Below are positions 1 through 45,772 of a stretch of 45,772 bases of DNA, one piece after another. Origin of the DNA: Phaeospirillum sp. Its GTDB lineage: Bacteria > Pseudomonadota > Alphaproteobacteria > Rhodospirillales > Magnetospirillaceae. The number at the start of each line of letters is the position of its first letter. The first letter of the stretch is position 1. Made by a program: the position numbers and the translations under genes. The notes below the pieces were generated by a model. The model searched no databases. It saw only the letters and a program-made list of their open reading frames with translations, and was not told where the DNA came from. The DNA lies in contig JAVBXM010000019.1 of the NCBI GenBank assembly GCA_030824585.1, positions 1 through 45,772 on the forward strand. The letters are read 5' to 3'.

Positions 1-361
1 GGGGTGGGAAGACGGCATCGTCGCCGGGCTGGGCGGCCGCGCCGCCATCCTTGTCCTGGAGCACCGCGAAGGCTCGGAGGCGGCGGACCGGCTGGCCTCG
101 GCCTTGATCCGTTCGGGCGAGGGCGGGAGACCGGCGGAACCGTAATGGGCGGCGGGGGCGATCCCCGGCGCCAGGGCCAGTATCGGCCCCGGCCGGCCGT
201 CGAAGGGCACCGGCGCCCCGCAGGCCACGTCCTCGGCGAAGCGCCACAGCCCGTATCCCGCCGCGGCCAGCCGGTCCGCCGCCTCCGAGCCTTCGCGGTG
301 CTCCAGGACAAGGATGGCGGCGCGGCCGCCCAGCCCGGCGACGATGCCGTCTTCCCACCCC
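1..361. repeat. Perfect 97-bp inverted repeat at window start
   Basis: Positions 1-97 are the exact reverse complement of 265-361, separated by a 167-bp spacer (98-264). Pairing is i with 362-i; it fails at position 98. The right arm is normal coding sequence of the methyltransferase-like domain, so the left arm is the extra copy. Such a fold-back at a sequence terminus is typical of a chimeric read or assembly end, although a real inverted duplication cannot be excluded. Confidence 0.9.
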
Positions 362-2388
362 GGCTGGTCCACGCGCACCACCACGCGGCAGGCGGCCAGT
401 TGCGGCCGTTCGTCCAGCAGCGCGGCCAGGGGAAGCACGGGGGTGGCCGCCGGAACCCATCCGGGCAGGGCGAAGACGCGGGCGCCGCCCCGCGGCTCGC
501 GGGAGGCAAGGACCTGGCCGGCTTCGGCACCGGCGGCGGCGGCGATCACCTCCACCTGCTCCTCCAGGCCGGCGATGGCGATGCTGTCGCGCAGAATGTC
601 GGCCTCGCCCGGCGAGGGCTCGAGGGCGAGGACCAGCAACTGGTGGCCGCACTGCTCCTGCGCCTCGAACAGATGCCGTCCGCTGCCGGCTCCCACATCC
701 ATCAGCAGGTCGCCGGGGGCGAGATGGGCGGCCAGGAAGGCCCGCGTTGCCGCGTCGGCGCCCATGGCGCGCCGGCGTTGCCGCTCGTGCCGTTCGGCGG
801 TCAACTGGGCCAGCATTTCCATGCGCCGCCGGACCTCGGCCAGCGGCGCCTCCCACCGGCCCGGCAGAAGCTGGCGCAGCAGGAACATCTCGGGATACCA
901 GGGGGAATCGTCGCGGCGGCGCATCCAGCGCGCATGGGCGGCATGGGGCAGCAGCAGCAGGACCGGCTTGCCCATGGCGGCGGCCAGATGGGCGGCCGGG
1001 CCATCGGTGGCGACCACCATGTCCATCTCGGCGATGCGCCCGGCCAGGTCGGCGAAATCCTCGACGGTGGGCGACAGGTCGGTGATCAGGGCGGGGTCGG
1101 CCAGCCTCGAGGCTTCCCCGGCCTGCGGCCCGGTCTGCAGCGAGAACAGCAAGGTGCCGGGCACCGTCGCCAGTTCGAGCACCCGTGGAAAGGCGATGCA
1201 ATCCTCCGGGCGATCGCCGGCCCAGGCGACGCCCACCCTGACCAGGGTGCCGGCCGGGACCCGGATGCGGCGGATGCGGCGCGGCGGCGGCGCCAGAGAG
1301 GGGACGGCCGGAATGGAGTGCGGTCCCACCCGCAGCAATCCCGGCAGGTCGTCGAGCGACGCGGCGTAATCGGCGGCGAAGCCGTCAGGCAGCGGGAGGC
1401 CCAGGGGCAGAACTCGCGCCACCCCGGGCAGAGTCTCCAGCAGCGGCGCCAGTTCCGGCTGAACCACCAGGGTGATGCCGGCGCCGCGCTCCGCCAGGAT
1501 GGGGATGAAGCGCACCATCATCAGGGTGTCGGACAGGCCGGATTCGGCGTGGAGCAGCAGGTGGGTTCCCGCCAGGTCCTGGCCCTCCCACGGAATGCCG
1601 GGGAAAAGGGGGCGGGCGGTGCCGGGCAGCCGGTGGCGCCATTGGGCGTCCTCCCACGACTCGATCAGGCGGCCGTCCAGCAGCAGCAGGCGGGCGCGGA
1701 CCATGTGGGCCGCCGGGTCCTCGTCGTCGAGGACCAGGGCGCGGTCAACGTGCTCGGCGGCCTCGTCGGCCCGTCCCAGGTCCAGCAAGGTCTCGGCCAG
1801 TCCCACCCGGTGGGCGGGCTGCTCGGGTTCCAAGACGATGGCGGCGTGAAACGCATCCAATGCGGCCTCGCCCTCGCCCCGGCGGGCCAGCACCCGGCCC
1901 AGCGCCGCCCAGGCGGGGCCATGGCCCGGATGCAGCCCGAGGGCGCGGCGCAAGGCGGCCTCGGCGCCGGGCAGGCGGCCCTCGTCGGCCAGCAGGCGGG
2001 CCAGACCGCACCACACATGGACGGAATCGGGGCGTTCCATCAGCAAGATATCGATGATGGCGCGGGATTCGTCGGGCTGGCGGAGCTGGCGCAGCGCCTC
2101 GGCCAGTTCCAGGCGGCAACCCACGTGCTGGCGATCCATTTCCAGCAGGTCCAGGCAGAAGCGCAGGGCGTCGCGCGGCTTTCCCGCCTGCCGGCAGGTC
2201 TCGGCGGCGGCCAGCCGTGCCTCGGAATGGCTGGGGTCGAGATCGATGATGCGGCGATAGGCGTCCAGCGCCGGTTCACTGTCGCCATAGCGGCGGGCAA
2301 GGGTGGCCTCTTGCCACAGCGTCTCGATGATCGCCGCGTGCTCGGGAAGATCGGCGAACTCCAGATCAAGGTCTTCGATTTCGCTCAT
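1..2388 (-). CDS. TPR - glycosyltransferase-9-like - FkbM-like methyltransferase protein (3' end missing)
   Basis: Read on the minus strand, an open frame runs from ATG at 2388 to the window edge with no stop. About the first 240 residues are helical repeats with TPR character (AL..Y...I.LDP, ..A...LR.AL..HPGH..AW). Residues about 245-530 resemble the heptosyltransferase-like (GT9) domain often attached to TPR arrays, including VATDGPAAHLAAAMGKPV near residue 460. Residues about 555-720 look like an FkbM-type methyltransferase: DVGAGSG near 563, EPSPGE, then RVDQPGWEDGI and LVLEH. A role in surface glycan or flagellin modification is inference only. The natural C-terminus is not seen: from about position 97 to 1 the sequence is an inverted copy of 265-361, so the last 32 codons are probably not native. 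No neighbour beyond the edge is visible. Confidence 0.7.
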   Translation of the reverse strand, partial: MSEIEDLDLEFADLPEHAAIIETLWQEATLARRYGDSEPALDAYRRIIDLDPSHSEARLAAAETCRQAGKPRDALRFCLDLLEMDRQHVGCRLELAEALRQLRQPDESRAIIDILLMERPDSVHVWCGLARLLADEGRLPGAEAALRRALGLHPGHGPAWAALGRVLARRGEGEAALDAFHAAIVLEPEQPAHRVGLAETLLDLGRADEAAEHVDRALVLDDEDPAAHMVRARLLLLDGRLIESWEDAQWRHRLPGTARPLFPGIPWEGQDLAGTHLLLHAESGLSDTLMMVRFIPILAERGAGITLVVQPELAPLLETLPGVARVLPLGLPLPDGFAADYAASLDDLPGLLRVGPHSIPAVPSLAPPPRRIRRIRVPAGTLVRVGVAWAGDRPEDCIAFPRVLELATVPGTLLFSLQTGPQAGEASRLADPALITDLSPTVEDFADLAGRIAEMDMVVATDGPAAHLAAAMGKPVLLLLPHAAHARWMRRRDDSPWYPEMFLLRQLLPGRWEAPLAEVRRRMEMLAQLTAERHERQRRRAMGADAATRAFLAAHLAPGDLLMDVGAGSGRHLFEAQEQCGHQLLVLALEPSPGEADILRDSIAIAGLEEQVEVIAAAAGAEAGQVLASREPRGGARVFALPGWVPAATPVLPLAALLDERPQLAACRVVVRVDQPGWEDGIVAGLGGRAAILVLEHREGSEAADRLAAAGYGLWRFAEDVACGAPVPFDGRPGPILALAPGIAPAAHYGSAGLPPSPERIKAEASRSAASEPSRCSRTRMAARPPSPATMPSSHP

Positions 2389-2431
2389 GGAGCAAGTCAA
2401 ACCCGCCCACGAGCGCGAATCAAGGGCAAAC

Positions 2432-5400
2432 CTATTCGGCCGCCCGCTTGCTGCCTTCCGGTGTATGCAGGCGCCGCAGCATCTCCGCCATCTCCGCCTG
2501 GACCTCGGTGGCGGCCTTCAGCTTGATGGGACCGAAGCCGCGGATACGCCGCGGCGCCGAGGCGATCTCCACCGCCAGGGCATGGTTCTCCGGGGTGAGA
2601 TGGGCCATGATTTTCTGGATCGCCGCCTCGAATTCATCGATCAGCCGGCGCTCCAGCCTGCGTTCCCCGGTGCGGCCGAACGGGTCCAGCATGGTGCCGC
2701 GCAGGCCCTTGAGGCGGGCGAGGAACGGCATCAGGCGCAGCACCCACGGCCCGAAACGGCGCTTGTCGGCGCCCATGAAGGGCGGGGCCAGATGGATTTC
2801 CAGGCGCTTCCAGTCCTCGAACTGCTCCTTCAGCGACGAGACGAAGGCCGGGTCGGAATAGAGCCGCGCCACCTCGTACTCGTCCTTGTAGCTCATCAGC
2901 TTGGAAGCCGAGCGGGCCACCGCCTCGGTAAGGTCCTCCGCCCCGGGCAGGGCAGCCTGTTCGGCGGCCCGGACCCGCTCCACCATGGCGCGGTAGCGTG
3001 CCGCCCAGGCGGCGTTCTGGTAGCCGGTCAGATGGGCCACGCGGCGTTCGATCAGTTCGTCCAGGGTCTCGGACAGGCGGCGATGGTCGTTGCCGCCCAC
3101 CGGCGGCGCGGCCATGCGTTCCACCCGGGCGGGGTCATGGGCGGCGAGGCGGCCCCAGCGGAAGGCCTGGACGTTGAAGTCGACCATGGCGCCATTAAGC
3201 TCGACGGCCCGCAGGATGGAGGCCTCGGCGAGTGGAACGTGGCCCTTCTGCCAGGCATAGCCCACCAGGAACATGTTGGTGGCCAGGGCGTCGCCCAGCA
3301 AGGTGGTGGCCAGGCGCGTCGCCTCGACGAATTCGGCGTCGCCGCCCACCTGCTCCTTGATGGTGTCCTCCATGCCGTGGGCCGGGAAGTCCAGGTCGGG
3401 GGCATGGGTGAAGGTGGCGGGCATAGATTCGTGGCGGTTGACCACGGCGAAGGACTTGCCGGGCTTGAGCTTGGCCAGGGTATCGAAGCCGGCGGCCACC
3501 ACCATGTCGCAGGCCAGCAGCAGCCGCGCCTGGCCGGCGGCGATGCGCACGGCGTGCAGGCGGCCGGAATCGTCGCAGATGCGCACGTGGCTCATCACCG
3601 CGCCGTTCTTCTGGGCCAGCCCGGTCTGGTCGAGCGAGGTGACGCCCTTGCCCTCCAGATGGGCGGCCATGCCCAGCACCTCGGCCACCGTCACCACGCC
3701 GGTTCCGCCGATGCCGGTGACGATGATGCCGTAGGGCTCGGCGGCGCTGGGCAGGACCGGGAGGGGCAGGGCGGCGACGTCGGCCTCGCCCCGGCCCTTC
3801 AGCCGGCGGATATGGGCGCCCTTGACCGAGACGAAGCTGGGGCAGAACCCCTTGACGCAGGAGAAGTCCTTGTTGCACGACGACTGGTCGATGGCGCGCT
3901 TTCTGCCCCATTCGGTCTCCACCGGGACCACCGCCACGCAGTTGGATTTGACGCCGCAATCGCCGCAGCCCTCGCAGACCTTCTCGTTGATGAAAATGCG
4001 CTCGTCGGGGTCGGGCATCAGGCCGCGCTTCCTCCGGCGGCGCTTCTCGGCGGCGCAGGTCTGGTCGTAGATCAGGACGCTGACGCCCGTTTCCTCGCGC
4101 AGGCTTCGCTGCAAGGCATCCAAGGTGTCGCGGTGGTGGATGGTGGTGCCGGCGGGGAAGCTGCCGGGCGGGTATTTGCCGGGATCGTCGGAGACCACGG
4201 CGATGCGGCTCACGCCCTCGGCCCGCACCTGGGCGGCCATGGCGGCCACCGAAAAGGCGGATTCGGCCGGCTGGCCGCCGGTCATGGCCACGGCGTCGTT
4301 GTAGAGGATCTTGTAGGTGATGTTGCTCTTGGCGGCGAGGGCGGCGCGGATGGCCAGGGAGCCGGAATGGGTATAGGTGCCGTCGCCCAGGTTCTGGAAC
4401 ATGTGCTTGCGGCTGGTGAACGGCGCCTGGCCGATCCAGGTGGCGCCTTCGCCCCCCATATGGGTGTAGGTCAGGGTCTCGCGGTCCATCCAGGTGGCCA
4501 TGAAGTGGCAGCCGATGCCGGCCATGGCCTGGCTGCCCTCGGGGATGTTGGTCGAGGTGTTGTGGGGACAGCCGGCGCAGAAATAGGGGATGCGGGTGAA
4601 GCCCTGGGGAATGGCGGCAAGGCGCCGTTCCTTGTCGGCCAGGAAGTCCAGGCGTTCCCTGACCCTGAGCGAGGTATAGAAGCGGCCGATGCGCGCCGCG
4701 ATGACGCGGGCGATCATGGCCGGCGTCAGCTCGCCATAGGGCGGCAGGCTCCAGGCGCCGCTCTCGTCGTGCTCGCCGATCACGCGGGGGCGGACGTCTT
4801 CGCGCCAGTTGTAGAGCTGGGCCTTGAGCTGCTCCTCGATGACCGAGCGCTTTTCCTCGACCACCAGGATTTCCTCCAGCCCCTCGGCGAAGGCGCGGAT
4901 GCCGCTGGGTTCCAGCGGCCAGCTCATGCCCACCTTGTAGAGGCGGATGCCGATCTCGGCGGCGTGGCGCTCGTCGATTCCCAAGTCGGCCAGGGCCTGC
5001 ATGACGTCCAGATAGGATTTTCCGGTGGTGACGATGCCGAAGCGCGGCGAGGGGGAATCGATGATCGTGCGGTCGATGCGGTTGGCCTTGGCGAAGGCCA
5101 GGGCCGCCGGAATGCGTTGCGCCATCAGCCGGTGTTCCTGCTCGAGGAACTTGTCGGGCCAGCGGATGTTGAGGCCGCCGGGCGGCATCTTGAAGCCCTC
5201 GGGGGTCACGAACACCTGGCGCCAGGGATCGACGGTCACCGAGGCGGAGCTTTCCACCGTCTCGGAAATGGCCTTCATGCCCACCCACAGGCCGGAGAAG
5301 CGCGACAGCGCCCAGCCGAACAGGCCGAAATCCAGCACCTCCTGCACCCCGGCGGGATTGAGCACCGGCATCTGCGCCGCCATGAAGACGTGCTCGCTCT

Positions 5401-5875
5401 GGTGCGCCAGGGTCGAGGACTTGGCGCCGTGGTCGTCGCCGGCCAGCACCAGCACGCCGCCATGGGGCGAGGTGCCGGCGGAATTGGCGTGCTTGAACAC
5501 GTCGACGCTGCGGTCCAGCCCCGGCCCCTTGCCGTACCACATGGCGAAGACGCCGTCGTGGGTGGGGCCCTGGAACAGGCCGATCTGCTGGGTGCCCCAG
5601 ATGGCGGTGGCGGCCAGGTCCTCGTTGAGGCCGGGCTGGAAGCGCACGGCGTGGCGTTCCAGATGGGCCGCCGCCCGCCACAATTCCTTGTCCAGCCCGC
5701 CCAGCGGCGAGCCGCGATAACCGGAAACGAAACCGCCGGTGTTCAAGCCGGCGGCACGGTCCCGCAGATGCTGGAGCATGGGCAGCTTGACCAACGCCTG
5801 GATGCCCGACAGATAGATGCGGCCCTGATCCTGGACATACTTGTCGTCCAGCGTGACGGTGGTGGCGACGGTCAT
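2432..5875 (-). CDS. Indolepyruvate ferredoxin oxidoreductase, fused alpha-gamma type
   Basis: This 1147-residue protein should oxidatively decarboxylate aryl or other 2-oxo acids to acyl-CoA using TPP and ferredoxin. The N-terminal pyrimidine-binding region carries SGYRGSPLGGLD near residue 50. A TPP-binding half follows, with CAGCPHNTS near 433 and GDGTYTHSG near 500. Near 633 there is a cysteine-rich Fe-S segment (CEGCGDCGVKSNC, then CNKDFSCVKGFC). The C-terminal gamma domain begins near 715 with VTGIGGTGVVTV. Length and domain order match the large fused family of alphaproteobacteria rather than the two-subunit IorAB. The ATG at 5875 is preceded by GAGG. It stands alone: the next gene upstream is divergent, and the downstream glycosyltransferase-like gene is codirectional after 43 bp. 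The exact 2-oxo acid substrate cannot be read from sequence. Confidence 0.93.
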   Translation of the reverse strand: MTVATTVTLDDKYVQDQGRIYLSGIQALVKLPMLQHLRDRAAGLNTGGFVSGYRGSPLGGLDKELWRAAAHLERHAVRFQPGLNEDLAATAIWGTQQIGLFQGPTHDGVFAMWYGKGPGLDRSVDVFKHANSAGTSPHGGVLVLAGDDHGAKSSTLAHQSEHVFMAAQMPVLNPAGVQEVLDFGLFGWALSRFSGLWVGMKAISETVESSASVTVDPWRQVFVTPEGFKMPPGGLNIRWPDKFLEQEHRLMAQRIPAALAFAKANRIDRTIIDSPSPRFGIVTTGKSYLDVMQALADLGIDERHAAEIGIRLYKVGMSWPLEPSGIRAFAEGLEEILVVEEKRSVIEEQLKAQLYNWREDVRPRVIGEHDESGAWSLPPYGELTPAMIARVIAARIGRFYTSLRVRERLDFLADKERRLAAIPQGFTRIPYFCAGCPHNTSTNIPEGSQAMAGIGCHFMATWMDRETLTYTHMGGEGATWIGQAPFTSRKHMFQNLGDGTYTHSGSLAIRAALAAKSNITYKILYNDAVAMTGGQPAESAFSVAAMAAQVRAEGVSRIAVVSDDPGKYPPGSFPAGTTIHHRDTLDALQRSLREETGVSVLIYDQTCAAEKRRRRKRGLMPDPDERIFINEKVCEGCGDCGVKSNCVAVVPVETEWGRKRAIDQSSCNKDFSCVKGFCPSFVSVKGAHIRRLKGRGEADVAALPLPVLPSAAEPYGIIVTGIGGTGVVTVAEVLGMAAHLEGKGVTSLDQTGLAQKNGAVMSHVRICDDSGRLHAVRIAAGQARLLLACDMVVAAGFDTLAKLKPGKSFAVVNRHESMPATFTHAPDLDFPAHGMEDTIKEQVGGDAEFVEATRLATTLLGDALATNMFLVGYAWQKGHVPLAEASILRAVELNGAMVDFNVQAFRWGRLAAHDPARVERMAAPPVGGNDHRRLSETLDELIERRVAHLTGYQNAAWAARYRAMVERVRAAEQAALPGAEDLTEAVARSASKLMSYKDEYEVARLYSDPAFVSSLKEQFEDWKRLEIHLAPPFMGADKRRFGPWVLRLMPFLARLKGLRGTMLDPFGRTGERRLERRLIDEFEAAIQKIMAHLTPENHALAVEIASAPRRIRGFGPIKLKAATEVQAEMAEMLRRLHTPEGSKRAAE

Positions 5876-6074
5876 GGCGGCCTCGAAGCTACCTCATGTC
5901 TTGAAGGTAGTGGCGGCGCCCTGCGGTGGAAAGAGACGGGGCGAAAATAGCAACGAACGCAATGGGCGGGCCGCGGCGCGGCAAGGAAATTACGGCCAGA
6001 TGACGAAATGCGGGGGATGCTTTCCATCCGCGATCAAGCTATATGAAAGCGCCTGCGTCTGAAGGGGTCCCAGG

Positions 6075-7055
6075 ATGACCATTCTCGTTACCGGTGCTGC
6101 CGGCTTCATCGGCTACCACACCTCGCTCCGCCTGCTGGCGCGCGGCGAGCGGGTGCTCGGCGTCGATTGCCTCAGCCCCTATTATGATGTCCGGCTCAAG
6201 CAGACCCGGCTGGAGCACCTGCGCCGTCACGACGGCTTCTCGTTCGTCCAGGCCGACATCGCCGACCGGCCCGCCATGGCCGAGGTGGCCAAGGCCAATC
6301 CCGAGGTGACCGCCTATATCAACCTGGCGGCCCAGGCCGGTGTGCGCCACTCGCTCACCGCTCCCTTCGACTACACCCACTCCAACATCGAAGGCCATCT
6401 GGTGATGCTGGAGATGGCGCGGGCCAATCCCAAGTGCCGCCATTTCGTCTATGCCAGCTCGTCCTCGGTCTATGGCGCCAACACCAAGCTGCCGTTCTCG
6501 GTCGAGGACCGGGTGGACACTCCGATCTCGCTGTATGCCGCCTCCAAGCGCTCCGGCGAGCTGATGAGTCATTCCTACAGCCACCTGTTCCGCATTCCCA
6601 CCACGGGGCTGCGCTTCTTCACCGTCTACGGCCCCTGGGGGCGCCCGGACATGGCCGCCTATCTGTTCGCCGACGCCATCATCGCCGGCCAGCCCATCAA
6701 GGTGTTCAACAACGGCGACATGCGCCGCGACTTCACCTATATCGACGACATCGTCTCTGGCGTGGTGGGCGTGCTGGACAATCCGCCGGCCGATGACGGC
6801 AAGGCGCCGCCCTACCGCCTCTACAACATCGGCAACAACAATTCCGAACAACTGATGGACTTCATCGGGCTGGTGGAAAGCTCGCTGGGGCGCAAGGCCA
6901 CCTACGACTTCCATCCCATGCAGCCGGGCGACGTCAAGGAAACCTACGCCGACATCTCGGCCATCCAGCGCGACGTGGGCTTCGCGCCGACCACCCCCAT
7001 CTCGGTCGGCGTTCCCCGCTTCATCGAGTGGTACAAGCAATACCACGGCCTGTAG
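6075..7055 (+). CDS. NAD-dependent epimerase, UDP-glucuronate 4-epimerase-like
   Basis: A 326-residue extended short-chain dehydrogenase. It has the Rossmann motif GAAGFIG (residues 7-13), the serine-rich catalytic strand VYASSSSVYG (125-134), and the active-site YAASK with Tyr154 and Lys158. The sequences VLGVDCLSPYYDVRLKQ and RFFTVYGPWGRPDMA are typical of the UDP-glucuronate/UDP-galacturonate 4-epimerase branch (CapI/LspL-like). The likely product is UDP-galacturonate for surface polysaccharide. The ATG at 6075 has an AGGGG..AGG ribosome site upstream. It is a single gene between a divergent oxidoreductase and a convergent small membrane protein. Assignment to the SDR-epimerase family is firm; the substrate is inferred. 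Confidence 0.88.
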   Translation: MTILVTGAAGFIGYHTSLRLLARGERVLGVDCLSPYYDVRLKQTRLEHLRRHDGFSFVQADIADRPAMAEVAKANPEVTAYINLAAQAGVRHSLTAPFDYTHSNIEGHLVMLEMARANPKCRHFVYASSSSVYGANTKLPFSVEDRVDTPISLYAASKRSGELMSHSYSHLFRIPTTGLRFFTVYGPWGRPDMAAYLFADAIIAGQPIKVFNNGDMRRDFTYIDDIVSGVVGVLDNPPADDGKAPPYRLYNIGNNNSEQLMDFIGLVESSLGRKATYDFHPMQPGDVKETYADISAIQRDVGFAPTTPISVGVPRFIEWYKQYHGL

Positions 7056-7086
7056 AGCGGCCGGGAGACCCGGTCCAGTGACGCGA

Positions 7087-7110
7087 ACCCCCGCCGGCAA
7101 GGGCGGGGGT
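7087..7110. terminator. GC-rich hairpin between convergent genes
   Basis: ACCCCCGCC (7087-7095) pairs perfectly with GGCGGGGGT (7102-7110) around a 6-nt loop. There is no U tract, so it is at best a weak or Rho-assisted terminator. It lies 31 bp after the epimerase stop and before the convergent small gene. Confidence 0.5.
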
Positions 7111-7137
7111 GCATCGGCTGCGCCATCGTTCCCATGT

Positions 7138-7344
7138 CTACTTCATCTTGGTGATCGCCTTATCCAGCCACGTGGATAGGAGAAAGAAAGCCACGACGAC
7201 GAAGACCCCGAGGCTCCCCAGGACCCACAGGTCCTGGTTCGAGAAGTCATTGGACGTTCCCTGGACCATGAACTTGCTGATCAGCATCCAAAGGACGATC
7301 GGGGCGGCCATGAAGGCGACAAGGACATAGGGGAGGTACCGCAT
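7138..7344 (-). CDS. Small two-helix membrane protein
   Basis: 68 residues starting MRYLPYVLVAFM. The chosen ATG at 7344 is preceded by GGAGAAATC; an in-frame upstream ATG at 7413 lacks a comparable site. Two hydrophobic helices are visible, about residues 4-24 and 45-60, joined by a polar segment (MVQGTSNDFSNQDLW), with a lysine-rich C-terminus suggesting a cytoplasmic tail. I do not recognise the family. It has its own AT-rich upstream region with an inverted repeat (7403-7428). Confidence 0.6.
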   Translation of the reverse strand: MRYLPYVLVAFMAAPIVLWMLISKFMVQGTSNDFSNQDLWVLGSLGVFVVVAFFLLSTWLDKAITKMK

Positions 7345-7705
7345 GATTTCTCCATGAGTTTCTTGCCAGGGAACACACATGGGGACCTGGGCGATTTTAG
7401 GTGTAATCTCCATGCATGTTCAGATTACGCATGGCCCATCGGGATGTCACACCAATTTGAGGAGAGCGGGGGGCTGTCCGTTCCGTGGGCGGCTTGGCGT
7501 GCCGTTCCCTCCGGCAATATGTATATGCACATTTTCATGTTATATGCGGCTGGCTGGTATTCGCCACGGGGATTCCTGCAAATTTCCATCCTTGTTACAG
7601 CGTTTGATAAATACGTCGAAAATCATCGGCATACTTTGTTTCTTGGTGTCATAAGTAAATTCCTATATATTCTAGGTAGGGGTGGACCTTGGGCGGGAGG
7701 GCAGA
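7345..7705. other. AT-rich divergent intergenic region
   Basis: A 361-bp stretch of visibly lower GC between the small membrane protein (minus) and the gene at 7706 (plus). It holds a perfect GTAATCT/AGATTAC inverted repeat (7403-7409 and 7422-7428), overlapped by CCATGC/GCATGG, about 60-85 bp upstream of the small gene, where an operator could sit. A plausible sigma70-like promoter lies at 7643-7671. I see no convincing small ORF or RNA. Confidence 0.5.
7643..7671 (+). promoter_or_regulatory. Candidate promoter of the 7706 gene
   Basis: TTGGTG (7643-7648) and TATATT (7666-7671) are separated by 17 bp in AT-rich DNA, ending 34 bp before the chosen start codon. Seen by eye only. Confidence 0.35.
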
Positions 7706-9223
7706 ATGTCAGCCTCGAAGGAAAACGTCTGGGCTCGTCTGGCGCAATCGCTGAAGACGCTTTGGGACGAGGACAAGCCGGCTCCGGCCGTTGCCGCACC
7801 GGGCAGGGTTGCCCGTCCGACGGCGCGGTCCTCGGTGGAATCGGCGGCCGAATGGCTTGAGCAGATGCTCGCCCGCGACCCCGCCATCAAGGCCCGGCTG
7901 CACGTGGTGTCCCTGGTGGAATACCGCGATTCGGTGGGCGACAAGTGGCCGCGCCTGGCCGACAAGGTGGCGATCATCGTCGACCAGGTGGTGCGCCGCA
8001 ACATCGGCCGGGGCAATACTTACTGCCGTGATGGCGAGGATTGCTGGATACTGGCTTTTCCGGAACTGAGCATCGACGATGCCCGGCGGCGCACCATCGC
8101 CGTGGTCGACGAACTGGGCCGCTTCCTCTATGGGCAGCAGCAGGGCGGCCCCGACCGGCCCGTCGCCCTGGCCGCCGAGATTCCCGTCGCCGAGGCGGTG
8201 GGGGAGGACGGCGAGTTCATCGCCCACCGGATCGCCGGCGCGGTGGACGAGGCGAGGGCCTATGTCTCCACCAGCGGCCTGCCTTACCTGCCCAGCGCCG
8301 CGGTGTCCGCCGGGATGGGGGGCGACGACCCGCTCAGGGGCTGGACGACCCTGGACCGTGGCGATACCGCGCGGCGCGACGACATGAAATGGGAGACCAT
8401 CGAAGGCACCGGGGCGAAGAAACCGGCGGCCTATCTCGACCCCAGTATCGTCGGCGCCATTCCGCCCGGTGCCAGCCTGTCGCTGTTGTGGCGTCCCACC
8501 TGGGTGGCCATGGGCGAGGCCATTTCCGCCTATGGCGCCCGCGTGGTGCGTCGCGACCGCCCGGATGACGAGCCTGTCGAGGGCTGCCGCGCCTATCCCG
8601 ACGGCGACGTCGCCACGGCGCTGACTCTGGACCGCTTCGTGGTGAATTCAGCGGTGCGCGATATCCGGGCCGCCGCCCGCAATGCCCAGGAAGGCGTTTC
8701 CCAGCCCTCGGTGATCCTGCCGCTGTCCTGGCTGTCGCTGGCTTCGGACCAGCGCAATTCGGTGGTGTTCGCCCTGTCCGACCTGACCCAGGAGACCCGC
8801 AACACCCGGCTGGTCATCGAGATATTCCACATTCCCGACGGCACCACCACGCCGGAACTGGAATCCGTGGTGTCCTTCGCCGGCACGCTGTGCCGCGAGG
8901 TCCTGGTGCGGACCCGCCTGTCGGCGCGGCGAACCTCGGTGGCGGCTGAGATCGGGGTGTCCATGGTCGGCCTCGATCTCTCGGAATTCCGGCCCGAGGA
9001 CCGCATGGACGACGAGCAGCTTCTGGCCGTGCTCGAGCGGATCCAGCGGGAAACCGCCAAGGACGGGATCGGCTGCTATCTGTGGAGCGCCCGTCACCGC
9101 AAGGTGGTGGGAGGCGTGGTCCAGGGCGGGTTCGAGATGGTCAACGGCCCCGGCCTGATGAAGGATATCCCCCGACCGGCCATCGTCCTGCCGGCGCCCA
9201 GGGCGCGCTTCGCGGCGGAATAG
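7706..9223 (+). CDS. Protein resembling a degenerate GGDEF-EAL tandem; no catalytic motifs
   Basis: 505 residues from ATG 7706, which has GGGAGG just upstream; a GTG at 7682 would add eight residues. The N-terminal half contains VDQVVRRNIGRGNTYCRDGEDCWILAFPEL, laid out like a diguanylate cyclase core with DGEDC where GGDEF would be. The C-terminal half contains LLWRPTWVAMGEAISAYGARV, where an EAL domain has its first strand and EAL motif, then LDRFVVNSAVRDIR and RLVIEIFHIPD, also in EAL-like order. None of the metal- or substrate-binding residues is kept. If the reading is right it is a non-catalytic c-di-GMP receptor or scaffold. This is inference from layout, and an unrelated family is possible. 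It is monocistronic and convergent with the polyprenyl synthase. Confidence 0.6.
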   Translation: MSASKENVWARLAQSLKTLWDEDKPAPAVAAPGRVARPTARSSVESAAEWLEQMLARDPAIKARLHVVSLVEYRDSVGDKWPRLADKVAIIVDQVVRRNIGRGNTYCRDGEDCWILAFPELSIDDARRRTIAVVDELGRFLYGQQQGGPDRPVALAAEIPVAEAVGEDGEFIAHRIAGAVDEARAYVSTSGLPYLPSAAVSAGMGGDDPLRGWTTLDRGDTARRDDMKWETIEGTGAKKPAAYLDPSIVGAIPPGASLSLLWRPTWVAMGEAISAYGARVVRRDRPDDEPVEGCRAYPDGDVATALTLDRFVVNSAVRDIRAAARNAQEGVSQPSVILPLSWLSLASDQRNSVVFALSDLTQETRNTRLVIEIFHIPDGTTTPELESVVSFAGTLCREVLVRTRLSARRTSVAAEIGVSMVGLDLSEFRPEDRMDDEQLLAVLERIQRETAKDGIGCYLWSARHRKVVGGVVQGGFEMVNGPGLMKDIPRPAIVLPAPRARFAAE

Positions 9224-9278
9224 GCCGGGCCTCGGGGACGGCGTATCCTATGGGGGCAAGGGCGGCGATCGAGAATCC

Positions 9279-10298
9279 TCAATAAGCCCGGTCGATGCAG
9301 AAGTCGATGACGTCGATCATCGCCTGCTTCACCGGGCTGTCGGGGAAGATGCCCAGCGCGTCGCGGGCGATCTCGCCGTAATGGCGGGCGCGGGCGATGG
9401 TGGCGGCCAGGCTGCCGTGCTTTTCCATCAGCTTGATGGCGTGGCCCAGATCCTCGTCGGTCTGGTCCAGCTCCTCGACGCAGCGGCGCCAGAAGGTCCG
9501 TTCCTCGTCGTCGCCCCGGCGGAAGGCGAGAATCACCGGCAGGGTGATCTTGCCCTCGCGGAAGTCGTCGCCCACCGTCTTGCCCAGCACCGCCTGCTTG
9601 GCGGAATAGTCCAGCACGTCGTCGATCAGCTGGAAGGCTATCCCCAGGTTGAGGCCATAGGATTCCAGCGCCTCTTCCTCGACCTTGGGCTTGTCGGCCA
9701 CCACCGCGCCGATGCGGCAGGCGGCGGCGAACAGGGCGGCGGTCTTGGAACGGATGACCTCGAGGTAGGAATCCTCGCTGGTCTCGGTGTCGTTGGCGGT
9801 GATCAACTGCAGCACCTCGCCCTCGGCGATCACCGAGGAGGCGCGCGACAGGATGGCCAGCACCGACAGCGAGCCGTCCTCGACCATCAGCTCGAACGAG
9901 CGGGAGAACAGGAAGTCGCCGACCAGCACGCTGGGCTTGTTGCCGAACAGGGCGTTGGCCGAGGCCTGGCCGCGCCGCAGATCGGATTCGTCGACCACGT
10001 CGTCGTGCAGCAGGGTGGCGGTGTGGATGAACTCGACGCAGGCGGCCAGCTTGATGTGGCGCGTGCCGGTATGGCCGGCCAACTGGGCCGAGGCCAGGGT
10101 CAGCACGGGACGCAGCCGTTTGCCGCCCGCCGCGATGATATGGCCGGCCAGCTGCGGAATCAGCTCCACCGGGCTGTGCATGCGATCGACGATGGTGCGG
10201 TTGACCTTTTCCAGGTCATCCTTGACCAGTGCGACAAGGGCGTCGAAGCTCTTCGCCTTCTTGCTGCGTTCGTCCTCGAAATTGACCACGATCGCCAC
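9279..10298 (-). CDS. ispB: Polyprenyl (octaprenyl/decaprenyl) diphosphate synthase
   Basis: A long-chain trans-isoprenyl diphosphate synthase that makes the ubiquinone side chain from IPP and an allylic primer. With the GTG start at 10298 it is 339 residues. Motifs are GGKRLRP (58-64), the first aspartate-rich motif DDVVD (99-103, in HTATLLHDDVVDES), and the second DDVLD (226-230, in FQLIDDVLDYS). The GTG is preceded by GGGAGGAG about 10 nt upstream. The longer frame to 10373 runs into the divergent promoter region and is unlikely. Chain length cannot be told from motifs. It is divergent from the TrmN6-like methyltransferase. Confidence 0.92.
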   Translation of the reverse strand: MAIVVNFEDERSKKAKSFDALVALVKDDLEKVNRTIVDRMHSPVELIPQLAGHIIAAGGKRLRPVLTLASAQLAGHTGTRHIKLAACVEFIHTATLLHDDVVDESDLRRGQASANALFGNKPSVLVGDFLFSRSFELMVEDGSLSVLAILSRASSVIAEGEVLQLITANDTETSEDSYLEVIRSKTAALFAAACRIGAVVADKPKVEEEALESYGLNLGIAFQLIDDVLDYSAKQAVLGKTVGDDFREGKITLPVILAFRRGDDEERTFWRRCVEELDQTDEDLGHAIKLMEKHGSLAATIARARHYGEIARDALGIFPDSPVKQAMIDVIDFCIDRAY

Positions 10299-10421
10299 GA
10301 TGCAGAAACTCCTCCCGTGCGGGGCATACCTACCCGCGGCACGAACATAGTGTTGCCTGGGAAAGCCGGTCAAGCTTACATCGCCTTTTCCCTATGTCTT
10401 TCACCCCGATCAAGAGCGCCC

Positions 10422-11195
10422 ATGCCCGACCCATCGTCCGAAGCGGAGACCGAGGATAGCCTGCTGAACGGCCGGGTCCGGCTTTTGCAGCCCAGGGACG
10501 GCTACCGCGCCGCCATCGATCCGGTGCTGCTGGCGGCGGCGGTGGCGGCCCGGCCGGGCGAGCGCGTTCTCGACCTGGGCTGCGGCGTGGGGGCGGCGGC
10601 ACTGTGCCTGCTGGCCCGCTGTCCCGAAGTCATGGTGGCCGGATTGGAGGTGCAGGATTCCCTGGCCGGCCTGGGGCGGCGCAATGCGGCGCTCAACGGA
10701 CACGAAGGGCGTTTCGTCGTTCATTGCGGCGATGCGGCGGTTCCGCCCGCCGGGCTTGGCGATTTCGACCACGTGCTGACCAACCCGCCGTTCTTCGAGG
10801 GCGGCAGCGGCACCTCGGCGGCCAATGCCTCGCGGGCCCGCGCCCATCAGGAGGGCGAGCTGGACCTGGCCGGCTGGATCAAGGCGGCGGTGAAGATGCT
10901 GCGGCCCAAGGGGCGGCTCACCCTCATCCACCGGGCGGAGCGGCTGGGCGATATCCTGGCCGCCATGCGCGGCCGGGGCGTGGGCGATATCGGCATTCTG
11001 CCCCTGTGGCCCAAGGCGGGGCGCGCCGCCGGGCGGGTGATCGTCTCGGCGCGCAAGGGGGTGCGGTCGCCCCTGCGGCTGCTGCCCGGCCTGGTCCTTC
11101 ACGGCGAGGCTGGGGAGTTCACCGCCCAGGCCGAGGCCGTCCTGCGCAATGGAGCCGCCCTTGACCCCCTGGCCGGACCGGCGGATAACAAGTGA
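10422..11195 (+). CDS. TrmN6/YfiC-like SAM-dependent methyltransferase
   Basis: 257 residues. Motif I is DLGCGVGAAALCLL (51-64) and the N6-adenine/N5-glutamine methyltransferase signature NPPFFEGG lies at 121-128. The opening DGYRAAIDPVLLAAAV and the late GRLTLIHRAERL are characteristic of the family that methylates A37 of tRNA1(Val) (TrmN6). The C-terminal RVIVSARKG also fits. Start ATG 10422. It ends in a TGATG overlap with the next small gene, so the two are translationally coupled. Family membership is firm; the tRNA target is inferred. Confidence 0.85.
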   Translation: MPDPSSEAETEDSLLNGRVRLLQPRDGYRAAIDPVLLAAAVAARPGERVLDLGCGVGAAALCLLARCPEVMVAGLEVQDSLAGLGRRNAALNGHEGRFVVHCGDAAVPPAGLGDFDHVLTNPPFFEGGSGTSAANASRARAHQEGELDLAGWIKAAVKMLRPKGRLTLIHRAERLGDILAAMRGRGVGDIGILPLWPKAGRAAGRVIVSARKGVRSPLRLLPGLVLHGEAGEFTAQAEAVLRNGAALDPLAGPADNK

Positions 11196-11434
11196 TGTTC
11201 GGAAAAATACTTCTTACCATTGCGGTCATCGCCTTCATCTGGTTCGGCTTCAAATATCTGGGCCGTCTGGCCGAGCTGCGCCGCCGCGACGAGGCCGACA
11301 AGGTGACGCCGCCGCGCACTCCGCCCGGCGCGGCCGCCGGCGAGACGGAAACCATGGTCGAATGCCGGGTCTGCGGCACCTGGCAGCCGGGCCGCACCGC
11401 CCGGTCTTGCGGCCGGTCGGACTGCCCGTACTAA
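11195..11434 (+). CDS. Small membrane-anchored zinc-ribbon-like protein
   Basis: 79 residues. One N-terminal transmembrane helix (FGKILLTIAVIAFIWFGFKYLG, about 2-23) is followed by a charged and proline-rich linker, then four cysteines in CRVC...SC...DC order, resembling a short zinc ribbon. The start overlaps the stop of the methyltransferase by one base (TGATG). Function is unknown; the coupling suggests coordinated expression only. Confidence 0.75.
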   Translation: MFGKILLTIAVIAFIWFGFKYLGRLAELRRRDEADKVTPPRTPPGAAAGETETMVECRVCGTWQPGRTARSCGRSDCPY

Positions 11435-11470
11435 TACTGATTGAAATATAATGAGGTATCTTCAATATGA

Positions 11471-11509
11471 CTTTCGGTTCATCCTGCGCCGCGTGGGATG
11501 AACCGAAAG
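11471..11509. repeat. Perfect 14-bp stem hairpin before the hybrid kinase
   Basis: CTTTCGGTTCATCC (11471-11484) pairs exactly with GGATGAACCGAAAG (11496-11509) around an 11-nt loop. No U tract follows on either strand, so it could be an operator, an mRNA stem in the kinase leader, or a Rho-independent-like terminator for the upstream pair. It ends 61 bp before the chosen GTG start. Confidence 0.8.
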
Positions 11510-11570
11510 GATGCTGCCGTGCCGGCCGTCGACCGGACGGACCGCCGCAGCCTCCATGGGGAGAAGCCGG

Positions 11571-14165
11571 GTGACCGATACGAGGTCTCGTGCCCAGGAT
11601 TTGCTGGCAGGCCTGTACCGCCGTCAGGCGGCGGTGATCGGGGCGTTGCTGCTGCTGACCCTTGGCGGATATCAGGCCCAGGACTGGCTTATTTCCCACC
11701 TGTCCGACGATGGCGCGCTGATCAACGTGGCGGGGCGGCAGCGCATGCTGTCGCAGCGCACCGTCGCCTTCGCCTTTCAGATGGTCGCCGCGTCGACGGC
11801 GGACGAGCGCGCCATGTTCGCCAATCTGCTGGCCCAGGCCGGGTCCGAGATGGGGGCGGGCCATGCCCGCCTGATCGGCGATAGCCGGGCGCGCGGCATG
11901 ACGCCGGAGATGGAGGACCTGTATTTCGGCGGCAACCCGTCCCTGGATGCCGAGGTAACGGGCTTCGTCGGCGATGTCCGCCATCTGGCCGCCACCGAGG
12001 GATCGGGCATCGAGTTGAATTCGCCGCGCCTGCAGGCTCTGGCCGACACGTCGCGGCTGTCCCTGCTGCCCGGGCTGGAACGGCTGGTGGTGCGCTACCA
12101 GGACGAGGGGCGCCAGAACGTGGCGCGGCTGCGCCAGGGCTTCACCCTGGGGCTCTACTCGGTGATCGGCGTGCTGACCCTGTCGTGGTTCGGAGTGTTC
12201 CGGCCCATGGCCCGGCGCCTGCGCGAGGAATTCGCCGCCCATCAGGCGGCGGTGGACCACAACCACCTGATCCTGGATTCCATGGGCGAGGGCATCATCG
12301 GCCTCGACCTGGACGGGGCGGTCACCTTCGTCAATCCGGCGGCGTCCAAGATGCTGGGTTTCGCCCCGTGGGAAATGCTGGGGCGCCGCCTGCACCCGCT
12401 GATCCACCATTCCCACCCCGACGGCAGCGACTATCCCAGCGCCGATTGTCCGCTGGCCCATACCCTGGCCTCCGGCAAGGATTGCGCCATCGAGGGCGAG
12501 TGGTTCTGGCGCAAGGACGGGTCCAGCTTTCCCGTGCATTACGGCTCGACAGCCATCCTCAAGGACGGGGCGCTGATCGGCGCGGTAGCCACTTTCCGCG
12601 ACATCAGCGACGTGACCGCCACCCGCCGCGCCCTGGAAGCCAGCGAGCAGATCAAGAGCAGTATCCTCGACGCGGCGCTGGATGCCATCGTCACCATCGA
12701 CCGCACCGGCATGGTGGTGGAGTTCAATCCCGCCGCCGAGCGCATTTTCGGCCGCACGGCATCCGACGCCCTGGGGCAGGAGGTGGCGGAGATCATCATT
12801 CCCGAGGCCCACCGCGAGGCCCACCGCAACGGCCTGGCGCGGGTGGCCGCCGGGAACGGGTCCGGGGTGCTGGGCAAGCGGCTGGAGATGACCGGCCTGC
12901 ATGCCGACGGGCGGGAGATTCCCCTGGAGCTGACCATCACCCATCTGCCCGACCATGGGCTGTTCACCGCCTTCATCCGCGACATCAGCGAGCAGAAGCA
13001 GACCGAGGCGGCGTTGCGCCGTTCGCAGAAGATGGAGGCGGTGGGGCAGCTCACCGGCGGTATCGCCCACGATTTCAACAATCTGCTGGGCATCATCACC
13101 GGTAATCTGGAATTGCTGGAGCGTACGGTCCAGGGCAGCGAGACCGGCATGAAGCGGGTGGCGACGGCGTTGCGCAGCGCCCGGCGCGGCGCCGACCTGA
13201 CCCGGCGCCTGCTGTCCTTCTCGCGCCAGGACCCCAAGGCCCAGGGCAAGACCCTCACCGACCTCAGCGAGGCGGTTTCCGGCATGCAGGAGATGGTCCA
13301 GCGCTCGCTGACCAAGATGATCGAGGTGCGGACCCGGCTGGCCCCGGATGCCTGGCCGTCCGAGATCAACCGCAGCGAATTCGAGGACTGCCTGCTCAAC
13401 CTGTGCCTCAATGCCAGGGACGCCATGCCCAACGGCGGCATCCTGACCGTCGAGACCTCCAATCTGGTGGTGGATGCCGCGGCCCGGCGGGCCGATCCCA
13501 ATATGGTTCCCGGCGAATATGTGCTGGTGTCGGTCAGCGACACCGGAACCGGTATTCCCAAGCAGATTCTCGACCGCATCTTCGAGCCGTTCTTCACCAC
13601 CAAGGAGCGGGGCAAGGGCACCGGGCTGGGGCTGGCCATGACCTATGGCTTCGCCAAGCGCTCGGGCGGCCACATCCGGGTCTATTCCGAGCCGGGCATG
13701 GGCACCACCTTCCGCCTTTACCTGCCCAGGGCGGCGGCGGCCGATGGTGCCGGGGCGGCGGCCGAGGCGGCGGCGGCCGAGGCGCTGCCCACCGGGAGCG
13801 AGCATGTCCTGGTGGTGGACGACGAGCCCCACCTGGGTGAGATCGCCGGCGAGTTCCTTTCCGAACTCGGCTACCGCGTCACCGTCTGCGCCGATGCCGC
13901 CGAGGCGCTGTCGCTGCTGCAGGGCGACCCGGCCATCGATTTGCTGTTCACCGACGTGGTGATGCCGCACGGCCTGGACGGCTACGCCCTGGAACGCCGG
14001 GCGCGCGAGATGGGGCATGGCTGCGCCGTGCTGCTCACTTCGGGGTTTACCGGCTATGCTGTTGAAACCACGGCCGGGCAGGCCGAGATTCTGCCCAAAC
14101 CCTACGGCAAGGCCACCCTGGCCCGCGCCGTGCGGAAGATTGTTGATCGGAAAAAAGCCATATGA
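11571..14165 (+). CDS. Hybrid sensor histidine kinase (NarX/PilJ-like sensor, 2 PAS, HK, REC)
   Basis: 864 residues from GTG 11571, which is preceded by GGGGAGAAG; an ATG at 11511 would add 20 residues but lacks a well-spaced site. Order: transmembrane helix about 16-34; periplasmic domain beginning [13 protein letters not shown], the type IV pili methyl-accepting/NarX-like signature; second helix about 190-212; PAS about 225-350; PAS about 358-470; phosphoacceptor GGIAHDFNN with His500; ATPase boxes ([28 protein letters not shown]); alanine-rich linker; receiver with acceptor aspartate near 795 (FTDVVMP). The H-box HDFNN class often has C-terminal receivers. The stop overlaps the start of the REC-EAL gene (ATGA), so it probably controls c-di-GMP hydrolysis. 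The ligand is unknown. Confidence 0.9.
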
Positions 14166-15358
14166 CCCTGGATCAGCCCACCCCAATCCAACCGCCGGTG
14201 CTTATCCTCGATGACGAGCGCGACATGTGCGAATTCGTCGCCGACGTGGGCACCGATCTGGGCTTCGAGACCACGTGGTGCGATAATTTCGAGGATTTCG
14301 CCTGCCGCTATTCCGTCGACCTGCGCGGCATCTTCCTCGATCTCGCCATGCCGGGCATGGATGGGGTCGAGATCATCCGCTTCCTGGCCGACAACAAGTC
14401 CGGCGCCCATCTGGTGCTGATGAGCGGCTATGATTCCGATGTGATCGAGGCTGCCCGGCGGCTGGCGGAATCCCGCGGTCTCAGGGTGGCCGGCGCCCTG
14501 CACAAGCCGTTCAGCGTCGCCGAATTGTCGGCGGTCTACCACATCCTGGCCACCGCCCAGGCGCCGGCCCGGCCCAGCGTGGTGGAAAAGGCTCCGGACC
14601 GCTATCGCCCCGACATCGCCGCCCTGGGCAGCGCCCTGGACGACGGGCACGTGGTTCCCTGGTTCCAGGCCAAGTTCTGTACCAAGACGCGGCGAATCCT
14701 GGGAGCCGAGGTGCTGGCCCGCTGGATTCATCCCGAGCATGGCATGGTGGGGCCGGACCGCTTCATTTCCCTGGCCGAGCGCGAGGGGCTGATCGACCGG
14801 CTGACCGATTCGGTGATCCGTCAGGCCCTGGCCAAGTGCCGCGACTGGCGCAAGGCCGGCATGCTGCCCCGGGTGGCCCTCAACCTCTCCCCCCATATGC
14901 TGCATAACCTGGACTTGCCCGACGCCCTGGTGGATATCGCCCGGGACTACGACATCCCACCCGAGATGATCACCATCGAGATCACCGAGACGGCGCTGGC
15001 CGGGGATTTCACCTCCCAACTGGACATCCTGACCCGGCTGCGCATGCGCCGCTTCGGGCTGTCCATCGACGATTTCGGGACCGGCTATTCGTCGCTGAAG
15101 CAATTGCAGCAGGGACCGTTCACCGAGCTCAAGGTGGATCAGTCGTTCATCGCCAAGGCCCTGACCGAGGAAGGGGCCAGGGCCATCGTCGAGAGTTCGA
15201 TCCAGTTGGGGCACCGGCTCGGCCTCAAGGTGGTGGCCGAGGGCATCGAGACCGAGGAGCAGATGGACCTGGTCCGCGATCTGGGCTGCGACGAGGTGCA
15301 GGGCTTCCTGCTGGGGCGGCCCTGCGCCGCCGAAGCGTTCAACTGGCCGGGGGCCTGA
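14162..15358 (+). CDS. Response regulator with c-di-GMP phosphodiesterase (EAL) output
   Basis: 398 residues. The receiver domain spans about 12-135 with acidic pocket LDDERD, phosphoacceptor Asp60 (FLDLAMPG) and Lys115 (HKPF). The EAL domain spans about 160-395. The signature motif is EVL rather than EAL (GAEVLARW, Glu183), and the rest of the active site looks intact: NLSPHML, IEITETAL, SIDDFGTGYSS (DD 303-304), ELKVDQSF, VVAEGIETEEQ. Hydrolysis of c-di-GMP is therefore plausible. Its start overlaps the kinase stop by four bases, and phosphotransfer from that kinase is the obvious input. It is convergent with the cytochrome oxidase operon. Confidence 0.92.
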   Translation: MTLDQPTPIQPPVLILDDERDMCEFVADVGTDLGFETTWCDNFEDFACRYSVDLRGIFLDLAMPGMDGVEIIRFLADNKSGAHLVLMSGYDSDVIEAARRLAESRGLRVAGALHKPFSVAELSAVYHILATAQAPARPSVVEKAPDRYRPDIAALGSALDDGHVVPWFQAKFCTKTRRILGAEVLARWIHPEHGMVGPDRFISLAEREGLIDRLTDSVIRQALAKCRDWRKAGMLPRVALNLSPHMLHNLDLPDALVDIARDYDIPPEMITIEITETALAGDFTSQLDILTRLRMRRFGLSIDDFGTGYSSLKQLQQGPFTELKVDQSFIAKALTEEGARAIVESSIQLGHRLGLKVVAEGIETEEQMDLVRDLGCDEVQGFLLGRPCAAEAFNWPGA

Positions 15359-15372
15359 GGTCCCCGCTCCGA

Positions 15373-15413
15373 TTCACCACGAAGGCACGAAGGGAAAGGG
15401 CCTTCGTGGTGAA
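15373..15413. terminator. Bidirectional 14-bp stem hairpin
   Basis: TTCACCACGAAGGC (15373-15386) and GCCTTCGTGGTGAA (15400-15413) form a perfect stem with a 13-nt loop, exactly filling the gap between the convergent EAL gene and the oxidase operon. No long U tract follows. Confidence 0.65.
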
Positions 15414-15421
15414 CCTCATCC

Positions 15422-16237
15422 TCAGCCGTTGCCCCACCAGTAGACCCAGACGAACAGGAACACCCAGACCACATCGACGAAGTGCCAGTACCACGCCGCC
15501 GCCTCGAAGCCCACGTGCTTGGCCGGCGTGAAGTCGCCCACCCGCACCCGGTTGAGGCAGACGGAGAGGAAGCACACCCCGACGAAGACGTGGAAGCCGT
15601 GGAAGCCGGTGGCCATGTAGAACACCGACGGGTAGATGCCGTCGGCGAAGGCGAACATGGCCTGGCCGTATTCGTGAATCTGCAAGCCGAGGAACAGCAC
15701 GCCGAGCGCGATGGTGACCGCCAGCCACGCCTTGGTGGCGCCGCGCCGGTCATGGCGCAGGGCGTGGTGGGCCTTGGTCAGGGTGGCGCCCGAACTCATC
15801 AGGATCAGCGTGTTGATGAAGGGGATGTGCCAGGTCTCCAGGGTCTGAATGCCGGCCGGCGGCCATTGGGGAACCATGGGCGCCACCCCCAGGGCCGAAT
15901 GGAAGTAGGCCCAGAAGAAGGCGACGAAGAACATCACCTCCGAGGCGATGAACAGGCCCATGCCCAGGCGCAGGCCGTGGCAGACCTCCTCGGAATGCGC
16001 CACCCCCGAGCGGGCCTCGCGGAAGATGTCCCGCCACCAGGCGAACATGGTGAGGGCCACCATGGCGAGGCCGATCAGCATCACCGTGGTGTGGGCGTGG
16101 TTGCGGAACCAGTCCACCGCGCCGTAGACCAGCACCAGGGCCGAGATGGCGCCCACCAGGGGCCAGGGGCTGGGGTCGACCAGATGGAATGGATGGGGCG
16201 CTGACGAAGCGCGGGGAGTGGCTTGGGCGTGACTCAT
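15422..16237 (-). CDS. ctaE: Cytochrome c oxidase subunit III
   Basis: 271 residues with seven hydrophobic segments. Family hallmarks are HPFHLVDPSPWP at the N-terminus, GMGLFIASEVMFFVAFFWAYFHSAL near 95-120, GFHGFHVFVGVCFL near 215, and a C-terminal aromatic WHFVDVVWVFLFVWVYWWG. It is the last gene of ctaC-ctaD-ctaG-ctaE and overlaps ctaG by four bases (ATGA). As a structural subunit it stabilises the haem-copper core and proton uptake in the inner membrane. Confidence 0.97.
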   Translation of the reverse strand: MSHAQATPRASSAPHPFHLVDPSPWPLVGAISALVLVYGAVDWFRNHAHTTVMLIGLAMVALTMFAWWRDIFREARSGVAHSEEVCHGLRLGMGLFIASEVMFFVAFFWAYFHSALGVAPMVPQWPPAGIQTLETWHIPFINTLILMSSGATLTKAHHALRHDRRGATKAWLAVTIALGVLFLGLQIHEYGQAMFAFADGIYPSVFYMATGFHGFHVFVGVCFLSVCLNRVRVGDFTPAKHVGFEAAAWYWHFVDVVWVFLFVWVYWWGNG

Positions 16238-16803
16238 GACCGTCCTCTCTCGTCAGGGGCGTTGGCGCTGGGGGCCGTGTTGGCATTGAAGAAGGTGTAG
16301 GACAGGGTGATGGTGCCGACCTCGTTGCTCAGCGGATCGGCGGCCATGGCCGGATCGATCACGAAGCTGACCGCCATGTCGACGCTCTGGCCCGGCTCCA
16401 GGGTCTGCTCGGTGAAGCAGAAGCACTGGATCTTGGCCACGTACTTGCCGACCTTGTCCGGCGTGGCGTTGAACACCGCGTTGCCGGTGATGGGGCGGTC
16501 GGAGAGGTTGGTGGCGGTGAACACCGCCAGGGTGTCCTCGCCAAGCCGCACCTTCATCTCGCGGACCTGGGGGGCGAAGCGCCATTGCAGGCCCTTGGCC
16601 ACCGAGGCGTCGAAGCGCACCGTGACCATCTTGCCCGAGGGCGCGGCGGAGTCCGCCGCCACCTGGCGGGGCGGGCCGCCGATTCCCGTGACCTGGCAAA
16701 AGGCCCGGTACAGCGGCACGCTGCCGATCACCAGCCCGACCATGGCGGCGATGATCACCACCAATCCCGCCAGGGTCGCGCCGGTGCGGCGTTTGCGGTC
16801 CAT
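16234..16803 (-). CDS. ctaG: Cytochrome c oxidase assembly protein CtaG (Cox11)
   Basis: 189 residues with one N-terminal transmembrane anchor (about 9-29) and a periplasmic copper-binding domain. It delivers copper to the CuB site of subunit I. The copper-binding pair sits in IQCFCFTEQ (Cys127, Cys129), with the additional conserved LYRAFCQVTG cysteine at 36. Length is normal. It lies 6 bp after ctaD and overlaps ctaE, which is the usual order except that ctaB (haem O synthase) is absent between ctaD and ctaG. Confidence 0.96.
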   Translation of the reverse strand: MDRKRRTGATLAGLVVIIAAMVGLVIGSVPLYRAFCQVTGIGGPPRQVAADSAAPSGKMVTVRFDASVAKGLQWRFAPQVREMKVRLGEDTLAVFTATNLSDRPITGNAVFNATPDKVGKYVAKIQCFCFTEQTLEPGQSVDMAVSFVIDPAMAADPLSNEVGTITLSYTFFNANTAPSANAPDERGRS

Positions 16804-16809
16804 TTTCCC

Positions 16810-19262
<2,453 letters not shown>

Positions 19263-19428
19263 GTCGAATGTCCCTCCCTGCCGTCGTCTCATCCGCAGTA
19301 ACTTTTCCCACTCACGGATGAAATACTGCGCCTGAAAGTCATTCTAATTAGTTGGAACGCCCGTCTCCCTTTCCAAGACCCCCCGGCAAAAAAGCCGTAT
19401 TCAGGCCGAATGTTTTAGGCGTTAGGGC

Positions 19429-19456
19429 TTGCATCCGGACGGTGAATCTCTACATT
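19429..19456 (+). promoter_or_regulatory. Candidate promoter of the rhodanese gene
   Basis: TTGCAT (19429-19434) and TACATT (19451-19456) with 16-bp spacing, 31 bp before the chosen start. Moderate match only; no clear promoter for the divergent oxidase operon was identified. Confidence 0.3.
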
Positions 19457-19486
19457 CGCGTTATCTGATGAAATAGGATGTTCGGC

Positions 19487-19855
19487 ATGCTTTCGCGGCT
19501 TTTCGGTCTTTCCTCGTCTTCCGGCAGCGACAAGGTCCAGGTGGTCGATCCCTCGCAGATCCGCCAATGGTGGGAGGCCGGCTCCATCGTCCTGGTGGAC
19601 GTGCGCGAGCCCGACGAACATGCCGCCGAGGCTATCGCCGGGGCCATCAACCTGCCGCTGTCGAGCTTCGATCCGGCCCGCATGCCCAAGCCCGGGGAGG
19701 GCAGGCGGCTGGTCCTTCATTGCCGCAGCGGCGTGCGGTGCGGCACCGCCACCGAAAAGCTGCTGGCCGCCGGCTGGGATGGCGAGATTCACCGCATGAA
19801 GGGCGGCATCCTAGGCTGGAAGGCTTGTGGCGGCCCCACCGTTTCGGGGCGCTGA
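19487..19855 (+). CDS. Single-domain rhodanese-like sulfurtransferase
   Basis: 122 residues from ATG 19487 (AGGA eight bases upstream); ATG 19478 would add three residues and has AGG abutting it. The rhodanese fold is shown by VLVDVREPDEHAAEAIAGAINLPLSSFD and the active-site loop LHCRSGVRCGTATEKLLAAG, in which the first Cys is the persulfide carrier; the second Cys of the loop is unusual but not unique. The C-terminal MKGGILGWKACGGP also fits. It precedes the sulfide dehydrogenase pair by 46 bp, suggesting persulfide handling in sulfur oxidation or cofactor supply. Confidence 0.9.
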   Translation: MLSRLFGLSSSSGSDKVQVVDPSQIRQWWEAGSIVLVDVREPDEHAAEAIAGAINLPLSSFDPARMPKPGEGRRLVLHCRSGVRCGTATEKLLAAGWDGEIHRMKGGILGWKACGGPTVSGR

Positions 19856-19901
19856 CAGCCTCGGCCCTTCCAGATAGAATGGCGCCAACAGGGGGGCGCC
19901 C

Positions 19902-20198
19902 GTGCGCAGTCTTGCCGCATTCATGGCTCTGGTGGTGATGGCCGCCGCGCTTCCGGCGCGGGCCGAGGCTCCGGTGCGGCTGATGGCCGAGACCTGCCTC
20001 GCCTGTCATTCCCCCGAGCTTCATTCCACCATTCCCACCCTGGCCGGCCGTCCGGCCGGCGATCTGCTCCGCCTGTTGCTGGCTTTCCGCGACGGATCAA
20101 GGGCCGCCACCATCATGGACCGCATCGCCAAGGGCTACTCGCGCGAGGAACTGGGCGCCATCGCCGGCGAACTGGCTGGCAAGGGAGAGCGGCCATGA
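19902..20198 (+). CDS. Small monohaem c-type cytochrome, FccA-like
   Basis: 98 residues starting at GTG 19902 with AGGGGGG upstream. A Sec signal peptide covers about 1-22 (ending PARA-EA). One haem c site is present, CLACH (Cys32, Cys35, His36), and Met72 (ATIMDRIAKGYS) is a probable distal ligand. The four-base ATGA overlap with the next gene, a flavocytochrome c flavoprotein, indicates it is the electron-accepting cytochrome subunit that passes electrons from sulfide oxidation to the periplasmic cytochrome pool. Confidence 0.88.
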   Translation: MRSLAAFMALVVMAAALPARAEAPVRLMAETCLACHSPELHSTIPTLAGRPAGDLLRLLLAFRDGSRAATIMDRIAKGYSREELGAIAGELAGKGERP

Positions 20199-21466
20199 CC
20201 GGCCGTCTTTCCCGGCGGGCGCTGCTGGGCGGCGCGACCGCATTGCTGGCCGCGCCGGCCCTGGCGGCGGGACCCCGGGGAGCCCGGGTGGTGATCGTCG
20301 GCGGCGGCTTCGGCGGAGCGACGGCGGCCCGTTACCTGCGCCGGGCCATGCCCGAACTGCGCATCACCCTGGTCGAGCCGAACCGGGTCCATGTCACCTG
20401 TCCCGGCTCCAACGCGGTGATCGGCGGTCTGGAGCCGCTGTCCCGGCTGGAACACGGCTACGATCGATTGCGCTCGCGGTTCGGCATCGAGGTGGTGCAC
20501 GACGCGGCCGTCGCCATCGAGGGCGAGCGGCGGCGGGTGCGCCTGGGCGGGGGGGCAGAGATCGCCTATGACCGGCTGATCGTCTCGCCCGGCATCGATC
20601 TGCGCTGGAACGAGATCGAAGGTTACGGCGAGGCGGCCGCCCTGACCATGCCCCACGCCTGGAAGGCGGGGGAGCAGACCGCCCTGCTGCGTCGCCGGCT
20701 GGAGGCGGTCGAGGACGGCGGCGTGGTGATCATCGCCGCGCCGGGCAATCCCTTCCGCTGTCCCCCCGGTCCCTACGAGCGGGCCGGGCTGATCGCCTGG
20801 CATCTGTCGCGAACCCGCAAGGGCTGCAAGGTGCTGATCCTCGACGCCAAGGATTCCTTTTCCAAGCAGGCGCTGTTCCAGGAAGGCTGGAAGGCGCTGT
20901 ACGGCGACATGATCGAATGGGTGTCGGGAGCCAGCAACGGCAGGGTGGTGCGGGTCAACGCCGCCGAGGGCTGGGTGGAAACCGATTTCGACCGTTTCAC
21001 CCCGGCGCTGGCCAACATCATTCCGCCCCAGGGTGCCGGGCGCATCGCCGTGGCGGCCGGGCTGGCCGAGGCCGGCGGTTTCTGCCCGGTGGATCCGGCG
21101 ACCTTCGAATCCCGCCGCATCCCCGGCATTCACGTGATCGGCGATTCCTGCATCGCCGGCGAGATGCCCAAATCCGCCTCCTCGGCCAACAACCAGGCCA
21201 AGATCGCGGCGGCGGCGGTGGCGGCCTCCCTGGCCGGGCAGGGCTTCGCTTCGGTCAAGGCCATCAATGTCTGCTACAGCCTGCTGGCCCCCGATTACGG
21301 TATCTCGGTGGCGGGGGTCTACGACGTGGCCGATGGCCGCCGGGCCGGCGTGGCCGGGTCGGGCGGCGTCAGCCCGCTGGGGGCCGATGCCCACGCCCGC
21401 AAGACCGAGGCCGAGTATGCCGTCGGTTGGTACGCCGGCATTTGTGCCGATGCCTGGGGTGGTTGA
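20195..21466 (+). CDS. fccB: Flavocytochrome c sulfide dehydrogenase, flavoprotein subunit
   Basis: 423 residues. A twin-arginine signal (SRRALLGGATALLAAPALAA) precedes the FAD-binding VVIVGGGFGGATAARYL (32-48). Conserved cysteines of the family are present: Cys69 (VTCPGSN, FAD attachment region), and the redox pair Cys189 (FRCPPGPYERA) and Cys360 (NVCYSLL). The second dinucleotide motif HVIGDSCIAGEMPKSASSANNQA is also typical. It oxidises sulfide in the periplasm and passes electrons to the haem subunit encoded immediately upstream. SoxF is a close relative and cannot be separated by eye; no sox genes are in view. Confidence 0.93.
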   Translation: MTGRLSRRALLGGATALLAAPALAAGPRGARVVIVGGGFGGATAARYLRRAMPELRITLVEPNRVHVTCPGSNAVIGGLEPLSRLEHGYDRLRSRFGIEVVHDAAVAIEGERRRVRLGGGAEIAYDRLIVSPGIDLRWNEIEGYGEAAALTMPHAWKAGEQTALLRRRLEAVEDGGVVIIAAPGNPFRCPPGPYERAGLIAWHLSRTRKGCKVLILDAKDSFSKQALFQEGWKALYGDMIEWVSGASNGRVVRVNAAEGWVETDFDRFTPALANIIPPQGAGRIAVAAGLAEAGGFCPVDPATFESRRIPGIHVIGDSCIAGEMPKSASSANNQAKIAAAAVAASLAGQGFASVKAINVCYSLLAPDYGISVAGVYDVADGRRAGVAGSGGVSPLGADAHARKTEAEYAVGWYAGICADAWGG

Positions 21467-21534
21467 TACGTTCCGTTAAGGAAAAGCTGGATATGTTATC
21501 CATGAAGTCGCTTCTGCGAAAGGAGTGAACGACC

Positions 21535-21708
21535 ATGGGCCAGAAGGCTGCGCGCCGCGAGAAGCTGGCGGCAATGCGGGACCGGGTCTGGGCGATCATC
21601 GCCGCGCCCGAAGCCCACTCCCTGATGTCGCGGGAGCGGGCTCTCGATTCCCTCGGTTACCTGTGGGAGATCGAGAAGGACAACGGCAGCGCCCTGCTGG
21701 TCCTGTGA
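21535..21708 (+). CDS. Small conserved-looking protein, 57 aa
   Basis: Starts MGQKAARREKLAAM and ends GSALLVL. ATG 21535 has an excellent site, AAAGGAG, at good distance, and the frame is followed by a strong hairpin (21711-21746). The sequence is basic at the N-terminus and predicted helical (VWAIIAAPEAHSLMSRERALDSLGYLWEIEKDN). No family is recognised. A longer overlapping frame exists but lacks the site. Codon third positions are strongly G/C, as expected of a real gene here. Confidence 0.55.
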   Translation: MGQKAARREKLAAMRDRVWAIIAAPEAHSLMSRERALDSLGYLWEIEKDNGSALLVL

Positions 21709-21710
21709 AA

Positions 21711-21746
21711 TGAACCGGCCCGCCTCCTTGGGGGCGGGCCAATTCA
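21711..21746. terminator. Hairpin after the 57-aa gene
   Basis: GGCCCGCC (21717-21724) pairs with GGCGGGCC (21733-21740); TGAA and TTCA extend the stem across a two-base mismatch. It starts 3 bp after the small gene's stop. Confidence 0.65.
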
Positions 21747-21784
21747 TGCGAAAGCCAGGATGATACGGCGCGAATGAAACGGCC

Positions 21785-21899
21785 TGTCATCCCGACGCCC
21801 AGGACGAGACCCTCGCCATGGCTCGGGATGACATGACGAGTATCCGTGACCGCAAGGCGGCATCCGTGTCCTTCCGTGTCCGGGGACCGCCGGATGCCG
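21785..21899. repeat. Two adjacent inverted repeats in non-coding DNA
   Basis: TGTCATCCCGA (21785-21795) is repeated inverted at 21823-21833 with a 27-nt loop; CGGCATCCG (21858-21866) is repeated inverted at 21891-21899. The CATCCCG/CGGGATGA style resembles dispersed extragenic palindromes in alphaproteobacteria. They occupy the gap before the convergent DksA-like gene. Confidence 0.6.
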
Positions 21900-21917
21900 T
21901 TGTGCCGGTCCGGCCGC

Positions 21918-22148
21918 TCAGCGCGGGCCGCAGCGCCGGGCCATGCGGGCGCGAGTCTCGGCCTCGTCGGCGCAGTCGCGGCAATGCTTGGCATAGGGAT
22001 TGGCCTGCAGGCGCTCGGCCTCGATCTCCTCGTTGCAGGCGCGGCAGATGCCGGTGGAGAGCACTGATTCCGTCCGCTCCAGGACCGCCTGAATGGCGGC
22101 GGCGTTCAGCATGTCGGTGCGCTCGGCTGCCAGATCGATATCGTCCAT
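21918..22148 (-). CDS. Short DksA/TraR-type C4 zinc-finger protein
   Basis: 76 residues from ATG 22148 with GGAG eight bases upstream; an upstream in-frame start would add an unlikely 21-residue head. The zinc finger is C-x2-C-x17-C-x2-C (CRACNEEI...HCRDCAD), as in TraR/YbiI-type short DksA relatives, preceded by a helix with ERTDMLNAAAIQAVLERTE. The coiled-coil of full-length DksA, which reaches into the RNA polymerase secondary channel, is missing. It may bind RNA polymerase; the target is unknown. Confidence 0.85.
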   Translation of the reverse strand: MDDIDLAAERTDMLNAAAIQAVLERTESVLSTGICRACNEEIEAERLQANPYAKHCRDCADEAETRARMARRCGPR

Positions 22149-22227
22149 TCCCCACACTCCACAGTGTTGCCCAACCCGCCATATGGTGGCAGGAGGTGTG
22201 AGGGTAATCAATATCTATGATGGATGT

Positions 22228-22713
22228 CTATTCCGCCGGCTTGGGAATCCAGGTCAGCACGGCGGGGCCGTCTTCCTGGTTGCACAACTCGGCCAGTTTG
22301 GCCGCCGAAACGCGGAGCGGCATGGTGCCGTTGATGGACAGCAAGCCCTTGCGGACCAGCTTCCAGCCCACCGAGACGCAGGCGGTGGGCGGAACGTTGT
22401 CGGCCACCAGGGCCAGCATGGCGCCGTTGCGCTCGGTGCGGATGGTGCCGCCGAACACGTGAGCAATGGTTCCGCCGCCGTTGCGGGCCACGGCTTCCAT
22501 CTGCTCGGCGAAGGCCTCGGGCGTCACCGCCGCGTTACCGCCCAAAGTATGGGGACGCATCAGGACGGCGCCGCCGCCCAGGGCGGCCAGCACCACGGCG
22601 ATGCCGGCCAGGGCCAGCAGTTTCGCCTTGCCGCCACCCGGCGCTCCGGCCGGCTTTCGCGGGGCGGGGGCCTGAATGAACGGCTTGGAGTGGGTTGCCG
22701 ATGTGGTGGCCAT
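22228..22713 (-). CDS. Membrane-anchored protein with type IVb pilin-like C-terminal domain
   Basis: 161 residues: a proline- and alanine-rich cytoplasmic head (1-29), one transmembrane helix (about 31-51), then an extracytoplasmic domain. The domain VPPTACVSVGWKLVRKGLL, then INGT, AELCNQED and AVLTW, resembles the globular part of PilS/shufflon-type prepilins, including a likely disulfide between Cys112 and Cys144. There is no prepilin peptidase leader and no pilus gene nearby, so it may be a stand-alone relative. This is inference from motif layout. A palindrome (22737-22753) lies just upstream. Confidence 0.65.
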   Translation of the reverse strand: MATTSATHSKPFIQAPAPRKPAGAPGGGKAKLLALAGIAVVLAALGGGAVLMRPHTLGGNAAVTPEAFAEQMEAVARNGGGTIAHVFGGTIRTERNGAMLALVADNVPPTACVSVGWKLVRKGLLSINGTMPLRVSAAKLAELCNQEDGPAVLTWIPKPAE

Positions 22714-22736
22714 GATGCAATCCCGCCTTCTGTCGG

Positions 22737-22753
22737 GTGATACTAAGAATCAC
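22737..22753. promoter_or_regulatory. Palindrome upstream of the pilin-like gene
   Basis: GTGAT-N7-ATCAC, centred about 32 bp before the start codon at 22713: a possible operator. No regulator is assigned. Confidence 0.3.
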
Positions 22754-22813
22754 ATCATGCCAGGGATTGCTTAAGGCAAGGTTGACGGCGGAGCGGAAGG
22801 GCCCAAAAGGACA

Positions 22814-22839
22814 AAGGCCCCAGGTTTCCCTGAGGCCTT
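22814..22839 (-). terminator. Terminator of tRNA-Val
   Basis: On the minus strand AAGGCCTCAGG, loop GAAA, CCTGGGGCCTT (one G-U pair), followed by a T-rich run. It starts 3 bp beyond the encoded CCA. Confidence 0.8.
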
Positions 22840-22842
22840 CGA

Positions 22843-22917
22843 TGGTGGGCGGTACTGGGATTGAACCAGTGACCCCTACGATGTCAACGTAGTGCTCTCC
22901 CGCTGAGCTAACCGCCC
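22843..22917 (-). tRNA. tRNA-Val (GAC anticodon)
   Basis: A complete 75-nt cloverleaf on the minus strand: acceptor GGGCGGT/ACCGCCC, D arm GCTC...GAGC, anticodon stem CTACG/CGTAG with loop TTGACAT (anticodon GAC), variable GGGTC, T arm ACTGG-TTCAATC-CCAGT, discriminator A and genomically encoded CCA. It decodes GUC/GUU valine. Confidence 0.97.
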
Positions 22918-22961
22918 TTGTCTTGGTCCGTCCCATTGGTTGGGCCCGGCCGAGGGACGTT

Positions 22962-22990
22962 CTTTTAGCGTCGTTCTTCGGGCATTGCAA
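22962..22990 (-). promoter_or_regulatory. Candidate tRNA-Val promoter
   Basis: On the minus strand TTGCAA (22990-22985), 17 bp, then TAAAAG (22967-22962), 45 bp before the tRNA 5' end. Confidence 0.4.
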
Positions 22991-23101
22991 GCCCTTCTGA
23001 AATGCCTGCACAATGGAAAATGAAGCAGGGCGAAAGTCGCCGTTTTCCGCGAGCGGGGTATGACACGAGCCGGGCGATTTGCTAAGAAGGGCGGGCAAGC
23101 C

Positions 23102-23992
23102 ATGGATACCATGCCCGCCGAGATCATGAATGACGATGATGCCGTGCTGAGGGTGTTCGAGCCGCCCCGGCAAACGGTGCCGCTTGTTTTCTCCTCGCCC
23201 CATTCCGGACGCGACTATCCCGCCGAGTTCGTGGCCCAATCCCGGCTCGACGCCCGCATGCTGCGCCGCTCCGAGGACAGCTTCGTGGACGAGCTGTATG
23301 CCGGGGTGGTCGCCCTGGGGGCGCCGCTGATCGCCGCCCTGTTTCCCCGGGCCTATTGCGATCCCAACCGCGAGCCCTACGAGCTGGACCCCGCCATGTT
23401 TTCGGGCACGCTGCCCGACCACGCCAATACCCGCAGCCCTCGCGTCCTGGCCGGGCTGGGGACCATCGCCCGGGTGGTGGCCAGCGGTGCCGAGATCTAT
23501 GCCGGGCGTCTGCCGGTGGCCGAGGCGGAGAGCCGTATCGCCCGCTGCTACCGTCCCTATCACCGCCGGCTGCGGGAACTGGTGGAGGCCACCCGCGCAG
23601 CCTTCGGGTGGTCGCTGCTGGTGGATTGTCATTCCATGCCGTCGGTAGGTGGCCCCATGGACCGCGATTCGGGGCTGAGCCGGGTGGACGTGGTGCTGGG
23701 CGATTGCTTTGCCGCCGCCTGCTCGCCGCTGTTCACCCAGGTGGCCGAGGATACCTTCTCGCAATTGGGCTATCGGGTGGTGCGCAACGCGCCCTATGCC
23801 GGCGGCTTCACCACCCGCCATTACGGCCAGCCGCGCCTGGGCAGCCATGCCCTGCAGATCGAGATCAACCGCGCCCTCTACATGGACGAGGCCAACCATT
23901 GCCACGGTCCCGATTTCGCCCGGGTGCGGGCCGATCTGGAAAGGGTGGCGGCGGCCCTGGCGGCGGCGGCGGTGGAGTTCGGCCGGGCATGA
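23102..23992 (+). CDS. N-formylglutamate amidohydrolase family protein
   Basis: 296 residues from ATG 23102; ATG 23060 would add 14 residues. Family motifs: VFSSPHSGRDYP near 32-43, RSEDSFVDELYAG, LIAALFPRAYCDPNREPYELDP, YHRRLRELV, LLVDCHSMPS, and APYAGGFTTRHYGQPRLGSHALQIEINRALYMDE. The His/Glu residues of these blocks form a zinc-hydrolase site like that of HutG. There is no hut operon around it, so the physiological substrate (N-formylglutamate or another N-acylated amino acid) is open. It overlaps the following acetyltransferase by four bases (ATGA). Confidence 0.9.
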   Translation: MDTMPAEIMNDDDAVLRVFEPPRQTVPLVFSSPHSGRDYPAEFVAQSRLDARMLRRSEDSFVDELYAGVVALGAPLIAALFPRAYCDPNREPYELDPAMFSGTLPDHANTRSPRVLAGLGTIARVVASGAEIYAGRLPVAEAESRIARCYRPYHRRLRELVEATRAAFGWSLLVDCHSMPSVGGPMDRDSGLSRVDVVLGDCFAAACSPLFTQVAEDTFSQLGYRVVRNAPYAGGFTTRHYGQPRLGSHALQIEINRALYMDEANHCHGPDFARVRADLERVAAALAAAAVEFGRA

Positions 23993-24582
23993 GAGGTCCC
24001 AGCACGCCGCTCTCCGTGGAAATCCGCGACGCCACCGACGACGACATGGCGGCGGTGCAGTCCATCTATTCCTTCTATGTGTCGCGCAGCGCCGCCTCCT
24101 TCGAGGAAGAGGTGCCCTCCGTCGAGGAGATGAAGGCCCGCCGCGCCGCCATCACGGCGCGCGGCCTGCCGTTTCTGGTGGCGGTGGAGGAGGGCGAAGT
24201 GCTCGGCTACACCTATGCCGGACCGTTCCGTCAGCGCTCGGCCTATCGCTATACGGTGGAGGATTCCATCTACGTGGCGCCCTTCGTGGCGCGCCGGGGT
24301 ATCGGCCGCACATTGCTGGCCGCCTTGATCGAACGCTGTACCGAACTGGGCTACCGCCAGATGATCGCGGTGATCGGCGATTCCGCCAATCAGGGCTCCA
24401 TCGGCGTGCACCGCAGCCTGGGCTTCGGCCAGGAAGGGGTCTTGCGCGGGGTGGGTCTGAAATTCGGCCGCTGGGTGGATGTGGTGATCATGCACCGGAC
24501 CTTGGGCGGCGACGACCGGCCGCTGCCCGACGGCACCAAGGCGCCGCCCATGCTGTCCTCCTCGGACCCCGAGATTCCCTAG
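23989..24582 (+). CDS. GNAT N-acetyltransferase, phosphinothricin-acetyltransferase-like
   Basis: 197 residues. The N-terminus IRDATDDDMAAVQSIYSFYVSRSAASFEEE is typical of the Pat/Bar/MddA branch of GNAT enzymes. The acetyl-CoA loop is YVAPFVARRGIGRTLLAALIERC near 98-120, followed by MIAVIGDSANQGSIGVHRSLGF and GRWVDVVIMHRTLG. Members acetylate amino-acid analogues such as phosphinothricin or methionine sulfoximine. It is coupled to the amidohydrolase gene by an ATGA overlap, so the two may act on related N-acylated amino acids. Its stop overlaps the stop of the convergent regulator within CTAG. Confidence 0.9.
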   Translation: MRGPSTPLSVEIRDATDDDMAAVQSIYSFYVSRSAASFEEEVPSVEEMKARRAAITARGLPFLVAVEEGEVLGYTYAGPFRQRSAYRYTVEDSIYVAPFVARRGIGRTLLAALIERCTELGYRQMIAVIGDSANQGSIGVHRSLGFGQEGVLRGVGLKFGRWVDVVIMHRTLGGDDRPLPDGTKAPPMLSSSDPEIP

Positions 24583-25550
24583 GCCTCGACGGCGGGAAGC
24601 CCCAGGACCAGCTTCACCAGTTCCGCCTGGCGCGCCGTGCCGGTCTTGGCGAAGACCTGCTTGAGGTAGGTGCGCGCCGTCGACACCGTGATCTCGGACA
24701 GGCCGGCGGCTTCCTCCACCGAGTGGCCGAGGGCCAGGGAATGGGCAAGGCGCGCCTCCGAGGGCGTGAGGTCGAGCAGCCGGGCCAGTTGCTCCACCGG
24801 AACCAGGGGCAGGTCGTCGGGATCGCTGATGTAGAGGGCGGCGCTTGGTCCGCCGGCGGCCGGTGGCCTGGGCAGCGGGCCGATCAGCACCGAAAGGGGG
24901 CGCTTCAGCGACGGGCGGGAGATGGACAGCGCCGCCGTTCCGCCGCCGGCCAGGGTTTCCGCCACGGCCCGGTGAAGGCTGGCCGTTTCGGCGGGGAATG
25001 CGGTCCGGACCTGCCGCCCGCCGTCCAGGGACAGCCCGTCCTCGGCGGCGCACAGGGCGGCGCCGCGCCGGTTCATGAACAGGGCGTGGCCGGTTGCGTC
25101 CACCACGATCACGCCCACCGGCAGGCGGTCGAGGGCGGCCTCGCCCATGGAGGGCGGCTGCCCGGGCGGGGGGCGGCCGGCCAGGGCCTCGGCGATGCCC
25201 TCGGCCAGCAGGAAGGCCGGGCAGGGCTTGGTGAAGAAGCGGAACATGTCGGCACGGTTGATGGCGTCGATGGCGGTACGCAAATCGGCGGTGCCGGTCA
25301 GCATGATGTAGGCGGTGTCTGGTGCCGTCCGGCGCATGGCCACCACCATGTCGATGCCGGTCATGCCCGGCATCGACATGTCCGAGACCACGACGTCGAA
25401 GGGGTGGGCCCGCATGGCCGCCAGCCCGGCCGCCGGGTCGGAGACGAACTCCATCTCCCAGCGCTCCTCATGCCTGTGCATGCCGCGCCGCAATCCCTGG
25501 AGGACACGGGCCTCGTCGTCGACAAACAGGATGCGCGGCTTGGCAGGCAT
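24579..25550 (-). CDS. Response regulator, REC - PAS-like - LuxR HTH
   Basis: 323 residues. The receiver at the N-terminus has FVDDEARV, phosphoacceptor Asp57 (VVSDMSMPGM), a Thr in MLTGTAD and Lys in FTKP near 108. The centre (about 140-240) starts DRLPVGVIVVDATGHALFMNRRG, a PAS-like opening. The C-terminal LuxR-type helix-turn-helix is DLTPSEARLAHSLALGHSVEEAAGLSEITVSTARTYLKQVFAKTG. This order is unusual but known. It is 58 bp downstream of a histidine kinase on the same strand, its probable partner. It is a transcription factor of unknown regulon. Confidence 0.9.
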   Translation of the reverse strand: MPAKPRILFVDDEARVLQGLRRGMHRHEERWEMEFVSDPAAGLAAMRAHPFDVVVSDMSMPGMTGIDMVVAMRRTAPDTAYIMLTGTADLRTAIDAINRADMFRFFTKPCPAFLLAEGIAEALAGRPPPGQPPSMGEAALDRLPVGVIVVDATGHALFMNRRGAALCAAEDGLSLDGGRQVRTAFPAETASLHRAVAETLAGGGTAALSISRPSLKRPLSVLIGPLPRPPAAGGPSAALYISDPDDLPLVPVEQLARLLDLTPSEARLAHSLALGHSVEEAAGLSEITVSTARTYLKQVFAKTGTARQAELVKLVLGLPAVEA

Positions 25551-25608
25551 GGTCGGCCCCGAACGCTTTCCCCCCGAGTATGGGGAGCGATCCGGCTGTC
25601 CGCAACCG

Positions 25609-27102
25609 TCAGGCCAGAGGGAGGCGCAGGGTGAAGGCGGTGCCGCCGGTGGGGCCGCTCTCGACGGTGATGGTGCCGCCGTGCAGGTCGACGATCCGTT
25701 TGACCAGGTACAGGCCCAGTCCCACGCCGCAGACCCGGTCGGTCTTGATGGAGCGGTAGTACTTCTCGAAGATCCTGTCGCGCTCGCTGGCCGGTATTCC
25801 CGGCCCCCGGTCGCGGACGGTGATTTCGGCCCGGCCGGCTTGCCGGCCCATGGTCACGCCGACCGGGCTGCCGGCGGGAGAGAATTTCAGCGCATTGTCG
25901 ACGATGTTGGAAATGGCGATGGCCAGCAGGTTGCGGTCGCCGGCCACCAGCACGCCGGGCTCGATGTCCATGTCCAGGGGGCGGGAGGCGGCCGAGAACT
26001 GGTCGGCCAGACAGGTTTCCTCCACCAGGGCGCCCAGGTCGAACCGCGTGGCGTCCAGCGGGCTGGCCGGCGAGTCCAGGCGCTCCTCGTTGAGGTATTC
26101 GTTGATCAGGTTCGACATCCGTCCGAGGGCGCGGTGAATCTTCGCCACCTCGTCGGCAAGCTCGCCATTGTCGCGGCCATAGATGGCGATGAGCTGGGTG
26201 GCCCCGGCGATGGTGGAAAGGGGGCCGCGGAACTCGTGGGAGACCATGGACAGGAAGTTCCTTTGTTCCCCCATGGACCGCAGGACCGCCTCGGCGGCCT
26301 CCTCGGCCTTCCTGGTGCTCTCCTCCAACTGGGCGGTCTTTTGCCGCACCCGCGCATCCAGTTCCTGGTTGGCCGATTGCAGGTCGGCCTTGGCCGTCTT
26401 CATGCCGCTGATGGCCTGGCTCAGCCGGGAGGCCATGTCCGAGAAACTGTCCTTCAGGGCGTCGATCTCGTCGCCGGGCGGGGTGCCGCGCGGCTTGGGT
26501 TCGGCCGCGGCCGGGTGCCCCAGGTCGTCGAGCACGCCCTGGACCTCATGCTTGAGCGGCGTCAGGCGGCTGGTTACCAGCACGTGGATCAGCCAGCCCA
26601 TGAACCCGGCCACCAGGAAGGTCTTGACCGCGTTGCCGAACAGAATCTCGGCGGTCAGGGTGAAGACTGCCACATAGATGGCGTCGATGCTGGCGACCAC
26701 GTCCAAGGTGCCCAGGCTCTGCCGGCCGGTGCTGGTCTGGCGTTCCAGGGTGAACGTCCGGCTGATGGAGTGGGCCGAGCGCAGGCGCCCCTGGGACCAC
26801 ACTTTTCCTTCCGGGGTGGCGATGGCGGCTTCCTGAACGTAGGGCATACTGGTCAGGGCCTGCAGCGCCAGGCTGATCTGCGCCTCGTTGAACGTCCAGA
26901 CGCTTTCGGCGATGGAGGGCAGCAGGACGTCGATCCCATCCAATTGCTGCTCCACCGCCGACCGGCGGCCGGCGAACTCGCTGGTCAGTTGGAGGACGCT
27001 GATGATCAGGGTGATCACCGAGCTGAAGACGATGGTGTAAAGGATGATGCGCCGCCCCAGCGGGCGGGCATGGTTTCGTTTGAGAGCGTCGTATGGGGGC
27101 AT
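25609..27102 (-). CDS. Membrane sensor histidine kinase
   Basis: 497 residues from ATG 27102; a TTG two codons earlier is possible. N-terminal transmembrane helix about 18-40, a periplasmic domain of about 125 residues (AESVWTFNEAQISLALQALTSMPYV, as in sensor domains with a WxFN motif), a second helix near 180-200, a HAMP-like linker with DEIDALKDSFSDMA, a coiled coil about 235-280, then H-box FLSMVSHEFRGPLSTI (His289), N-box NIVDNALKFSP, G1 DRGPGIP, F-box IFEKYYR and G2 GVGLGLYLVKRIV. The LuxR-type regulator follows on the same strand. Ligand unknown. Confidence 0.92.
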   Translation of the reverse strand: MPPYDALKRNHARPLGRRIILYTIVFSSVITLIISVLQLTSEFAGRRSAVEQQLDGIDVLLPSIAESVWTFNEAQISLALQALTSMPYVQEAAIATPEGKVWSQGRLRSAHSISRTFTLERQTSTGRQSLGTLDVVASIDAIYVAVFTLTAEILFGNAVKTFLVAGFMGWLIHVLVTSRLTPLKHEVQGVLDDLGHPAAAEPKPRGTPPGDEIDALKDSFSDMASRLSQAISGMKTAKADLQSANQELDARVRQKTAQLEESTRKAEEAAEAVLRSMGEQRNFLSMVSHEFRGPLSTIAGATQLIAIYGRDNGELADEVAKIHRALGRMSNLINEYLNEERLDSPASPLDATRFDLGALVEETCLADQFSAASRPLDMDIEPGVLVAGDRNLLAIAISNIVDNALKFSPAGSPVGVTMGRQAGRAEITVRDRGPGIPASERDRIFEKYYRSIKTDRVCGVGLGLYLVKRIVDLHGGTITVESGPTGGTAFTLRLPLA

Positions 27103-27205
27103 CTTCAAACGTGGCTCTTGGTCGCGGTGGCCGATGGGGGACTAAGTCTATGGATATATACCAGAGATGCGGTTTCGGCGCCCAGCCCTTGAAAGCCAGA
27201 AAAAA

Positions 27206-27243
27206 AGCCGCTGGGTTGCCCCAGCGGCTTGAGTTTAGGGAGG
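27206..27243. repeat. Direct repeat, left copy (38 bp), contains a terminator hairpin
   Basis: Identical to 28477-28514. It contains AGCCGCTGGG and CCCAGCGGCT, a perfect 10-bp stem with a TTGC loop. In the minus direction the stem is followed by a run of seven T (plus-strand A run 27200-27206), making a textbook terminator that would end transcription of the 28249-27335 gene before the kinase. Confidence 0.9.
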
Positions 27244-27304
27244 TTGTTTGTGGGGGCTGTCAACCCATTGAACCCATTGATTTCATCTGTTTAATGGGGC
27301 TGTG

Positions 27305-27328
27305 TGTGGGGCAGAATGTGGGGCAGAA
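27305..27328. repeat. Two tandem TGTGGGGCAGAA 12-mers (left)
   Basis: Perfect tandem copies at 27305-27316 and 27317-27328, immediately after the C-terminal end of the inserted gene. Related copies flank the other side (28399-28422). A short AACCCATTG direct duplication lies nearby at 27262-27279. Confidence 0.85.
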
Positions 27329-27334
27329 CCAGTG

Positions 27335-28249
27335 TTACGGTTTGGCCTTATCTGCTTCGATTAACATCAAAATCGTTGCCGCAGTTTGGTGCAGAACGTA
27401 GCTGGCGAGATACGGAGGCACGTCCTTAATGTCGCCGCCTTGGCCATGTGCCGCCTTCTTGTTTCGTGGTGTTGGGATGCCACTTTCCAGCATGGAGCGG
27501 AGAGAGGTGAAGTGGGCCTGCCAATATTTTTCGACAAGCTCGTTGTCGAGAATCACGTCGATAAGCTTCTTTGCCGGATCGGTTGGGGTGTAAGCCCATT
27601 GACGTTTGTCACAAATGATCTTCATCGTGCTTTCAAATGATTTGGCACAATCGGTTAGGCATTCCTTGTATTTTCCATCCCGATAATGGTCGTGAGCACT
27701 AAGAAACTCGGCGTTTGCCCCGGAAAATCTTGGGTCTCTCAATAGAGTTAATGCTGGCTTGACGGCTTCCGCATGGAGAATCTCAGAATCTATGCGAATA
27801 ATTTTCTCAGATTCATATTGATACCCAACTCCAGATTCTTTGAATCTTATGTTCAGCTCGTTAATTGCATTGTCAGCATGCTGCGTGCGGCGATCATAGT
27901 AAGTGACGTGTCGTATTTTTTTATCGATAAGATAAAATATTATCTCTATAGCACTTAATGACTGTTCTATGTCTTTCTCATTCAGAAAATATTCCGTAAA
28001 CTCAGCCTCACCGTCTTGATAAATGTTATTGTTTAAATTGAACACGCCGTTCTCTTGTCTGAGTAAGTTGACGGCGGCACTGTAGGCCATCAGGTGTTGG
28101 CTGTTGACCGACGATCCGTCGATGGCCGAGCGGTATATGTGCACGATCTGAGTTTTGAGTTTTTTTGGTAGATCATCATAAACATATACGTCGGGCATCT
28201 CGCCCCTGAGACGGCGTTGGCGTTTTGTGTATGTTTCCCAAACGACCAT
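27335..28249 (-). CDS. STM4504/CBY_0614 family protein with Abi-like C-terminal region
   Basis: 304 residues beginning MVVWETYTKRQRRLRGEMPDVYVYDDLPKKLKTQIVHI, which I recognise as the start typical of the STM4504/CBY_0614 family; the identification is from memory. The C-terminal third (YKECLTDCAKSFESTMKIICDKRQW, then KKLIDVIL and RNKKAAHGQGG...YVLHQTAATILMLIEA) resembles the abortive-infection C-terminal (HEPN-like) helical domain, with RNKKAAHG in the position of the R-x4-6-H motif. It may be a defence gene, but this is not established. ATG 28249 has GGGAGACC upstream. Base composition is much more AT-rich than neighbours, which points to recent transfer. Confidence 0.75.
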   Translation of the reverse strand: MVVWETYTKRQRRLRGEMPDVYVYDDLPKKLKTQIVHIYRSAIDGSSVNSQHLMAYSAAVNLLRQENGVFNLNNNIYQDGEAEFTEYFLNEKDIEQSLSAIEIIFYLIDKKIRHVTYYDRRTQHADNAINELNIRFKESGVGYQYESEKIIRIDSEILHAEAVKPALTLLRDPRFSGANAEFLSAHDHYRDGKYKECLTDCAKSFESTMKIICDKRQWAYTPTDPAKKLIDVILDNELVEKYWQAHFTSLRSMLESGIPTPRNKKAAHGQGGDIKDVPPYLASYVLHQTAATILMLIEADKAKP

Positions 28250-28378
28250 CTCAGGTCTCCCTGCTTTAAAATCGAAGCTTTCCGCAAAATAGCTCGTAAA
28301 AATAGACTTGGTAAAGTGGGTGTGGGGGGAGGTTTAGGCTCCAAGAGGGGAAGATCGTAACGCACACCTACATCGTTG

Positions 28379-28397
28379 AAAAATATATAATATTTTT
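28379..28397. repeat. AT-only hairpin
   Basis: AAAAATAT (28379-28386) and ATATTTTT (28390-28397) form a perfect 8-bp stem with a 3-nt loop, directly abutting the right-hand TGTGGGG repeats. Confidence 0.8.
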
Positions 28398-28398
28398 A

Positions 28399-28422
28399 TG
28401 TGGGGTAGAATGTGGGGCAGTT
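28399..28422. repeat. Two imperfect TGTGGGG 12-mers (right)
   Basis: TGTGGGGTAGAA (28399-28410) and TGTGGGGCAGTT (28411-28422), tandem and in the same orientation as the perfect pair at 27305-27328. Confidence 0.8.
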
Positions 28423-28476
28423 GGTGCATTTTTGGCGTCGTTCAATTCCTGGCTAACTCATTGAAAACAAAAAGAG

Positions 28477-28514
28477 AGCCGCTGGGTTGCCCCAGCGGCT
28501 TGAGTTTAGGGAGG
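28477..28514. repeat. Direct repeat, right copy (38 bp)
   Basis: Identical to 27206-27243, including the 10-bp stem. The flank on its left is also A-rich and imperfectly similar (TTGAAA...), extending the similarity to about 57 bp. On the minus strand it would act as a terminator upstream of the inserted gene, insulating it from outside transcription. Confidence 0.9.
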
Positions 28515-28555
28515 AAACGTCCAAGAAAGCAGAAAGGGGTCCGAGGGACTGGCCT

Positions 28556-28598
28556 TTGCTGCAGTGCAATATATATCGGTAGAATTGCTGCGGTGCAA
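28556..28598. promoter_or_regulatory. Paired TTGC-N6-GCAA palindromes
   Basis: TTGCTGCAGTGCAA (28556-28569) and TTGCTGCGGTGCAA (28585-28598) differ by one base and start 29 bp apart, close to three helical turns. They resemble TGC/GCA palindromes bound by PhaR-type regulators of polyhydroxybutyrate genes in alphaproteobacteria (established type, assignment inferred). They lie about 160-200 bp upstream of the transglycosylase. Confidence 0.45.
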
Positions 28599-28759
28599 GG
28601 TAAAAATCGACGGGAGAAGCGCGGAAAGCCGCCGAAATGGCCTTTCTCTCCCTTTGGTGGATGCAACACAGGTATGACCACTTTGTAGCGGGAATCGTGG
28701 AAATCCTGGCATGGGGTGTGCAAGAATGCCTGCGGCCCACGGGCCCCAGGGAGAGTGTG

Positions 28760-29563
28760 ATGACGGCTTGGCGTATGGCATGGATGGTGGGAGCAGGCGC
28801 GGTCATGGCCGTGCTGGCGCTGCCCGCCCGGGCCGTTCCCACCGTCGCCAACGAGGGCCTGTGCGCCTCGGAGGCCGCTACCCAGGAGCGCCTTTACGGA
28901 ATTCCCGCCGCGCTGCTCCATTCCATCTCCATCGTCGAGTCCGGGCGCTACGATTCCCAGCACAAGGCAGTTATTGCCTGGCCGTGGACGGTGATGGCCG
29001 AGGGGCAGGGGAGATATTTGCCCAGCAAGGCCGAGGCCATCGCCGAGGTGAAGCGCCTCAAGGCCCGGGGCGTGCAGAATATCGACGTGGGCTGCATGCA
29101 GGTCAACCTGCGGCACCATCCCAATGCCTTCGCCAATCTGGACGAGGCCTTCGACCCGGCGGCGAACGTGGCCTATGCCGCCCGCTTCCTCAAGGGCCTG
29201 TTCAGCGCCACCGGCCATTGGCCGACGGCGGCGTCGTACTACCATTCCCAGACGCCCCATCTGGCCGCCGCCTATCGCGAGCGCCTGATGAAGGTGTGGA
29301 ACGCCCCGCCGAATACCGCCGGCACCCAGGTGGCATCGGCCCGGGTCAAGCCGGTGCCGTCGGCTCCGCCGCTCCGGCAGGTGCCCGGCAACGCCCAGGT
29401 GGAAGAGTTGCGCAAGGCGTGGCGGGAGAACGCCCAGGCCGCCCGCGACGAGGCCGGCCGTATCGCCGATGCCTACCGCAAGGCTCGCGTTTCCGAATAC
29501 CAGTTGCGCCGCGTCCGCTTCCAAGAAGCGCGCAACTCCCTGAATACCGCCACCCGTTATTGA
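28760..29563 (+). CDS. Periplasmic lytic transglycosylase (SLT fold)
   Basis: 267 residues from ATG 28760, preceded by AGGGAGAG. Signal peptide about 1-25 (ending PARA). The SLT domain starts YGIPAALLHSISIVESGRYD with catalytic Glu60, then VGCMQVNLRHHPNAF near 112-126, and AANVAYAARFLKGLF and ASYYHS. It cleaves the MurNAc-GlcNAc bond of peptidoglycan. The C-terminal 60 residues are charged and helical (EELRKAWRENAQAARDEAG) and may mediate partner binding. Monocistronic; convergent with a DedA gene. The specific machine served (flagellum, secretion, division) is not evident. Confidence 0.9.
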   Translation: MTAWRMAWMVGAGAVMAVLALPARAVPTVANEGLCASEAATQERLYGIPAALLHSISIVESGRYDSQHKAVIAWPWTVMAEGQGRYLPSKAEAIAEVKRLKARGVQNIDVGCMQVNLRHHPNAFANLDEAFDPAANVAYAARFLKGLFSATGHWPTAASYYHSQTPHLAAAYRERLMKVWNAPPNTAGTQVASARVKPVPSAPPLRQVPGNAQVEELRKAWRENAQAARDEAGRIADAYRKARVSEYQLRRVRFQEARNSLNTATRY

Positions 29564-29574
29564 GGCTGAGGTTT

Positions 29575-29591
29575 GCGGGCACGATGCCCGC
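29575..29591. terminator. Hairpin between convergent genes
   Basis: GCGGGCA (29575-29581), loop CGA, TGCCCGC (29585-29591). Short GC-rich stem without a U tract, 12 bp after the transglycosylase stop. Confidence 0.45.
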
Positions 29592-29609
29592 GCCCGGCGA
29601 CGCCGCCGC

Positions 29610-30221
29610 CTACTCGGCGGGGTCGGAGGGTTCGGCCGGCTTGGCGGCGGCGCTTTGGGAACGGCCGCGCATGGCGCCGAACACCCCGAAGCAAATCATG
29701 AAGACGATGAAGCCGCCCAGGACGAACCACTTGCTGTCGCCCAGCCATTCCTCGAGCTTGCGGCCCATGAAATAGCCGCCCCAGGCGAAGGAATGGGCCC
29801 AGATGGCCGCCGCGATGAAGTTCAGCACCAGATACTTGACGCGCGGCACGCCGGCGATGCCGACGATGAAGGGCGCCACGTTGCGCACCCCGTAAATCCA
29901 GCGGAACGACAGGATGAAGATGGCCGGGCTGCGGTTGACCGTCTCGAAGGCCCAGTCGATGCGGCCCGACAGGCTGGGCCAGCGCTTGAGCAGCGGGGCG
30001 CCGTACTTGCGGCCGATATAGTAGTAGAGCTGGTCGCCGAAGAAGCTGCCGGTCAGCGCCGCCAGGGCCAGCAATTCCACATTGATGCGGAACCGGCCTT
30101 CCGAGGCCAGGACGCCGGTGACGATCACCACCGTCTCACCCTCGATGAAGGTCCAGGCGGTGATGAGCGGATAGAGCAGGTATCCGTATTGGGTCAGGAC
30201 GTGGACGACCAGCTCTTCCAA
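29610..30221 (-). CDS. DedA family membrane protein
   Basis: 203 residues with about five hydrophobic segments. DedA hallmarks are the re-entrant WTFIEGETVVIVTGVLAS near 23-40, GDQLYYYIGRKYG near 62-74, and FRWIYGVRNVAPFIVGIAGVP near 106-126. The family acts as undecaprenyl-phosphate or phospholipid flippase/transporter at the inner membrane. The start used is a TTG at 30221 and is uncertain, since no strong site precedes it. The C-terminus is a short basic and proline-rich tail. Confidence 0.9.
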   Translation of the reverse strand: MEELVVHVLTQYGYLLYPLITAWTFIEGETVVIVTGVLASEGRFRINVELLALAALTGSFFGDQLYYYIGRKYGAPLLKRWPSLSGRIDWAFETVNRSPAIFILSFRWIYGVRNVAPFIVGIAGVPRVKYLVLNFIAAAIWAHSFAWGGYFMGRKLEEWLGDSKWFVLGGFIVFMICFGVFGAMRGRSQSAAAKPAEPSDPAE

Positions 30222-30333
30222 GGCAATCCCATATATCTAAGGGGTAATAACCGGTAGTAAAAATCCGGCAATACCGCCTGGGGGTCAACGGTGAAATCGC
30301 TTGGTTACGAAATCGTCATTGCTTTAGGGGGTA

Positions 30334-31443
30334 TCAGCGGTCGGAACGGGGCCGGATGCGGTTGACGTGGCCCATCTTGCGCCCGGGCCGGGCCTCGGCC
30401 TTGCCGTAGAGATGCAGGCGCGCCGTGGGGTCCTTCAGGATGTCCAGCCACTGGCCGGCGTCGTCGCCGATCAGGTTCTTCATCTCGGCGTCGGAATGGC
30501 GCTCGGGGCTGCCCAGCGGCAGGCCGCAGACGGCCCGGATGAACTGCTCGAACTGGTCGGTGACGCAGGCGTCCATGGTCCAGTGGCCGGAATTGTGCGG
30601 CCGGGGCGCCATCTCGTTGGCCAGCAGGCCGTCGGGGGTGACGAACATCTCCACCGCCAGCAGCCCGACCACGCCCAGCGCCTCGGCGGCGCGGTGGGCG
30701 ATGTCCATGGCCTGGCCGATCAGCGAAGGCGCGATGGGGGCGGGAACGGTGGTGGTGTCGAGGATGTGGTCGCGGTGGACGTTCCACACGGGGTCGAAGG
30801 CGGCCCATTCGCCGTCCACGCCGCGCGCCACGATCACCGAGATCTCGCCCAGGAAGTCGATGAAGCCTTCCAGCACGCCCAGGCCGGCTTCTTCCAGGCC
30901 GGCGCCCAGGGCGGCCCAGGCCTCGGCCGGGTCGGTGTCGGGGCCGATCTTGACCTGGCCCTTGCCGTCATAGCCCAGCCGGGCGGTCTTCAGCACGGCG
31001 GGGCGGCCGATCTCATGGATGGCCTGGCGCAGTTCGTCCAGGCTGCCCACCGCCCGCCAAGGCGCGGTCTCGATGCCGATGGAGTTGAAGAAGCGCTTTT
31101 CGTTGCAGCGGTCCTGCGCCACTTCCAGCACGCTCCAGCAGGGGCGCACCGGCACGTGCTCGGCCATGTGGCGGACGCTTTCCGCCGGAATATTCTCGAA
31201 TTCGAAGGTCACCACGTCCACCGAACGGACGAAGCGCTCGATGGCGTCCTGGTCGTCGTAGCGGGCGATGGTGGCGGCGTCGCTCACCTGGGCGGCGGGG
31301 GAGCCGGTCTCGGGCGTGAAGATATGGACGCGGTAGCCCAGCCGTGCCGCCGCCAGGGCGGCCATGCGGCCCAACTGGCCGCCGCCGATGATGCCGATGG
31401 CGCTGCCGGGCGGCAGCGGCGACGTCGCGGGATCGTGGCTCAC
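30334..31443 (-). CDS. purK: 5-(carboxyamino)imidazole ribonucleotide synthase
   Basis: 369 residues, ATP-grasp enzyme of purine synthesis converting AIR, bicarbonate and ATP to N5-CAIR. Motifs: [21 protein letters not shown] near 17-37, [19 protein letters not shown] (ATP-binding loop), [10 protein letters not shown], and [17 protein letters not shown] near 291-307. Its start overlaps the purE stop by four bases (ATGA), giving a purE-purK operon. Confidence 0.97.
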
Positions 31444-31961
31444 GGGCGGATCAGGTCGGGAGAATCGGGATCGACCGGGGCCTCGGCCACCGATTCGGTC
31501 TGGCGGGCGCGCCAGGCTTCCAGCGCCTCGTCCACCGCCGGGTCCATCAGGGCGATCACCGCGCCGGCCAGCAGGCCGGCATTGGTGGCGCCCGCCTTGC
31601 CGATGGCCAGGGTTCCCACCGGAATGCCGCCGGGCATCTGGACGATGGACAGCAGCGAGTCCTGGCCCTTCAGCGCCTTGCTCTCCACCGGAACGCCGAA
31701 TACCGGCAAGGTGGTCATGGCGGCGGCCATGCCCGGCAGGTGGGCGGCGCCGCCCGCTCCGGCGATGATGACCTTCAGCCCGCGGCCCTTGGCCGAGGTG
31801 GCATAGTCGTAGAGGCGCTTCGGCGTGCGGTGGGCCGAGACCACCCGGGTCTCGAAGGCGATGCCGAGGTCGCTGAGCACCTGGGCGGCGTGGCGCATGG
31901 TCTCCCAGTCCGACTGGCTGCCCATGATGATGCCGACCTGGATGGGGGCCGCTTTGACCAT
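31440..31961 (-). CDS. purE: N5-CAIR mutase (class I PurE)
   Basis: 173 residues. It converts N5-CAIR to CAIR. Class I motifs: [14 protein letters not shown] (9-22), [16 protein letters not shown] (catalytic His), [16 protein letters not shown], and [34 protein letters not shown] 31961 is preceded by AAGGA. The C-terminal 25 residues beyond the core are acidic and unremarkable. First gene of purEK; no purine riboswitch is recognisable upstream. Confidence 0.97.
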
Positions 31962-32111
31962 GCTCGATCCTTGCCCTGCCTAGGGAAGAGAAAGGGCGGA
32001 ATTATATGCAGCCGCGCCCTGGACGCAAGGACGTATTGCCGAAATTCCGGACAGGTTCCCTGCCCCCTGTGCTACCATGCCTTGAAATCACGCTTCCCGT
32101 CGGGGGGAAGG

Positions 32112-32852
32112 ATGGCCAACCAGTTTCGTAGCGAACCTGTTTATTCCATCGGGCATGTCAACGAATATGCCCTCGACAGGGATGCCCATTCCCCGGGCCA
32201 CCACCCGCATTCGCCCTATCCCCAGAACGAACCGCCCCAGACCCAGCACAGCGTCGCCGACGTGGCGTCCATCCTGGGGCTGCCCGATGCCGCCATCACC
32301 CCGGCGGTACTGAAGGCGGTCACCGGCCTGCTGAGCGAGGCCGACCGCCTGCGCTGGATGGAATCCCAGAACCGGCGCCGCCAGGCCTATCTGGAAGGCC
32401 TGGCCGACCGCGATGTGATGGTGCCGGCACTGAACCGGCGGGGCTTCATCCGGGAATTGGAGACGCTGCTCAGCACCGGCCACGGCTCGGGGACCCTGGT
32501 GCTGCTGCATGTGGCGGGGATCGAGCATTTGCGCCAGATCCAGGGGCTGGCGGCGGGCGACGGGGCGCTGCGCCACGTTACCGCCCATCTGGTGGGCTCG
32601 CTCCGGACCTCGGACCCGGTGGGGTTGATGGGGGGAAGCGACTTCGCCCTGCTGCTGTCGGGGACGGAACTGACCGCCGCCCGCGACAAGGTGCGCGACA
32701 TCATGGAACGCATCAACCGGCAGCCTTTCTACTGGCAGGGCGATGTCCACAGCTTCGCGCTGTTTTCCGGCTACCACGTGCTGCAACCGGGCGAGAACGC
32801 CGAATCCGCCGTGGCCGCCGCCGACCGGGCCCGGCGCGGCCTGCCGGGGTGA
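32112..32852 (+). CDS. GGDEF-fold protein with degenerate active site (GGSDF)
   Basis: 246 residues. A histidine- and proline-rich N-terminus (about 25-50) leads to a helical segment, then a GGDEF-type domain about 95-245: ALNRRGFIRELETLL, GTLVLLHVAGIEHLRQIQGLAAGDGALRHVTAHL, and GLMGGSDFALLLSGTEL, where GGSDF replaces GG(D/E)EF. Loss of the central acidic residue suggests no diguanylate cyclase activity; it may bind GTP or act by protein contact. ATG 32112 has GGGGGGAAGG adjacent. Convergent with the LuxR-type regulator, with only 9 bp between stops. Confidence 0.82.
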   Translation: MANQFRSEPVYSIGHVNEYALDRDAHSPGHHPHSPYPQNEPPQTQHSVADVASILGLPDAAITPAVLKAVTGLLSEADRLRWMESQNRRRQAYLEGLADRDVMVPALNRRGFIRELETLLSTGHGSGTLVLLHVAGIEHLRQIQGLAAGDGALRHVTAHLVGSLRTSDPVGLMGGSDFALLLSGTELTAARDKVRDIMERINRQPFYWQGDVHSFALFSGYHVLQPGENAESAVAAADRARRGLPG

Positions 32853-32861
32853 GCCTTCAGT

Positions 32862-33530
32862 TCAGTTGATGACTTCCGGCATCACCCAGCCCGATTGCAG
32901 GGCGATACGCACCGCCTGGGCGCGGTTGGCCGCACCGATCTTGCGATAGACGTTGCGCAGGTGGACCTTGATGGTGATCTCCTGCAACGACAGCGCGATG
33001 GCGATTTCCTTGTTGGTGCGGCCCTCGACCAGTTGGGCGAGAATCTCGCCCTCGCGCCGCGACAGGCGGTCGAAAGGCGGCGGCGCGCCGGCCGGCTTGG
33101 CGGAGACCGGGGTGATGGACTGGTTGCTGGGGTCCTCGAAGAAGGTGCTGGACGGCAGGTACTTCTCGCCCGACAGCACCAGGCGCAGCGCGTTGACCAT
33201 GGCGGTGCCGCTGACCGTCTTGGGGATGAAGCCGGCGGCGCCGGCCTGCACGGCGGACACCACGTGGTCGCGGGTGGAATAGCCCGAGACGATCACCACC
33301 GGAGTTTCCGGAACGCGGGACTTGATCTGCTGCAATCCGCTCAGGCCGTCCATGCCGGGCATCATCAGGTCCAGCAGGACCAGACCGATACCCGGGGTTT
33401 CATCAATGACCTTGATGGCTTCACCCAAGGTAGCGGCATCGAGGATTTCCACACCGGGTTCGAGCTCCTGAAGAAAGGGCCTCAGCCCATCGCGGACCAG
33501 CTTGTGGTCGTCGGCCACCAGAATTTGCAT
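32862..33530 (-). CDS. NarL/FixJ-type response regulator
   Basis: 222 residues from ATG 33530 (GGGAG upstream). Receiver: VADDHKLVRDGL with Asp54 (LLDLMMPGMDG), VSGYS and FIPKT. LuxR-type helix-turn-helix: LSRREGEILAQLVEGRTNKEIAIALSLQEITIKVHLRNVYRKIGAANRAQAVRIA. It is 116 bp downstream of a hybrid kinase on the same strand, with its own likely promoter (33588-33616). It is expected to activate or repress transcription on phosphorylation; targets unknown. Confidence 0.94.
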   Translation of the reverse strand: MQILVADDHKLVRDGLRPFLQELEPGVEILDAATLGEAIKVIDETPGIGLVLLDLMMPGMDGLSGLQQIKSRVPETPVVIVSGYSTRDHVVSAVQAGAAGFIPKTVSGTAMVNALRLVLSGEKYLPSSTFFEDPSNQSITPVSAKPAGAPPPFDRLSRREGEILAQLVEGRTNKEIAIALSLQEITIKVHLRNVYRKIGAANRAQAVRIALQSGWVMPEVIN

Positions 33531-33587
33531 GAGTCCCGCTCCCAAAATTATTTGCCCCCACCATAAAAGGCTTCCAACCCACCCGAA

Positions 33588-33616
33588 AGTATAAACAGGG
33601 TTTTTGGAACAAACAA
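33588..33616 (-). promoter_or_regulatory. Candidate promoter of the NarL-type regulator
   Basis: On the minus strand TTGTTT (33616-33611), 17 bp, TATACT (33593-33588), in an AT-rich gap 58 bp before the start codon. A good sigma70-like match for this GC-rich genome. Confidence 0.55.
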
Positions 33617-33646
33617 TGCCATCCAAGAGTATCCCTGAAAAATATA

Positions 33647-35728
33647 CTAGGTTGGCGGTTGCAGGAACACGGTGACCAGTTCCCCCAGTTGCGCCAGGGC
33701 CACGGGTTTCTTCAACACGGCGCAGCGGTCATCCTCGAGATTGGCGGCCACCCGCTCGGTGGCGCCCAGATGGCCGGTGACGATGACGATGGGCAGCAAG
33801 GGGTCGTAGTCGCGCAGCTTTTCCACCAGTTGCTCGCCGTTGCCGGCCGGCATGCGCAGGTCGGTGATGACCACGTCGGCGGGGTCGTCGGAAAACAGCT
33901 TCCAGGCCTCGAGGCCGGTGCCGGCGATGCTGACCCGGTAGCCGAGTTCCTGCAGGTAGCGGGCCAGGGTCTGGGCGGCGGTGGTCTCGTCGTCCACCAC
34001 CAGGATATGGGCATCGCCCGATCCGGCCTGGGCCAGACTGGGCGAGAGGGCGGGCAGGGGAACCGGCCCGGCGGCGTCCAGGTCCAGGGGCAGGGAGATG
34101 ACGAAGCAGGCTCCCGCCCGGCTGTCCTGCAGGACCAGGCTGCCCTTCATGGCGGTGATCAGGCCGTGGCTGACCGACAGGCCCAGGCCGGTGCCGCGCC
34201 CGGCCTCCTTGGTGGTGAAGAACGGCTCGAACAGATGGGCCTTCATGGTCTCGGGCAGGCCGGGGCCGTTGTCGGCGATGACGATCTCCACATGATCGTC
34301 CCGGCGCGCGGCGTGGACGGAAATCTCGCCGCTCCAGTCGGCCGGCATGGAATCCTTGGAATCGCGCAGCGCATGATGGGCGTTGTTGAGCAGGTTCATC
34401 ATCACCTGCTCGAGCTGGATGCGCCGGCCGCGCACCGGCAGCGGGCCGGGGGGCAGCTCCAGGTGGACGACGATGCCGTCGGGGCGGAACTGGCCGTCCA
34501 GCACCTCGATGGCCGAGCGTACCGCCAGGGCGGCGTCGAACACCTGGATGGGCGTGGTATCGCGGCGCGAAAAGATGCGGATATCGTCGATGATCTCGGC
34601 AGTGCGCTCGCACTGCTCGGCGATCTGGGCGAATTGCTGGGTCTGGAACTCCTGGTTGGCCTTGTCCCGCTCGATCAGCATCAGGGCGCCCTCGGCGGTC
34701 AGGCGGATGATGTTCAGCGGCTGGGACAGTTCGTGGACCAGCCCGGCGGCCATCTCGCCCAATGTGGCCAGCTTGGCGGTCTGCAGCAGGGTCTCCTGCA
34801 CCCTTGTGCGCTCGCTGACATCGCGGATGACCAGCAGGCGGGCCGGCAGGCCCCGGAACGAAATGGAGCAGGCCAGCACTTCCGCCTCGAAGGCCGAACC
34901 GTCCAGGCGCAGCAGCCGGTAGTGGTTGAGGACGTGGCCGGGCGGCGGCGAGTCCAGGCGCTCCAGCGCGTCGCCGCGGCTGTCGGGATGGACCAGGTCC
35001 AGCACCGGCCGGCCGGTGAGCGGCGCCCACGAACTGGCGCCGAAGGCATGGATGGCGGCGTGGTTGGCGAACAGGATGGAGCCGTGGCCATGGACGACGA
35101 TGGCGTCGGGGGCCAGTTCCACCAGCGAACGGTAGCGCTGTTCGCTTTCGGCCAGTTCCCTGGCGATCTGCTGGTGGCGGGCGCGCATGCGCAGCGTGGC
35201 GATGCCGTGGGACAGGTTGCGGGCCACCCCCATCAGCATGCCGACCACCTGGCTGTCGAACATGTTGGGCTGGGCGGCATAGAACATCAGGGCGCCGATG
35301 CGCTGGTCGCCTTCACCCACCGGAAGCGCCACGCTGGAGCGGATGCCGTGGAGTTCCGCCTTCTGGTGCCAGGGGGTGAAGACCGGGTCGGACCTCGTGT
35401 CGGCCACCACGTAGGGCTGGCCGCTGCGGATGGCGATGCCGGTCGGCCCCCGGCCGGCTTCGTCGTCGTTCCAACTGATGGTGAGATCGTTGAGATAATC
35501 CACGGCCAGGCCGGCGCGGGCCATGACCGTCACCTTGCGCTCCGGCGGCTGCCCGGCATAGCCGATCCAGGTGAGGCGGTGGCCGGCCTCGGCGCCGATC
35601 AGGCAGATCTGCTCCAGCAGTTCCAACTCGTCGGAGGCCTGGAGCAGCGCCTCGGTGGCGCGGACCAGCAGGTTGGCGGCCTGATCCATCCTGCGCCGGC
35701 CGGTATTCGTGTCGCTGCCCTGGGACAT
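33647..35728 (-). CDS. Soluble hybrid histidine kinase (GAF-PAS-HK-REC)
   Basis: 693 residues without membrane helices. GAF domain about 20-190 (RLTWIGYAG, IRSSVALPVGEGDQRIGALMFYA), PAS about 200-320 (YRSLVELAPDAIVVHGHGSILFANHAA), H-box LGEMAAGLVHELSQPLNIIRLTAEG with His332, ATPase boxes MMNLLNNAHHALRDS, DNGPGLP, GRGTGLGLSVSHGLI, then a receiver with phosphoacceptor near 623 (VVITDLRMPAGNG). ATG 35728 is preceded by GGAGAGGACGCA. It is followed by a NarL-type regulator that probably receives the phosphate. GAF and PAS suggest a cytoplasmic small-molecule or redox signal. Confidence 0.93.
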   Translation of the reverse strand: MSQGSDTNTGRRRMDQAANLLVRATEALLQASDELELLEQICLIGAEAGHRLTWIGYAGQPPERKVTVMARAGLAVDYLNDLTISWNDDEAGRGPTGIAIRSGQPYVVADTRSDPVFTPWHQKAELHGIRSSVALPVGEGDQRIGALMFYAAQPNMFDSQVVGMLMGVARNLSHGIATLRMRARHQQIARELAESEQRYRSLVELAPDAIVVHGHGSILFANHAAIHAFGASSWAPLTGRPVLDLVHPDSRGDALERLDSPPPGHVLNHYRLLRLDGSAFEAEVLACSISFRGLPARLLVIRDVSERTRVQETLLQTAKLATLGEMAAGLVHELSQPLNIIRLTAEGALMLIERDKANQEFQTQQFAQIAEQCERTAEIIDDIRIFSRRDTTPIQVFDAALAVRSAIEVLDGQFRPDGIVVHLELPPGPLPVRGRRIQLEQVMMNLLNNAHHALRDSKDSMPADWSGEISVHAARRDDHVEIVIADNGPGLPETMKAHLFEPFFTTKEAGRGTGLGLSVSHGLITAMKGSLVLQDSRAGACFVISLPLDLDAAGPVPLPALSPSLAQAGSGDAHILVVDDETTAAQTLARYLQELGYRVSIAGTGLEAWKLFSDDPADVVITDLRMPAGNGEQLVEKLRDYDPLLPIVIVTGHLGATERVAANLEDDRCAVLKKPVALAQLGELVTVFLQPPT

Positions 35729-35817
35729 TGCGTCCTCTCCATGCCTCGCGACGATGATACGGTAGGGCGGTGGCGGCGCAACCGGATTGTTCTGGCCCTT
35801 GAGCCGGAGACACGCTC

Positions 35818-36516
35818 GTGCTTTGCTGCCTCCCGGTCATCAGCGAGGGTCCCGTGCGCCATCTCATCGCCCTGTTATTCCTGCTTGTCGGGGGGCTCCC
35901 CGCCTCGGCGTCGGAGCCGGCCCTCGATCTGCTGGACGTTCCGGCCTCCTATACCGCCGCCTTTTCGGTCACGTCGTCGCGCGGCACCTATCACGGCCGG
36001 GTCTGGCACATGCCGGGCCTGGAGCGCCGCGAGGTCGCCACCGACGGCGGCGGCCAGGGCATCCTGATCGATCGCAACGCCGATACCGCCTATCTCCTGG
36101 GGCTGTCGGGCAAGTGGTACGTGGGACTGTCGCTGCGCGCCGCCGCCGGCATGGTCGGCGGGCTGGACGCCTGGCAGGCCAGCCGCACCCGTGTGCGCGA
36201 GGAGAATGTGGCCGGCCTGCGCGCCACCCGCTGGAAGACCCGGGCCGAAGGTCCCAAGGGCGGCTTCACCGGCGACATCTGGACCAGCCGCGAAGGCGTG
36301 GTGGTCAAGGCGGTGGGGGTGCTGAACAGCGCCGACGGCGATGATTCCCCGGTGGAGATGAGCCTGTCCGACCTGCGGGTCGGGGCGGTGGACCGTCGGA
36401 TGTTCGACCTGCCCAAGGGCTGGTTCGGCTTCGACCTGCGCCAGGTGCCGCCGGACAAGGTGGTCCAGGCGGTGGAAAGCCTCAAGCCGTTGCTCGAGGG
36501 CCGCAAGGGAAGATAG
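35818..36516 (+). CDS. Secreted protein of unknown function
   Basis: 232 residues from GTG 35818 (GGAG eight bases upstream). A GTG at 35854 would give a cleaner signal peptide (RHLIALLFLLVGGLPASA) and is a real alternative. The mature part is beta-rich: YTAAFSVTSSRGTYHGRVWHMPGLERREV, LIDRNADTAYLL, TRWKTRAEGPKGGFTGDIWTSREGVVVKAVGV, a layout like LolA-fold or DUF4412-type periplasmic proteins. I cannot name the family. Single gene; no lipobox. Confidence 0.75.
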   Translation: MLCCLPVISEGPVRHLIALLFLLVGGLPASASEPALDLLDVPASYTAAFSVTSSRGTYHGRVWHMPGLERREVATDGGGQGILIDRNADTAYLLGLSGKWYVGLSLRAAAGMVGGLDAWQASRTRVREENVAGLRATRWKTRAEGPKGGFTGDIWTSREGVVVKAVGVLNSADGDDSPVEMSLSDLRVGAVDRRMFDLPKGWFGFDLRQVPPDKVVQAVESLKPLLEGRKGR

Positions 36517-36531
36517 GGGGGAATGAAGCGA

Positions 36532-36554
36532 AACGCGGCCGTTTCGGCCGCGTT
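36532..36554. terminator. Bidirectional hairpin
   Basis: AACGCGGCC (36532-36540), loop GTTTC, GGCCGCGTT (36546-36554), lying between the stops of convergent genes. Confidence 0.75.
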
Positions 36555-36560
36555 CTCATT

Positions 36561-37109
36561 CTACCAGGTCCGCACGCGACCGGTATCGATGTGGACGAAA
36601 TCGGATTCGGGGTACATGCCGACGCCGCCGCCCTTGAGCGACAGGGCGGCCTTGCCGACCATGCGGGTGCCATGGCCGGGCAGCCGGATATCCACCGCCT
36701 TGCCCTGGGTGTGCAGGGACTGGGTGGCGACGCCGTCGCTGAGCGAGGCCATGATGGCGTTGGTGGTGGGCGAGCGGTAGCCGCAGATGATGTGGATCGG
36801 TCCCTTGGCCCCCACCTTGCGCTGGACCGAGGTCATCAGGTCGAGCAGCTTGGGATCGATGGGGTGGACCTGATTGTTGCGGTGATCGCGCAGGAAGCGG
36901 CTGATCTGGGCGATGCACTTGGTCTGGTAGTGCCCCTCGGCCCAATAGACCGACTTGAAGGATTCGCCCGTGTGGGTGTTGTAGAGGTGGATCTGGCGTT
37001 CGGGAAGGCGGCGTACCGCGGCCTCGACCGGGTTGCTGACCACCAGGGTGGCTGCCGCGCTCAGACCGAGTCCAAGGAAGCCACGTCGGCTCTTCGCCTT
37101 ATCGAACAT
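36561..37109 (-). CDS. DUF882/M15-type murein endopeptidase, MepK (YcbK)-like
   Basis: 182 residues. Twin-arginine-like export signal (SRRGFLGLGLSAAATLVVS). The M15-like zinc site is visible: IICGYRSPTTNAIM near 108-121, SLHTQGKAVDIRLPG near 131-145 (His and Asp ligands) and DFVHIDTGRVRTW at the C-terminus (His ligand). Length and motifs match E. coli YcbK/MepK, which cleaves 3-3 cross-links. It lies directly downstream of an LdtD-like transpeptidase that makes such cross-links, as in E. coli, with 121 bp between. Confidence 0.88.
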   Translation of the reverse strand: MFDKAKSRRGFLGLGLSAAATLVVSNPVEAAVRRLPERQIHLYNTHTGESFKSVYWAEGHYQTKCIAQISRFLRDHRNNQVHPIDPKLLDLMTSVQRKVGAKGPIHIICGYRSPTTNAIMASLSDGVATQSLHTQGKAVDIRLPGHGTRMVGKAALSLKGGGVGMYPESDFVHIDTGRVRTW

Positions 37110-37230
37110 TCCCCCTCCGTCCCTGTTGTCCGAGGCTCTCCCCCTCGGGCGGAGACCTTATTACCATTTTGGGGTGGGCGGGAGTCAACTACCCCTTGGT
37201 CCCAGTTATGGGTAGGGAGGTATGGGGTGG

Positions 37231-38841
37231 TCAGGAGGCGCCGGCGGTGCGTCCCGACACCGGGCGGGAGGCCGGGGCGCGGGCGCGGTCCAGGGCGGTC
37301 ATCAGCCGCCGGTCGTGGCCGTAGAGGTCGTCGCGGAAGTGAAGATTCCCGCTCTCGTCGGCCCAGGCGGTCCAATACATCATGTAAACCGGGATAGTCC
37401 GCTCCAGCATCAGGGTGCGGGTGGAGCGGTTGGCGGCGATGTTGTCGGCCAGCTTGCCCTGCCAGCGCGAACCCAGCAGCAATTCGCCCAGTTCCACCGG
37501 CCGCTCCAGCCGCACGCAGCCATGGGACAGCGCCCGGTACGAACGGCCGAAGGCCTTCCGGTTGGGGGTGTCGTGCATGTAGATGTCGTCGGAATCGGTC
37601 AGGTTGAACTTCAACTGGCCCAGCGCGTTATCCGGTCCCGGCGGCTGGCGCAGGCGATAGGGGAACTTCTTGCCGATGGCGTTCCAGTCGACCCCGTCGC
37701 CGGCCGATTCGGGACTGCCTTCGGGGTAGTCGACGATCTGGAGCTTGCTGCTGGTCAGATAGTTGGGGTCCTTGCGCAGCTTGGGCAGGATTTCCTTGTT
37801 GGCGATACTGGTGGGCACCCGCCAGGCCGGGTTGAGCACCACCGAGCTCATGGTGGTGTTCATGCTCGGCGTCGGATGCTTGATGTCGCCCACCACCACC
37901 CGCATGGTCATGGTGACGTTGCCGTCCTCGACCACTTCCATCTGTTGGGCGGCAATGTTGACGGCGATGTGGTAGCGCCCGAACGAGCGGGGCATCCAGC
38001 GCCAGCGCTCCAGGTTGACGGCGATCTGCCGGGCCCGCGCGTCGGCGGGAACGTTGAGGTGAGCCAGCGTCTTGCCGCCGATGGCGGCATCGGCATCGAG
38101 GCCGTGGCGGGCCTGGAAGCGTTTCACCGCTTCCGCCAGCGGCGCGTCGTAGGTCCTGCCCTCGGCGAAGCCTTCGCCCAGGTCACCCGAGGCGATCAGG
38201 CGGCGGCGCAGCACCGGCACGCGGTCGTCGGTCTCGCCGGGGACCAGCTTGGCGCCGTCGGGAAGGGTGGGCCAGCCGCCGGCGGCGGCGATGGCGCGGG
38301 CCTTTTCCAGCCCCTCGCGCAGACGGGTATAGCCGACATAATGGGGCGAGGCGGCGTCGATCTGCTCGGCCAGCGCCTTGCCCTCGGCCAGCGCCTTGAG
38401 GAAGCGGGCGCCGTCGAAGTCGTTGCGCGTCTCGGCGCCGAAGCCGCCGACGTTGCGGGCCGGCAATACCGCGCCGATGGCCAGGTCGCGTCCGAAGCGC
38501 AGTAGGGTGGCGCTGACCAGCACGTCGCCGTCCACGTCGCTTCCTGCCGGCGGCAAGGCATAGCTGGCGGGATCGAGTCCCTGGGCCGTCGCCAGGGCGC
38601 GAACCTCGCGCAGCAGGATTTCGGCGCTGTCGGCGTTCCAGGCGGCCTGGCCCTGGCGTCCGCGATAGAACTCCCGCAGGGCCTTGCCTTCGGAGGTGGG
38701 CTCGGCCAGCGGGGCGGCGGCGATGGCCGCCTCGAGCCGGCGCTGGCTGTCGGCGGCGGACTGGGCCTGTGCGGATGGCTCCCAGCCGAAAACGGCCAGC
38801 CCCATGGTCAACGAGAAAAGCAGCGGGCGCGACGACAACAC
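37231..38841 (-). CDS. L,D-transpeptidase, LdtD (YcbB)-like
   Basis: 536 residues from GTG 38841, preceded by AGAGGT; a longer frame to 38925 would place 28 residues before the signal peptide. Signal about 1-26 (ending SAQA). The N-terminal scaffold is followed by a peptidoglycan-binding repeat (DAPLAEAVKRFQARHGLDADAAIGGKTLAHLNV) and a YkuD catalytic domain: HIAVNIAAQQMEVVEDG, AFGRSYRALSHGCVRLERP with catalytic Cys442. It forms 3-3 cross-links in peptidoglycan. The following gene encodes the matching endopeptidase-like protein. Confidence 0.93.
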   Translation of the reverse strand: MLSSRPLLFSLTMGLAVFGWEPSAQAQSAADSQRRLEAAIAAAPLAEPTSEGKALREFYRGRQGQAAWNADSAEILLREVRALATAQGLDPASYALPPAGSDVDGDVLVSATLLRFGRDLAIGAVLPARNVGGFGAETRNDFDGARFLKALAEGKALAEQIDAASPHYVGYTRLREGLEKARAIAAAGGWPTLPDGAKLVPGETDDRVPVLRRRLIASGDLGEGFAEGRTYDAPLAEAVKRFQARHGLDADAAIGGKTLAHLNVPADARARQIAVNLERWRWMPRSFGRYHIAVNIAAQQMEVVEDGNVTMTMRVVVGDIKHPTPSMNTTMSSVVLNPAWRVPTSIANKEILPKLRKDPNYLTSSKLQIVDYPEGSPESAGDGVDWNAIGKKFPYRLRQPPGPDNALGQLKFNLTDSDDIYMHDTPNRKAFGRSYRALSHGCVRLERPVELGELLLGSRWQGKLADNIAANRSTRTLMLERTIPVYMMYWTAWADESGNLHFRDDLYGHDRRLMTALDRARAPASRPVSGRTAGAS

Positions 38842-38979
38842 CGTATGACCTCTAGCCCGACAGGCGGGCAAACACCACCATTGGCGGAAGGGTATGCCCT
38901 TCCGCATGACTCGATATCGATCCAATCGGCCCGGGTGTCAACGGGCAACAGCGGTGCCGTACGGAATTATCACAACTCG

Positions 38980-39414
38980 TCAGCCTTGGGCCCAGGGCAG
39001 GCCCGAGGCTTTCCATCCCGCCACCGCGCCGCGGTGCTTGGTGGAATCGTGCGGTCCCTCGAAGCCGTCGGTGATGTTCCAGGCGCCGGTATAGCCCAAC
39101 TGGGTCAACAGTTCGGCGGCGGCCCGCGAGCGTACGCCCGAGCGGCACAGCAGCAGCAGGGTATCGTCCTTCTTCACGCCGTGGGCTTCCACCTGGGCGA
39201 CGAAGGCGTCGTTGCGGGCCATGGTGGGGAAGACCTGCCACGAGACCAGCAGGACCTGCTTGCCCGCCGGCGACAAATCGGGGACGCCGACGAACGACCA
39301 TTCCGCCTGGGTGCGGACGTCGATGACCTTGGCGGAGGGGTCGGAGGCAAGGCGTTCCCAGGCGGCGGCGGGGGAAATTTCTCCGGCGTAGCCGGGGGTG
39401 GGCGAATTGGTCAT
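38980..39414 (-). CDS. Rhodanese-like protein
   Basis: 144 residues from ATG 39414 (GGAG upstream); the longer frame upstream crosses the AT-rich divergent promoter region. Rhodanese motifs: KVIDVRTQAEWSFVGVPDLS and the active loop LLLLCRSGVRSRAAAELL with Cys90, then NITDGFEGPHD. It contains an insert of the family that often accompanies sulfur operons. Divergent from cysI, so it probably shares regulation with sulfate assimilation. Confidence 0.9.
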   Translation of the reverse strand: MTNSPTPGYAGEISPAAAWERLASDPSAKVIDVRTQAEWSFVGVPDLSPAGKQVLLVSWQVFPTMARNDAFVAQVEAHGVKKDDTLLLLCRSGVRSRAAAELLTQLGYTGAWNITDGFEGPHDSTKHRGAVAGWKASGLPWAQG

Positions 39415-39481
39415 GGGTGGCTCCAGGTCAGAAACTACATAAATTCTAGTGCATAATAGAACTAATGTACACGAAAAAATG

Positions 39482-39511
39482 TTGACTGAGGTGTTAAATA
39501 TGGGATACACC
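39482..39511 (+). promoter_or_regulatory. Candidate promoter of the sulfate assimilation operon
   Basis: TTGACT (39482-39487) with a weak -10, TACACC, 18 bp on (39506-39511). The whole 39415-39566 divergent region is AT-rich and contains ACAC/GTGT and ATT-TAGT/ACTAAT inverted elements that could be operators, but no known site is certain. Confidence 0.35.
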
Positions 39512-39566
39512 GTAGTTTATCGACATCATACACTTTTATATGTGTAAAACACCAAGAGGGCCAGTC

Positions 39567-41648
39567 ATGAAGGACGCCACCCACGCCGACCTCTCCGCCA
39601 TCGAGCCGCTGGTCCGCAGTTCCGATCTGGCGGAGTATCGGCAGGCCTTGCTGCGCCACCAGAGCGGCGAGTGGGATGCGGAGCGCTTCACCGCCTTCCG
39701 CCTGCGCTACGGCGTCTACGGCCAGAAGCAGGCCGGTGTCCAGATGGTCCGCATCAAGATCCCCGGCGGCATCGTGCCGACGCCTTGGCTGAAGACCCTG
39801 GCCCGCGTCAACCGCGAGTTCGCCAAGGGCCCGGCTCATATCACCACCCGGCAGGATTTCCAGCTTTACTACGTGCCCCTGGAGCGCACCGCCGACATGC
39901 TGGAGGTCCTCAACGCCGGCGGGATCACCACCCGCGAGGCCTGCGGCAACACGCTGCGCAACATGACCGCCTGTTCCCTGGCCGGCGCCTGCGGCCGTGA
40001 ACTGGTGGACGCCGGCAAGGTGGCCGAGCAACTGGCGCGGACCTGGTTGCGCCATCCGCTGGTCCAGCACATGCCGCGCAAGATGAAGTTCACCGTGTCG
40101 GGCTGCGCCACCGATTGCGGCGCCTCGCCCATCCACGACCTGGGCTTCATCGCGGTGGAGAAGGATGGCAGGAAGGGCTTCAAGGTCCTGGCCGGCGGCG
40201 GCCTGGGCGGCCAGCCGGTCATGGCGGTGGAGGTCCTGTCCTTCGTCGTCGAGGAGGACCTGCCCACCGTCATCGAGGCCACCGCCCGCCTTCACCAGCG
40301 CTATTCCAACCGCCGCGACCGCGCCATGGCCCGCCTGAAGTTCGTGTTGAAGCGTTTCGGCGCCGAGAAGTTCACCGCCCTGTTCAGGGAGGAATTCGAG
40401 CGGCTGAAGAACCTGCCGCAGCGTCCCTGGCAGCCGCTCGCCTGGCGCAAGCCGGTGGAGGCCCCGGTGGCCCGCACGCCGGCCGGCGTGGTGCCCGGCC
40501 ATGACGGCAAGGTGGCCCTGGTGGTCTACATCCCGCTGGGCATCGTCGACTCGGACCAGTTGGACGCCCTTTACGACATCGCCGTCTCGGCGGGCGTCAG
40601 CCGCCTGTCCACCACCCGCGACCAGAAGCTGGCCCTGTTGGACGTGGCCCCGGACAAGGTCGCCGAGGCGACCGCCAGGGTCCGCGCCCTGGGCTTCGAC
40701 ATCCCCGAGGCGGCCGATGACGTGCCCGACGTGGTGTCGTGCCCCGGCACCACCACCTGCCGCATCGGCATCACCAATTCCCAGAGCTTCGGCATCCAGG
40801 TGGAGAAGGAAGCCCGTGGTGTTGCCGACGCCAAGGGCGTCTCGGTGCACGTGTCGGGCTGCCAGAATTCCTGCGGCCTGCACCACGTGGCCGATATCGG
40901 CCTGCACGGCATGGGCAAGAAGATCGACGGCAAGCCCGCTCCCCACTACCAACTGCATTTCGGCGGCGACGCCTATGCCGGCCAGGTGGGCATCGAAGGC
41001 CCCATCGTTCCCGCCCGCCTCGCCAACCAGGCGGTGGCCCTGCTGCGCCGGGAAATCCAGGGCGCCCGCGCCAAGGGCGAGAGCGCGCGGGTCTGGGCCG
41101 AGCGTCTGGGCAAGGACGGCATCAACGCGGTGCTGAAGCCGCTGGCGGCGGGCGAGGGCGACGACCTGTTCACCGATTGGGGCGACAAGGACGTCTTCGT
41201 CGGCCCGCCCAAGGCCAAGGGCGAATGCGCCGCGCCCCAGGTCAGCACCACCTATTACACCGATCTGGCCGATGACGGCCTGATCAACCTGGACCGCTTC
41301 CTGGGTCGCGGCCGCTGGCCCGAGGCGCTGAAATCCGGCGAGGAGGCCACCGTCTACGCCGTGCGTCTGCTGCTGGCCGGCCACGGGGTGATCACCGAGG
41401 ACGAGCAGGACGCCGAGGCGGTGTTCGCCTTGTTCCGCTCGTCCCAGGCGGCGACCATCGAGGCGGTCAACGCCTTCGAATCGGTACTGGCCGAGCGCAC
41501 CTCGGCCCTGGTGACCGGCGAGGCCGAGACCTACCGCGAGGCGGTGGCCTATTTCATCGACACGGTGGGCGTGCTCATCAGCAAGCCCAAGGCACCGGTG
41601 GTGGCCGAGGTGGGCGATCTCGCCTCGATCCTGGCGGTGGTGGCCTGA
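39567..41648 (+). CDS. cysI: Sulfite reductase haemoprotein with extra C-terminal domain
   Basis: 693 residues from ATG 39567 (AGAGGG upstream). It reduces sulfite to sulfide with six electrons. Sirohaem/[4Fe-4S] cysteines are Cys392 and Cys398 (SCPGTTTC) and Cys432 and Cys436 ([11 protein letters not shown]). The N-terminal half has [14 protein letters not shown] and [11 protein letters not shown]. The core normally ends near residue 560; here a further 130 residues ([34 protein letters not shown]...) form a helical domain, HEPN-like in layout. First gene of the operon; TGATG overlap with cysH. Nitrite reductase relatives are similar, but the operon points to sulfite. Confidence 0.92.
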
Positions 41649-42346
41649 TGTCGCTGGACGTGGAGCATCTTATCCGCGCCTACGGCCATCTGGACGGCAA
41701 GGAACTGCTGGCCGCCCTGATCAAGGGCGATCTGGCCGGCCGTGTCGCGGTGACCTCGTCCTTCGGGGCGGAATCGGCGGTGCTGCTCGATCTGGTCGCC
41801 CGGGTCGAGCCGGCCACGCCGGTGATCTTCCTCGACACCGACGAACTGTTCGACGAGACCATCGAGTACCGCTACGCGCTGGAACGCCGCCTGGGGCTCA
41901 CCAACGTGGTGGTGGTTCGTCCCTCCGAGGACGAACTGAAGGAGGCCGCCGACCTGTGGCGGACCGACGAGGACCGCTGCTGCGAACTGCGCAAGGTGCG
42001 TCCCCTGGCCCGTGCCGTCGTCGGCTACGACGCCCTGGTGGACGGCCGCAAGCGGGCCCACGGCGCCGAGCGGGAAAACCTCGCCACCCTGTCGGACGGC
42101 GGCGGCGTGCTCAAGGTCAGTCCGCTGGCCACCTGGAGCGCCGAGGCCATCGAGGACTACTTCCTCAGGCACAACCTGCCGCGCCATCCCCTGGTGGCGC
42201 AGAACTACCGCTCCATCGGCTGCTGGCCGTGCACTCGGCCCGTCGATCCCGGCCAGCCCGCCCGTGCCGGACGCTGGGCCGGCAAGGGCAAGAGCGAATG
42301 CGGCATTCATACGACGCCCCTGGGCCGCGACGGCTCGGGGAATTGA
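41648..42346 (+). CDS. cysH: Adenylylsulfate (APS) reductase, thioredoxin-dependent type
   Basis: 232 residues. It reduces APS to sulfite and AMP. N-terminal PP-loop-like [14 protein letters not shown] (34-47) and [11 protein letters not shown]. The two cysteine pairs that bind a [4Fe-4S] cluster in APS reductases are present: Cys111-Cys112 (DRCCELRKV) and Cys192/Cys195 (GCWPCTRP), and the catalytic C-terminal motif is ECGIH (Cys218). The PAPS-specific enzyme lacks the CC pairs. The usual GLRR-type loop is replaced by a segment with [12 protein letters not shown]. One-base overlap with cysI. Confidence 0.93.
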
Positions 42347-42372
42347 ACGCGGAAAGACAACAAGAGATGATC

Positions 42373-43173
42373 ATGAACGATCTCGACGCCTTGGAGAGCC
42401 AATCCATCTACATCCTGCGCGAGGCCTTCAACCGCCTCGACAAGATCGCCATGCTGTGGTCGATCGGCAAGGATTCCAACGTCATGCTGTGGCTGGCCCG
42501 CAAGGCTTTCTTCGGCCACGTGCCGTTCCCCGTGCTGCACGTGGACACCAAGCACAAGATTCCGGAAATGATCGAGTTCCGCGACCGGGTCGCCAAGGAA
42601 TGGAACCTGCCGCTGATCGTCGGCGAGAACACCGAGGCCCTGGCCGCCGGCATGGGGCCCCATAACGGCCGCGTCGAGTGCTGCACCGCGCTCAAGACCG
42701 AGGGTCTGAAGGCCCTGCTGGCGAGCCACGGCTTCACCGGCGTCATCGCCGGCATCCGCCGCGACGAGGAGGGCACGCGGGCCAAGGAGCGGGTGTTCAG
42801 CCCGCGCAACCAGTCGGCCGAGTGGGACTTCAAGGACCAGCCGCCCGAGTTCTGGGACCAGTTCAAGACCGACTTCGCGCCTGGCACCCATCTGCGTATC
42901 CACCCGCTGCTGGCCTGGTCCGAGCTGGACGTCTGGCGCTATATCGAGCGCGAGAACATCCCCATGGTCGACCTGTACTTCGCCAAGAACGGACGCCGCT
43001 ACCGTTCGCTGGGCTGTGCACCCTGCACCGGTTCGGTGGCGTCGACCGCGTCGACGGTGGCCGAGATCATCGAGGAACTGGAGACCACCAAGATTTCCGA
43101 GCGTTCGGGCCGCGCCCAGGACAAGGAATCCGAGGACGCCTTCGAGCGTCTGCGCGCCGGCGGGTATATGTGA
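42373..43173 (+). CDS. cysD: Sulfate adenylyltransferase subunit 2
   Basis: 266 residues from ATG 42373 (AAGAG upstream); ATG 42367 would add two residues. The small ATP sulfurylase subunit forms APS from ATP and sulfate. PP-loop motif [12 protein letters not shown], then [34 protein letters not shown], and the C-terminal [18 protein letters not shown]...[20 protein letters not shown], all typical. It works with the GTPase CysN part of the next gene, 19 bp downstream. Confidence 0.97.
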
Positions 43174-43192
43174 GCGAGGGGACAGCACAATC

Positions 43193-45118
43193 ATGAGCAA
43201 CACCGCAACCGCCCTTAAAATGAGCCCCGAGGTTTCCGTACCTCACAACGCCTCGCCCATGAAGATCGTCGTGGTCGGCCACGTGGATCACGGCAAGTCC
43301 ACCCTGGTGGGCCGTATCCTCAACGAGACCGACGCCCTGCCCGAGGGCAAGGTGGAATACCTGAAGGAAGTCTGCGACAAGCGCGGCATGCCCTTCGAAT
43401 GGGCCTTCGTCATGGACGCGCTCCAGGCCGAGCGCGACCAGGGCATCACCATCGACACCGCCCAGATCCGCTTTCGCACCGAGGCCCGGCCCTATGTCAT
43501 CATCGACGCCCCCGGCCACAAGGAATTCTTGAAGAACATGGTGTCGGGCGCGGCGTCGGCCGAGGCCGCCGTGCTGGTCATCGATGCCCACGAGGGCGTG
43601 CAGGAGCAGTCGCGCCGCCATGGCTACCTGCTGCACCTGCTGGGCCTGCGCCAGATCGCCGTGGCGGTCAACAAGATGGACCTGGTGGACTTCTCCGAGA
43701 CCCGCTTCGAGGAAGTGAAGGCGGAGATCGTCGCCTATCTCAACTCCATCGGCGTCGAGCCCACCTACGTCATCCCGGTGGCGGCCCGCAGCGGCGCCAA
43801 CATCGCCGCCAATGCCGCCGAGACCCCCTGGTACAAGGGCCCCAGCGTGCTGGGGGCGCTGGACCGCTTCGAGCCGGCCAAGCCCGCTACCGATCTGGCG
43901 CTGCGCTTTCCGGTGCAGGATGTCTACAAGTTCGACGAGCGCCGCATCATCGCCGGCCGCATCGAATCCGGCCGCCTCAAGGTGGGCGATACCCTGGTGT
44001 TCTCGCCGTCGGGCAAGATGGCCAAGATCGCCACCATCGAGACCTGGGGCAATTCCCTGGCCTCGGTGTCGGCCGGTGCCGGCCAGTCGGTGGGCATCAC
44101 GCTGGACGAGCAGATTTTCGTCGAGCGCGGCAACGTCGCCAGCCTGGAGCATCACGTTCCCCACCAGTCCCACGACCTGAAGGCCCGCGTCTTCTGGCTG
44201 GGCCGGGGGCCGCTCAAGGTGGGTTCGCGCTACAAGCTGAAGCTGGCCACCGCCGAGCACGTGGTCGAGGTGACCAAGATCGAGCGGGTCATCGATGTGG
44301 AAGACCTGGCCAACCACCAGGGCACCGAGGTGGCGCGCAACGCCGTCGCCGAAGTGGTGTTCCGCGGCAAGTCGCCCATCGCCCATGATTCCTTCGTGGA
44401 CAATCCCCGCCTGGGCCGTTTCGTGCTGGTCGAGGGCTACGATATCGTCGGCGGCGGCGTCATCGCCGAGACTCCCACCGACGAGGCCCGCAACCGCTCC
44501 ACCCACGTCACCGAAGTCCCCCACAAGGTGGATGCCGAGACCCGCTCCATCGCCAACGGCCATCGCGGCGGTGTGGTGTGGCTGACCGGCCTGTCGGGCG
44601 CCGGCAAGTCGACCATCGCCATGGAGGCGGAGCGCCAGTTGTTCCTCAAGGGCTGGCAGGTCACCGTGCTGGACGGCGACAACGTGCGCACCGGCCTGTG
44701 CGGCGACCTGGGCTTCTCCGACGCCGACCGCGCCGAGAACATCCGCCGGGTGGGCGAGGTGGCCCATCTGTTCGCCGAAGCCGGCATGGTGGTGGTGACC
44801 TCGTTCATCTCGCCGTTCCGTACCGACCGCGAGAAGGTTCGCGCCATCAACCCCGACGCCTTCCACGAGGTGCACGTGGCCACCAGCCTGGATGAGTGCG
44901 AGCGCCGCGATCCCAAGGGCCTGTACAAGAAGGCCCGGGCCGGCGAGATCAGCTACTTCACCGGCGTTTCCTCGGCCTACGAGGCGCCGGCCCTGCCGGA
45001 ACTGGCCCTGGTCACCGAGGGCAAGAGCGTCGACGAAAGCGTGGCCGACCTGCTGCGCTACATCGAGAACTCGTTCTCGCTGTCGGCCCGCGAACAGGCC
45101 AACGGCTGGGGTCTCTGA
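43193..45118 (+). CDS. cysNC: Bifunctional sulfate adenylyltransferase subunit 1 / APS kinase
   Basis: 641 residues. The N-terminal part (about 23-450) is an EF-Tu-like GTPase: [11 protein letters not shown] (27-37), DAPGHKEF, and NKMD, which drives ATP sulfurylase with CysD. The C-terminal part (about 455-641) is APS kinase: [12 protein letters not shown] with the P-loop near 466-473, LDGDNVR, and [13 protein letters not shown]. Start ATG 43193 follows GAGGGG. It is the last gene of the operon, followed by a strong terminator. The kinase product PAPS is probably for sulfotransferases, because the operon's CysH looks APS-specific. Confidence 0.97.
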
Positions 45119-45135
45119 GCTTCCCTGACGTTGTA

Positions 45136-45169
45136 AAAAAGGGCGTCGCCGAAGGGCGGCGCCCTTTTT
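45136..45169 (+). terminator. Strong Rho-independent terminator of the cys operon
   Basis: AAAAAGGGCGTCGCC (45136-45150), loop GAAG, GGCGGCGCCCTTTTT (45155-45169): a 15-bp stem with one G-U pair and a T run, 18 bp after the cysNC stop. Confidence 0.93.
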
Positions 45170-45239
45170 CATTGCGGCCCCTGTCGCCGCCCGCCGCAAT
45201 TTGCCATAGTGCCGGCCCATGACGGCGGGGAGGGGGATA

Positions 45240-45772
45240 ATGGCGCGGGCGACCATCGTGATCACGGGGGCGGCGATCCTGTGCCTGCAACTGATCGCGT
45301 CTCGGGTGATGACGCCGTTCTTCGGGGTCAGCCTGCTGATCTGGACGGGCATCCTGTCGGTCACCCTGCTGTGTCTGGCGCTGGGCTATTATTACGGCGG
45401 CGTCTTTTGCCGGGGCCGCTCCGCTGACGGGATTCGCGGCGCCTATTATTTGAGTCCGGCGCTGTCGGGCGTCTGGCTGGTGGCCGCCGTCCTGCTCTAT
45501 CCGGCCTGCTTCGGGCCCTTGGCCGAACTGAGCCTGGTGGGTGGGGCGTTTCTCGCCTCGGTGCTGCTGCTGGCCGTGCCCCTGATCCTGCTGTCGGCGC
45601 TCAACCCCCTGCTGGTGGCCCTGGAGCGCCCCCTGCATGGCGAGGCCGACGCGGGGGCGGGCTGGGTATTCTTCATCAGCACCATGGGTTCGGTGGGCGG
45701 CGTGCTGGTGGCCGCCTTCGGCCTGATCCCCCATCTCAGCGGCCGCCATTCCATCTTGCTGATCGCCGCGGT
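45240..45772 (+). CDS. Spermidine-synthase-like integral membrane protein (partial)
   Basis: 177 codons are visible before the window edge, from ATG 45240 with GGGGAGGGGGATA upstream. Five or more hydrophobic helices. The opening ATIVITGAAILCLQLIASRVMTPFFGVSLLIWTGILSV and a later FFISTMGSVGGVLVAAF resemble the membrane half of fused MFS/spermidine-synthase-like proteins. The methyltransferase-like catalytic half, if present, would lie beyond the window. Function of this family is poorly defined. Confidence 0.75.
   Translation, partial: MARATIVITGAAILCLQLIASRVMTPFFGVSLLIWTGILSVTLLCLALGYYYGGVFCRGRSADGIRGAYYLSPALSGVWLVAAVLLYPACFGPLAELSLVGGAFLASVLLLAVPLILLSALNPLLVALERPLHGEADAGAGWVFFISTMGSVGGVLVAAFGLIPHLSGRHSILLIAA

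Follow-up and report, generated by a model that had tools for sequence, protein, structure and literature searches.

How does a single AT-rich gene come to lie between two identical terminator-like repeats in an otherwise GC-rich stretch of Phaeospirillum DNA? An earlier note on this stretch (45,772 bp in full, here called the window) had offered two answers for the 1.3-kb insert: an undescribed terminator-gene-terminator defence cassette, or a product of tyrosine-recombinase integration into a terminator. We have compared the insert, its borders and its flanks with related genomes to decide between these and further possibilities.

Composition and cargo of the insert

The description given in the earlier note was largely borne out. 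The boundary repeats are identical direct copies of exactly 38 bp (the note had placed the start one base late), with a start-to-start distance of 1271 bp (Table 1). The AT-rich composition is evident from a GC content of 45.3% in the insert versus 67.4% in the remaining window, and the lowest-GC 1.2-kb stretch of the window lies inside the insert. A chance repeat can be excluded, as the 37-bp repeat core, searched with up to 3 mismatches, occurs exactly twice in the 4.94-Mb assembly.

Both repeat copies resemble minus-strand terminators, with stem lengths of 11 and 10 pairs and hairpins of -24.2 and -22.5 kcal/mol (z -4.1 and -5.2). Terminator-like sites are not more frequent in the region than in shuffles (2 versus a mean of 1.8), so that the strength of the stems, not their number, is the outlier. 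The view of the repeat as a perfect minus-strand terminator has to be qualified: the hairpin is there in both copies and the T-run after the left copy is uninterrupted, but the right copy is followed by CTCTTTTTG and is not quite perfect.

A single intact gene, of 304 codons, occupies the insert. The remaining frames of at least 80 aa are no longer than 102 aa, and two longer ones enter across the right repeat from outside. Four of the short frames were scanned against Pfam and gave no match at cut-off (best E 0.19), so that, in agreement with the earlier note, no recombinase was found in the insert.

Several familiar kinds of element can be set aside. Integron attC sites have the core sites GTTRRRY and RYYYAAC, which are absent from the 38-bp repeat on either strand, so ruling out an integron gene cassette. 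IS elements or MITEs with terminal inverted repeats are ruled out because the boundary repeats are direct, the inverted match (I1) being the palindromic hairpin itself. A phage satellite of the PICI type carries its own integrase, regulator and replication genes and is excluded by the single-gene content.

The identification of the gene as STM4504/CBY_0614-like was correct: its product matches the NCBIfam model STM4504_CBY0614 (NF046078) with 359.7 bits (cut-off 150) and is a full-length member of this family (AbiJ_NTD4 + Abi_C). HEPN RNases have the signature Rx4-6H with a polar residue after the R, and an upstream Ex3[KR], according to the available part of PMC3710099. The cargo protein reads R262-N-x4-H268, with R and N in 39/39 and H in 38/39 sequences, and the upstream motif is present in the family, E206 being invariant and K210 conserved in at least 90%. 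This predicts a HEPN ribonuclease that would act in abortive infection, and a role in defence is plausible. A search of solved structures with the cargo sequence gave no relevant match, and none of 17 pattern stretches in viral contigs was confirmed. Relatives also occur on plasmids (339 of 72,556 records; 299 of these 339 are conjugative, and 289 come from Escherichia); unlike these, the gene described here is the sole gene of its element. Its stop codon lies 8 bp from the left arm repeat described below. A sigma-70 scan found no consensus promoter upstream of it on the minus strand, and two plus-strand sites, no more than shuffles yield.

Table 1. Positions in the window of the insert, its borders and the adjoining sRNA gene
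Feature	Position	Strand	Remarks
Left repeat (putative attL core)	27206..27243	-	Probably the displaced native mmgR 3' half, terminator hairpin retained; RF00519 25.0 bits
Left inner end, homologous to type-A islands (CAACCCATTGAA..CCATTGAT)	27244..27304	.	0/2000 shuffles reach score
Left paired arm-like repeats TGTGGGG, 12-bp period	27305..27326	+	Offsets 61, 73 as in G006, G010, G001 islands
Cargo gene, STM4504/CBY_0614 family, AbiJ_NTD4 + DUF7014/Abi_C, predicted HEPN RNase	27335..28249	-	R262-x5-H268, E206-x3-K210
Right paired arm-like repeats	28399..28420	+	21/22 bases as in left pair; offsets -80/-68 versus -79/-67 in G006, G010, G001
Right inner end, homologous to type-A islands	28421..28476	.	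0/2000 shuffles
mmgR sRNA gene, apparently rebuilt across attR	28462..28537	-	RF00519 53.1 bits; corresponding region compared in 10 other genus genomes
Right repeat (putative attR core)	28477..28514	-	Probably the island-supplied 3' half restoring mmgR
Dyad TTGCACTGCAGCAA in mmgR promoter region	28556..28569	-	Resembles PhaR/AniA site described for S. meliloti mmgR

The boundary repeat and the sRNA gene mmgR

The right repeat lies within a match to the Rfam family RF00519 (mmgR, "suhB", alpha-r8 sRNA) that exceeds the gathering score of 41 bits (Table 1). The low score of the left copy shows that it is mmgR-like in its 3' half alone. From a full match on the right and half a match on the left it follows that the sequence of the 38-bp core corresponds to the CCUCCC box plus the terminator of mmgR. 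All 11 loci compared (the window and 10 other genomes of the genus) show the body of the sRNA and the region upstream of it, which in the window lie to the right of the insert, and also a dyad, TTGCA[C/G]TGCA[G/A]CAA. Across the family, RF00519 was found in 54 of 55 genomes and was over the cut-off in 53.

In S. meliloti the mmgR promoter has a PhaR site (PMC12542648, available part), and MmgR RNA is Hfq-dependent, reduces phasin levels and controls storage-polymer proteins (PMC8401924, available part). The gene described here shares with MmgR/alpha-r8/suhB its sequence, terminator and upstream dyad, but those parts of the mmgR/suhB literature that were accessible (PMC1273637, PMC8401924) do not describe it as an integration site, which it is here. 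A literature search, as far as its sources were accessible, gave no link of mmgR/suhB with an integrase or with integration; the words sRNA, suhB and mmgR are absent from an account of integration hot spots in S. meliloti (PMC11476347), as is the word "integrase" from the description of suhB (PMC1273637).

If the repeat marks integration, sites with and without an insert should coexist among relatives. Searched with up to 3 mismatches in 17 genomes of the genus, including that of the window (G000), the repeat is held by 11. Seven have two copies and are regarded as filled (G000, G001, G004, G006, G008, G010 and G011, with the copies of G001 on two contigs); four have one copy and are regarded as empty (G005, G007, G012 and G013), this copy being in each case part of a full mmgR (50.8–59 bits). 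A repeat that stands singly everywhere, with no pairs of empty and filled sites, had been named as the outcome that would speak against a mobile unit, and this is not what is seen. The six genomes without the repeat say nothing on occupancy; the one examined, G016, has an mmgR with a different terminator stem.

When the window flanks are joined through one core, they align to all four empty sites rightward and through the core, and leftward for just 6–14 bp more. The left neighbour is a GNAT gene, 20–180 bp from the repeat, in the empty genomes G007 and G013 and in the filled G004; in G005 a match to the left flank is absent. In the filled genomes G006, G010 and G011 the match to the left flank of the window continues as far as the left repeat and across it. 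We conclude from this coexistence of one-copy and two-copy sites in the genus that the repeats are the attL and attR of a site-specific integration. When one genome per species (84,980 species, a set that may leave out records near the genome of the window) was searched for exact matches to 23 nt of the core, two stretches were found, in P. caucaseum SO-1 and in a Magnetospirillum MAG.

The left flank is variable in its own right. In the window, a response-regulator gene and a histidine-kinase gene lie between the GNAT gene and mmgR (24579–27108). The kinase region is matched in G001, G006, G010 and G011, and in G001 and G011 it adjoins the GNAT gene directly, the response-regulator gene being unmatched; neither gene is matched in G004, G007 and G013, where the GNAT gene ends 20–180 bp from the mmgR repeat. 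These differences represent more gain or loss at one spot. In G001, contig C61 (L031) has about 5.9 kb of additional sequence that separates the left mmgR repeat from the flank on the kinase side. Immediately outside this repeat, AAAAAGAGAGC is similar to the right inner end of the window insert, perhaps as the trace of an earlier insertion.

Sibling islands and the origin of the insert

In the five other filled genomes with both copies on one contig, these are 9.0 (G008), 16.5 (G004), 20.5 (G011), 33.4 (G006) and 39.4 kb (G010) apart. A tyrosine integrase gene lies just inside the left copy in all six other filled genomes, and beside each there is a sub-threshold Rfam match to half of mmgR (24.8–34.1 bits, E 0.0017–0.41). 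Four of the six integrases were compared with Pfam; PF00589 is over the cut-off in three, while that of G008 stays below (20.4 versus 27.1 bits, E 4.9e-4). When aligned, all six have in common the R, H-x-x-R and G-G-W residues, which we take to be catalytic.

The integrases fall into two types with about 30% mutual identity. Type A (G001, G006 and G010) is 92–99.8% identical within the type, and type B (G004, G008 and G011), which has a DUF6538 N-terminus, 56–84%. Type-B integrases were found in 4 of 55 family genomes at E <= 1e-60. The fourth, G016:C41 (L099), is 58% identical to that of G008 and has similar CTCACATTTT repeats upstream; it has no mmgR half alongside, and the mmgR stem of G016 is different, so that one of four type-B integrases is off mmgR. 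A type-A integrase was found in none of 385 genomes of an even class draw (E <= 1e-40), which evidently did not include genomes known to match and is therefore of little weight.

To which of these types does the insert belong? Its inner ends match the type-A ends of all three genomes, left and right, with scores that 2000 dinucleotide shuffles never reached. The type-B left ends are matched no better than by shuffles, and with the type-B right ends the similarity is weaker, with 270, 101 and 18 of 2000 shuffles attaining the score. Beyond the inner ends lie paired GTGGGG repeats, putative arm sites of the integrase, in nearly the same spacing as in the type-A islands (Table 1). The first repeat of the left pair reads CTGGGG in G001, and on the right, where the offsets are 1 bp off those of the window, the type-A islands carry a third repeat at -55. 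The pattern TGTGGGGNAGAATGTGGGGCA, a 21-nt motif searched with one mismatch allowed, has four occurrences among the 55 family genomes, spread over 3 of them and each at such an end. The type-A islands of G006 and G010 have a GC content of 49%, near that of the insert. Judged by its ends, the insert belongs to type A.

An origin without any site-specific recombinase, by homologous duplication or template switching of the terminator, has to be weighed here, as hairpins are known to be places prone to rearrangement. It accounts neither for the integrase genes just inside the same repeat in six of six other filled genomes nor for the match of the window's inner ends to three of those islands, and we regard it as most improbable.

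We favour instead a process in which the 3' half of mmgR would receive a circle through the action of a type-A integrase. The gene would be rebuilt with a 3' end derived from the circle (GGCTCTCTTTTTG at attR, GGCTTTTTTTC at attL), and its native 3' end would be displaced to the far side, where it may serve the cargo gene as a terminator; the cargo transcript would then end at the displaced mmgR terminator, about 0.1 kb beyond the stop codon. What is found at the locus is a full mmgR beside its own promoter at attR and a second 3' half at attL. The site in the 3' end of an sRNA gene, the ends like those of integrase islands, the lack of an integrase of its own and the single gene together suggest a stripped-down mobile island. 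We therefore read the insert, with a probability of roughly 0.8, as a minimal cis-mobilizable element (CIME) in an sRNA attB: an island, put into mmgR by a type-A tyrosine integrase, in which both attachment ends have likely been retained and this integrase lost. The alternative of the earlier note, integration by a tyrosine recombinase into a terminator, is thus supported and made more specific: mmgR provides the terminator as its 3' end, the genus has both empty and filled sites, and the ends are like those of an integrase-bearing type.

An insulated cassette built for defence, with terminator, gene and terminator as a unit of its own, is on the other hand very improbable as a design. Two minus-strand terminator-like hairpins do bracket the gene, but they are the duplicated attachment core, which in five genomes also surrounds islands of 9–39 kb with unrelated cargo of any kind, and one of the two is the terminator of the host's own mmgR. 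The filled sites have already largely refuted this idea; the cassette-like look is an effect of the duplicated core.

Within the reading as a minimal CIME, the element would derive from a type-A island, which either lost everything except one gene and the ends or had a gene captured between a pair of ends, and it might still move if given a type-A integrase in trans. The history to which we give somewhat less than an even chance is decay in place: a large type-A island entered mmgR, and internal deletion removed the integrase and nearly everything else, leaving an immobile remnant whose cargo was kept by chance or selection. In its favour, all six other filled sites carry integrases, with the five measurable islands spanning 9–39 kb, and a search for a sister one-gene element found none. 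Nor was a close homologue of the cognate type-A integrase found in the 4.94-Mb assembly; the genome has 13 matches to PF00589, and just one, on contig C9, where there is a tRNA as well, is picked up with the type-A integrase, at 34% identity across about 160 aa. However, the result is tidy for random deletion, with both ends, both arm pairs and the exact 38-bp core intact and the cargo stop so close to the left arm.

These same features, just the parts expected to be needed in cis (the core and both arm pairs in conserved spacing) around one gene, would suit a self-standing non-autonomous element that moves in trans from one mmgR site to another, as a MITE-like unit of tyrosine-recombinase islands. 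This version of the main reading is doubtful, as it is a single example with no helper found in its genome, and the core and arm patterns gave 0 matches each in viral contigs.

CIMEs are defined by the retention of attL and attR and the absence of integration and transfer genes (PMC5704250, in the part available). The insert shares with them the direct repeats at attL and attR from site-specific integration (here of 38 bp, with one- and two-copy sites in the genus) and the lack of any integrase or transfer gene found between the repeats; it differs in being just 1.27 kb long, in having one gene and in not lying in tandem with a helper island. As to descent, its ends match the type-A integrase islands; a relaxase (MobA/MobL) was seen in the type-B island of G008 and in none of eight Pfam-scanned proteins of the type-A island of G006.

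Islands in tRNA and tmRNA genes, of the type found by Islander, are similar in that the target is split and restored by the island, with a displaced fragment marking the far end; the difference is that the mmgR target is a regulatory sRNA gene and the core a CCUCCC box plus terminator (PMC4383910, as far as available). At the PrrF1/PrrF2 sRNA locus of Pseudomonas aeruginosa there are likewise integrase-bearing genomic islands and an intact sRNA remains. That locus, however, is a tandem sRNA repeat with the island downstream of one sRNA gene (PMC8373256, as far as available), whereas mmgR is one gene whose 3' half forms the duplicated core and which is restored at attR.

Our results name a regulatory sRNA gene, mmgR, as an attachment site for genomic islands on which two integrase types converge, and the insert extends the size range of these islands down to a single gene. 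As insertion swaps the 3' end and U-tail of mmgR, a landing island could incidentally tune a regulator of its host.

Sibling-island cargo was sampled with 20 chosen proteins by Pfam and 10 by PADLOC. The G011 island has the R and S subunits of a type I restriction system and a kinase, and that of G004 a Drt6-like reverse transcriptase, a Fic protein and a large protein matching type IV restriction models. The eight G006 proteins comprise five of signal-transduction or hemerythrin type, a DNA methyltransferase, a short integrase and one without a match. Defence genes are thus present in two of four sampled sibling islands (G011 and G004) and are not a feature of each; in some genomes the mmgR site collects them, with a predicted HEPN RNase in the window, type I restriction in G011, and a DRT-like reverse transcriptase plus a type IV restriction-like protein in G004.

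A second sRNA-like locus in the genus

Two further sub-threshold mmgR-like matches in the genome of the window led to a second locus. On contig C138 (14728–38040) there is a pair of 68-bp perfect repeats at a distance of 23.2 kb; next to the left copy, on its inner side, is a gene for a 428-aa integrase (PF00589, 75.9 bits). The repeat again contains a CCUCCC box and a terminator; as it scores under the gathering scores of suhB, SorY, SorX and anti-hemB, we call it an sRNA-like locus and assign no sRNA to it. Its 33-nt motif is present in all 17 genomes of the genus and occurs twice in nine. In five of these nine, the copies are on one contig in the same orientation, 8.3–23.2 kb apart. Each of the nine has one full copy, with the conserved 5' continuation, and one displaced half, which lacks it, and the other eight genomes have one full copy each. 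A scripted test marks the full copy in 7 of the 9; in G003 and G009 the continuation has diverged, as it has in the single copy of G002, and was read by eye. On this pattern of copies we regard the second locus as an integration site too, in 9 of 17 genomes.

Several of the copy pairs differ in the terminator stem, which indicates that an island at this site often brings another terminator with it. Eight proteins of the C138 island were examined, and among them are the integrase, a DNA methylase, a specificity subunit, a Fic protein, a T5orf172 protein, an encapsulin and a catalase. With a second site behaving alike, the mmgR case looks like one example of a habit, and it suggests a rule by which to find islands that are missed by tRNA-based island finders.

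One may go further, though we consider the following unlikely as a whole. CCUCCC sRNA genes would be a recurrent class of attB, in which tyrosine integrases use the 3' half of the sRNA and hand over a new 3' end, often with another stem. The 1.3-kb element would be a naturally minimised, trans-mobile defence unit, its HEPN gene directly downstream of the carbon/nitrogen-controlled mmgR promoter and fed by read-through past an island terminator with an interrupted U-run (CUCUUUUUG).

Two minor observations concern the type-B islands. A protein of 743–763 aa is encoded directly downstream of the type-B integrase in G004 (L028:5874-8105) and in a matching frame of G011, with SSFSALTPRRIE in both; the G004 copy has no Pfam or PADLOC match, and the protein is possibly a partner of the integrase. 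Also in G004, the Drt6-like reverse transcriptase (493.6 bits, PADLOC) is divergent beside the protein matching type IV restriction models (1393 aa, 396.2 bits), the coordinates of the pair being L028:14286-15824 and L090:7784-11965.
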